A DNA stretch of 64,000 bases, taken from contig NC_088786.1 of the NCBI RefSeq assembly GCF_949628265.1, forward strand, positions 20,915,681 to 20,979,680, read 5' to 3'. This document shows, in pieces, positions 1-64,000 of the stretch. Under the pieces are notes generated by a model that was not told the DNA's origin, made no database searches, and was given only the letters and a program-made list of their open reading frames with translations. The stretch comes from Cloeon dipterum (taxonomy: Eukaryota > Arthropoda > Insecta > Ephemeroptera > Baetidae). How positions within the stretch are numbered: the first letter of the stretch is position 1; each line of letters begins with the position of its first letter. The position numbers were made by a program, and so were the translations under genes.

Positions 1-1431
1 GATCAGATTTACAAAGGTCTCTTGACTGCCATCCTTGGCGGCCACGTCAGCCATATTGCCGTGTTTTGCCTAGAACAATATTAATTAAAAATTAAATGGT
101 CAAATGTATGAAATAAATAGGGCTGGGATTCTTAGACGGTTTATTATGCAAATAACGATTTAAAGGCATTTAGACGGACTTTATTGGTTTTGGAGCCAAT
201 TTTGACAGTTCTTACCCAAGCTACTGGTTGATTTCCGACCAAAAAATCATGTTTTCATTAATTATATTTTCGCGATGAATTTTGATAGTCATAGAAAAAT
301 TTAGATTTTTACATCTAACTTTCGTTATATTTACGCCGTTGGAACGACGAAGTTGAGAGCTTTCAGTATAATATGCATAATATGTGCAGTTTGACCCTGA
401 ATTGACCCTTACAATTAGAGCACCTTACGGGTATTCAAAGAGATTTAGGGCACAGGGCGTTTTCTGAGCGCCTTATTGTTAGTACCTTACAATGGGTTTA
501 TTCCAGCACGTAATCTGAAAGATCATGTCTTGGTCGTTCCAATGTTGTGCAAATCTTGCAGATCAAACCAGTACAGAGCCTGTCAGGCATTGTATAAGTG
601 GTTTCAAATGGGAGGTTTATTATTATTATCGATTTGCGAGGGCTAAAGTCCTAGAATTTTAAAATTCGTGCTCATTTCATATCTTAAAAGAAAATCAAAC
701 CCAAAAAACGATAGTCTGACCTGGTGCTGGGTCAAAGCCGCCCTGGTAGCCCCACCTGCGACTCCAACGATGGCTTTAAAGCTGGTGGCCACACACAGAG
801 CTTTCAGAAAGTGGGCCTGCGGCAGTAAGGGGCTGCCCAGCTCGATAGCCAGGGCCAGGTCATTCAGGGCGTCAGCGGTCAGCCTCCACTTCTTGCAGTT
901 CGAGTCAAGCTCTGGCCTGTTCTTCTCTCAGTCAGAATTTACCTTTTCGAGCAAGTTCAGGTGATTCGCTATATTCGTACCCTTTCCACGAGGCAAACGC
1001 GATTCGGCCAATCATGCCTGTGCCATCCTTCATGATCCACGTGAGGGTGGCCGCCAAGGGGGTAGCTGCGGCATCGCCCACCCCTACGCCCTGCATCACA
1101 GCCCTCGTAGTCAGTGTGCCTGAGAGATAACTGCAGAAGGCCTGAAACAAAAACAATTAAAATATAATTTCTAACCCACAGAGGGAAAAAACAGTGCCTG
1201 CAGTGTGTCCCACAGCTGGTACTCAAGGTAGTCGTCGCTGACGCTGCCAGGGTAGCCCTGGGGAAGGAGGACAAAACGGAGAAGGTTGCGCACCCATGTC
1301 AGCACGGAGCCGCTCCCGAATCTAGCTGTTGGCTCTTTAACCCGACGGAAGCGGTCATTTTCCAGGCAATAGTGCCGCCTCTCTCCCAGCTGTCCGAACT
1401 GTTCTACCACCTGAGTGGTTGCCACAGACAT
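1..1431 (-). CDS. RUSF1: RUS family membrane protein (RUSF1/C16orf58 homologue), 5' part
   Basis: Four coding exons on the minus strand: 1431-1198, 1141-981, 916-721 and 69-1, running off the left edge. The product matches animal RUSF1 closely: a Leu-Pro-Gln-Gly-Tyr-Pro segment followed by YQLWDTLQ, then LSGTLTTRAVMQGVGVGDA, then KDGTGMIGRIAFASWKG, then CKKWRLTADALNDLA, VGVAGGATRAALTQHQ and NMADVAAKDGSQET. RUS proteins are multi-pass membrane proteins of poorly known function; plant members act in UV-B and vitamin B6 signalling. Exon phases are consistent throughout. The intron at 1197-1142 needs a GC donor (CTGCAG then GCACTG), because a GT donor would break this conserved stretch. The ATG at 1431 follows an in-frame leader but an upstream exon is possible. 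The C-terminal part is outside the window. Confidence 0.9.
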
Positions 1432-1794
1432 TTTTTCCTGTGCCAGGAAAAACAGCAATAGAGATGCGGAACACAAATCTGTCTCTGCTATCTGAAAGTT
1501 AGGACAATTATCAAGATCAATTGTGTACTTTTGATTATGATATTTAATTATTTTTAACGTCAAGCTTTTAAGCAATTTAAAAATGTATTTAACTTTGACG
1601 ATCCTTTATTACTAATTTAGAGGTTTTGAAACCTCTTACCGCTTTTGGTACAGAGAATCAGGCCTTATTGTTTATGTTTTCGTTTACTGTTGGATGACGT
1701 TTTTGGTGATGACTATGTGGGAGTTCAAAAAGGGGCGTAGCACAGATAATACTAAAAAATAGACTTAACTAGACATCACCAAATGTTTTTGACT

Positions 1795-1923
1795 ATCGAT
1801 ATAAATCGATATATATCGTCTGAAAAAATATCGATGTTAAAATATCGTCCTATATAACCTATGTTAAGCCACAAAAAACATCGATAAATATCGTCAGAAA
1901 AAATATCGATGTTAAATATCGAT
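1795..1923. promoter_or_regulatory. Cluster of six ATCGAT palindromes (DRE-like)
   Basis: ATCGAT occurs at 1795, 1805, 1830, 1880, 1905 and 1918, several within TATCGAT. A unit of about 35 bases (roughly 1813-1847) is repeated with small changes 75 bases further on (1887-1923). TATCGATA is the Drosophila DRE bound by DREF in housekeeping core promoters; the match to that motif is seen, the function is inferred from the position between two divergent genes. Confidence 0.45.
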
Positions 1924-2209
1924 TTTTATTTGGCCATGTCTAGACTTAACATTCACAGTCCTCTCCTGGTCCGGGTCTGCCCGCCAAACGCTTTTGCCTG
2001 TGCCTTGTGCCTGTACCGTCGTTGACGTTGAGTTCGTTGACGACAACGCAGCTGCCAGCTTTTTATCAGGTGAACTGCAGTACATTTCTCCCCCAAAGTT
2101 GGAATAATTTATAATTTATTCGATAAATCAATTGAAACATAGACTAATTTAAGAATATTATTTACCAATATAGCAGAGTATTATTTATTATAGTCTTACT
2201 CTCGGATCT

Positions 2210-2211
<2 letters not shown>

Positions 2212-2253
<42 letters not shown>
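2212..2253. repeat. (TA)n microsatellite
   Basis: About 42 bases of uninterrupted TA dinucleotides. Confidence 0.9.
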
Positions 2254-2258
<5 letters not shown>

Positions 2259-2684
2259 GATACTCGCATATAATTTATAAGTTTCATAATTAACTGTTTT
2301 TAAATTGCTCAGTACGACGTTATAAAAATCCGAGTTTTTCGGAGGTCTCACTATGTGTGTTATAGTGATTGCTTCATTTCAAGACATGTAATTAACATTT
2401 ATGAGCAAACAAGGATGAAGAGTCCAACTTCGTAAATAAAAACAACTTTATATACTTGCTCTTTATTACAATGCAAGACTGTTGACAATAACTGATTTTG
2501 AAATACAAGCGCTATGCAAAATAATAACGGATATAATATTTTAGTTTATAAGTTAGTTTATTTTTTAATGTATTTTTCTTTTTTCAGATTGATAATGTTA
2601 AGAGCTATTGAAACGAGAAAGGAAAACTACCGAACAACAAACAACTTAATCAACTTTTTATTCCTCAACTCCAGCTAGAGATAG

Positions 2685-3922
2685 ATGACGAATTTTTCCG
2701 CTACCGCTGTCCCTATACCCCCTACTCTCGACCACCGTTTGAACTGCCAATATTCATTGCACCGCCTATTTTCCTATCCGGATGATTTTGAAAAAAAGTA
2801 TTTTATCGATCCGCAGCAATTGGCAGAGGCAGGCCTATACTTCAGTACTGGCAAACTGTTCTGCTTTTTTTGCAATTATGAAATTAGCTTGAATAATTTA
2901 AGCGAATGGAAAAAACTGGATGCTACTAATATTTTGGAGAAAATTAACAGACCAGAATGCACCCTGACTACAGAAAATTCGCCAAACGTACCGATTGGAA
3001 ACATATTGACGTCAATTTGAACTACAAATTCGAAGCGCATAGGTTGTACTCCCTGCTGAAGAAGAAGGATTGGAAATTCGTGAACGCACGCGATTTAGCC
3101 AAGAGCGGATTTTATTACACGAAGGACGATGACAACTGTCGGTGCGTGTTTTGCAACCTGGAGGTTCGCGGCTGGGAAGAAGGGGACACTGCCGACGGCG
3201 AGCACCACCTTTGGAATCCAAATTGCCCTTTTCTCAAAGACCCGACCAGTGTTTTTGATGTACCAATCGGCCAAGAACAAACAACGCAAGTCGATTGTTT
3301 GAATGTACCACAGTCTGGGTCTAGACCGACTTCAATCAACCCCTTTGCGCCGTGGAACGAGCTCTCCAAGTACCACCGCTGCTTGAAACTGAAAGTGTTG
3401 CAGTATATTTTGAATGCGTCGATATTGAACATCTTTAGCTGGTCGCAGCCAAAATATCGGCAATACTCAAGCTCCACGAGTCGAATCAACAGCTACAAAA
3501 ATTGGCCACCAAGCCTGGAGCAGACACCTGCTGAGTTGTCCCGTTCTGGCTTTTATTATACTGGTATGAGCGACAAGGTCATCTGCTATCACTGCGGCCT
3601 TGGTTTGAAAAATTGGGCGCTTGGAGACGAGCCTGCGTCGTTGCACGCCAAATGGAACTCGGCCTGCCCGTACCTGCTGATGTCTAAAGGACCGCAATTC
3701 GTGGACGACTCTCTCCATTCGAAGAAATCTGAACGGAAATCGCAAAAAGTCGTTGCACGAAATTCTGCAGCGTCCAATCTTAGTTGTAGGAAGTGCGACA
3801 TGCACCAAGTAGCAAAGATTAGTCTGCCATGTGGCCATGCCCAGCTTTGTCAGTATTGCGATGAAGATTTTTGCTTGTCCTGCCAAGAAAAAATTGTAGG
3901 CGAAGTCTCGATCTATTTTTAA
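2685..3922 (+). CDS. Inhibitor of apoptosis protein, three BIR domains plus RING, with one frame break
   Basis: An intronless coding region in two overlapping frames: 2685 to about 2996, then about 2993 to 3922. BIR1 (about residues 20-100) keeps the first Cys pair (CFFC) but has lost the zinc His. BIR2 (CVFC, Gly-Trp-Glu-Glu-Gly-Asp, His and Cys retained) and BIR3 (CYHC ... His ... Cys) look complete. The C-terminal RING has CRKC, PCGH, CQYC and a final CLSC, ending about where IAP RINGs end. Such proteins bind caspases through BIR domains and ubiquitinate them. The frames meet near GGAAACAT at about 2998, where BIR1-BIR2 linker homology (VPIG then HIDVNLNY) passes from one frame to the other, as after loss of one A. 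A read error, a recent null allele or frameshifting would all fit. An AATAAA lies at 3982. The paralogue at 49561 shares the BIR1-BIR2 part. Next to it on the right, beyond one small gene, is the caspase-NACHT gene. Confidence 0.85.
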
Positions 3923-5304
3923 TTATAATATTACTCTAAAATTCGTGAAATATCTAGTCCCCATTGGTTATGTGATACAAAAATAAAATAGATTACAATA
4001 ATTGATATGTTGAAATGATATTATTGCTAGATCTGAATGAAAACTTTACATGTTTTGTGCCTGTAAATTATTGATATATTGTCTCCTTATTTACTGATGA
4101 CCTTGTACTAATAATAAATTATGCAATTGGAAAACATTAACTAACATTTTACTAACATGCACACCGAAGCTTCTGCTTTTTGATACTTTTTATTAACAAT
4201 TTCCCAATATATCATTTATTGCCAATACTTACTCGTATTTAGTTAACTAGAATTCGTCAAATTTATTTAATCCTGTATTGTTTGGCAATTTAACTTAAAT
4301 GACAAGCAAATAATTTTTAGTTTATTTTATTGACTTTAGTGCGCCAAATGAAATCGTGTAGCTTTTCCATTAACTAGTTTGCTATAATATTTTTGGAATT
4401 TAACACACATCTCAAAGTGAGACTTTCAACCTGTGCACGTGGTTTAGTTTTGGCCTCACGCTGTAGTTGGCACTGGATGCACTTCACGCACGTACCTGAT
4501 TTAATTGAAAAAGTTCGTCCAATGAATCAGACTGGATTTCTTGTTAATTTGCATAATTTACTTTGATTATAAAACATTATAAATATTATATGTTTACATT
4601 TATATTTTTAGTAAACGCTACACCTTTTTAAAATTTATTTACACGTAATAATTTAACTGCTCACATGTATTCATGTAGTGATCAAATAAAATGAATTTTA
4701 TTTCTGAAGTTGGAGTTTTATTATACATTTTAATATATCAAATGGAAACTGGAAAAGGCAAGCCATTTTAAGGTTTAAGATTAAAACTAAGTGTACATAG
4801 GGTCAAGTCAATTAACCATTATTTTTGTGCGTACATTGCCGAAGTTAAACTTTTTTGGCACATTTGTAGTTCAATCATTTTGTCAGTTGTAAAACCTGAC
4901 AGAAACAATTTATCTTATAACAATTATTGCCTGCCGTTTCAGTCGAAAGTTTAACGGACGCAAACCTTAATTGTTAAGTATGAACACCAGAAATGTGCAG
5001 ATCAAATACAAAAATTTCAGAGAATTTTTTAATAAAAGTTTTAATTTGATTAGATATTTTTGTCGAGATCTGCTTCCATAACATTAATAAGAGCACATTG
5101 ATACATGAAAAGGGACCGCGATGATATAGATTTACTGTTCGTTATAACAACAGGACTTTTGGTGACATCAAAGAAGCAATACCTAAAAAATCAGTGACAA
5201 ACTTAACTTTTAGAAAAGTTAAGAGTATATGGAGGAAATAAAAATTAACAGTATTAGGAATCATGAGAGATCAAGATTTATCAAAAGATGTTCACAAAAA
5301 ACAC
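3923..5304. other. Intergenic, IAP 3' end to small membrane gene
   Basis: An AATAAA at 3982-3987 probably ends the IAP transcript. The rest is AT-rich with no ORF, repeat or RNA structure that I could support. Confidence 0.5.
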
Positions 5305-5634
5305 TCAGACTGGCGTTTCTTGGCCCCCTCCCGTGTTCAACACTGAGTGGGTGACCAGCTGCAATTAAAAAGGACAAAACCAAAATTATAATATATGTTT
5401 AAAATGAAAAAATTAAAATCGCATTTGTTTGAATTTTCTTACCAACTCAGCAGCAGAGTCATTCAGATGAGCCGTTCCGTCAATGACAGGTAACACAAGG
5501 CCGACCCATCTCTCAAGAATGAAAAATACCGCATACAACACGATCATATAAACTATGAAGGCTGAGATGCATAAGAGGAAGATAATCATTTCTGCTTGTC
5601 CGAAAAAGCTTTTGGCCCTAGATGACACGATCAT
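5305..5634 (-). CDS. Small single-pass membrane protein with a PDZ-ligand-like tail (unrecognised)
   Basis: Two exons, 5634-5443 (64 codons exactly) and 5358-5305, joined by a GTAAGA donor and a GCAG acceptor in phase 0, give an 81-residue protein. Residues 16-40 form one strongly hydrophobic segment rich in Ile, Phe and Leu. A short charged N-terminus (SSRAKSFFGQAE) precedes it and a polar C-terminal half follows. The protein ends Glu-Thr-Pro-Val, which fits a class I PDZ ligand (Ser/Thr-X-hydrophobic). The clean splice pair extending the ORF in phase is the main support that this is a real gene. I do not recognise the family. An acceptor-like TAAG just upstream of the ATG suggests a 5' UTR exon in the GC-rich stretch at 5930-6250. 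Confidence 0.6.
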
Positions 5635-6834
5635 TCACTCTTCTTAGTTGCAAAAGAAAAAATTCAATTAATTAAATGTCTGATATTCTCATCTTGATAA
5701 AACGAAGATAAAATAATGTATATTTTTTAATAAACTTGTGCCACGACTTTTTTACAAATTTTCTTTTAAATAAAAAAATCATATATTCAGTTTTAAATAA
5801 AAATAAAATTGTAAAATATTTTAAATTACTAACAAAAATTAAAAATTTTACTACTGGTTCTATTTTGCAGAAAGTAAGATAAATTAAAATTTTCTCTAAA
5901 AAAAATAGTGACTTTGTAAGAAGCCGCGCGTGACCTATACTAAATAACATGCAACTCAAGTGGTTACGTAACAGGTGTGCGGCGATTACGTACCTCACAG
6001 AGCGGGCGCCCCTTGCCGGCGTGGTGGTGGTGGTGACGGAGCGACTACGGCAGACAGATTGATCAGTTAAATGACCGCGAGAGTAAGAGCTTTCCATTCA
6101 TGAAACATGCGCCGCCGCGGAGTCTGCCACTTTGTGCGTGGGCAGCGCTTCCATTCATGCACATAGTATTCGTACAGTGTGGGCGTCCCGCGCGCCGGTC
6201 GCGAGTCGAGCACGCTTTGCCAGCGATGAATGTTAAAGATCACTGCGCAGGAAATTAGCTTGTGTTTGCACTGTTGCGAGAGCCTCTATTAGCTGTCGAT
6301 CATAGTGGTTACATAACCAAAGTTTAAGATCAAGTGTCAAACGGGTTTATCGAAAATAACTTTTGGTGTCTTTGTGATTGAAATAGCTATAAATCCATAT
6401 TAGAAAAAAAATAAATCACTTTATTTATTTACAAATCTCCTGGGGTTCATAAAATGGTACATCTGAGTTGAACAGAACAAATTAAATAGTGATGTCCATG
6501 GCATGCAAAGAATTAGTTTAAGAGAAGCAGATAAGAATTGTAAGAATTGATTGTATAGGATTAGTGTCGCACGCATATATATATATATACGCGTTTAATA
6601 ATAAATTCATTCATTTATTAGAAATATTATTTGTTGGTTTTCATTTATTTTTATTCACTTATATCGTTCAATTAAGAATAATATGGCTAAAATTTCAGGA
6701 CAAATAAAACAAGTATTAGTACAAACTTAAAAATTTGTGAGAGAGCAATTTTTGGTTACGTGAGAAAAATAATTAAACGACAGGTAACACATATTGAGTA
6801 TACTGGCGGTATTTCCATTTGAGACATGTTGAGA
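5635..6834. promoter_or_regulatory. Intergenic with GC-rich probable promoter
   Basis: 5930-6250 is GC- and CpG-rich compared with its surroundings and contains a short GGT run. It lies upstream of the small membrane gene and may be its promoter. Near 6571-6590 a short (TA)n sits inside a palindrome flanked by ACGC and GCGT. I see no convincing gene; the AT-rich open frame at 5672-6097 (-) looks accidental. Confidence 0.4.
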
Positions 6835-9800
6835 TCAACTTGCATGCAGATTGTTCCACTGTTCGAACGATTCCCAGGTAATCCTGTTAAAATCAGAAAC
6901 AAAAGGAAATTAGGTATAAAATAAACCTTACTGAGACAAATCATCTTTGGCTTGAATGTAGCCACGCATGGTGAGAACAGAGAATACGTATTTTGACACA
7001 GAAACGTCAGAGTTTGAAACGTCGTAGATGGATCGTTCAACATTTTCAGCAATTGGCACTGAAAAATTGTTATTTGAAGTAAGATGAAAAGGAAGCATCC
7101 CAAAAGAATCGGCGATATTTCCGTCGGCTCCACATTTAAGTAGCAACTTCACCACCTGCTTGTGGCCCATTTCCGAAGCTAAGTGCAGGGCAGTTCTTCC
7201 CAATTTATTCTGCAGATTAACGTCCATCCTCTTGCTCACGAGTCTGATGAAATCCCCGTCTCCCACGTGCGACGCCCAGTGCAAAACGGTCCAGCCGTCC
7301 TTGTTGGCGGCCGTCAAATCGGAGCCTTCCAGCACCAAGTAGCGCCGCACACTGGCGTCCGAGTTTAGCACGGACAGCTGGAGGGGCGTCCAGCCGTGTT
7401 TGGTCTTGCTCTCGATCAGTTCGGACTTAAATCGCGTGAGGACGAGAACCACCGTGCGCAGCCCGGCGTACCTGGCCGCGTAGTGCAGGGCGTTCCAGCC
7501 GTCCTTGTCGGCGGCGAAGGGGTTGATGCCTTGTTGCCGCAGCAACAACTGCACCACCTCCGCGTGGTCGCCCTCCGCGGCCAGAATCAGTGGTGTCCGA
7601 CCGTGGCTCGTGTTGGCGTTCACGTCGTAAAAGTCGAGCGACAAAAAATACTCAACGTTGGCCAGGATGCCGTGGCTGCAGGAGAAGTGGAAGGCCGTCC
7701 AGCCGCCGAGCGCGACGACGGTGCCGAGGTCGGCGCCGTGCTCCACCAGGCAGCGGCACACGTCGGCGCTGTCGTTGCACGCTGCAATGTGCAGCGGCGT
7801 CAGCACCATGTCCCGCTTCCAAGAGTCGCGCGGACTGGGGTTCAGCTTGGCGCCGTGCGAGATCAGCAGACGCACGCAGGCTGCGTTGCCGGCCACGATG
7901 GCCACCTGCAGGGCGGTCTTGTTGTTTTTCGAGATATTGGCGCTCAGGCCGTTCTGCAAGAGCAGTTCCAGCATTTGCTCGTGGCCCTGTTTGACGGGCG
8001 TCAGGGGCAAATAGGAAGTTTTGTGGCCTTGCAGAACTTTCGCCACGTCGGGGGATGTGGTTAGAAAGTCGTCGAATAATTGGCAAAAGTTGCTCCGGGC
8101 AACTTGCTGGATCAGAGTCCACAGCTCCTCCGCTGGCCGCTTTTGCACCACTTGCTCTAGCAAGTTCATCTGCAAAAGTTCCCGGCCGATGGTCTCACTG
8201 CTTTTGCACGCTGATTTCAAAATTGAAAATCCATCTTCAATGAGAAACTTTCCAGATTGGCTGTCGGCAAAAGAAACAAACCTTTTCGCCGCTTGGAACA
8301 AATTGTAATGCGCCTCGCACACAATCGTCTCGACAAAATTTCTGCTCATGTTGCCTCTGATGAATTTCTCGACGCCTTCATTTTCTGAGTGGGCGACGAA
8401 TGCGTCAAAAAATATCCTGCTTTGTCTCAAAGTTTCTTGTTCAAATAGCGGAATGGTGGATGTACTATTCTCTGCAACTTCAAACACAAAAAGTTGAGCT
8501 AACAGGAATTCCGCCAGTGTTTGGTGCACAAATCTGTAGTTCTTTTCTCCACGTATAGTCGCAATACCGGTGTTGTTTATCTGATTGATTTTCTCATCAC
8601 CGAAATCGGATATATCGTTTTCCAGTAAAAAGCACCGGGCAAACGATTGGAGCAGTTTTATCCTCTTCTTTACCTTCGATTTGAACAGTTTGTTGTTTTC
8701 GTCGTACGACTCTTTTTGCGTCAACGCTTCTTTAACTTTCTTCTCGACGACGTTTCTATAAATTGCGAACAAATTAGTGTCGTCTCCTAAGGCCTGACTC
8801 GCAATTAGAGTGAGGTGAAAAGGGTTTTTCAAAATGTCTTTCGCTCCGACGCTTTCAAACTTCTCCAAAAGTTCACTGCACTTATCATGGTCCTTTTTCT
8901 CGGAATTCATTTTCAGCAGCTCCAACTGCATCGGTTTGTCAAACGGCGCTATTTCCACTTTTCTAACCTGCACTCCTTTCAGCGCCGCTAAAATTTCCTC
9001 TTCTTCCTGCGGCCTCGTAGCGATCCAAAGGGGTATCTTACACGAGGATATTTCCTTAATCAAAGCCAAGGTTTTTTTTCGGAAATCAGGGCAAACTTCG
9101 TCGAAACCATCCAAAAGTATGACCGCGCGCCTCTCGCTGAGTATGTTCCTAATTTCGGAGTGGAGAAATAATTGCTTGGCGTTGTGCAACAGTCCCTCCG
9201 CGGACAAGTCATCGTCTAAATCCAGATATTCGTATTCGTCAATCATCTGTATGCGAAAAAACACCTTTTTGCCGAGTTCTTTCCTCAGGTGGTATTCCAT
9301 TTCACAGAACAGTGTCGATTTTCCCATTCCCGGAGGCGCACTGACTAGCCAGGTGCAATTGAGATCACTTTGCAGCTCTCTAAGACATAATGATTTGAGT
9401 TGTCGAAATGACAAGACGCGCTCAACGCTTTCCTCGTCATCAATGGAAATGCGCGTTGTCACTACAAAATTAGGGGGAACAAATCGTCGATGCCAAATTG
9501 GAAAATCTAAAAGATGCGGCAGTGTTGTGACAATTTGCGGCCTCGTTCCTGACTTTGCTTGCTTTCCCTTTTCAAGTCGCAACACACCTATCGAGATTTC
9601 CTGCAAACTTTTGCCTCTTCTCAGTAGCGGATTTTGCAGTATATCTGCCAACTTTTCTTCACCATCTGCAATATTAATTAAAAATTTATTGTGTTTATTG
9701 AACTTCTTAAAATCATTGAATATAATGTACCGTCATTTGGCAAAACAAGAACAAACCAACCACTGTGGTTTGTGGCGCTGATCGATAGCCTCCGTGCCTT

Positions 9801-11502
9801 CAAGAATTTTGTCATTTATTTTTCCATTAGTTTTTATTTTAAATTTAACTAACCCGCGTGATAAAGTCACAAGAAGCGCTCTGGTGTACGAAAAAGAACA
9901 ATTTCGGTCTGCCAATCCATTTTTCATTATCAGGTCCGATAAATTTTTGCACTAAATTGCCAATCGAGATCTCGCTTCCTTCCACTTTGACGCAAACCTC
10001 AGACGCTTTATTCACAAGGAGTTTTGCAAAATAACAAATAGCAATGCAGCCTATATCAGTCTCTTCTTCATCCCAGGCTGAAATAAAATTCTTATTTTTA
10101 TTCTATCAAAAATTTGGAAAAATTATTACCTTTGCGGCTTAAGCTTTCTAAATTTTTAGCAGAGTTGTGCAAAATGCAGGTTTCAAAGTCCAGATTTTCT
10201 CTGAAAATTCGCTCCAAATTCTCCACTTGTTGATTTTGTTCATCGCACACCACTGCTGCCCACCGCCCGCGAACAGGCAAACCACTGCTGGACAGCCATG
10301 TGAAGAAACATTCATTTCTCTTCGCCTTTTCTTTTCTATCTGGGCATCTAAAAATTATCATTTTCACATTAAACTGCATATCTTTTTTCAATTAAATATA
10401 CTTTAAAACTGTGAACTCTCTGTGCGGCGAAAACTTCACTTCAGGCGATTGACCAACTCCGCCGGAATTTTCGTGGATTTTGTTCTGGACGCAAGTTAGT
10501 GCAACTTCTAAGGCAGTGTCTTCGCACAATCCGTCGAGAATTTCGCACAAAGCCTGCACTAAAGCAGTTCCATTCTCATCATCTCGTTTCGCCCTTGTTG
10601 CTAGATTAAAAAAATTAATTAAATAATTTTAAAATTTAATTAAATGTTGAGGTAGTACTTTCTACTGTTGAGAAAACCAAAATAAAATTGTCCTTTTGCG
10701 GGTGGTTCGTAACCCGACATGAATTTTGATTGTCCAATTGCAAGGGGGACTCTGGATCGTGCACTTCGTCTACTATTTCTCCGCGGCAGGGCTAAAGATT
10801 GAAAATTGAATTTTTTTTAATTGGTAAATAATCACGCCAATGAAATTGATTGAATATTTTGTTTAAACTTACTCCAAAAAACACCAACTTTAGTGTTGAT
10901 TCAAACTGCTGCAGTGATCGCAGTGACTCCAGCACTTGGAAAGTGGTAAAATATTCATATTTTGTCGGTGAGGCTCGGTGATCAGTGTATATTTTCCCGT
11001 CTCTGCCTCCATGTGATAATATCACAAGAATTAACACAGATGGAACCTCTGCAAAATCTTGGTTAAAACTTATTTAATTTCAGATTGAAAGGGACTACCA
11101 GTTGTGTCAAAAAGCTTTAAAACTTGATCGTCATTGGAAAGCGTTGCAAGCAAAGTTTCCTTCTTGGGCGACCGCAGATGGCAAAATTGGCAGTTGCGTC
11201 TTGACTCAAAAGTCAGCTGAAGCCGCTCTAAATCAACTTCATTGCCTTCCCTTATATTTTCCAAGTCGTGCTCAAAGTTGTAATGTACAACCAACACACA
11301 GACGCTGAATTTTAAAATTTCAAATAGTTTAAGAAATCAATTAAAATAAAATTTGAAGTTTACCTTTCAGGGTAGCCAGCCACTTGATCTCCATCAAAGA
11401 AACCAAATTGAGATGAATGGCTTCCTATAATTTAATAAAAACGGTAATGGTTTCTCATATTAGTGAGAGTGCGTTTGATTAATTTTTACCATTCGAAACC
11501 AT
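6835..11502 (-). CDS. Caspase / pseudocaspase / NACHT / ankyrin NLR-like protein
   Basis: Eleven exons: 11502-11490, 11424-11364, 11304-11099, 11048-10873, 10791-10659, 10600-10402, 10347-10130, 10077-9854, 9797-9731, 9665-6932 and 6883-6835. They total 4080 nt, so 1359 residues, with every phase consistent. Residues 1-262 are a caspase without a long prodomain: LSHGG gives catalytic His106, and LVFFG joined to PCRGE gives Cys154 (family QACRG). Residues 263-432 are a second caspase fold lacking both catalytic residues (YFAK for SHG, HQSAS for QACRG). The NACHT domain has Walker A APPGMGKST (about 543-550), Walker B ILLDGFDE (about 615-622), sensor WIATRP (646-651) and a winged-helix HQTLAEFLLA. 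About nine ankyrin repeats span roughly 989-1297. A 16-residue terminal exon follows. NACHT modules oligomerise on activation, so a model of sensor plus built-in protease is natural. The fold of the second caspase is inferred from spacing. Confidence 0.9.
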
Positions 11503-13749
11503 TGTGCCTTTTTCTCAAGGGCATTAGCCGCATTGGTGTGTATTGTCTCACTGAAACATTTTAAAGATTTTTTTAATTAGAGTTGGTTTAATTTCTTAAA
11601 TATATAAAAGCACAAAAAATTGAAATGAAGCCTGCAACTGTGGATAGCTCACGCAGGAAATTGCTTTATTAATGCCGCCGCGAAAACTGTTTTAACTTAG
11701 AGGCGATAGGGCGCGCACTGGACCAGCGCCAACATTATTTGACCATTGCAATTAATTAATTGCTTTGATTGGCTAATTGATTTTATCTGGCTCAAAAACT
11801 ATTGTTTTCTTTGACATGAAAAATTATTTATAACTGTTTTAAAGTAAAAAAACTATTTTTTATGTATGACGAAACTTAACAAAATAGTGAACTCAGAGGT
11901 CTGTTGAACCAAATGTGTTTCAATATGCAAATTGGTATTGCGTCATGCATCATCATACCTTTCAAAATGCAATTTGCCCAATTTGCATTCGACTTGTTAA
12001 AAATATAGAGACATGAAGAATAAGTCAGGCGTGATTTGTCAAAAAAATAATTTAGTGAAATCAAAATATAAAATGAAATTACTATATTTTTTCATAATGA
12101 GAAATCGAGAGTAACAAATAATTGAAGTTTGTGGTCACCGTTTCAATTCACCATGGAATATTCAAAACACAGAGAAGCATAAAATGATAATCACAAATAG
12201 GTTTAATGAAATTCTCTAATCATTTGCTCTATAAATATTTAAAATAATTAAGAATGGCTTCATGATCTAATTTTTTGTACTCACGTGATTTTGGTATGAA
12301 CGCACAGCATAAACGAAAAGTTATTGTTTTCTGTCTGGTTTATCGGCGGATGCTGTGGAGAGACAGGCTAGTCTTGATTTCCGCGTGTGCTCAACCCCAC
12401 TTTTTGCACTGTCTCGCGCTTGCGTGTTTTGCATCAAAATCCTCGCACGCAATGTGGAAGACACTGGTTAGCTGCCTTGAAAAATAAAATGCGATACAAC
12501 CAACACGTCGTCTCGTATTAGCAGCGGCTGTGACTCACACCATAGTTATGAAGTCACGAGCAAAAAAGTGTTGGCCTCGAATTAAAATTGGTTCTTTTCT
12601 TTATCAAGCTTCCCGGAAAGACAATATATTTAACATAATATACATTTTTTATGTTTTTTCTTGAATGTGATTTTATCAGATTAGTTTTGACAATCTAAAA
12701 GCAAATAGGCATGACAAAGTTTGTTGGCAAAGATAACTTCATAAGATATTTTTTTTTTAATTTTGAAGCTGTTATAAAATGCCCGAATTGTAATTTTTAA
12801 GAAAAATCAAAATACCCTTTTGAATAATAAGAGCGGTGTAGCTGAATTAAAAGAATGTACTAATATTTTTCAATTTTCCCCTTTTATTAATATTCTTCTA
12901 TAGGTTAAATGACCAAATTCTATACCGCTGAACGCATCAACTACTGGCATTAAATGTGGAATCATATTTTTTACACTCTTTTTTTTAATAAATACAAATC
13001 AACTTTCAAAATTAGGATTTTATTATTTGACGCCCCAATCATGCAAGAAAATATAAAATTGTCAACCTACAACTAACAAAGAAAATTTTTCTTTGGAGAA
13101 AATAATTTCACTTAAGATAGGTTTTGCATTCTTGAGATGTAAATTAATAACAAGACTTCCCCCTCGTTGATAAGTTGATATCAGAGTTTTTTAATTAAAC
13201 CAAAAGAAACTCTTCACAAAATTAGGTTTGAAACATATATTTTTGTTTTAAATTTTAAAAATAATTCAAAACATTCTATTTATTTCATTTAAAGAATTCA
13301 TCTGGCATTATTTTTCCCAAGCCGACTTCATGAGTTATGTTGCTATAAATAAACATTTCGTCTATTCGAAAACTGTATTATTTCCCTCAATTCGCTCAAT
13401 TCTGTGGTTGCGATTGTTTGGGGAATTTAAAACGCCTACTGTTATTATTATAGTGCATAATAAATAGTGTATTAAACGCCGCTTTGGCGCGCTTATTCAA
13501 GATGGGCATTCAAATGATATTGCTCCTGATATCCGCAGAACCGCGCCCACTTCCTATTCCCATTATACCTTGAACCTGAATGCAAATCAATCTTTACTCT
13601 CTGTCTAATACATTCTATCGAATTAATTTCTTCCAGGCCGTAAAGTGGATGGTTGATAGCATGCAACTTGACTGCTATTAGTGAGTTCGAGACTACATTA
13701 CGCAATTAATTGCGTATAAAAGTGCGAGAAGAAAAGGCGAAAGGCGAAA
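11503..13749. other. Intergenic, caspase-NACHT to TRIM23
   Basis: This must hold the promoters of both divergent genes. The sequence is AT-rich. Two somewhat GC-richer patches (about 11640-11730 and 12340-12560) could be promoter sequence. No coding region or repeat that I can support. Confidence 0.4.
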
Positions 13750-16700
13750 ATGAGCACCAAACCGAACGTGAGGGTCAAAATTACGAAAGAGAGATGAAGA
13801 ATTTAATTTTGTTAAAATTGAACTTAGGTTTTGGAATGTCGAGTGTGCGAGGACGTGTTCGGTCCGAGCGGCGAGAGGGTGCCCCGACTGCTGCACTGCG
13901 GACACACCGTGTGCCATTCGTGCCTTTTGCGCCTTCCTCTGCAGCACGGCTCTGTCCTCTGTCCCTTCGACCGGCAGCCTACTCCCACTGGTAACATACT
14001 AAATTTCTCCTAGCCATATTTTAATCATCGGCTTTTACTAGGAGACAGTGGAGTTTGGGGGCTGAAAAAGAATTTTGCACTCCTGGAGCTGCTGGAGCGA
14101 CTTCAGGTTGAGCGCCTTCCTTCCACATCGACAGCCACGGCTACGGGTCTTTCAAGGCTCTTGGACGGTGCTCTTCCAGATAGACAGGTCACCAATATGG
14201 AGCATATATTGGCATTAAACTAATTTTGAAGTTGTGGATGCTAAATCATCATAAGACCTAGCGGATTCAGAAAATTGCAAGCAGTCTAAAACACTTGACA
14301 TTAAATTTATTTATTACATAGAACTCACAACTAAAAAATGATTTGTTCAGTCAGTATCAGTAAATTAAAAAATGTTAGATTTTTTAATATCTTTTAATTT
14401 TTCAAGCCGGTAGAAAGTGTCAACTTTCACAATTCACAAAAAATGAAATAGCTCGCTTTACGCTGAGGAAGCTGCATTATATTAAAACTGGAAACAATTA
14501 AAACAATGATTTTTGTGCTAAATATTTTTGGTGCTATTGTGAAATACATGTTTTTCAATGAAAAATCTTTAGTTTAGATGTGTGACGAAGATGAATCGCA
14601 CGAGGCAGTTGTCTACTGCGTGGTTTGCGGCTCTCACCTTTGCGAGGAGTGCTCTGAACGCACCCACGCGACTAGGACACTTGGCAGACACCGGAGGGTG
14701 CCACTGTCTGAGAAACCAAGGGAGCGTGCAAAGTGCGACTTCCACCCCTCGCACGTGGCAGAATTCGCTTGTCTGGAGCCAGCTTGCCAGCAAAATCCAC
14801 TCATGTGCTTCGTCTGCAAAGATTATGGCCGGCACAAAGGACACCAGGTTTGATTTTTCCTTTTTTATTCAAACTAGGTTTTGAATTTTAAAAATTTCAG
14901 CACGGACTTGTGGAGGTGGAAGCAGAAGGTTTGCGACAGAGTGTTTTGGGGGCCGTCTCAAACATGAGGCAGTTCATGGATGCTTTGGGAGAATCTGTCC
15001 ACAAAATAGGTATGAAGTCAGATGGCTTTTTATGGGAAGAAAATAAATTTTTTGCTGCTGTAGAGGGCTCATTGCAAAGGATGGAAGGAGGAACGATAGA
15101 AGATGCCCGCAACCGAGTTCGAGCGCACTTCCAGCAGCTGAGGGAGAGCCTCGAGCAGCAGGAGAATGCCGCTTGCACTGCCCTTGAGGCGCATACAAGA
15201 GAGAGGCTTTGTGCCCTCAAGCAGCTGCAAGAGGATCTCACTGTTACCATGTCTCATGTAAGTTGTTTGTGCTCTCTCTTTGATTTTTCTTGTTAAATGA
15301 AGTGAAATTTTCAACTTTTCAAAAATAATTTTTGATATTTTAAGAACTAAAAAATGTATTATATAAAATTAATCAATGAATCGCAAAATCCAATTTTAGG
15401 TGGCAGCAGTTTGTGTTCAGTGCAGTCAGTTGTGCGCCCAAGACGACTCACGGCTGCTACTGGCAGGCCAAGAACTGAAAGAAGCACTCACAGCTGTTGA
15501 ACAGCAGCAACAGCAATTTGCAGATCTTCCTCTGGAGCAGAGACATCCTGATTCTGCTGTTCCAGTCACCTTTACAAAGGTCTCTATTTAATTTAATGAT
15601 ATCTTAGAATCCATTTAAAAAGGGTTCACATGTTTTTTTTAAACAGCAAGAAAAGTCTGATTTTTCCAGATGATGGAATTAAATTTTAACTAATATTTAC
15701 TCATTTTTTGCTTAGCAAAAAAGCGAGTTTTGTGTCAAGAGTTTTTTAAATTATATAATTAATTGATTTGGAGTTGTTTCAAATATAATTGTTAACCTCT
15801 CTTTTACCAAACCATGTTTCGCACAGGACAACAGAGTGCACATGGGGCCGCGAATGGAGATGCGCGTGGTCACCCTTGGACTAGACGGGGCGGGAAAGAC
15901 GTCCATCCTGTTCAAACTGAAACAGGACGAGTTTGTCACAGCCACTCCCACCATCGGTTTCAACGTTGAGAGCCTTGAGCTGCGAAGTGACCTTCAGCTG
16001 ACCGTCTGGGACGTGGGCGGCCAGCCCAAGTTGCGACCCCTTTGGAAACACTATTACCTCAATACTCAGGTACAGAAATTGTGAATCATCAAAGGTGCAC
16101 GTTAATGAGGTGTCAAAAAACCTAGGCTGTGGTCTTTGTGGTGGACTGTGCTTGCCGAGATAGACTGCCCGAGGCTCAGAGCGAGCTGGCCAGATTGCTG
16201 GCTGAGAAGGAACTTAAGGACGCTGCTTTGCTCATTTTGGCCAACAAACAGGTACATTTTTCAACCCTTAGTTTTTTTCTTCGAAACAATATTATAAATA
16301 TTTTTTTTGAAGATTTCAATTTGTTGAGAATAAACAAGTCGTTAGCTTATCCCATGCGCAAATTATATGGGATATCTGGAGATCAGTGCTGAGGAAATCA
16401 TCCATAACTTATTCATTGAGAAATTACTCATAGTTTCATTAGCCATTATGTAGACAAAAAAATTATTTGACGTTTTTCAAGGTGCTTAACTCAATAAATT
16501 AATTTTTCTCCAACGCGAATTTCTACTCTTTGCAAAATTTCCTGAAAATGTTCGAGTGCAGTGATTTTTCTCTTTCATCAATGAAATTAACAAACTTTTA
16601 CATTTAAGGACCAAGAAGGCAGTATGTCGGCCGAGGAGCTGTGCCAACAAATGGTGTTGCCTAAGTTGTGCTGCGGCCGAAGCTGGCACTGCCAGGCCTG

Positions 16701-16779
16701 TTCTGCCCAGACGGGCGCTGGACTGACTGAAGGCCTTGAATGGCTTAGCAGACAGCTTACAACAGAAACCTCGCAATGA
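13750..16779 (+). CDS. TRIM23: TRIM23 (ARD1): RING E3 ligase fused to an ARF GTPase
   Basis: Exons: 13750-13767, 13828-13990, 14042-14187, 14578-14847, 14901-15009, 15064-15257, 15400-15579, 15827-16069, 16126-16251 and 16609-16779. The RING starts [12 protein letters not shown] and has [10 protein letters not shown] and CPFDRQ. B-boxes follow ([31 protein letters not shown]), then a coiled coil ending in a Gln run. The C-terminal ARF domain has G1 GLDGAGKTS, switch WDVGGQ and NKQD, split by an intron after Gln, and [13 protein letters not shown]. In mammals it makes K27-linked ubiquitin in antiviral and autophagy signalling; the GTPase part controls the ligase. Order and sequence match human TRIM23 from end to end. 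The short stretch 15010-15063 is best read as a 54-nt intron, but it is also open in frame. The start is a six-residue first exon with a GTGAGG donor, chosen because it joins in phase. Confidence 0.93.
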
Positions 16780-16954
16780 ATTGCGATTAGCAACTTCAGT
16801 ATGTGATTTATTTTAATTTGAAAATTTTGCAAAACTTTGAACATATAAAATGCTTAAATTTATTTGTTCAACACAGTAGTCAACAACTATGGTGATGCTG
16901 AAAACAAGAATAATTGCACACAATTGTCTACTTTCTTGCCGACACACACGACAT

Positions 16955-17665
16955 TCAATTTAAAATGCTGATGGGAGCTGCAAACCCAACGTGAGCGCCA
17001 GTATTTGATACAATGAGCTCCATAAGTCTTTCTGCCATGTCATCTCTTGCATCTGGACTCTGCAATTTTATGATTCAGTATTACTTGATACTCATTTATG
17101 TACAAATATAATCATTCTTACTTTCAAATCGCCCCTGATTACTGGTATAGAGTAATTGCTTGCTTTTGAAATGAGGTTTTGGCACTTTGCAGAGCTGTCA
17201 GCAGTTCTTGCCTCAATTGGCAAAGCTATTGCAACTCTCTGGGCCTAGATATTAACTAAACATTTAGAATATTATAATTTTTGAATTATATTATACTCAC
17301 CGATCGATAGTGATTGTCCACCTTGTCAAAATGTTTTTGAAAAAAGTCCTGAGAGAACTCAGCCATCCTGTCTCTGATGTCGTACACAATTACGATGAAA
17401 TCAAAACTTGCGTCGATTTTTTCTCTTATAAGTGTTGACAGATCGAGTGCGAAGTGAATTGCCAAATGAGTGCTGAATTTCTGGCTAATTTCCTGCATCG
17501 CTTCACTCAACTCTATGCAGAGTGGCCGTTTACCAACCAGCTAAAATAAATTAAATTAAAATTAATCCGCTCTGACTTTGATTAATAAAAAAATCACGAA
17601 AGTAAACAAACCATAACATGAAGCCGGAAATCAATATAATTACTTCTTGCGAAGCTGCAGGCCAT
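16955..17665 (-). CDS. CENPM: Centromere protein M (CENP-M) homologue
   Basis: Four exons, 17665-17612, 17540-17301, 17244-17122 and 17059-16955, total 522 nt and 173 residues (human CENP-M has 180). Both proteins have a short N-terminus leading to LVG at about residue 19, then an ELSEAM / QLADSM helix, a FDFIVIVYDIRD / IDLIVFVVNLHS strand, a FDKVDNHYR / LRHVDASFF helix, a RVAIALPIEAR strand, a YSIPVIRGDL / YQSPLLYCDL block and a MAERLMELIVSNTGAHVG / MAQRLVRVLQICAGHVPG helix. CENP-M is a GTPase-like pseudoenzyme of the CENP-H/I/K/M complex at the inner kinetochore. Here too no P-loop is present. The ATG has a strong context (AAAATGGCC). The gene is convergent with TRIM23, with 175 bases between the stops. 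Identification is by remembered alignment, not a search. Confidence 0.72.
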
Positions 17666-18480
17666 TTTTCTTCTACTTAAAACTTGTAACCCTTCTTCAG
17701 ATGATGGTCCAAGCTTTTTCAGTCCATGACTAAAATTTTAAAACCTTAATCCCAAAATACTGGATCAAACACAATAAGAAACAAAGAACAACATCAATTT
17801 TGGTGAGCGCGCGCGTATTTTGCCAGTAAAGTGGGCGTGGCTAGGCTGTGCTGTCTGGTAGGCTTTTAAAAAGGCGCTAAAATAAGAAAGGCACTACTAT
17901 GCTTCACGTTATCGTATATTAAAAATAATGCTTTTGCTTTCTTGCTTTCCTATTTCTAGCCTACCTGATATGTTAAGCATTATTAGCCGTTTAGCAGGTG
18001 TAGCGAGTTTTTGCAGGATTTCTCCGATTTCTCGACATGCATTCTGGACTGCAGATTTTTTTTGGTAAATTTTGTGCGAAAATGAAAAATATCGGAACTT
18101 ACCATTCAAGTTTTGTGTGGAGAAACACATCATGTTGACATGTTTGGGATAAAGCTTTTTTATATTTTTACAAAGCACAATAAATACACACAAAATCACA
18201 GATTGGTTAGTAAACAAGGCAATAATAATATAATAATTATTAGACAATGCCGCTATAAAGATTAAAAAATTATTAGAATCATTTAATTTAAATGAGAGCT
18301 ATATAGAAGTCAAACCCAATACGGTACAAAAATACATTGCAAAAAATACACTGAAAATGCGTGCACTAAATTGGATTTTTGATCTGAAATACATATTTCC
18401 ACCAAATTTTGCATATATATAATTATATTGTATTAATTTATATCATTTCTTTAATAACTGTGTCATTGAAAAAGCAAGTT
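17666..18480. other. Intergenic upstream of CENP-M
   Basis: A GC-richer patch at about 17800-17880 (GCGCGCGC, GGGCGTGG) is a likely CENP-M promoter. At 17975-18055 (-) there is an open stretch with acceptor- and donor-like ends, but it joins nothing I can identify. Confidence 0.35.
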
Positions 18481-21400
18481 TTATTTCACGTCGATCCAGA
18501 GATTTAAATTCAACTTTGGGAAATTTGAGCACAAAGTGAGGGCGTTCTCATCCGTCAACGACTCCATGGCTCGTGGTTGCATCTCAGTAGTCTCGCTATT
18601 TTCGCAAAACAGCGACGACAGTGACGTTTTTCTAATTTCTTCTAATTGAGCTAAAACCAAAACGACTTGATTTGTGAAAGGTGAAACTTTGCCCTATAAA
18701 ATTACACACCTTGCGTAAAGGCTTGAGGCGCTTCAGGCGTTTCGTACCAAAACCGGTCGGCCCTCTTTAGTCGCAGGAACTGTTCAGCGATAACGCACGT
18801 GCCAGTCGGCCCCAAAATCCCGCTGCTATTCAACGGTTTTTCGGAGACCAAGCCCGTGAATGGGTCAATGTCGTCCACAGAATCGTAAATTAATTTTAGT
18901 CTCTCCACCGTTTCTGCATCCATTGTGCTCAAAAGGTCGTCGAACGTTTTTGGACGGGCGCCCCCGCACAGTTCTCTCCAAAGTGGATAGCCAGGCAAGC
19001 CGTGGTCTCTGCCTCTTTGAATGTTCAAGGTGACGAGGTCGAGGCCGCAAGGACTAGATTTCGTTTTAAACAAATTTCCTTGCAACTGGAAAATTAAAAT
19101 AATAATTTTTTTATAACAACTCTTATGATTAGAAAAATGTTAAAATGTTAAGTTAAATTTTGTTAAAAAGAGTTTAAAAATAGACAAGTGCAAAACAAGA
19201 GTAAAAAAGTCAATAAATTAAATCACACGTGTTTTGTTTAGCTAGAGCTTTAAACAAATAAAAATTTAAAGAATATATAGCATGAAAAACTAAAAGTTTC
19301 CTTATGTCTGTCGGCAGTATTTTTTATGCGTGGTTACCTCGGACGTAACAGCACTGCCAGGTCCTTTAACTTCTGATTCTGAGATGCCGCGCAACGAATC
19401 CTCTACAAATTCATTTTGGTACATGCCGAAAGGATTAAACAGCGTTTCGTGCAGTTTGAGCGTCCTGTTGACGACACCAATACGATCAATCAGTGCCAAC
19501 TGACCCTGTAATAAAATTTAATGAAATTTTTGTAAATATTTTCTACGCTCAAAACTCACCTGAAGCAACGTGTGGCCGAACCGGAACGCGCACGAGGCAA
19601 ACTCATTTGTGATTTGCGGATCGACAGACGCGTCGTAGGCCTCAAAAAAGCCACTCGCCTTTGGAAGCACATCCAATTTCTCTGCTAACTCATAGCCTGG
19701 GACAAAAATATAACTTTAGGGCTGCGAAATTAAGTTGGCATTTTTTGTGGCAAAACAGTCTACTATTTTAAAACTGATTTTCAAAGCAAAATAGTTTGGT
19801 TTCCAATTGGTTAAAAACACAAGTTTTGTTACCAATTCAGAAGTATTTTACTTAATTAAAATAGCAAATTTTATTTAAAAAAAAACATGATGCCGATGCC
19901 AGTTCGAATATTTAATTTTCTTTCTCCTCATAAAGAATAAAAATTGTCTAATATAGGTCAAAATAAACCGACTTTCTTACTCTCGAAAACATTTATTTAC
20001 CAAACTTGAGAAGAGAGCAATACATATTTTGGGCTTTAAATTCCCACATGCTGGGATTTGAAATTTTATAAACAAAATCTCTTACGTCCTTAATTTCGGA
20101 TTTTGAGCCGATTTAGGGCCACGTATTATGATTTTTAGAATGGTTCTAATTTCTGATTCGTACTTTTTTGATGGTCCCGTAAGAAGTGGAAGCTCAGTAT
20201 GAGAAAAGAAGATTTTTAGAATTCACAGCTCTAAATATTACTTAATTTACTCAATCATTTACCCAGTACAACGGGAAGAAATTCATTGTAGTGAATGTGC
20301 TGCAACTGGGCAATGACAATTTTCCTCGCCTCTTGGTACAGCACCTCGTCCATCCACTGCGGATTCAGCTTCTTCAGCGCTGTCGCCAGCCTGTTGTGCT
20401 GCCTGGAGAAAATGAGGTGCAGCGTCGTCAGCGGCAGGTTCTCGTTGGAGCGCGTGTCACCGGTCTTGAAGCAAAAGCGTCCCTTTGCCACCTGTTCGGC
20501 CCGATTGCAGCCGTCGTTGGAGGTGCGGTCGATGGGCAGCAGCTCGATGCCGCTCGAGGTCCACGAGCGGTGCAGGAGGCCGCCAGAAAAGGCCCTCACC
20601 TGTGACTCTAATTCTTTGTTGGCGCCGTAAATCGTCGATCCGTCGATGAACGGCGTCACTTGGTTCAGGTTTTCTCTCGGTCCTGCAATGCAAAATGTAA
20701 CCCTAGCAGTGTATTTTTCTTAAGTCTCCATTCGAGATTAAATTACGCAATCACTTCTTTGGGAGGTATCAATTTGTCTAATTAAAAAATTTGCAAAAGC
20801 AAAGGTGCTTTACAAAACATTTTCTGAAATCTAAGGGTTGATTTGCTGTCTTTCAATTACCCTAAAATCTAGGTAAGTGGTTAAAAGCTGGAAATATATG
20901 CTGAATATTGCTGAATATATTTCTAGTCAACAACACCAACATAGTTATGTGAAAATCAAGACAGTGATGCGACTGAAAAGATATTTAGGCCAATTAAAAC
21001 ATTGCAAGTGGCCTCCCTTTTTAAAACCTGGCAATATTTATTTTTTGAATCATTTAAAAAAATGAATATCTCAGTGCTACTTAAAATTGTATCGGCTTGG
21101 TTCTCGTGCGATTTTTCTTTTCGTTCTAAAATACAGTTTTTATTACCAAGGGTGCAAACTGGTGCTGGCGCGGATCGAACAAAATCGGTACAGGTCAAGT
21201 TGTATTTGCCGTAGAGAGGATCGTCAGGCGGAATGATCACTGGATAGCACTCGGGGTGTTGCCACTCGGTGTTGCAACAAGTGATAGCTTGACCGTCCGC
21301 ACCTAGTATTTACGAATCATGATTTTTTTGTGACAGTTATCTAAGCAAAATTCCTCACGTTTGCTAAGTGCCGTGGCCGTGATGTCGTGATCAATAAATT

Positions 21401-22670
21401 GTCCCCAAGCAGCGAGATTTGCCGTGAATTTCGGATTTGTTTGGTTTGAAGGGCGATGGATGGTGAAACTGACCTTTCGGGGCAACGGCAGGGGGTTAGG
21501 ATCAAGCCACTTTCTTGGAGTCGAAATCCCTGTGAATTTTAATAAATATTTGTTTTAATTTTTTCCCCTAAATAATAAACTCTCTCCCTTATTGCGTTTT
21601 GACAATGCAAACGGGGCTGTAAATACAAATAAATACAATTTAGAAACGATCTAGCCTACCATCTCCATATGAAGGCATCAGAAGTCGTTTAAACGGACGC
21701 ATTGCAACTCCAAATCCTGGGTGTACTATATTGTTGCAGGAGCCATCGATTGTCCTGTAAGGCGAGGCTGTGTCGCACTTGATCGGCTCCGTGCACCACT
21801 CCGCAGACCAGTTTGAAGGAGCCAGACGAAGGCCTCGGACAATGCAGTCTCCAGATTTCAGTTTCCCTCTTCAATTTTTCATTCGTGTCATTTTATTTAT
21901 ATTGAAAATAATACAGTCTCACAGTCTCACACTAACTGGCAGAGAGCCATAATTAAATTTATAGTTAGTAAATTTGTGCGTGGTAAACCTTAAAATTTCA
22001 ACAACCAATTTAAAAGTTCTTATATATTTTTAAATAAGACAGTGCTTACGCGTAAACATATTTTGAAGTTGAGAGCATCCTGTGGGCGCTTTCCATGGCG
22101 CGGACTGATTGTTTTGACGAGTAAATCGCTCGCTGATGCAGGAAACTAGGATGTGAGGGTGGCAGCGGAACTGCAGGGTGATTCCTCTCTGCCAGTAACC
22201 TTTCTTGCCAATCTCTTTCGGCATTTGCCAAAGCTTCGTTTACCTCCGATATGCTTGGATCGACTGCGAAAACCTTACAGGCTAAAAAATACTATTTTAT
22301 GCGGTTTATTATTAAAAATAATTTATTATCACCTGAGCTAAATGAGTTGCTTTGTATTGCCATTAATGTGATTCCCAACTGAGAGCTTGAATCATTGGTT
22401 TTGTTATTCGCTTCAATATCCGAAGAAAAAGGCAAGGATGAGGAAATGTAAAGAACCACCACCGATCCGAAAACGACTACCAGAAATCTGTTAATGAGAG
22501 ACAAGATTAGATTGAATAATTTTATTTATTAGCTCCTTTAATACTCACGCAAAAAATAATAGTGTAATAATCAAACTCGCAGCATCGGTTTTTCTCCTTA
22601 GTGAACATCGTCTCTCATAAGTGCTGTTGAACTTGCAAAAATATAAAGGCGTGGATTCACTGATATTCAT
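18481..22670 (-). CDS. Animal haem peroxidase with N-terminal signal anchor
   Basis: Eleven exons: 22670-22549, 22487-22333, 22281-22050, 21868-21660, 21529-21359, 21302-21147, 20682-20263, 19696-19560, 19505-19338, 19085-18710 and 18650-18481. They total 2316 nt and 771 residues. Landmarks in order: YRTIDGSCNN, AAWGQFIDHDIT with the distal His, a Cys-rich CCNTEW segment, FIDGSTIYGA, SRQHNRLA, FRFGHTLLQ with the proximal haem-ligand His, and LNIQRGRDHGLPGYPLWR. This is the insect chorion-peroxidase/peroxinectin class, which oxidises tyrosines or phenols to cross-link extracellular matrix. A hydrophobic stretch at about residues 33-60 is assembled across the first intron and preceded by many Arg and Lys, so it could act as a type II signal anchor instead of a cleaved peptide. 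The C-terminal exon is divergent. Confidence 0.92.
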
Positions 22671-24538
22671 TTTGTTCTGCGAAAATATAGATTTTGAATG
22701 AATTCGATAGTGGAATAGAGAGCGTCATAGGATTGTGGGTCACATATGTAGGCGCTGTAAATTTAGCAGGCCCTGCGGTTTGACCAAAAGAGTTGCTTTG
22801 AGCCACAAAATATTGAACCGACACACGCTAATCATCGTGTCATGTGGTGTTTGCAAGTGTCTCCATCATAATATCAGTTTCATTTTAGGTGGTTTGTTTA
22901 AAAAAAAAACTAGCTTTACTTAAATAATCTAAACCATTGGCCTGTTAGTAATGAAGAAATATTTATTCATCGCGGAAAAATAAAATGGATTATTTAAAAT
23001 ATAGAAAAATTTCCAATGCATTTTGTAGGAGTTTCATCAATAATTGCTAAAATTCATACTAACCTATAATATTTAGATGAAATTTATTGCTAAAGCACAT
23101 CAGCAAACCAGTTGGTTCGACGCCCAGGCTAGAAGTATTTTACATCACGAGCCGCAGGCGCAGGTCTAGCTGTTGTTTTCACTCTGCACAGCTGAACGGA
23201 GCCAAAGGTCTTTCTAAACAGATTCAAAAGTAAGAGTTGAAACTGCAGTTGGGTACGCAGCCAGCCCAAGGATGAAAACCCACGCAGTAATGCAATGCGG
23301 TAAACTGCCAGCAGCTTCGATCGCCGCCGCTCATCACGTGAGGAGAGGACGTGCCCAGGAGACTGAAACGAGTTTAGATCGAAGTACTGACCAAAAAAAG
23401 AAGGAGTCGGTTTCTTGCGCAAATAGCTGGCTGTCAATTTGCATAATGACTTATTTTTATTGTGGTAGAGCAATAAAATGAATTGAAAGGAATTGTAAAT
23501 GTGCACTTTTTACTGTCTGTATATTTTATCATACAAAACACACACAAATAAGTATGCAAATTACAAACTTACAATGTTTTGCTGGATTATATGGTTCTAA
23601 TTTCATTAATAATTCCAGGAAAAAGAAATTTTGCTAATTTTTCACATTTTAAATGCGAGGAGAAGACAGTAGCGGCTGGAGACAAGCATTCAAATTTATT
23701 TCGATAAGAAAAATAATAAAAAATATAAAAGAGAAAATTCCCACACAGGGCACGAATTTGAAATCAGGATGGGTGGCTATGAGTTAAAAATATCGCACTT
23801 TCTCATGTATGGGCCGAAACAGTATGTTGTTCCGCATACACGAGAACGTGCAATATTATTTTTCTCTTCAAGATTTACTCACAGCCTTGCTACGAACCTG
23901 GTTTCAAATCCACGTATTGGGAACAGCGATTTGTAGTTTGTCTCTTTAAATCGATAGAGACATTTCTACATTTATCAAGATTTTTTTAGCAGCTAACAAA
24001 AAATCGCATAGAGAGGCAACAAGCAAGACTTATCCATTAAGGCAGACGCAATAAATAACTACATCGTTTTCACTTGGTTAAATATTTTTGTGGTTACTGA
24101 ATTATTGACTGTGGTTTTATTTGAAAAACTAAAAATAAACATTAAGTGGTTCATTATTAATAGCTCCCTCCTCGCTTGCATTTAATAATGAAAAAAGCAA
24201 GAAGTTTAAACCAGTTATTCTACCTGGCGTTTTCCCAAGAAGTGGATGCACCTCACATGATCACTTTCCACGACTCACTTAGCTTTGAACCGTCCGTGCT
24301 GACAAGGTAACTCAATATTTTGTAAGATCATACTGTCACAGTGAGGATTCTGTTTGAAGAGAAAGGACCTTTGTAAGTTTTAACGACATATATAGTGTTA
24401 ATGAATAGCGATATTAGAGGAATTTAAGGAGGGAGAGATGTGTAAAATTTTTTGGTGTGTCCATAAAAGCGCAGATATGAGAGCTAGAAAGTAAAACCGC
24501 TACTCCTCAGAAGCGCAGCAACATCGTCTAGCGTCAAC
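22671..24538. other. Intergenic, peroxidase to aldehyde oxidase
   Basis: Divergent promoters of both neighbours must be here. A moderately GC-rich patch at 23130-23430 has open frames on both strands but no recognisable product or splice pattern. Nothing else supportable. Confidence 0.35.
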
Positions 24539-27500
24539 ATGTGGAGTGCTATTTTTGGAAGGTATTTGGCAATTACTCATTTTCTTTGAAAATTTTAGAG
24601 TGCAATTGGGTAAAAAAATTTCAAAAAATGAACAGAATTTTATTTTTATGTAGAGCATATTTAAAAACATATATTTTATTAATCCTTTCAGCAGTGAGCC
24701 AGTATTTGAAGCGGCAGGCGAAGTTTCATTTAGCATTAATGGCTCGCCTTTCACAGGTACTTCTGTCATTATAAATAAAAATAAATAATAATTCAAACAT
24801 TTTTGTCTTTTAAGCGGACGAGAAAATTGCATCAGACATGACATTAAACTCTTTTATACGAGATTTGGCGAATCTGAAAGGAACCAAGTTCATGTGCTAC
24901 GAAGGCGGCTGTGGAGCTTGTGTCGTTTCTGCTACTGTCGTCCACCCGGTCACTAAAATGAGGCAGACGCTCGCCGTCAATTCGGTTGAGTAGCAAAATT
25001 TTTAAAATATTTCGGCTAGGAAAATTGGTTAATTTTCTAGTGTCTAACACCTATTTTCGCTTGTCATGGATGGGATATAACGACGGTGGAAGGCGTCGGC
25101 GACCGCCGCAAAGGCTATCACGCAGTTCAAACGCAGCTGGCTAAGTTCAACGGCACCCAATGCGGCTATTGCTCGCCTGGAATGGTCATGAGTATGTACA
25201 GGCAAGTGATTAAAAAATTACTAAATGTTTCGCAATAAAAGTCAGATATAATAAAGAGGAAAAGAGTGGTAAATTTTGGAGTTAAGCCATGAAGGTGGTG
25301 AACTAAAAAATTCAATACAAGACTATCAAAATTACAAAATTATAGGTTTAAAAATCTGTTGAAAAATAGTTTGCTGGAGCGTGGGAAGGCACCATCTAAA
25401 ACCGAAGTTGAGGACTCTTTTGGTAGCAACCTTTGCCGCTGTACTGGATACAGGCCGATTTTGGACGCTTTCAAATCGCTAGCTTCAGATTCATCTCTTC
25501 AGGGCAAGACGAACATCTGCGTGGACATTGAAGTAAAATTTTCTTAGTACTATTTTTCATTTTCCCGAGACTTCCGGCTCGCAGGACATGGACAAAATGT
25601 GCCCTAACAAAAACGAATTTTGCTCGAAACTGTGCGGCTCTGTGGTCATCCAGTCTGGGTCTGCCGTGTGGCGCAAAGTTGCCACTTTAGATGAGTTGGT
25701 TGCTGTTTTGGCCAAGGTTGGAGATGCACCGTACAAGTTGGTGGCAGGAAACACCGCCGAAGGTGCGTACCCCATTGAATCAAATTGCTAACTGCGCCGC
25801 CTCACATTGGTGTCGAGCGGGTTGCGTCAAAAATCGGTTTCCTCTGCGCAGGGATCTACCGCAGCGAGGGAATCCAGACTTACATCGACGTGAAAAGCGT
25901 TCCTCAACTGCGAAACATTGAAGTCAAGCCTGACGTGATTACCTTGGGAGGCAACGTTACCCTGACTGAAGCGATGGATTTTTTTAACGAAGTCAACACT
26001 GCCGGCTTCGATTACTTGGTTCACCTTGGCGACCACTTCGATTTGGTTGCCCACGTGCCAGTTAGAAATGTTAGGAGTTTAATTTTTTGATTTAAAATAA
26101 AAGTGATTAGCAATGCAATATTGCAGGTAGGGACACTTGCTGGGAATTTGTCCATCAAACATGCACACCCAGATTTTCCTTCTGACGTTTTTATGACGCT
26201 AGATGCTGTCGGGGCTACTTTGAATATAAGTAAAAAACAAAATTATCTCATGATAATTTAATGTAATAGTATCTATTTCAGTGGATATTTCTGGAATAAT
26301 CCAGAACGTAACAATGGTGGACTTCCTTTTGCTTGGAATGAACAAGAAAATTATTCTCAGTATCCAATTCACTCGGAAAGACAATCCACATCGTTTGCGC
26401 CTCTTTAAAATCACCCCAAGGGCCCAAAACGCACACGCATACGTGAATGCAGGCTTCTTTTTCGAGTTTGAAGACGAGGTCTCGTGGAAGGTGGCTAGTG
26501 TGCCCAGAATCGTATTCGGCGGAATTAGCCCGACATTTGTAAGTATAACAGTGGACCAAATAAATTAGTAAATCAGAATTTTCAATATCCCAGACGCATG
26601 CAAGAGCTGCTGAGTCGCTTTTGGTTGGGAAAGTTCTGCTAGACAACAAAACACTGGCCCAAGCCATCACAGCTCTTGGTCAGGAAATCCTTCCTGATGA
26701 CGTATTGACCAATCCTACACCGGATTACAGGAGAAAATTAGCACAATCGCTCTTTTACAAATTCGTTCTCCACCTCGATCCAACCAAGGCATAGAACAAT
26801 GCTATTTTTTGTGTGTCATTAATATTGAAAATCTGTTTAATTTAGGTGAGCAAATTCCTCAGATCAGGAACGGAAAATTTACAGCGGCCCCTCTCTTCCG
26901 GAATCCAAGAATTCGATACGGACGCGACTCTCTACCCTTTGAATGAGGCGATACCGAAAATCGAAGCTCTCGCTCAGTGCTCTGGAGAGGCTCAGTACGT
27001 AAACGACATTCCCTCATTCCCGGACGAGTTGCACGGAGCATTTGTCCAGACGACAGTGGCCACAGGCACCATTTCCAGCATTGATGCCACTGCAGCATTG
27101 GTAAAATTATTTTTTTGATTATCTTTTTTAAATTAATTTTTTGTTATCAAGGCAATTGACGGAGTGGTCGCTTTTTACAAACACACGGATATGCCATACT
27201 CCAACACTTTTACGCCAGCTAGTTTTGGCTACCTGGAGCCAGAGGAAGTAAAAATTTTAATTTTACAAATAGTTCTATTCCCTCCAATGGACAAAAAGGT
27301 TTTTTGCAGTGGAACAATACTTTATGCTGGTCAGGCAGTTGGAATGATTGTAGCCAAATCTAGAGGGGTGGCCTTGGAAGCTGCAAAAAAGGTCAAAATT
27401 GAGTACGCTGTTGGAAGTTCAAACCCAGTGCTGACCGTTGAAGATGTTTTGAATCAAGCTGGCAATAGGATTTATCCTGTTCAAAAGGAAAATGGTGAAG

Positions 27501-30415
27501 ATTATAGATCAATCTTTATTTAGAGTTCTCAGCCAGACGCGTTGCGCAGAGCCAGCCGGCTAATTTTGGGTCACGCGGTGACCGCCAGCCGCCAGTCGAA
27601 AAAAAAAATCGGAAAGTGCGCCTGAGAAAAAAATGGTCTCCTGTTCCTTGGGACGTTAGGAACTTTAAAAAATTCAGCCACCACCTAAAATTACGTGGCT
27701 GAGACCTCTAATCATTAAGATTTTGTTTTAATTGCGGATATTTAACTATAATTAAATTGGATAAAATATTTCAGAGAAAGACAGCTCTATGCGATTATCT
27801 GCTGCAAAAATAATAAAAGGAGACTTCTCACTTCCGAGGCAATATCACATGACGATGGAAACGCAGACGTGTCTCGTGGTGCCAAGAGAAGATGACAACT
27901 ACGACGTGTTCTGCAGCACCCAGTTCATGGATCTGGCGCAAGCGGTTGTCGCCAAGTGTCTCAATGTCGAGGCCAGCAAGTGCGCGAATCATTAAAAATC
28001 ATTTTGCTGATATCAATTCACGAATGAAATAAACTTGCAGGATAAATATGTCAGTTCGTCGATTAGGCGGCGGCTACGGCGGAAAAATCACCAGGCCCCC
28101 GCAGCTCGCGGCGGCGTGTGCCGTGGCTTCTTGGACGCTTAACAAACCTGTGAGGATGGTGCTTCCGCTATCAGGAAACATGGAAATCGCTGGAAAGAGG
28201 TTCGCAGTGCGCGACGAGTATGAGGTTTCTGCTAAAAAAATGGGGATTTTTTTCCAAATTAATTGATTTGGTGCTTTTCACAGGTCGGCGTGGACGAAAA
28301 AGGCAAAATTGTATACTTGAAAGCAAAGGTTTTCCAAGACGCAGGCTGCAACCTCAACGACTCTCAACGAACCATGAACACGACAATTGCACACTTTACA
28401 CACAGCGTCTACGACTCCTCCACCTTTGAAATCGTCGGCCAGCAGATCAAAACAGACACCGCCTCAAACACGTGGTGCCGCGGCCCCGGGTCCACGGAGG
28501 CTGTCGCTTTTCTTGAGGAGATCATGGAGAGAATCGCGGGCGAAATGAATTTAGATCCGCTCGAGGTTCGATTAGCCAATATGTACGCAGTTGACAACCC
28601 CGTGCCCGCCATGATCGCCGATTTAAAGGAAAAGGCCGACTATGACGCGCGAAAAGCGAAAGTCGAAGAATTCAACTCGGTAAAATTAACGAGAAACAAA
28701 AGAGAAAATAGTATGATTGAGTGTTTTATTTATTAGCTGAACCGCTGGAAAAAGAGAGGCGTATCTTTGGTTCCAGTGCAGTATCCTTTTGACTTCTGGG
28801 GTGTCCGCCCTGTGGTTGTTTCTGTCTACCAGATCGACGGCTCAGTCGCCATTTCTCATGGCGGAGTGGAAATGGGTCAAGGCTTGAACACAAAGGTGCG
28901 TGCACTTAATACTTTCTCTCTTCCTTAATGGCCGTTTTAACCAGTTAACCAGGGTTCGCCCACGTTGCAATGCGCAAAAAACATAAATTTTGGGGATTTC
29001 TGCGTTTCTCTCCTCAAAGGTCATATTTTGCACCAGACAGGAATTGTATTTAAGTTAAAAATCCATAAAATTGAGAATTCAATGGTATTCTAGAATTGAT
29101 TTATTGAGTACTGATTTTGGCCATAAATATATTAAATATTTATTTAAAAAAATGTGTTTCAGAAAAATGCACAAAATTACGAAAACCCCGCATAAAGGAT
29201 TTTTTGCGATGCAGTGGTTTATTTCCGGGATTATGCAAATTTATGTGAGCCTTGATTCTAACATTATTTGCAGGTTGCTCAAGTTGCGGCACATTTCCTC
29301 GGATTGCCGCTTTCAATGATTTCCATCAAGCCGAGCAACAACCTAGTCGCGGCAAATGCCTCCGTCACTGGAGCAAGTCTGGGCAGTGAGAGCCTGAGCT
29401 ATGTATGCTTACAATTTTATTAAGTTGAACAGGTCGTAAAAAAATTTTGCTGTGCAGGCCACGATGCAGTGCTGCAAGGAAATCTTGAGTAGATTGTCAG
29501 TGATTAAAGAAAAAATGCCCGACGCCGAGTGGAAGGCTTTGGTTCGAGAAGCTCACGCACAAGAGATAAGCTTAACTGCGTCTTACACGTAATAAATAAA
29601 ATTGTTATTTGATAGTTAGTTGAAATTACTGTATTTAAAAAGATTTACCAAGAGAGACAACGTCGGTATTTATTTCATATGGGGCGCAGCAATGGCAGAA
29701 ATGGAAGTTGACATTTTAACTGGGGAAAAGCAAGTAAAAATAGCAGCTTTTAATTTTGTAAAAATGGATATTATTAAAAATATTGATCATTTGAAGATTC
29801 TCCGTGTCGACCTTCTCGAGGACGCTGGGCAGAGCATGAGTCCTATGGTGGACGTGGGACAAATGGAGGGTGCCTTTGTCATGGGCCTCGGCTACTGGCT
29901 CTACGAGGAATTGGTCTACGATCACTACACTGGGCGACTTTTAACAAACTCAACTTGGGTAAGTGGAATTAAATTACCAATCAAAATTAAATATTGATTA
30001 TCATGCTGAATCTAGAATTACAAAATTCCTGGCGCGAAGGATATACCTGCTGATTTTAGAGTTTACTTCAGGAAGAACTCCAAAAATCCAAACGGTGTTT
30101 TGAATTCCAAGGGTGAGTGCTCCTGCTGTGCCAATCGCGTGATTTTTACAATATAGTTCTAGCTACTGGAGAGCCGCCGCTGAACATGAGTATTGCGGCG
30201 TATTTTGCGATCACACATGCGCTGAACTCTGCGAGAAAAGATGCTGGTGCGCCAGCCGGTTACTTCCAACTTAGTAAGAAAATTAATTTGGCTATATTAT
30301 ACAAATCATTTAAATCACTATTCTTTTAGAACCTCCAGCCACTGCAGAGCACATCTTTATCACAAGTCTCACGGATGAAAAGGATTTCAAACTTTTTGAG
30401 GAAGACGAAGAATAA
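24539..30415 (+). CDS. Aldehyde oxidase (molybdo-flavoenzyme)
   Basis: I could trace 23 exons in phase, from 24539-24561 to 30330-30415, summing to 3906 nt and 1301 residues, the normal size for the family. The N-terminus carries two [2Fe-2S] domains ([17 protein letters not shown] with LCRCTGY), then an FAD domain ([19 protein letters not shown]). The molybdopterin domain follows (GQYVND-like [44 protein letters not shown], and the GEPPL segment with the catalytic Glu). The enzyme oxidises aldehydes and N-heterocycles with molecular oxygen and acts in odorant or xenobiotic clearance. WCRGPGSTE in place of the xanthine dehydrogenase arginine pattern favours aldehyde oxidase. Two introns use GC donors: TACAG then GCAAGT at 25202, and ACCAAG then GCATAG at 26789. 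The poly(A) signal is near 30475. Confidence 0.93.
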
Positions 30416-30497
30416 TCAAAACCAATTTATTTATTACAGATTTATTACAGGGAAATGGTGAAGTTCTTGATTGAAATAAATTAGATAAAATAGCAAA

Positions 30498-33012
30498 TCA
30501 ACTCTTATTGTTAGAATAAACAATATTCACCTTTGGTAAATATGTAAATTTTGTAGGCCTTCTTCCAATTTTCGCAAGTACCTCATTATCTATGTTAATT
30601 TGATACTTCAAGGCCAATTCACGAATGAAAAAGGTGTAGAACAGTTTTATGTTTAATTGCAACTGCCTTTTTCGCGGTGCACTCTGTGGCAAAGGTTTGT
30701 TTTCCAAAATTCCCCACAAATGTGAAAGGAAAATCGAGTCAAGCACGAAAAATCTGTAGCCATCCAGATGCATCTCAAGTGCCTGAGAAGAGTACAAAAT
30801 TTATTACACAATTGGGAAAAACACTCACAAATGCAGGTACCTGTGTATTTCTCGTCATTCCATAGCCAATGTAGCGTTCGTCAAATTTAGGACTTCCGTG
30901 CCTTGTGACATAGACTGGTTCGTAGTAAAAATTGAAATCCACAGGAAGAGCAATGTCAACGTCGGGCAGGAGCGGCAGCTTTTCCCAAACACTCAAATTC
31001 GAGCTCAGCTGATTAGGTGCGAAGATCGTTATGTGATAAATCTGGGCTTTCTTCTCTGCAAGGTACTGTAGCAACGCTGCCTTGCTTTCAGGCACTCGTC
31101 CCTTCATATTTTCAATTTCGTAAACGGGAAAGACGAAGGCACACTTTTCGCAGTTTCTTGCTTTGTCGGATTTTAAAAACCTGTTCAGTTTCGAATGCAT
31201 GCTTTCGGAGTTGGGTAGCGTATCCGGAAACACCATGTCCACGTCGGGACACAGCACCCACTCGGTCTTGCAGAACCTCCTGGCCAGGTTCCGCATCGCG
31301 TTTTGAGGGTAACGCAGGTTTTCCACTTCTTTCTTATCTTCGTCGCTCACTTCGGCGAGGAGCAAGTTGGTAATTTGCACTCCCGTCACGGAGCAATTAA
31401 ATTTCCGGCGCAGAAAGTGCAGGTACTTTAGTGTAGGTGGAATTTCCTTTGGAAGCGACAAATGCCAGGAAATCTGGAATATAAAGTAGCCATAACTCAA
31501 ACCGAATTAATAAACCAAATTAATAGAAATGTCTTAAGAAAGGAAAATTAAAATTTCTCATTCCAGCATTTTGTAGATTTTTCCTGTTACTCAAATTAAA
31601 CCTAAAATTTTGCTGCCATCTGTCCGTTCTTTATTCCATTAACATTATTTTAAAACTCTTAATATCATTACCTGATCTCGCATGCTAGCGTGGCACATTC
31701 TTAAGTGTTTAATATACACGATTGCGATGAAATATTCGTAAGAAGGTGCGAACAGCGCTAGAGAAATCATTCCTTTCCAGTTTTTGATGAATTGAAAGAT
31801 TTTCTTTATCGCGTCCACGGTGCCGTGCGTAGCCACGCAAGCTGCCTCCTTTAATTTTTAAATGTAAATAATTGTCTTTAAAATCATAATTTAATGCTCA
31901 CTTTTGAAAGCTCTAGATATTTGTCGGCAAGAAAAACGTTGGCATAGTTTTTGTATTTTCCCCGTTCATCATAATGACCGTCGAGCAAAGAATTCTCGAG
32001 AATTGTTTCTAAGTCTTTGTCGCTTACGTTGCTAAAGCTGCCACCATCGAATAATTTTCGAGGCTTTCTCCGCGTAGCAAGCAGCGGCGATGTTGGCTTT
32101 TCTATTGAGCGTTTGCCCCGCATGGATTTTTCACGGACTTCCAAAATAGGCTGCAATAAAAAGAGAATATTAGACCGAAATTTGAATGCCATTGAGAAAT
32201 ACTGCACAATCACACAGTAGCGATTTATTATCCTACTGTAACTGTCATAATATATCATATCGCACTGGTGGTGAAGAAAATTTATCACTCAGCAGATAAT
32301 ATATTTGCGTTTTTCGCAAGCTGATAAATCTTAAACTGACACGAAAAGCAATACAACTTTTGAAATAAGATCAAATTCCTCATTGCTAAATTTTGTGTCT
32401 TATTGTCCGTTTAACTCTTTTGAATTGCAATCAAATGGTCACAATATTTTGTGATTGATTTGCTCCTTAAGTATTTCGATTTTTAAAATAGTTATTGAAA
32501 AACGTTGCTCATTACAAAAAACATTTTTCCTTTCATTTTGTATGCCCGAGTCAAATTTGGTCTTTCAGGATATAAAATTTAGCTTTCGTTGAATATGTTT
32601 TTGCAGTGTTGGATGTGACAATTATTGAAGTTTAGTAACTGTGTACAGTCACTTAAGTGACATCAAAACCCGCCGGAAGGAATTAAATTACGATAGCCTG
32701 CATGCATTGAGGGTGAATTCAATTTTAAAATTGTCATATAGAAAAACAAAAGACATTTTTAAATGGAATATGATTTTTAGTTTTTCGATTTGCTAATCTC
32801 CCAAAATGTAATTTAATTAATTATTTTTATATTCAAATATATATTTAAAAAAATTCTGTATTAAATGCAGCCGCAAAAGAACAAAATTTTAATGAAAATG
32901 AACTCAATGGGCTTACCTTACGTTCCACTTCTTTGAAGTTAATAATAGTTGAGTAGAATGTAAGTAAGAGCATGCCGCCCAAAACTAAATATCTTAGAAG
33001 CAACCGTGCCAT
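30498..33012 (-). CDS. Beta-1,4-glucuronyltransferase 1-like (GT49)
   Basis: Five exons, 33012-32917, 32150-31902, 31848-31672, 31473-30841 and 30782-30498, all in phase 0, give 1440 nt and 479 residues. Residues 5-25 are a Leu-rich signal anchor typical of Golgi type II enzymes. The catalytic part has the metal-binding DXD in WVLCPDVDMVFP, an AFVFPVYEIE segment, and EPVYVTRHGSPKFDERYIGYGMTRNTQ, matching the FDERFRQYGFNR block of human B4GAT1. B4GAT1 adds glucuronic acid to prime matriglycan on dystroglycan. Insects have several paralogues, so the exact acceptor here is open. The 3' end faces the end of aldehyde oxidase, with only 82 bases between the stops. Confidence 0.85.
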
Positions 33013-34165
33013 TGCAGCCGCCGCACAAACCAATGCGTCAGGTTTTCGACTCTCCCGACTGTAAAAGTGACCATGCAAACGTGTCTGGGCTGTTTTTTTT
33101 TTATCATCACGGCATTATTCGCGAAACAATCTCATGTGCAATGATAAGTCTGCATAAGCAGTCTTTCCTTGTTACTCTCGTTATCCTCACTCTCATAAAC
33201 CATTTGTGTCACACATGTATAAATGTTCATTGTTTTGTATGAAAGGTGAAACTTTTGGCTTTTATAGTTGCAATGATAAAAATCTTTCCTTTCAGCTTCA
33301 TCAGGAATAATGTTTTGAAATAATTTTTATTATATAATTGAAAATCGGGCATGGTAATCACAGTAAATTCATTGCTTGGGAAAATTTAATTTCTTTCTTT
33401 GCTGGTGTCTGAGACGAATTTTGACTACAGCGAAGAGTAGAGAGAATAAGGAAAAATGTGAGTGATACAGAATACAGCAATGCGCGTTTTAAAAGGTGCA
33501 TAAAAAGAACCAGAATAGCACGAATGTTGGAAATAATGCTAAACTGGTTAACGATTTTTGACCGAAAAATAATTGCGTAAAATTGACTGGTATTGGTAAA
33601 AAATAGTAACAAATTTAAAACGGGAAAGATCCTGTCTCCCTTTTTGAGGAAACTCAACCTGTAAGTAGTGTTCGTAGCTACAAAACTCGGTCTGGTAGCA
33701 ATTTCTGTACTAGCCAAAACAAATAGTAGGGAATCTCTTTATAGTGCTGGATTAAAACTTTTCAAACTTTATTACCAGGAATAGATTTTGATCACCAAAG
33801 AGTTGAAACTAATTGTAAAGAATATGTGAAAACGACGATCAATGATTTGTGAATTTCTTTAAGTATATTTGTGTAATTCGAATTTATGTATAAATGTAAC
33901 GGAATAGTTCCTCGAAACTATTAAAATACAAAAACAACTAAATCAGCAACAATGTTAAACATAAAATAAAAAATTTCTCTTGGAGAAGTTGCTATATCCG
34001 ACAAAACCTTTCATCCCTAAAATTCTTTGGTGAAAATTATCTGATTGAAAAATATAGACACATAATTTCTCAGCATGACTTCTGTTTTTATTGCATTTTA
34101 TACACGATTTTTACATCCGGTGCGGTCGTTCGATTTGCCGGTATTTACAGAAATAGTGAAATCAC
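33013..34165. other. Intergenic, GT49 to cuticle protein
   Basis: An open frame at 33358-33717 (-, 119 residues) is hydrophobic and AT-driven; no splice partner or family match, so I do not call it. Otherwise nothing seen. Confidence 0.35.
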
Positions 34166-34982
34166 TTATTTCTTCAGCGCTTTGGTGGCGAGGTCGATGG
34201 CGCGCTGCAGGGCCTCAGGGATGGGAGGAGGGGTGGGCAGGTGGTCACCTCTGGCCTGGAATCCGTTTTCGTCAGCCGTGTAAGTGATGGAGAACTTCTG
34301 GCCAGTGACTTTGTCGGTGAAGCTGAAGCTGCCCTCTGCAACTTGGATTTCGGTGTTTTCGGGGTCGCTAGGCGCGGGGTTGGGCTTGACGAAGCCCTTC
34401 TCGTCGACGGTAATTCCGTTTGATGTTTCGTAGCTGCAATGCACAATTTTAAATTTAATTAAAATTTGTTTCACTGATGTAAAAATTCGTAATCAGAAAA
34501 TTAGCAATTTTTTATAATATGAAACATTTCTAAAAGAAATATAAATCGGTTCACCTGTATTTGTATGATCCATCGACGTTGGGTCCATCCTGCTCATGTC
34601 GCAGAGCGGTGGCATCCTTGTCCTCTTGAGGACGAGCGAAGGCAACGGCGAAGAGCGCCAAGCAAATAGCGAGCTGAGGATTACAAAGAAAAATAAATTA
34701 AAAAAGTCGTAAGTAGAAAAATAAAAATTCAAAAATAAATAATCGTGAACAGAGTAAAGAAAGGGCTGAAGTTTTGATTATGCGTCAGGGGGCGTAAATC
34801 TCTGATGAAAAATAGCAAAGTGTAAATGGTATGCAAGCTCATTACTCAATTAGAAACTCAAAATCCAAAAACAAAATTTCTTTTTTGGATTAGAGTTGAA
34901 ATGCAACGACTAAAAATTTAGATTTTAGAACAAAATGTGTTTCTGCTAAAAGAATAAAGCGGAGTGCACGTACCTTGTACAT
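34166..34982 (-). CDS. RR-1 cuticle protein A
   Basis: Three exons: 34982-34974 (only Met-Tyr-Lys), 34673-34555 and 34433-34166, totalling 396 nt and 131 residues. The three-residue first exon completes the signal peptide (MYKLAICLALFAVAFA), the usual arrangement for insect cuticle genes. The mature part starts with RPQEDKDATALR and carries a soft-cuticle Rebers-Riddiford chitin-binding domain: YKYSYETSNGITVDEKG, then GSFSFTD, then FSITYTADENGFQARGDHLP, and a TPPPIPEAL tail. It binds chitin in the extracellular cuticle. Intron positions and the 119-nt second exon are identical to the neighbour at 36798, so the two are tandem duplicates. Confidence 0.95.
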
Positions 34983-36797
34983 GGTTGCGTTGGGTTTGGT
35001 TTGGAGGATGAAAGTGAGTTGACTTTGGCTCGTGTTCGGCGCTTTTTATACTAATTCAAGTGCGCTGGCCACCCCACCGTCACGCTGACCACCTTGGAAA
35101 AGACGATTTAATTGGAATGTGACATTAATGCGTGAGCGCCGAATCTTAAAATGGTAACACCAGTCCATCAGCAGCATCTTTCGCTCGGCCAAATTGGCGT
35201 GATGAGCTTACTCAAGGTGCCTCATTTTTGGAGCAGGTTAATTAGTGGAGAAGCGCATGCACTTTTAAATAGTAAGCACAAGGATTGAATTTTAATAATG
35301 CCTTTCTTTTATTCTTACTATGTGTTGCATGACACTACCTTCTATGTCTTTTATAAAATAGCAAGTGGCGACCTTTCATCCAAGACAGCTGGAATTTTTT
35401 GACAGTTTTTACCGCCTTCCGCAATTGGCTGTAAAGACTGATTAGGGTGAAATAATTTTTTTTTTTTGAACAAGACTAGACTGGTGGTGTGAACAGAGAC
35501 AAGGTCAAGTGCTGAACGATGTGCTAGGAATGGCTATCGTATGTGCTTTGCAAATTAGGATGTTAATACAGAAAAATTAGTTCTACGTGGATTGTTGTCT
35601 ATTGTAGATCTTTTTTATTTTCATTTCGGGTTCAATGCAAACTCATTTATTGAATATCTGATCTTACAGTACACGTGCAAAATTATCATTTCAACATTTT
35701 ATTCTTTTAGAGTTTACTCATATGTAAAATATAGAGAGCATGCGTACTGACGAATCAACACACTTACATTCTCAAGCAACACATACCAATAGGAATAATA
35801 ATGACATTATTGGCACTCGAGGATTCATATATTACAAGAGAAAAAAATCGGACATTCGTCGTTTAATATATAGTCATCTTTTGTATTATTGCGTTACTAG
35901 TTTACTAATTTACAATATGAAAATAATGAGCAAAATAATTTTCAGAAAAATTTATACAATATTATTATCTAATTCATGGTAAAAACTCGGACTGTTGGCG
36001 GGTGAAGGCACACATTTTCCTAGTATCAATTTAATGTTTATAAATATGTATTTAAATTTTGCTGATTTAATCAATTATGCATTATAATATATTTTTTCAT
36101 AAAAAAGGGCTGCAGTTGACAGCCGAAACTACTACTTAGGCATAAATAAAACGATGATTTTCATTCTCAACGAAGAATGTCTGATTTTTCTTCTTGAATT
36201 ATCAAATTAAACAAAAAAAAATCGGGGCATATCCAGTACGTCAAATTTATTTTCATGCAAATGGAGGGAAGGGATAATTTTTGAAAATGTTGAATAAGGA
36301 AGCAGTTTCCTCGGTGTAAAGCGAGCTGTATATTTTCCCTCATTTCTACAGAAATTTCCTTCCCTGAGGGTTATCCCAAGCACTCAGATAGAAGGGATAC
36401 TCATGAATTTTTGTGTATTTAGGAGAATCCGAAAACAGTTGATCTACGAACAAACTCAAACATTCCCTAACGAGCTATTATATAAAACAGGTAAAATATC
36501 TCTAGTGAGCGCAGGAAAATTTTATTATGAGAACTGATGAAAATTATTTTGCAATCATATGCGCTCAAGATGAAAGGTATTGCATGCGGAATAATTTTAG
36601 AAAGACTTTTAAATTTTACTGCTTACGCGTTGAAATTGTCAGTTATAGCCTTCAATGGTATGCGAGTGAATGTACATTTCGGTCCAAAATTAATAAAATG
36701 TAAACTTCATATATGCTCTCTAAATATGGTGATGCTTAAGTTTATTTTGTGCAATTTTTACATTATTATGCTTATGACGACTCGAACATGATTTCAT
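34983..36797. other. Intergenic between the two cuticle genes
   Basis: Apart from the TATA box of cuticle protein A nothing could be supported. The open frames at 35740-35982 and 36537-36791 are AT-driven. Confidence 0.4.
35043..35050 (-). promoter_or_regulatory. TATA box of cuticle protein A
   Basis: TATAAAAA on the minus strand, about 65 bases upstream of the ATG at 34982. The second cuticle gene has one at nearly the same distance. Confidence 0.75.
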
Positions 36798-38423
36798 TTA
36801 CAGAACTTTGACATTTTTCGCCTGCTGGTTCCTGGTGAACTCGAGGGCGCGAGCGATGATTGCAGGAATGGGAGGCGGAGTGGGCAGATGGTCGCCAGTA
36901 GCCTGGTATCCATTCTCGTTTGCCGTGTAAGTGACAGTGAAGGTCTGGCCGCTCTTGGGGTCCGTGTAGCTGTACCGGCCTCCGACGTCCTTGATCAGGG
37001 CATCCTCGTCATTGCTCCTCTGAGGATTGGTTCTGTAGGAAACTGTCTCGCTAACCTTGATGTTGTTCGACGTGTCGAATCTGCAAATTGTTTTCTGTTA
37101 TTAACCTATTTTTTGGTTGTTATATTAAATATAAAAACCATCTAAAACCTACTTAACATGAAATCAAAATTTACGAAATGGCTCAGCTCGGCGAGGACTT
37201 AATACAATCAGGAAGGGCAGCTATTAGTGAAAATATGAGATGATAAATCAATTACCACTGTCTCGTAATTAGCCATTATACAATTTTTTTTTTATTTTTC
37301 CTATTTTTCAATTAGATCTTCGCTTGGCATCCTCATTTTATTTGTCAAGTTAGTAGTTAAATTAATTTGTTATACAGTGCAATTATCAATAGAGCATTTC
37401 TTAGATAAATTCAAGTTTTGCTGATTTTTTTCCAAAATTTACAGCGCGTGACCGTATTTTCTTGGCAGATTTCGATTCCTCTCATCGAGGTCTATCCAAG
37501 GTGTATAAAAATCTTTTTGTGAAGCTTTTTGTTGTGAAATAAAATCAAATTTTAAGTAGGGAGACAGATTTAGCCATTTGCAAAGCATGGTCACGCTAAC
37601 TTTAAGGCCACTTTTCTAAAAAAATTAAAAATTACCCAAGTCAATTTTAGCTCTGACTGGATCCTTATAGGGATAATTTTATCCAATGGTAACAAGGATT
37701 TTCCGGGGTTTTGCAGTACTTTTAAACATGTTTTACTAATAATTCCATTCTTGACACTATCCGCTATATATTTTGATGGTTCTTGAGTTTAATTCATGCC
37801 TTACCCGTATTTGTACTGTCCATCGAAGTGGGGTCCATCCTGTTCAGAATTCAAAATTACGGCATCTTTGTCCTCCTGAGCGTGGACGTAAGCCACTGCA
37901 AAGAGTGCCAAGCAGAGAACGAGCTGCAATCATAAAAAAACAACACGTTAAATTAATCAAAATGATATATTAACATTTTTTGTTATTTCATTGAAATTGA
38001 ATAAATTTTGTTTATAAAAGTGTAGTAAATAAATTGGCCACAACAGCTGCTATGATCCTAGTTCAGGAAGTGTAAAAATTTGAAAGTAATTTTTAATTTG
38101 TACGTTCTTAAGAGACAAAGTTTTAATTTTTTTCTGTTTCGAATTAAAACAGTTTATACATTTGTGGCAAGCCCAGAAGGTACCAAAAAGATTTGTTGAG
38201 TCAGCAATTGGAGGATGTTTACCGGGCAGATAAGACAGATTATCGAATTTTCATGCCAATTTTTTAAATTGAACTACGAAAGTAAGATGCACCATTGTAA
38301 TAGAGAGAATATTTTACAACATAATTATTTTTCTACAAATAAACGGTGAAAATGTATGTTTCAACACAACTAAACTAGAAAAAGATGAATTGTAAATGAT
38401 GAACTGTTACTTACCTTTTGCAT
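36798..38423 (-). CDS. RR-1 cuticle protein B
   Basis: Three exons, 38423-38415 (Met-Gln-Lys), 37923-37805 and 37080-36798, totalling 411 nt and 136 residues. The signal peptide is MQKLVLCLALFAVAYVHA, followed by QEDKDAVILNSEQDGPHFDG. The Rebers-Riddiford domain runs from YKYGFDTSNNIKVSET through GGRYSYTD to FTVTYTANENGYQATGDHLP, ending TPPPIPAIIARAL. It is a paralogue of the gene at 34166 with the same exon design but a different charged C-terminus. Both should be expressed in soft or larval cuticle at moults, judging by family. Confidence 0.95.
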
Positions 38424-39192
38424 GATTGCGTTCAGAGAATGAAAGTGAACTGATGACTATGGATCGCGCTGTGCAGTTTTATACCATATCACGCCCTTTC
38501 AACTTTTCCGTTGCCTACCTTGAGCGATCAGAAGCAAATACCAGTAAACAAGTTTAGTGTCGCATCTTCATAAAGGTCACAGCCATTCATCAGTGCGTGA
38601 GACACAATGCGCGCTGAGGTTCGCTTACGAATTGGCGAGAAAAGTTGCCGTTCAAGGCTGCAAATTGGTGTCAAATATTGAGAGTAACAGATTGCGCCCC
38701 TGCTCCTTGTGCGAATAGTTTGTATGGTGTAATTTATGAAGTGTTTGTGTTAGTTTTTTAAAATAATTTCGGTTCATGAAAATGTCGACTCATTTTTGTT
38801 TTGTTTCGCGCATGTTGTTTTCAAGCATTTTGCACGCTGTCATTGTTTGTTGACAGATACATAAATATTATAAATGATCAAATTTTTTGAGTGATCATTC
38901 TCGTAGTACGTCCACTTGATAAAATTTGGTTTACTATTTTTGGAATTTGAAGCATTTAAGCACCATCATACTAGAGAGAAATAATAATTAAAATTATTGA
39001 CGTCACAACTGAATACCATCATTGGCTATATATTAGCTAAAAATCATGGTTTGACGGAAGTCGGTGTCATAGCAATGGCGGTTCGGAAAAAATTCAGCAA
39101 ACTATGATGATTGCGAAACACTATACTGACACTCAAGGACGTTCAATATGAGCGGTGCTCCTATTGCTCACATACTGTATTTTATTACTAAT
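38424..39192. other. Intergenic, cuticle protein B to lectin gene
   Basis: Contains the cuticle protein B promoter. An ATG at 39148, in frame with the lectin signal peptide, would add 15 residues. Nothing else seen. Confidence 0.4.
38477..38483 (-). promoter_or_regulatory. TATA box of cuticle protein B
   Basis: TATAAAA on the minus strand, about 57 bases upstream of the ATG at 38423. Confidence 0.75.
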
Positions 39193-42100
39193 ATGAACTC
39201 GCTAAAGCTCGGAACGTTTGCTTTCTTCGTGCTGGTCGTTTTAAATTTGTGCGCCTCGCAGGTTGGTTTGTCGCAGGAAACCTCACCTTTATTTTTTTTA
39301 TCAAACTATTCCTTATCACAGATATTTTTTTCAAATCTTTCTAGCGTTTTTTAATAATTTGGTGAAACAAATTTCCCACTCTGAACCCTTTTGAAAGCAA
39401 AAAGGAAAAGAAAAAAATAAATTACCCAAAACAATTTAGCTGCTTTCTTCAATGTTTTTACAATAGTATATTTACATTTTTATATGTATGAACTTTAATT
39501 TTAATTTTTTAAGCTTTAATTTAATTCAATATTAATAGGTTGAATTGAAGGAGCTGAAGAGTAAGGAATTTGAAAACAGAAGTTTATGAGTTCAAGATTG
39601 TTGCTTACAATTTACTACATTAAAGGTAGACGTCGGTTCTACATTATAAGATGCTGCGGGCGAAGGTCTTGCACTAACGTGCGCCGACTGAAAAAAGCGA
39701 ACCGTACATTAATCGCTCAACCAACTAAATCTATTTTAAATCCTTTGAAATCGTTGCCAACCAAAATAAGTCTAGAAACGGAAGTAAATGTCGAAGAAAC
39801 GAAAACTGAAGCAGCGCCAGAAACTGCCGATGTGAACTTAACTTTGAATACGCTAAAGGGTCCTCAGCAACCGATTGTAATTACATAATATTATATATTA
39901 ACAAACTGTAATAAGCGAGTGTCTCAAATTCAGCCAGCAACAAAAACGGAATTCACGAATAGTATCGTGACGGGAGAGAGAACAACAAGTGCGGGAGAGA
40001 TTATAAAGACCATTACTGACTCGGCCAATGTTTCCTCAACGAACGTTTTCCCAACGCTCTCTACAGACACAATACCAAATTCGGCATACACGGTCTTGAT
40101 AAGCACCATCCCTAGAGCTCAACAACAATTGCACCTGCTTCCATTTCATCTACCGCACAAGTAAGGCAATTTTTAATTAGGATATTTATTTCACATTGCC
40201 ATTATACTACATAATATAAAGATTAGGCTTGATTCCATGATGACGAGCACCATCTCAACCGATACAGTTTCAAATAATATGGCCTCAATTAGCACAACAA
40301 TCATAAAATTATCTATATCGTCAACTACATCCGTCCCGTCAACAGCTCGCACGACAGTAAATAAATATAATTATTATTTATGGCTTAAATCATCACTTAT
40401 TGTGGTTAAATTTTTCTTTTAGGTTCCCTTTGACTGTTCTTTAATGCCTTGTGAAAAAAATAATTCACTTTTCGACAGAAATTCAAACCTTATAGGCATA
40501 ATAATAATGTTTCTAGATTGAGTTTGAAAATTAATAATCAATATATGGAACAGATCCTCAAAAATATGGAGCGTGGAGAGAAATCTGCGGTGAATGGTTT
40601 CTTTTGGGAAAATCAATAGTAAAGAATAATAGTTGCATTGAAAGGAACTATTCTAATCCCACGAATTTTTAGACAACGTGGGAGAATAATGCGAAAAGAT
40701 GCTGCAGCATTGGAATGAGGCCGCTGGCGTTTGAGACCGACGAGAAATTTAACTGTTTCAAAGCCCAAACCTCAAGTAAAACAAAAATTGAAATATTTCA
40801 GGGGTCGTAATTTTTTAAACGGTGAAACAGAGGAAGTTTGGCACTACAACTTTAATTACTGGACATCAGGTCGTCGGGGGTTCGCAAACAGTTCCTTCCA
40901 ATGGTGTTATTACAACAATTCAGAATCTTTCGCCAACATGAATTCAATGTGGGCTAAGGGATTTCCAGCAAATTCAACTTTTTTGGACTGTATCCATTTG
41001 TCTGTCTTAAAAAATATGAACGGTACTGAGTTGACTCAAAAGAGCTGCACAAACACGTTTGTGTTTTCGTGCAAGGTATTTGTGCAATATTCACATAAAA
41101 TTTAATCCGATTTGACTTAATGTATCAGGGAAAACCAACAACAGCTCCTCCTCATTGCATCGTTCCAAGCTGTCCCAGTCTAAACTGCATCAAGAACGTA
41201 ATTTTTCTCTAAATTTGTCTGAGACAATATTAAACCCTTTTGATTTAGGATTCGCTAACAACATTCGCTAGGGGAAACGTGTATAAATATTTAGGAAGTG
41301 CGAGCACTTATATCTTAAATGTTATTAATTTTGCGAGGAAAATTTCGTTTCTGTAACAGACCCATCGGATTATGGCATTTGGAAAACTGTAAACAGCAGG
41401 ATTTACATGTTCAGAAATACAGTTAAATCGGTAAAATTTTGACAAATCAGAAATTACGATTGTTAAATTTAAAACTGCAGTGGTCAGAAGCAACCACGTT
41501 CTGCTGTTCTATTGGAATGAAATTATTAAGCCTCGACATGAGTTACAAATACAGTGCTTTATCAATGGCTCTAGGTGGGAGATAAATTTTTGATTTTGTT
41601 AATGAAAAACCCTCTGGAAAATATAGCCAGTGAGCAATCAAGTCTATTCGGGAAATACTGGACGTCTGGGACGGACAACGGCTGCAATGATGTATTTGGT
41701 TGGTGCGCTGCCAACAAACTGGTTAGAGGGCCGATTTGGGGGCGCGGAGAACCTCAAACTGGAAAACACTGCATAGCCACCGATGTCAACGGCGCCAGCG
41801 TAACTCTGACTGCGGTGGATTGCTCAACAAACCTTCCATTTATTTGCGAAGTAATTATAAGATAGTTAAAATTTTATAAACTTGAAGGATTTTTTTTAGG
41901 TAAGAGACTCGCTCAAATCCACGAGCTACGGAAAAGCAATTCAGGACGAGTGTGCTTCAAATTTCAACATGTCTGAAAGTTTGCAAATGGTTTTATGAGT
42001 ATCAAATTTTTAATCTTCTCTATAGTTGAAATAGATACCATTTTAAACAGCACATCGTTCGATGTTAAAATAAAGGTTTAAATTATTGGTCTTAGTTATC

Positions 42101-43309
42101 AGTTTTGTGAATGTTTTTTTAATTTTAAAGTGTTTTTTAAAATGCTTGGCTGAAAATGGAGAAATGGTAAAGTTTCATTTGCAGTCAATATTCAAAGGGA
42201 GTAATATAATCAAAGGTTATCAATGGCCGGGTGGTGGAAGAGCAGCTATTAAAACTGGTTGAGCTCATGTCCACCGGCGACAACACGCAGTTAATGAGCG
42301 ATTTTAAAACTGTGGACGAATGCACTAAAATTCGTATGTATATATGATTCCGATTAAACTGGTCATCAGAGCATGAAATGCAGAGGGAATGGATGAGTGC
42401 GACACGGTGGCATTAGTATTCCAGTGTGGACAGGAAAAGGACCCGATCCTGGTTAAGAACTCAATGAAAATCGTAGAATTGAACGATTCAGCTGTATGTC
42501 CTTCTAGGCACACACTACTTGTTTTTATATAAAGACTATTTTTCAAGGGACAATCACCTCTGCAGCCAGCAATAGGCCAATGCATAACTGACTATCCTTG
42601 TGTTATGACAGTATATATGGTCCAACTAATTACTTTAAACAATTATTTCTGACATATTTCTTGCAGAGATCTGGCAGGCAAATTTTTCTAACAAATGGCG
42701 GTAACTGATGATGGACACATGATCATTATTGTTTTATGATGTTTGCAAATTTTGATTTAATTTGAACAGCATTTGTTGATGGCTTCGTCCTCGATATATG
42801 TGGAAAGCGCTACATCTTAGGGACAGCTCATGTATATCAAGAAAACACGTGTTCAGAGATTTTCTGTAACTTCAGTTCAACAGATAACGTATAGAAAAGC
42901 CGCATCTTGGTGTTGCCAATTCGGACTGAAACTCGTTTCGCTAGAAACGTTTGAAGAGTTTGAATGCATCGCTTCATCATCACTAGGTATTAGTCTTAAA
43001 ATAGATAGGTCAATAATCTTTAGTTTACGCTTGGATCCTCGCGATTTTTACCAAAGGAGGACGAGTTAGGCCGATAAAACTATGGACCTCAGCTTCTAGG
43101 AAAGGAACGCAAGAAAATGGCTTTCGATGGTGTACTTCCAAGGCTCCATTTAACGTGTCGATGTGGAAATGGAATAGCCTGAACGGTTTTCCTGACCACT
43201 CTATAATGACCATGTATATCCAAAATATACCTGATGGTACTAGCTACTTCAATGTGGATCTAGAAAGCGAACCGATATGTCTCCCTTTGTGTGAAGAACC
43301 ACCTCTCTG
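39193..43309 (+). CDS. Secreted C-type lectin-like protein with an embedded odorant-binding domain
   Basis: A many-exon gene whose ends and some joins are approximate. The N-terminus MNSLKLGTFAFFVLVVLNLCAS is a signal peptide. A basic segment (about 39625-39877) and a Ser/Thr-rich mucin-like stretch (about 39905-40365) follow. CTLD 1 spans about 40673-41080 (KRCCSIGMRPLAFETDEKF; NYWTSGRRG; FQWC). CTLD 2 covers about 41345-41850 (YGIWKTV; FCCSIGMKLLSLD; KYWTSGTDNGC; STNLPFICE). An OBP-type module lies at about 41900-42493: DEC, then CFLKC (C2-x3-C3, codons from 42131), DECTKI, and CDTVALVFQC (C5-x8-C6). CTLD 3 lies at about 42772-43309 (ICGKRYILG; SWCCQFGLKLVSLE; LWTSASRKG; FRWC). No calcium-binding EPN or WND triad is obvious, so sugar binding is doubtful. 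A frame change near 40115 in the mucin part may be a missed splice or an indel. Confidence 0.72.
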
Positions 43310-44441
43310 AAAACATGATAAAGCATTCCTTTGCATTTTATGAAATGATTATTGGTGTTTTTTGTGTTTGAAAATACTATCTTGAATTTTAACAAATAAA
43401 AATAGCAAAAAAACAGAATAGCATAAATTGAACCTTTATTTTAACATTAATTTTTTTAGCTTTAACTCTTAATATTAGGGGTAAATATGGTTAAAACGCT
43501 CATCTATACATAACATAAACGTTCATTTTTTATTTTTAAACTTCAGTTTGAAGTAACTTTTAAATACTGTACTAAAATATTTTAAGTTTTTGTGTTCATT
43601 TTGCCATCTCTGACATTGGGCAGTCAGTATTAGATCCCCGAATGCACAAATACTGGCTGCCTTATATCAGAGATTGCAGAAAGTGGTTAGATTAGTGACT
43701 CGAAATGCCCAAATAGCTCAACGGGGCTGGAACTCGCCTCTTGCTGGTTTTCGCACCTGTCTAGCGGCTTTTTATGGAAAAATGTCTGGCGTATCAATTG
43801 GGCCCAAGCTCCTCTGCGGCCACTTGGGCCCCACGTTATATGCTCGGAGGTGTTATGAGAGCTCATAGCCCACGGGATGATGAGGTTAAACAAAACTGAA
43901 CATTTTATCTAAAGCAGTACTACACTTCTATGATCCTTTAAAATAGTGTAGTTAAATCATTATTATTACTATTCATTAATTGGACACCATCGGTGAACGA
44001 TTTAATTATAATTTTGTTTCTAATAACAGACAGCTTGGGATAATGTTAAAGATTTTTTGATACAGTCGAGTAAATGATACAAGAATCACATTAGATACAT
44101 TTGCAATTTACGTACAGTTACTTCAAGATGAAAACATTTTTTTAAATAGATGAGGAAATGCCATGAAAGGAATATCTTGTTAACATAGCCCTTGTAAATA
44201 TCTTTACAATTTGTATTAGTCCAATTAAACTTAGTTAAATTATGACAATTAAAAAGATAAACTCACTACAAGACCAAATTTGAAATGAGCATTTTCAATC
44301 ATAAACCTACGCAATTATCGCAATTATATGTCGCATTTTTATAGGCAAGTTTTTTTTCAGTGCTCTTTTTATCTGAGCAATAATGAATTCTCAGGCAAGA
44401 AGTAATTGAATCAATTCATAATTAAAATTAGAAACAATTAC
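43310..44441. other. Intergenic, lectin gene to acyltransferase
   Basis: At about 43800-43834 there is a small inverted repeat (GGGCCCAAG ... CTTGGGCCC), and near 43622-43660 a weaker one. The GC-richer patch 43690-43870 has open frames on both strands but nothing recognisable. Confidence 0.4.
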
Positions 44442-45621
44442 TTAATCGTCTAAGTAAAGCTTTTTAAAGACAACCCACGTGGAAACGCCGAGCTCTTCGT
44501 AACCAACCAAGCGGAAAAGGCGGATGGAAGCTTCGTTCTGGAGTAAAATGGCCGCGTAAGGTGTCACTCCAGCGTGGGCCAGATTTCTCGTCTGATGCGC
44601 CAGAGCGATGGACGCATAGCCTCTACGCTCGAACGACGGCAGCGTCTGCAGAAGCCCAACGGCGCCATACTCGGCTTGCAGAACCATCGAGGCCAGTTCC
44701 TCCGAGCAGCCGTCATCTTTTGTCACGAAAATACCCACTGATGGATTTTCTGTGATCATTTTCTTGACTATCGGTTTGAACTCAAGGTCGTCTCGCATGG
44801 ACCAGTGGTCGAAAACCGTCTGAAAATGAGACAAGTCCACGGACCCCACTCGAACTTTGTCGGACACTCTGAAATGTGATATAAAGATTTAGCTAATTAA
44901 TATTTAAAGTGTAAATTTCTCAATACTCTTAAAAATGCAAAGGTTATTTGCAATTTTTCGCTCTGAGACTAAATATATTATTGAAACTTGCCGATACTTG
45001 TATAATTTTTTATATTTTTTGGACTTATAAGCGTACCTGGGCAAGGGGCACTCGACAGCTTTCTGGATGGGCATGTAAAGAAGCTTGCAAGGAATGTGGT
45101 AATCACCAGTGCATTTGAATCCGTTGACCTTGAGAACTTCGGTTAAAATGGGCAGGTGTCTGTCAAGCAGACAAGCAATGTGGATGACTCTTTCCCAGTC
45201 AATCAACTTTGTTTTCAGCGCCGAGGCTCGCAGCGTGGCCGTTTTCTCCAGCGGGGCATACATCACGCCGTACATCTTGCCGCAATCCTTTTTGCCCAGA
45301 TAAAATAAATCTTCTAATGTTAATGAAAAGTACATTATATTACTGCCAATCCATCCGAGAGACAAATTAAAATTCCTTCCTTCCACGACGATCCTGCTGG
45401 ACTGAAAATGCGCAGTTTGAGACTTGGGGTTGTCACTCGCCATCGTAGGTGCAAGGAGATCCATTCGTATGGCTTGGAAATATTACAAGCTATAGCTCAA
45501 ACTGCATGGCGAATTATTAAAATCAACCAACCACGATGGAGTCAGGCAGAAATTTTTCCAAAGTATTCAATACTTGTGGCAAGTCCTCCTCAGAAACTTG
45601 CAACAGCACATCTCGGTCCAT
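44442..45621 (-). CDS. Glycine N-acyltransferase-like (GNAT fold) protein with one frame break
   Basis: Three exons: 45621-45528, 45489-45037 and 44868-44442. The start MDRDVLLQVSEEDLPQVLN and the middle block (LKLRIFSPAGSSWKEG; LIDWERVIHIACLLDRH) match the insect GLYAT-like family. The last exon holds the FR47-type GNAT core: VGLLQTLPSFERRGYAS (acetyl-CoA loop) and NEASIRLFRLVGYEELG. The family transfers acyl groups from CoA to glycine or other amines; the substrate is unknown. The exons total 974 nt, one short of a whole number of codons. Homology changes frame near 45327 (GTAATATAATG), as after loss of one base. This could be a sequencing error or a real lesion. The donor within GTGGTTGGTTGA was chosen to keep phase with the second exon. 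Confidence 0.75.
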
Positions 45622-46276
45622 TCTCTTCAAGAAACAGAGCGAAAATAAGATAATTATATTTGGAAGAACTGCCTTTTATCTTATGATAGCTCTTGAAATC
45701 TATTATTTGAGATACTTTATTGAACTTTCAACTTAAGAGAGTTCTTTGATAACCACCCAAAGTGTTTCTGTCGCTTATCTAACAGTGCTGCGCGTGCGTC
45801 CGAGTCACAAAAGGCAATCATAACTAATTTGAATATAAAACTAGGTCGATTCATGTAGACCTGTTTACGATTTGCAACAGCAATATATTGCGCTTCACCG
45901 TGTTTTTTGCTACCGCTTTTAAGCAGCAGTTTAAGTAACGATTAATTTTTACGTTTTCTTAATTGCCGTTTCAAAATGAATACGTTTTATCGCAAAAATA
46001 GATTGAGCACTGCTAAATTTTTTCATATTGATATAACGTAAAATGCTTTTGTTGGTTTTTCTTGAAAATGGGGATAAATGGTCAAGAGTTTTCCTTTAAA
46101 TAATACTGCTCTGCGTCGCAATGCTATCATGGTTGACGGAATTCGATGTCATCTGAAAAGGCAATTCTGAAAAAACCTGCCCACTCGCTTTTAGCTTGAA
46201 ATAATTATTAGTATGTGATGACGCCGTTAAAAATACAAAATTAAAGGAAAAATGTGTTTTCTATTTACGATAAATA

Positions 46277-46820
46277 AGGTCACGTGGGAAACGAATACGA
46301 AAAGATTCAGTATAGCATTGAAATGAGGCCGCTGCAGGCGTTCGAAATTCAAACGTTTCAAAATGTTCAGCAGAACACGTATGGTTATATAATTTTTATA
46401 GCTCAATATTAATTTCATGGTGAGATAGAGGCAGTTTGGAACTATTACAACTTAAATTACTGAACGTCAGATCAACGCGTGCTTGAAATAATTCCTTTTA
46501 GTGGTGCTACCACAACACCACACAGCCGTTCGCCAACGAACTCAATGTGCGCTAAGGATTTCCAGTAAACACTTCATCTTATAGTACAATCTGTATCCAA
46601 TTGTCTGTCATATAGAATAAGAACGCACCTGCTGAGCTGACAAAAAAGAGCCTACGCGTATATTATTATGAATATATTCGTATTTCCTGGAAAGTATCTC
46701 TGCAAGAACCTCAAAATATCAGTAATGATCTTGTTTTAATTGTCCGGGAAAACCAAAAATAGGTCCTCTTCGTTGCGTCCTTCCAAGTTGTTCTAATCTT
46801 ACTTGCATAAAAAATGTATT
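46277..46820 (+). pseudogene. Decayed partial copy of the lectin gene (CTLD 1 region)
   Basis: Segments line up in order with 40673-41200 of the intact gene: CACGTGGG...AAAGATTC...AGCATTG, then GAAATGAGGCCGCTG, then GTTTGGAAC and AATTACTG, then AGTGGTGCTACCACAACA, then TTCGCCAACGAACTCAATGTG, and finally GGGAAAACCAA...GTTGC...CTTCCAAG. Several stops and indels interrupt it. Intron sequence lies between the exon-like pieces, so it is a duplicated fragment of genomic DNA, not a retrocopy. Confidence 0.8.
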
Positions 46821-47088
46821 GATTTATTGATCGATTTTTATGTGATGTGCTTCTAACTTATGAAATTAAATAGCAATTGAGCAAAATTACTAAAATCAGT
46901 GAAAATAAAAATATTGCTTGGTTTAAAATAAAAATAAATAGATTAGGAAGAATTTTAAAAAACGGACCCTTTTTCTCTCTCTTCAAATATGTATATAGCT
47001 GCTGCATGTTGTTGTAGAAGCAGAATGAAGCTACCAATATAAGTGTAGAAGCACGCGCTGATTTTGGCAAATTTTTGTTTTTCTGTAT

Positions 47089-47342
47089 GTGGGTCTAAGA
47101 TAGGCTTGTCTCCTCAGGTGTCTCCTCACTCTCATATGTACCAGCTTACAATTGTAGTGCGTCCTGGTCCCGGCAAAATTGCGCAACGTTCAAAAAACAC
47201 CCAAATTTTCATTGCCGAATTGATTGTTGGCCTTTTCTTGCAACAAGGAAATTCGCGTTTGGTTGTTGAAAGTTACGCGATTTTGCCGGGACCAGGGCGA
47301 GTGGCACATGAGGTGACAAGCATATCTCATTGTTAGACCCAC
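47089..47342. mobile_element. MITE-like fold-back element
   Basis: The outer ends are inverted repeats: GTGGGTCTAA...GGCTTGTC at the left and GACAAGC...GTTAGACCCAC at the right. Inside, GTCCTGGTCCCGGCAAAAT at the left pairs with ATTTTGCCGGGACCAGGGCG at the right. Almost the whole 254 bases can fold back on itself. No transposase is present, so it is a non-autonomous DNA element of unknown superfamily; I could not settle the target-site duplication. Confidence 0.75.
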
Positions 47343-48992
47343 CCAGCAGTGAACACTTCATACCGTTGCTGAAAATTAAAAAAATGTCATTTCATACTTA
47401 ATTTTATTCATATATACAGAATGTTAACAACCCTAAAATTGTTAAAATCACCCAAAAATATTAAGTTCTCTGCCAAGGGGACAAATTAAAGAGGATAATC
47501 AAATTATTTTCGCGTGAAATCGAGTTTAAGATTGCATTGTTCAATTAGGTGCGGTGCAGTAGAAGACAACATGATAAATCTATTAGAAAAAGCCGTAGAC
47601 TTTAAAAAGTCCATTATGACTCAAGCGTGTCGACTTTTTAGATTGGTGACTAATCACACCAGAGCCGCCAGAGCTGGGTGTATGTTTTGTGAGAGCAGCG
47701 CTTCCAACGCAAGAAAGGTGCGGAGCGCCGGAGCCCCGTTTCGATGTTCTCCGAGAGAGGTCATTGTGCACCAGAAAGCAAAAACCAAGGAGACTACGAG
47801 GCTGGTGAGTGAGTGCGTGCGGAATTAAATCTGCCAAAAACAGCTCAGCTGTTTTGGTTTTGGTGGGGGAACAAGGAAAAACAGACTTCAAATTACATCT
47901 TACTTAGACTATTTTCAAAAGACCTATGGTAACCTCGAAACCTAAGACCAATGATACATAAATTGCAGTTCAGAACAAATCTCATAGCCATTCATTCGTA
48001 GACTCGATTCTGAGTGCTACCTTTAACCGTCAGGCAGGAACGTAAAAGGTAATATAAATACAATTTAAGTTTGCTCTTCTTATCAATGTTTTTTTTAATT
48101 AAATCAAGTCTTTTGAGTTGGTGACAACCTTCTTCTGCTTATATTTACTACAGATTTTCATGTGCTTTGTATCATAAATTCTATTTCGAAAGTTTATATG
48201 AGAGTTATCACAGCAGTCATCTCATAATGTGGGTTTACCCTTTCTTGACCTGTTGTCCTGTTGAGTTTCTCCTAGTGCGTTCATCGGGCCCAATTTTTGC
48301 TGCCTGGGCAGGCCCGTACCTTAATAGTGACGCAACCCGGCCCCACTCATACCCGATGTTTTAACTCATCTCATTGCTTGAGCCCGCCTGGACCCGATAT
48401 ACAGGGCCCGAGTGCGCCCACCCAAAAAAATTAATTAATAGTTTATTTAAATTTAAAAATTTACATATATTCTCAAAAAAATCTGCACTGTTGAGGAAAT
48501 ATTGACCACTTCGACCGCAAATTTCCTCTGAAGAGCATTCTTTTTAAATTATCATTTGCTGGCTGTTTTAAAAAAAAATTATTTTTCAAAATCTTTCGAA
48601 GTCAAGATGACATAATAATTATAAAATTATTGAAAACTGAGTTGCAAAAACATTGCCTGCAAAGATGGTTAAAATTGAAAAAAAACCGCATTGAACCACT
48701 ACACCGCATTTTTTTTAATGCGGGTTTTTCCCAAAGGCACTACTCAGCTCTTTTCGCTCTCTGATTGAACAAAAATTGGCAATGCATTGGAATTTTTTCC
48801 GAGAGCGTATGAAAATGAGGTTTTTTTGATGAAGGGTGATCGGATTTTTTAAAATACCCGCACCTGGTAGAGTAAACCCGAACCCGCCCAAACCCGGCCC
48901 GACGAGAGAATAAATAACCCGGTACCGGGTTTACCCGAGCATTTTCGGGTACCAAAAAAAATACACGGCACGTCGAACGCACTAGACTTTCT

Positions 48993-49044
48993 CCGCGCCC
49001 TAGCGTAAGATCGAGAATTTAAGTCTCGATCTAATTGGGCGCGG
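48993..49044. repeat. Compound palindrome
   Basis: The inner arms AGATCGAGA and TCTCGATCT (49008-49032) are flanked by outer arms CCGCGCCC (48993-49000) and GGGCGCGG (49037-49044). It could form a two-step hairpin or cruciform. It may be the end of a degraded transposon that includes the CCCG-rich blocks to its left. Confidence 0.6.
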
Positions 49045-49560
49045 TGTGACACCCAGTCAGCGGCAGCTCACGGAACAACACGATAAATAATATAATCACA
49101 TATACATTTATTCCACAAGCATAGCTCGTAAACTAGTGTATGACTTATTTATTTTTATTGTTAATGTAGCAATATAATTATAGTCAAAGAATATCATCTA
49201 TTAATATATCAATAACAAGCATAATTGCATAAAAGCGCGAAACAAATATGAAAATATATTGTTCACGTGCGTTTTTTTAAATACCAGATGTTTCACAATT
49301 CAGATTTGATTTTTTATTGTTTGAAGTATTTTTCTAGCATTAAATAGACAAATTTTTACCTTACTTTAGAGAATAAGTTTAAGGATAAAAATCAAATCTA
49401 AAAGTTGATCGATTATTTCCTAATAAGACAATTTGAGGAATATTTATTACGGACAATTTTTTTATTTAAGTGTTGATTAGATTATGGCGTATACTCATTC
49501 GCACTGATATGACTTTTTGACGCTAAGTATAATTTTTGCTCTCATTGTCAGGAGAACAAA

Positions 49561-50199
49561 ATGCATCTCTTGCCACGAGCGCTGTGTGACAAGCTGAAGT
49601 TTGAATTCGCGCTGCACCGCCTGTTCTCCTTTTATTCCTTGCGCTCCTACCCTGAGGTGCTGCCGTTTAAAGCTGAAACCCTGGCTCGGAAAGGACTTTA
49701 CTGCGTAGACTCTTCCACCGTTCGCTGCAAATTCTGCGACTTCTCCATTCTTATCGACGCCAACCTGAAAGCCTGCGTGGAACGCGAGCACCCTGTGTGT
49801 CGAGACGAATCTTTCGCAACGGACGTCCCCATTCCTGAACACCTCAACTTGAACTACGAGGCGTGCAGACTATACACGGTGCTGAAAAGGGAGTGGAAAT
49901 TTTTCACGCCGCTCGATTTGGCGTCAGACGGCTTCTATTACACCGGCAAAAGAGACTTGTGCATGTGCCAATATTGTTTCCTGGAGGTCGAAGGTTGGGA
50001 GGACGGAGACACGCCCAAAAACCAGCATCAACACCACAACGATTTGTGTCCTTTTCTGTGCAACAAATCGAATGTGCAGAATGTCAGGATCGGAGATGAG
50101 GAAGCAGGCTGCTTGCACGACGCGATCGGCCAAGAGTACCAGGGGTCGAAGCAGATGACTGATGCGGAGATTGCTGATGCCATCGCAAAGAAAGTGTAA
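49561..50199 (+). CDS. Short IAP with two BIR domains and no RING
   Basis: An intronless ORF of 212 residues. BIR1 (about residues 14-80; CKFCDF) lacks a normally placed zinc His, as in the paralogue at 2685. BIR2 (about residues 98-165) is complete: DLASDGFYYTG, CQYC, GWEDGD, then His and Cys. The tail after BIR2 is short and ends in MTDAEIADAIAKKV, so BIR3 and RING are absent. A protein like this could bind a caspase but not ubiquitinate it. It shares VPI...HLNLNYEACRLYTVL with the linker of the first IAP. It lies 1.2 kb upstream of the second caspase gene on the same strand. Confidence 0.9.
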   Translation: MHLLPRALCDKLKFEFALHRLFSFYSLRSYPEVLPFKAETLARKGLYCVDSSTVRCKFCDFSILIDANLKACVEREHPVCRDESFATDVPIPEHLNLNYEACRLYTVLKREWKFFTPLDLASDGFYYTGKRDLCMCQYCFLEVEGWEDGDTPKNQHQHHNDLCPFLCNKSNVQNVRIGDEEAGCLHDAIGQEYQGSKQMTDAEIADAIAKKV

Positions 50200-51411
50200 A
50201 AATGTCGATTAAAAATGGTGATATTCAATGTATTAAAGGCAAACATTTGGTGTCAGTTGTTCTCCTGAGTGCACGTGCGGATGATGTATTTTTACTTAAT
50301 TAAATTCATTAATTAATGCCGTGCAATAATGAATTCAAAAGCAATGTGTATTATACAGTATGTTTTCTAAGAAATTTTATTGATTCTTGAGTAATTGTAA
50401 ACGTTTAATGTTTGGTGCATTAAACAATATAAAATTTCTAAAAAAATTGTTTCGATATTAAATATTTTTAATTAACCATTGAGAGGTTGGAAGGCAATGC
50501 CACTAGGGTGCTGAACATATCTGAAAAAGCGGTATTTTGACTACTTAATTTCTTTTAGGCTGAAATCGTAAGAGCTATAAGTAGGGCACTGGTTGATTAA
50601 ATAAACAGTATGGTATTAACGGCATCCACTATTCAGCTTCTCTTTTTTCGCACCGCGAAAATACAAGAGGCGCGCGAGAGCCAGTTTCCGAATGCGAACG
50701 ATGGCTGCGACTGTGGCCGATCATTTTTAGTTGGGTCGTGTGGTCTCTCTTTTCTCTCTCACAATCAGTAGCGAGACGTTTTGGGCACGGAAGAAGCTAG
50801 TATAATATATGTTGACGCTGCTTCACACTGCTGCTACCGGTGCTTCAACACATTTTCAACATTTCAGCTTTCTTTAGGTACCATTAAAATTCTAGGCTAA
50901 CCAAGGCATTATTGTTATTCATTTTAAAACTAAATAAAATTACAAATACCGAATATCGGGCAATAAAATATAGTCATTTAAAATATCAAGATAAATTTGA
51001 AACGTATTTGTGTGCTTTTTGAACGGAAAATTTTTCTATTTTTAATTGTTCAATTTTAAAAACCTATCCTGTGTCTTAAGTCACAAATATTATTTTTCTA
51101 ATATTTTAATTATTAATATTTTTGCGCTAGTGTATGGTCTTTGGGGGGCTTGTAAGGCAAAAGCATAAATTAAACTGAATAAATCCATAAATAAACTGAA
51201 TATCCCAAAAATCGAGGGAGCGCCTTCAAAAAACACAGCACAAGCGGCATCTGGAGATAAAAAACCGAAGCGCGAGATATTGAAGACTTTATCAAGGACA
51301 CATAAAAATGTGACTCTATAATATGCTGCTAATTGTAAGCATGGTGCTTTTTAACAGTACAATATACATTTCCCTGAAAAATACACTGTATTTCATGTGC
51401 TTGTAGGTAAA
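50200..51411. promoter_or_regulatory. Intergenic, short IAP to caspase-DM9 gene
   Basis: A GC-richer patch at about 50640-50790 could be the promoter of the downstream gene. A possible upstream exon of the caspase gene may exist, because TTGTAG immediately before its ATG looks like a splice acceptor. Nothing else seen. Confidence 0.35.
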
Positions 51412-54400
51412 ATGAATGGAGCAAAACTTGGATACTTTGAGGATGGAGAAGTCGCGAGAAAGTATGAAGTAATATTTATTATAGACCCGCGCAAAGAAAA
51501 GAAAAATATAATATCTTGAATATTTAATTTATAGTGTTATAGTGCTAGTGACGTTCTACAAATTTGAAGATGATGAGAAAAATTTTCGATTTGGAAACAG
51601 TGAAGACTTGAAAATGCTGCGACACTCATTTGAAAAATTAAGAAATTGCCACTACCATGAATTTTCGCCTTCAGCAGATGAATTACTTGAAACAATTTCG
51701 GACAAAGAAGCACTTTTAGCCTTGTTTAATAACGATAATGGTACTTATTCCTATCCAATTAGAACCATATAATTAAAGTACTACTGCCGTCTGTTTAGAA
51801 ACTCTAGCTGCCTTGCCAAGTGTATTTATCCTCTACGTTCTTTCGCATGGAGGAACGGATGGAGTGATCCACACGGATCATTTCGATCATGATTTACAAC
51901 AATACAAGAGCTTTAATACAAAAGACGTTTTAGATGGCCTGAAGAAGTTAGACCACGCCCAAGAATGTCTCAAATTAGTTTTCTTTGGAGTAAAATTAAT
52001 TTTAATTTATTTATATAAAACTATATATAGCATTTTTTCGTAGCCATGTCGAGGTGATGCTGAAGAAAACGTCACTGCATCGGTGCAAACGGAAAACAAT
52101 CTCAACACGTGCACTTTTTCACTCTGCTCGCAGCAGCACAATCAAATACTGGTCTACTCCACGGTTGAAAGTAAGAAAAACAAAGAATGAGAGTATTTTT
52201 AAAAACAGTTACGGTGTGATATTCTCCAGCCACTCGAGCGAGAAGGTTCCACAAAGGCTCATGGTTGGTGACAAAAACGTGCGAGACGTTGGACAACATG
52301 ACGCAGGACGAGAGCCTCGTCGTTTTCCTCACCAGAGTCCAAAGGAAAATCCACGAAGCATCGATAAACACGATAAATCACAGCGCGTGGGGACAAACGC
52401 CGGAGTTTAAAATCTTTTCCCATCGCAAATTCACACTTTCCAAGTGAAATGCTAAGTGCACCAAATTAATTAAAAACTTTCAAAGTCGTTTTAATTAAAG
52501 ATCTTCCGCGAACGGAGGTTCTGATAGCAGTGGAAACGCCAGCAAAACATTTATGTCATCAATTTTGCGGCCGGATTTCTTCAAGTGGCAGTCAGACGAG
52601 GGCGAATGTGTGAGGAAGAGAAGGGCAGCAATTTTTAAAGACGGTGCAGCAGATAAAAATGTCAAGTATTTGCAAAACGCTCTGAGCAAAAATTTGTACT
52701 TCGCCACCACGCTGCACCAACTGGATACTACATCAATGAAGGAATATTTTGCAGAGAGTAATTAGTTTATCTTGTTAAAAACCTTTTTTAATGAATGTTT
52801 TTAGTTAACGGCCCTGAGAGTGCGTATGGGTGCGTCCTGACGTGCGTAATGGCACCGATAAGTGAGAATGAAACTGGAGAGATCTGCGTTCAAATTGGAA
52901 GCTTGCAAAAGCCGATTGCCGAGATTGTGCAGAAATTCATGAGCCCAAAAAACGCCCAATGGGCTGGGAGACCGAAAATATTCATGTTCATGAACCAGGC
53001 GAACATGTACGACGATATTATCGTAAACATTTCGAATGATTTCGGTACATTTTAAATTTATAACTATTCCTCAATTAAGAGAGCCGAGCAATTTCAAATA
53101 AATGCGACAAACAGTAGTGGCTGGCTAGTGTGCGTCTTTCCAAAAGAAGGTAATATGCTGAAAAAATTAAAAAAAATAATTTTTAAGTAATTTTCATAAT
53201 TTTAGAAACAATCATGAAGCTGGTTAGTATTTTGGAAACAAACGAACTGAAGCACAAATCTAGTCTGCAAGAAGAACTAGTGTCAAAAATAATCTCCTGC
53301 CCAGAAGAGGGTGCAATGCTCGATTCCACATTGCAGTATTTACTGGATTTTCCTGATTGGCCTCTCGAATTCTCAAAGCCGAGTTTCAAATTGAAGGTGG
53401 CTGATGAGAGCGAGCAGTACTTATCCTTTGAAGAGCTGCTCATGCATGGAGCTAAAAAAATAAACCTAAAAATGCTGACCTCGGACGATGAAAGCGCGCT
53501 GTTAGATGTCACGAGGGAAATTGCGCATCTCTACAAAAAGTATTTCTCTCAGTTCGGCTCCGAGGTGGTACACGTGGCCTTGCCAGGGCTGAAAAACTTT
53601 TTCAAAAGGGCGGCGTTGAAAAAGTCTGATTTGCAGTTGTCGCATTTGATAGCTTATTCTTCAGATCTTTTTGAAGAGAAAGTTGATGAGCTCATAAGAA
53701 GCAAGAGCATCGTTGCTATTGTCTCTGGCTTGGAAGAAATGTCGTCCGAGAGTAAGAATTTGTTTTTCAACTGCCTCAAATCAATCACCCAATATAAAAA
53801 TCACGTCTGGATTGCTACCCAGCCATATCTCGGAGACGAAATCCTTGCGCTTTTCGACGGAACTGGAGTAGATGTGGAAAAAATTTCCTTTACCGCTATT
53901 TCTAAAGTAATAGAAAAGCCATCCCAGTCACCGACAACGAGAGAAAGATCAGTTGAGGAATATTTGAGTAACACTCTGGAGAACAGGCTTAAAACATTTG
54001 CCTTGCACGCAGTATCGTAAGAACAGCCAATAAAATAGGTTTCTTGATTTAGAAAATAATTGTTTCAGGCAAACGAGTGCCGAATGGCAGGAAGTGACCA
54101 ACAATAAACTTCCGGCAAACGCTTTTCTTGCGGGCCACTTTTCCACCTACCCAATGTACGTGTGCAGGGCTAAGCACGATGGCAATCTTATACCAGGAAG
54201 AGCTGTCCCTGGTCTGAATTTGACTTCGTTTGCTTGGAACGAGATCGAAATTCGCTCCAAAGAAATATACGAGGTCCTGATTGGCGAGGATTTCCACTGG
54301 AAGCGTTTTGACTTTGACAAACAAGTCCCGGACAATGCTGTCGTTGGCGGCCACACGCAAGAGGGAAAACTCATTTTCGTCGGCAAAGTGAAATACGAAG

Positions 54401-55268
54401 GGCTGGAATATATCGGCAAGGTGACCTGAACAAGCATTTTTGTATTTTGGAAGAAAATAGTATTATTTTTTCAGATTCACACACAACTCAAATGTTGTTT
54501 TGTCGCTTTTGCGAGCAAGGAAAACAGCTTCACAGAATGCGAAATCCTCTTAAGGTTTTAATTTTTTGTTCCTGACTTTCAAATTTATCGAAATAAATTT
54601 ATAATGTACATTTTTCAGAGGCGTCTTGGTGCAAGATGCATCAGATGATTTGGAAGAGACCAGTAAAAAAATAGAAAATGAATGGGCAAGAGTAACCAAG
54701 GGAAAAATTCCAGAAAATGCCTTTCTCGCTGGCATGGACAATTCCGACCGAAAAATGTACATCTGCAGAGCGCCTTGCAAAGGCGAATTGATTCCTGGCA
54801 AAGCAATTCCGGCTTTAGAGCGGGCATACATAAGCTACGCCGGTTACGAATATTGCTCAGAAGAGTATGAGGTTTTGGTCGGGGACAAATTCGTCTGGTG
54901 CGCATTTAACTTCAAACAGAGTCTACCCTCCGGCGCTGTCGCAGCAGGGCGGACCGCCTACGGAGAAACCCTTTACGTTGGCAGAGTCAAACACGATGGG
55001 GTTGATGTCGTCGGTAAGGTAAAGGCAGTTCAATATTTAAACGCGTCTCCATCAGAAAATTTTACTAGTATGTATATAATAACTGATATATAGTAAAAAA
55101 TAGAACGTGGAAGAGAGGAAGTTCTAATTTTTCTTTTGTTCGTTTTAACGTGTTAATTTAAAATTTCAGATTCATGTTTCTCATGGGCTTTGTTACATCC
55201 CTTACAATGGAGACGAAGTTGCGTACTGTACTTGTGAGATTCTTCTTAGAAGAAAAACTGTCATCTAA
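51412..55268 (+). CDS. Caspase / pseudocaspase / degenerate NACHT / DM9 protein
   Basis: Thirteen exons: 51412-51461, 51535-51740, 51799-51989, 52044-52170, 52230-52443, 52501-52757, 52805-53044, 53084-53149, 53206-54016, 54069-54420, 54475-54554, 54619-55018 and 55170-55268. They total 3093 nt and 1030 residues. Residues 1-262 are a caspase with LSHGG (His102), FFG joined to PCRGD (Cys151) and the substrate-pocket GSW. A second caspase fold follows without catalytic residues (VMAP for SHG; FMNQANM for QACRG). Residues 451-720 align with the NACHT region of the 6835 gene (LLDFPDW; VWIATQP), but Walker A is replaced by VALPGLKN, Walker B by IVSGLEEM, and the sensor Arg by Gln. The C-terminus is two DUF3421 units, four DM9 motifs (LPANAFLAG, PMYVCRAKHDG, YEVLIG; VPDNAVVGG and so on). 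DM9 proteins of other invertebrates bind mannose and microbes. A poly(A) signal is near 55359. Confidence 0.9.
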
Positions 55269-58200
55269 ATTTAATTTTGGACCAAACTAAGATAATTTGA
55301 TACGAATAAATCATCAGTATTATAAATTAAGAATCATATTATGCCACCCGTGTAACAAAATAAAAAGTTCCTTGATTAATAAAACTTATTTAAGAATGGC
55401 GACTCCCATAGGAATGAAATATTAGGGAAAATGGAATGCTAAAAAATTGGAAATAGTTAAAAGAGAAAAAATAATGTTACACACGCTCTCGTACTGTACA
55501 GCAGCTGTTTCGGACCAGCAGGCCTCGGATCAACAGTATGCGTAACCTCCAAAACAAAATTCGTATTAGCTGCAGAGAATTTTGAATCAGCGACCATTGA
55601 AAATGTCTCTGATTGCAGACGAAAAGAGAAACGATTAAAAAGTCGTGACAGCCCCGCAAATTGAATCTTCCTGTGATAAAAATTCCCTTGACAGCAAGCC
55701 ACAAAATTCCATCCTTTTTTATTTGAGCTATTTTCAAAGGGGGAAAAACTGCTCCTAAAATTACGAAAAAATTCTAGAAAGGGAAAAATATAAATAGAGA
55801 AGGCTGCATGCTAACTGCCACCCAATGAAGATAATTATGATGGCAAAGGGTCGTGAAATTTGCTTTCTCCCATTGAGATATAAGCTTTTAAACTTTAAAA
55901 TGAAAAAAATATGTTCTTTATTATTATATGTTTGTATTTTATTCTTATTATTTGCGAGATAGAGAAGAAAACATCAGAACTCCCTATTCAGATTAATTAT
56001 TTTTTTAAATAGATTTAAACAATAAAACACTTTCATTTTATTCGAAAGATGCTGGCAAAATTATTTGCCCTTGACTGCAATTTCAAAAAAATTAGGAAGA
56101 ATTTTCATCAAACTCTTCCGAAACGTGCTACACGCGCCGAAAACGAAACAAACTTTGAGTTCATAGTTCCCTCTTCTACCAACAGATGTCTTGCACACTA
56201 AGTTCCGCCACTAAAACGTTCGCTGCTCCAAACCACCCATAGATAGAGCAAGCTCTTTAGATTTGAAAAAAATCCTTTAGCCATTTATCTTCAACCGTGT
56301 GCAATAAAAATTAAGTTATTAAACATCAGCAGAAAAAAACGTATTTCCGAGCAAACAGTACCATATAACACATGAAATTGAAAGCATAAAACATAATTCC
56401 ATCAGAGTAATCTTATCAGGCAAATAGATGATTTTTTATATATTGCTGAGACTTATCGTTCTCTTTACGCGCTGATATAATTTATTTGTGAACGCCGGCC
56501 AATTGTGTTTCTCTGACAAGCTTAGGCGCGTGTGCGTATATTTGTGATATTGCTGTCAGGCAGTCGCTGTTTTGATTGATTGGCACTTTATTTGAGCAAC
56601 CCGTTGAGCCCGCGGGATGAGTGCTGCGCTCTTAGAAGCTTTTATCAATCCGCCTCGTAAATGTTTTTTGATCGAATTAATAGCGGGTGAGAGTGCGGCA
56701 TTGTTTGCGCTTTACTCACTCGTGTTGACTTTATTATCAGTGTAATTGACAGCAGATGGGGGTTAAATATACGATTTCGAGTGGCGCTGCGCCGCAAAGA
56801 GCAGCCAAGTGCGAGACGGCAAATATACTGCACACACACACGCTCTCGCGCGGCGCACGTCAAATCTGTCAAAAATGTTTACAAACACCATATGGCCCCG
56901 TGACACTTTTCTATGATAGTACAGAGACGGACGGAATACTATGATTTTTTTTCTCTCAGAACTCGAAACTAAATGGGAAGATGCTTTAAAATTTAAATTA
57001 ATATTGCTTTGAATACAAGATAAAGACAAACTATTATGAGAATCAATAAAATCTGGAATTGTTTCAAAATTTTCAGAAAATTTTCAGCAATAGGAAAATT
57101 GACTGGAAAGTAATACATAATTTTTCTGACATTTTACCACGCCTATGAGCAGGAAAGATGCATAATAGTTTTGGCAATGGGTCTTAAGGATCTTGATGAT
57201 TTTTTTACTGAAACTTTGCCCTATTTGACAGAAAACATCATTAAGAAAACTCCACCTTTCCCAAATTCGTGAATTTTACGGGTGCTTCAATTTCAAATTT
57301 TAGAATTGTCAAGTTTTCTCCATACTAGTTTGAGTTGGTCGGACACTGATGAGCTCGTCACGTCAAGAGGAACAACCTTTCTGTATATAGGTCAAAGGTT
57401 CACTTTATTATAATTTTCAAAATGGAACTCAAATTTAAAAATGAATGTATTGAAATTTTCAAATTTTGATATCGTTATCTTGTAGAGCACAAAAAAAATA
57501 GATGTGTCAGATTCTTGAATGGCGTATTGCTTGAATTATATATATATTATATTTTTTATAAATTTAACTATTAAATTGGTGTTTTTTCAGGATTTCAAAA
57601 AATTGCTTATACGCCCAAATCTCAGCTTCTAAGAAGGGTTCAGATTTTAAAAAGCCGCCCCTCCACTAGAGAGCCGAAGTAGTCTAAGGGTTCCGCATAA
57701 TCCTTATTCAACCCCCTTTTCGCACCATGTGCAAAGGGTCCATAAAAATGTAAAAAATTTACATTCTAGATTTGAATGAAATATTTATTAAACACCAAAA
57801 GGTGTACAACAGACATAATATACAGAGTAATTAAATCACATATCAATGCTCGTTTTTGCTTTGGCGGCTTGGCACAACGTCAGATTGTTCTTAACACATT
57901 AAAAAAATGGTAAAAGTTAATTTGTTTAATATCACAGAATTTGCACTCTTTACATTCTAGATTTGAACTCCTATTAATTGAGTCACATTATTAAACAACG
58001 TCTTTCAAAAAGCACTGAACTTAATCAAACAATCATTTGATCTTTGCAAAATATGAGCAGAGCTAAGTATATAGGGTAAAATTAAAAATATTTCTTATTT
58101 ACTCTCAATTCAAGAAACAATAACTATATATAGTTTACGTCAATTAAATATAGTACTAAACTGTCCTTTATATTCTACATCTTATTTTTTTTTAATTTGG

Positions 58201-58940
58201 TAGTTTTTTACAACTACTGCCTCGCCAGAATAGTTACCGATAACGGATTACAATTAATTGTAAATAATAAAAGTTTGCGTGGACGTTGAATAAATATAAT
58301 TTTCTCTGTATAATATACAAAAGGATGATGAACAAAAACCGATATATGTGAAGTCAAAAGTATTAAATTTTTAAAATACTTAAAAATTAGCAATAAAGGC
58401 AATTAATAACTGTTAATATTTAAAAATTGCAGTGTTTTAAGATTATTATTTTGATATTACATTTTTTAAAAGCATAACATAAGTTTAAAGTACAGTGTTA
58501 ATAAAATATTTAAAGTAACTCTCTAAAGCATTTTGATTGAAACTAACCTCCTTCAAGAGGGCATAGCTCACTCAAGAGGCTAATTTGCTGTGCCAACAGA
58601 CAAAACCAACGCGAGGAGAGGAGAAAAAAATTTGCCGCGGCTAAAGAGCACCGCGCAAGCAGGGAAAAGGGTTGCGCGCGCCTCTAATTAAAAGAGCGGA
58701 CAAGTGTGCGGAGGAAAAAAGCAGCGGCGCGGCGAGAAATGCAAATCGGTCGGCGGTTCGCGGTTGCCAGGCAACGGGCGCGGGGCGGGCACCCCTGGCG
58801 CGCGATTGGCCGGTGGTGGGCTCGGGGGCGTGGCCTCCGGAGGCCTCACGCGTGGTGGGCGCCCGCAGACTATTCGGCCGTGCTCGCTGGCGGCGAGCGG
58901 ACGCGCGTTTTACGAGTTCCACCTGGCGCTTAGCAAAGGG
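55269..58940. promoter_or_regulatory. Long intergenic region upstream of unc-4
   Basis: Mostly AT-rich. 56460-56920 has higher CpG, homeodomain-type TAATT with an adjacent CAGATG E-box, and CACACACACACG; it may be a regulatory element. At about 57640-57740 there is a GC-richer block. The octamer-like string ACATTCTAGATTTGAA occurs at about 57762 and again at about 57952. 58600-58940 is a CpG-rich probable promoter for unc-4. No gene seen. Confidence 0.4.
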
Positions 58941-59230
58941 ATGACCCTGGTGATGGATTACCGCGGCGGCCTCCCCCTCGACTGGCTGGCCAGGGTGCGG
59001 TGCAACCCTCTGCTCAGGGTTGCGCCCCCGCACCCGCTACTTTTCCCGTCGCACCTGCTGCACCCTGCCTATCGTCTGCCCCCGCACCCCCCGCTGCCCC
59101 CGGCCGGGGTGCAGGCGGTGCCGTTCGGCCTGCGTGACCGCAGCCCCTCGCCGGGCACCTCGCGCCCTGACAGCTGCTCCCCGGGCCCCAGCAGTCCCTC
59201 CAACGGTAGGCCCCGACCCTGAGTTCGTCA
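58600..59230. promoter_or_regulatory. CpG-rich promoter and first exon of unc-4
   Basis: Sharp rise in GC and CpG compared with the AT-rich surroundings, including GCGCGC and GGGCGGGC strings, covering the upstream region and the first coding exon. It explains the long open frames on both strands here. Confidence 0.6.
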
Positions 59231-61121
59231 CGAGCAGCGCCCTTCTAAGTTTTTGTTTTGGTTTCGATTCGAAGGTGACTGCGACGAGGCGAGCAAAAGG
59301 CGCAGGTCGCGCACCAACTTCAACAGTTGGCAGCTGGAGGAGCTGGAACGCGCCTTCCAGGCCAGCCACTACCCTGACGTCTTCATGAGAGAGGCCCTCG
59401 CCATGAGACTCGACCTCAAGGAGTCCAGGATAGCCGTAAGTGCAGTTTTTTCACTTCTAAAATTTTTTAACCCTAGGCTTCATGCGCTAAAACAATGCAA
59501 TATATAAAGTACCTGTTCGCTTTAAAAGAAAATTTTTAACTTATTTTTTCAATAATTGATAGAAAAATAAAAATCCCTGTTGACACTCTCTGGTTTGGGG
59601 ATTAAACCTAAATACATATTATATAATGTTGGGGTCGTTTTGGTGAATTTCTTTCACACTAAAGATAAGGTTGGCTAATATATTCCTTCATTAAGATTTT
59701 TTGATTAAGAAACTTTCATTCAGGAAAAGGGTTTAGCGTTATTTAAAGTAAACAACTTGATAAGAATTTAAATCAAGAAGGCAAAGCCGAACTATCATTA
59801 TCCATATCAAAACTATCGCTGTAATTTTTTAAGTCTCCAGATCACGTACGCCTTAAATAAGAAGAAATACTGTTCCGCTGAACAGTTCTCTAGAGCGGGT
59901 TGCAAATCTTTGCTATGATTTACAACTAGATCTTAGAAAATATTTCACAATACAAATTTTAAAACGATCTATACGCACAGTTTTTGTCCTGGTTATCAAT
60001 TTATTGCTCAATCAACACATTTTTAATGAGTTGTATTAAAATCTGTAATTATATTATTTTTATGGGTAAAAATATTTTGCTTGTAAAATCTGTCTCACAA
60101 ATTGAGCTTCAAAATACGACAACTTGAAGGAGTCTCAAGGGATTTTAACGCTGCAATGGAAACTTATAGCACTCCCCATTGATTGGTTTTTCTTCCTTAT
60201 CTTATATTCTTAAATCGGAAAAATTATTACAATTTGAGATAATACGAGATCTATAGAAAAAATACATCGCAGATAGAGTTTCATATGAAAATTTATTAAT
60301 CTCGACCCCAAAAGAGGAACATTTTTGATAGGATTGTCGTGTGAACTCACATATATAGACGAGCCCTCCCTTGATTTTTTTAGATAGATGATGTATTTTA
60401 TATTTTTCTTGAACGGTCATGATTGGTATATCTCTATACACAATTTTTTAAATTTTCAGATTCTGACCATACAAGTAAGTTGAAAATTTTCAGGATTTTT
60501 CTGAATTAAAATTTAACCTCATTTTTAATTGGTCCATGCATCATTCTATAAATTCCCGCGCGAACGGGTAAAATTTAAATATTAACTTCAATGGAACAAT
60601 TTTTTCAACCAAGTCAAATAAAATTAAAATCGTGGACATCTGAACTGATCATTTTCGCTGCTCAGGTATGGTTTCAGAACCGGCGGGCAAAGTGGCGCAA
60701 GAAGGAGCACACAAAGAAGGGACCGGGCCGGCCGGCGCACAACGCGCATCCCCAAACGTGCAGTGGCGAGCCCATCCCTCCGGAGGAGCTGGTGCGCAAG
60801 GAACGCGAGCGCAAGGAGAAGAAAATCATGAAAACGTTGGAGAAGCAGCAGAAGAAGCTGGCCCTGAAGGGCATCAAGATGGGCCTGGAGGAGCTCCGCA
60901 AGGACTGGGAGATGCAGAGGCGGCGTCCGCACCAGCAGATTTCCAGCAGCCGCTCATCGGTCACGCAAGAGGCCACCGACCTTTCGGCGACGCCACAATT
61001 GACGACGACAACACCGACGCTGGCGCCGAAACGCTCGGCCAATCCGTTCAGCATTGAGAGCCTCTTGTGCAGGGTCGACTCGAACAAGACGAGACTGGTC
61101 CAGTGCAGTGACCCTGCATGA
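58941..61121 (+). CDS. unc-4: Paired-like homeodomain transcription factor Unc-4
   Basis: Three exons, 58941-59205, 59275-59435 and 60666-61121, total 882 nt and 293 residues. The homeodomain runs from [19 protein letters not shown] to [15 protein letters not shown], with Gln at position 50 and an intron between positions 46 and 47, as in paired-class genes. The basic block after it ([20 protein letters not shown]) and the [11 protein letters not shown]...LEELRKDWE helix are diagnostic of Unc-4/UNCX. The C-terminus carries NPFSIESLL, an eh1-type Groucho-binding motif. The N-terminus is Pro-rich. Unc-4 is a repressor that sets motor and interneuron identity. The first exon could begin at the ATG at 58941 or 58953, and an open frame continues upstream to 58704 without homology. 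The gene has the largest intron of the window, 1.2 kb. Confidence 0.93.
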
Positions 61122-63815
61122 ACCTGAAACCCTTTTGATCCCTCCCCTACTTTTGGTTTGTGTTCCAGTGCTGCCAACATATCACATTTTCAAATGAGCG
61201 GATTAATTTTCCAATGAATTCTTCTGTGTCTTGAATGAGTTCCTCTCATGTTCGCAAAAATCAAAACTCAGTTCTTCCTTATATCATTTGCTGGTACCTG
61301 ACGATTTTCGGCTTTTATTCTGCGCTCCACTGTCCAATTCAATAAGTGTATGTACATATAATATTTAAACACTAAACTCGTTTTAATAATGGTTTAATTT
61401 CGAGTTAATTCTCTGTGATCAGCGCCACATATTTGATAAATATAATAAAAAGTTTAACTTATCACGACCGACAACGCGTGTGAAACGACGGCAAAATTAC
61501 CAACAAACCCATTATTCTGGTCAGTATTTCCCGCTTCGATAAGAGGTGAGGAAATCACATTAATTTTGTTCTAATTATTTCCGTTTTATAAGGTTTATAA
61601 ATTATGCAAACTAAGATGATATCAAAACATGTAAATAGATGTGCGAAGAGAGTACGTGAAAAGTTAATAAATGTTAATTTTATTAAACAGAGAAAAGAGC
61701 AGCACGCGTGTTTTTTTCGCCTTCCCCCGAATGCATGATGATGATAAAAAAGAGCGGCGGCGGCGGCTTATTTTCCATTCATTCGGCGCTTAATGCCGCT
61801 TGTTGTCGTTGGTCTTGTAATTGCCTTGTCGGCCGACCCACCGCACCACCCCATCGCACCCTCTCGCTCTCTCGGCGCGCGTGGAGCCTCGCAGGGGTGA
61901 AAAGAGCTGCCGGCGTGGTGGCAGGGGGTGATAATGCCACCGCTCTCTCTATATAATTTAGTTATAGTTAGCTGGCTCGAAAGCCGAGGGAGCGAAAAAC
62001 AGACAGCCAGTTATCGTCGCCGCTGGCTGCATCCCCGTGCTGTCTGAAGAACAAGGGGACCGACGGCAGGGTGCCCCCATGTAATAACATCGCGCCTGCG
62101 ACAGCTTTTTTAAATAAAGTGCATTCCTGCGCAAAACACACACTCACACAAAATAAGCCGCCACTTATTTCCCGGAACACGTCGTTTTTTGCCGCATCTT
62201 TCCCTTTATTACGATGCCGAGGATTGGGATTGCTGGTTGAATTTCTGGTGCACCTTGACTGCATTGTTTATTACTTTTTTGTTTTATATTGTCACATGTA
62301 CCCACGTCACTGAAGTAATTAAAAGTTATTGCAAAATAAATTCATACTTCTTTTATTTGCCAATTACTGCATTTCAGGTGTTTTAAGCCTATTTCATTTT
62401 GCTTACTCTTTATTTAATTGTGTTAAAGAAACTGCCGGGCAAAAAATTCCGAGCTGCTATAAAAAATAATAATCAAGATTTAAAAAAGATGTTATATAAT
62501 GTGTTCAAACAGTAAGTTGCAGCCAAAAGTATTGAGATAATCGACATGAACATTTTTTTAATTTTAAGACTTGTTTTATTGCAGTAATTTTAAATATTTT
62601 TTTGTTGTATGCATAATCTAATTGCTATAAGGATTCAGGTAAAGCCAAAATTGACCTTGGTAGAGTCGTGCAATTTTTTTTTGAGAAAAGTGGCTGCAAA
62701 GCTAGCATTTTTTGCAAACTTGAAATCTTTTTTCTCAACAAAGGGTTTCCCTTAAATGTGTCACACGCCATTGGATAGATCTCGACAAAAGGAATCGAAA
62801 TCTGAGTAAAAACTATAGGGTACAGTTATTTAAATTTTTAATTTAAATTATAATAATAATTTGGCCATTTTCTCTTTAGCAGAAAATTTTAAAAAATCTC
62901 AATTGGGGATCTAATCAATCCACTTTAACAAGCAAAGATAAAACAAATATATTGATTTGAGTAAACAATTCCCTACGATTTTCGTGAAAAAAGTGCCTGC
63001 TGTTTTGTATGGGAAATGAAGCGGGGATTTGTTTTTAAGGAGGCGCGTCGAATCGGCACAGATTGGTCACGCGAGCGCGCTGATTAATTTTATGCTAATC
63101 GGCGCCGCCGCGTTCCCACGAATCCGGCGCAAAACCCACAACGGGTGCGGCGCTAATTTCAATTTTCCACCACTTTTGCCGAGTCTGTTGCTGCGTCGAG
63201 CCGAGAGGCAAATTTCCATAAAGCCGATTCGGCATGGCAAAGTTTTTCCGCTCCGGCGACAGATGAGCGGCGCTCGCGCGCATTGCTCGTCACCGAGTCT
63301 CACGCAATCATGATTGGGAAAATTAGCGCACACAATTAAAATGGGGAGGCTGAATGCGGACCGTTCCAAATCGGACGCCGCTCAACGCAATTTCTGTCGC
63401 GTGTGCTCCAATTATTCCGTTCTCTAATCGCAATTTCATTTTGGGTGTGCCTCTTTGTTCGATTCTATTTAACTGTTGATTTTGGCACAGTTAAATTCAA
63501 TTCGTTTTTTATTTGCATGGCATTTTGAAACAGTTGTCTACCCAGTTTTTCTCAAGGCTGGTTCTGACAAAAAATCCGGTTTTCCAGACAATCAGATTTT
63601 TTTAAATCCATAAAAATTACCGAAAGATTTGCAAGTCAAAAGCTCAATTTGGAATAAACCTTTCCAGATTGCGATCATTTAATTTAATATTTTCCACTTC
63701 ATAGATTATAGACATGAAAATGACTCGTTTTAGGCACTTGAAAAATTTATTTTGATTATATTTCGATATGCGAGACTATTTAAAAGTCTTAAAAATATTT
63801 GAAATTATCACTTAC
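61122..63815. promoter_or_regulatory. Intergenic downstream of unc-4 with two GC-rich candidate elements
   Basis: AATAAA at about 61444 may end unc-4. 61740-62060 is GC-rich, with CTCTCTCTATATAA (GAGA plus TATA-like) near 61940. 63020-63330 is GC-rich with homeodomain/POU-like ATTAATTTTATGCTAAT near 63082 and AATCATGATTGG near 63306. No coding region identified in either; both could be enhancers or a non-coding promoter. Confidence 0.4.
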
Positions 63816-63928
63816 CTGCTTTAAATTCTCAGCAATAATAAAATCCAGGTTTTCGGTCACTTCATCGAGAGGTTTGTCTTCTGGATTAACAAAGTGTAAC
63901 CATTTTTTCATTAATTTGTCAACGTTGT
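63816..63928 (-). CDS. Internal exon of an unidentified gene
   Basis: A 113-base stretch bounded by an AACAG acceptor and a CAG-GTAAGT donor on the minus strand, open in only one frame. It reads DNVDKLMKKWLHFVNPED then KPLDEVTENLDFIIAENLKQ. The codon composition and strong splice sites support a real exon. I do not recognise the family. The rest of the gene must lie beyond the right edge or in small exons I cannot place. Confidence 0.6.
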
Positions 63929-64000
63929 CTGTTAATGGTGGTTAAACGCGTATGTAATCTGCTGCGCAATCTAGGTGCAAAATGCTGTCTGGGAGGAGAT

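Follow-up and report, generated by a model that had tools for sequence, protein, structure and literature searches.

A caspase, a pseudocaspase, a NACHT domain and ankyrin repeats predicted in one chain in the mayfly Cloeon dipterum

Does an insect possess a NACHT receptor that carries its effector caspase on the same polypeptide chain? This question is raised by a gene of the mayfly Cloeon dipterum, located in a stretch of 64,000 nucleotides that was analysed as a whole and is referred to here as the window. The original prediction for this gene, made from the sequence, comprised eleven in-phase exons encoding 1359 residues, with an active caspase, a catalytically empty caspase, a NACHT domain and ankyrin repeats, and this architecture was not known to have been described from an insect. 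The latter agrees with the open-access literature, in which no description of the order caspase – pseudocaspase – NACHT – ankyrin was found for insects; most subscription journals lie outside this scope. The terms NACHT, NLR, caspase and ankyrin do not occur in the main text of the Cloeon genome paper (PMC7250882). The available text of PMC4986451, PMC11797021, PMC13133943, PMC5094078, PMC8260672 and PMC6321704 names no animal caspase–NACHT fusion; that of PMC8260672 reports 35 Pfam domains found together with NACHT in cnidarians and names some of them. NACHT is given as absent from Drosophila and C. elegans in the accessible part of PMC2575513.

Gene model and domains of the window protein

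The eleven exons and 1359 residues were reproduced by a splice model built from the sequence (Table 1). The gene is located on the minus strand between positions 11502 and 6835. Its introns are of the GT-AG type and 48–81 bases long, all junctions are in phase, and the sole stop is found at the 3′ end. The end of exon 6 was placed with the help of a relative, P0001, which contains five more residues than a model with the exon ending at 10417; a donor after 10402 fits these residues and leads to the length of 1359 aa. The Pfam search was run on the 1354-residue version, which ends exon 6 at 10417 and is five residues shorter.

Table 1. Positions of the predicted features in the window
Feature	Position	Strand	Content
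Exon 1	11490..11502	-	start codon, MVSN
Exon 2	11364..11424	-	N-terminal stretch
Exon 3	11099..11304	-	active caspase begins (from residue 26); S1-pocket Arg43
Exon 4	10873..11048	-	catalytic His106
Exon 5	10659..10791	-	opens at PCRG, catalytic Cys154
Exon 6	10402..10600	-	active caspase, small-subunit half
Exon 7	10130..10347	-	linker and pseudocaspase start (from about 10307)
Exon 8	9854..10077	-	pseudocaspase; GRPKLFFFVHQ at the place of the catalytic Cys of caspases
Exon 9	9731..9797	-	pseudocaspase
Exon 10	6932..9665	-	pseudocaspase end (to about 9481), NACHT and winged helix, ankyrin repeats (about 8037-7063)
NACHT match (PF05729)	8914..9336	-	Walker A 9330-9313, Walker B 9117-9097
Exon 11	6835..6883	-	C-terminal end and stop codon
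Second family member	51412..55268	+	13 exons, 1030 aa: active-type caspase, pseudocaspase region, NACHT remnant, DM9 repeats

The predicted domain order of the protein is caspase – pseudocaspase – NACHT – ankyrin. Comparison with Pfam profiles, which had been suggested as a check of the prediction, matched Peptidase_C14 at residues 26–253 (E 2.9e-22, 79.9 bits against a cut-off of 21.4), NACHT just above its cut-off (E 1.4e-6, 28.7 bits against 26.7) and ankyrin repeats (E 2.6e-57). The NACHT domain contains the intact Walker A (GMGKST), Walker B (LLDGFDE) and sensor Arg (of TRP) that had been read from the sequence. These motifs are conserved among the relatives and are those expected of the ATPase of a NACHT STAND receptor. 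Among the 11 Pfam families listed for the window protein there are no leucine-rich repeats at the C-terminus, where the ankyrin repeats are located. The families listed up to an E of 1 include no N-terminal death-fold domain (CARD, PYD, DED or DD), and the caspase is found there instead. Since ankyrin repeats stand in place of leucine-rich repeats, the window protein is regarded as NLR-like and not as a canonical NLR. The relative P0005 gave a match to NLRC4, and the top Foldseek hits obtained with a relative include NLRC4 and NOD2.

The pseudocaspase begins in exon 7 and ends within the exon that encodes the NACHT domain, and thereby connects the two halves of the gene. The predicted protein P0001, which derives from Cloeon dipterum but from a source other than this assembly, is 94% identical to the window protein over nearly its full length. 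P0002, encoded by LOC132199609 of Neocloeon triangulifer, contains the same domains and aligns with 99% of the query at 52% identity; by domain, the identity amounts to 61% (caspase), 55% (pseudocaspase), 59% (NACHT) and 57% (ankyrin part). The existence of these two proteins implies that the window gene is not a chance arrangement, and near-full-length relatives in both genera imply that the fusion is older than the split between Cloeon and Neocloeon. The same domain order, which was to be sought in other mayflies, is thus found in Neocloeon triangulifer. At their source the relatives are named hypothetical, uncharacterised or NACHT domain-containing. The predicted fusion of a caspase effector to a NACHT sensor is borne out by the gene predictions in two mayfly genera, by the pseudocaspase running into the NACHT exon and by the co-occurrence of both parts across the genome described below. 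Taken together, the sequence evidence supports one gene encoding one fused protein.

The active and the dead caspase domain

The first caspase domain (D1) has the catalytic residues of a caspase of family C14 in a caspase fold, with His106 within LSHGG and Cys154 within PCRGE, both at the positions originally given. The pentapeptide QAC(R/Q/G)G is replaced by GPCRG in the window gene, so that the C-R-G core alone is common to both. Nearly all members of the family show G/A-P-C-R-G, the QA of QACRG being changed to GP or AP. By alignment, residue 43 of the window protein corresponds to a position that we take, from caspase structures, to be an S1 Arg; it is R in 67 of the 69 domains with a letter there. 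This argues for Asp at P1, and the family caspases most likely cleave after Asp. At the other S1 Arg, R is found in 49 and T in 20 of 74 domains with a letter there. Because this second position is partly T and QA is replaced by GP or AP, the cleavage specificity may vary within the family. In a comparison with PDB sequences, the 60 listed of 216 matches are animal-type caspases.

The second caspase domain (D2) of the window protein is not detected by Pfam, and comparison of the D1 profile with the D2 profile revealed no similarity. The caspase nature of D2 is derived from a different comparison, in which a profile of nine second domains was searched against all PDB sequences. All 52 distinct matches at E ≤ 1 are caspases, led by the large subunit of an ancestral caspase-6 (4.5e-7), then ancestral caspase-3/6/7 and then caspase-8 (2e-4). 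The resulting alignment places the GKPKIFF of the family on the strand before the catalytic Cys. Across 74 of the 77 aligned rows, the Cys column of D2 contains no Cys but Q, V, T, G, K, L or a gap, and the Cys-site motif is absent from the second domains of all 73 family proteins. His-Gly occurs in 15 second domains, within a stretch that ends in GP, at some distance before GKPK and off the catalytic place; in one additional second domain, that of P0062, it is found near the start. The lists of structure matches are filled by the first caspase, and the D2 fold has no match of its own there. As a caspase homologue without a catalytic site, D2 is the pseudocaspase that had been predicted, and the profile evidence identifies it as a real caspase relative that lost this site.

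A gene family in Cloeon and Neocloeon

The search of the Cloeon dipterum genome (190,111,064 bases, 10 contigs) with PF05729 identified at least 101 NACHT places including the window gene; 106 of 119 candidates were scored, and the counts are therefore lower bounds. For at least 89 of the 101, a caspase of the family is located on the same strand no more than 5 kb away in the 5′ direction, counted among the caspase matches listed, which include 13 of the 36 rows of one search. Of the corresponding controls, the 3′ side gave 2 and the opposite strand 0. The other 12 places have no listed caspase within 5 kb, and one of these has a D2 match. A D2 match lies beside at least 41 of the 101 places (one query; 91 of 410 candidates scored). 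The 20 loci with the best NACHT scores, which are not a random sample, were fetched. Nineteen of them contain LSHG, PCRG and Walker A in this order on one strand, and the twentieth contains none of them; the second-domain motif is also present in 18 of the 19, and the Walker B motif, by the pattern as defined here, in 15. By these counts, the window gene is one of about 90 such predicted genes in Cloeon dipterum.

Several further observations were made in the genome. The second family member in the window has DM9 in place of ankyrin. An IAP-like protein is predicted in the window at 2685-3922. A total of 102 BIR matches were obtained across the genome, including a dense cluster on contig C3. 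The search for NB-ARC led to two places, both of which overlap listed NACHT places. The search for gasdermin gave no match, but neither did its controls, so that it carries no weight. A candidate retrocopy at C3:14326300-14332300 was considered as evidence of a joint mRNA and was rejected: its pieces are in one frame by arithmetic, but the caspase and NACHT parts lie in separate open frames.

Protein searches yielded 73 family proteins. At least 30 different gene labels among them are from Neocloeon, and both PF00656 and PF05729 are listed for 25 of these 30. No caspase–NACHT protein outside Cloeon and Neocloeon was found in these searches (24, 36 and 64 hits), which required shared short words and scored each time the roughly 8000 candidates with most shared words, so that distant relatives may escape. 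The remaining hits in the searches with 36 and 64 hits belong to ankyrin or NACHT families, and PF00656 is listed for none of them. Within the family, 69 of 73 proteins keep both SHG and CRG; 64 match the Walker A pattern and 62 that of Walker B, some of the models being partial. In the aligned columns, the catalytic His is present in 73 of the 74 domains that have a letter at that position, and the catalytic Cys in 72 of 73 such domains.

Close paralogues among the 20 loci were compared in pairs with dS between 0.05 and 1.2. The median dN/dS is 0.23 for the His exon (39 pairs), 0.43 for the Cys exon (35 pairs), 0.24 for the second domain (62 pairs) and 0.29 for NACHT (37 pairs). Values of 1 or more were obtained for three pairs of the His exon, two of the Cys exon and none of D2 or NACHT. 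Judged by its median, D2 is constrained to the same degree as the active caspase.

In the tree of the caspase pair, built from the 66 of 75 sequences in which neither domain was too short, one species-pure clade contains 34 Cloeon sequences (support 0.95) and another contains 20 Neocloeon sequences (0.79). The window gene groups with P0001 and then with P0002, and adjoins the pair of P0003 (Cloeon) and P0004 (Neocloeon). It is thus placed by the tree in a small lineage common to both genera, beside two separate species-specific expansions that hold most members.

Proposed mechanism and comparison with known systems

We propose that the window protein is a STAND-type receptor carrying its own executioner. 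The ankyrin repeats would keep the protein closed and act as its sensor, either for a ligand or for a host protein that has been disturbed. Upon sensing, the NACHT domain would bind ATP and oligomerise, and the N-terminal caspase domains would be brought together and switched on. The dead D2 may pair with the live D1 within the chain, as cFLIP-L does with caspase-8, and so provide a ready dimer interface (see PMC11121540 and PMC7864959). The activated caspase would cut itself or other targets, most likely after Asp. Cell death or immune signalling would follow with no need for a CARD or ASC adaptor, and IAP proteins probably restrain the caspase. A one-gene STAND receptor with a built-in caspase and a cFLIP-like partner, functioning as an adaptor-free analogue of the inflammasome, is regarded as the best explanation, with a probability of about 0.6. 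Its core, the NACHT-driven activation of the fused caspase, is likely; that every mechanistic detail is correct at once is unlikely. Analogy and the dynamics of the family point to an immune role.

The dead caspase might be an autoinhibitory cap or a scaffold and not an activating partner, which would be compatible with the main reading and is considered a tentative option. D2 sits between the caspase and NACHT and is as constrained as both, and the predicted pTM of 0.87 for the caspase pair of P0094 speaks only for a fixed arrangement of the two domains, not in itself for a caspase-type pairing. However, cFLIP-L, according to the available text of PMC11121540, offers a precedent for an activating pseudocaspase. 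It is rather improbable that the caspase is an autoprocessing switch instead of a killer, which would cut its own chain or a ring neighbour and free the NACHT–ankyrin part or a caspase fragment to signal. Such a switch suits a fused protease equally well, and conservation is poor in the linker that joins the two caspase domains, the window protein sharing 8 of 13 residues with P0001 and 2 of 13 with P0002; caspases, however, usually process themselves and cleave other proteins alike.

A role outside immunity, in development, in the germline or in a conflict between genome elements with caspase–NACHT and IAP genes expanding against each other, would be consistent with the many copies in species-pure clades and with the abundance and clustering of BIR matches. 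We consider it improbable, as the window gene has a Neocloeon partner with all domains little diverged, and copy-number expansions are common among immune receptors. Finally, a tandem caspase gene and an adjoining NACHT–ankyrin gene read as one is very unlikely: some deposited models (P0093, P0094) consist of a caspase pair without the full NACHT part and gene predictors may share an error, but the pseudocaspase end is encoded in the NACHT exon, full-length relatives exist in two genera, and at least 89 of 101 NACHT places have the caspase in fixed orientation.

The receptor with a built-in caspase may be extended to the baetid mayflies in general. They would then possess an inflammasome repertoire that needs no adaptor: Cloeon would have about ninety one-chain receptors and Neocloeon an independent set, every receptor being equipped with a caspase and a cFLIP-like partner of its own. 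The sensor ends (ankyrin, DM9) would be exchangeable, and IAP restrainers would have expanded in parallel; the chances for all of this are about even. An insect lineage with a large set of NACHT receptors fused to an effector protease contrasts with a 2024 survey whose available text describes arthropod NLRs without an N-terminal effector domain and inflammasomes as possible in several invertebrate phyla except Arthropoda (PMC11508797). The architecture is supported and the mechanism plausible, and the size of the family raises their significance. If transcripts and activity bear them out, the statement that arthropods are without such receptors would change. Three questions become accessible to experiment: whether NACHT oligomerisation alone is enough to activate a caspase, whether the activity of a caspase is governed by a pseudocaspase on its own chain, and which intracellular receptors insects may have used earlier than, or alongside, Toll, Imd and RNAi. 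The window gene, which belongs to a small lineage and has a counterpart in Neocloeon, is well suited for a first study of them.

Several known systems share parts of this architecture. In sponges, a figure legend on NLR architecture for Dysidea avara names CASc, caspase (PMC12909245); the receptors are of the LRR type, and the available text gives no layout, count or pseudocaspase. The amphioxus LRR-caspase and TNFR-caspase hybrids also join a sensor directly to an animal caspase but, unlike the window protein, are described in the available text without NACHT or mention of a pseudocaspase (PMC2575513). Bacterial caspases linked to STAND ATPases are reported in the available text of PMC8195603. 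The metacaspase–NACHT–WD40 proteins, which according to the accessible part of PMC3501461 are widely distributed in bacteria, likewise hold a protease, a NACHT switch and C-terminal repeats on one chain, whereas the mayfly family matches animal caspases in sequence, contains a second, dead caspase and has ankyrin or DM9 in place of WD40. In the complex of caspase-8 and cFLIP-L an active caspase is partnered by a dead one, as proposed here, and the match listed first for a relative is the caspase-8 from this complex; the window protein holds both in one chain joined to a NACHT receptor, their pairing being our proposal. Like the vertebrate NLR inflammasome receptors NLRC4, NOD2 and the NLRPs, the window protein combines a NACHT ATPase with an N-terminal effector and C-terminal repeats; it differs from them by a caspase in place of CARD or PYD, by ankyrin in place of LRR and by the additional pseudocaspase.

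The DM9-bearing family member

The window holds a second member of the caspase–NACHT family, on the opposite strand to the reported gene. Its caspase contains both the SHG and the PCRG motifs and is accompanied by a pseudocaspase region, and the ankyrin part is replaced by DM9 (E 5.4e-70). The NACHT-like stretch of this gene gave no Pfam match, and both Walker motifs, as judged by eye, are gone from it.

Features in the window and the candidate on contig C4 of the same assembly (G000)
Feature	Position	Strand	Content
Second caspase–NACHT family member	51412-55268	+	caspase, pseudocaspase region, NACHT-like stretch, DM9
BIR gene 1	2685-3922	+	two BIR stretches
BIR gene 2	about 49561-50199	+	one BIR stretch
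Open frame	14578-14853	+	by eye, presumably B-box/TRIM part
Open frame	15767-16392	+	by eye, presumably ARF GTPase part
Open frame	18702-19139	-	by eye, presumably haem peroxidase part
NACHT match and two BIR matches	G000:C4:8635944-8639210	+	open frame of 1288 aa given for each match

Intron position and divergence

Read from the sequence contexts, a codon ending in AG precedes PCRG in the 19 family loci with this motif (L026-L044, from the 20 best NACHT scores), which is what an intron end at this position, as in the reported gene, would give. The reported gene shares only 94% identity with its best protein match, P0001, although both sources are taken as Cloeon dipterum. This divergence may point to cryptic species.

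BIR genes

The reported gene (11502-6835, -) ends about 2.9 kb away from BIR gene 1, whose RING match lies under the RING cut-off. BIR gene 2 is on the upstream side of the DM9 member, at a distance of about 1.2 kb. On C4, the NACHT and the two BIR matches share one reading frame by arithmetic, and this locus is likely to encode a NACHT–BIR protein. Across the whole genome 102 BIR matches were found, several per gene, including a tightly packed cluster at 7.77-7.88 Mb of contig C3. The cluster and the genome-wide matches suggest a possible parallel expansion of caspase inhibitors.
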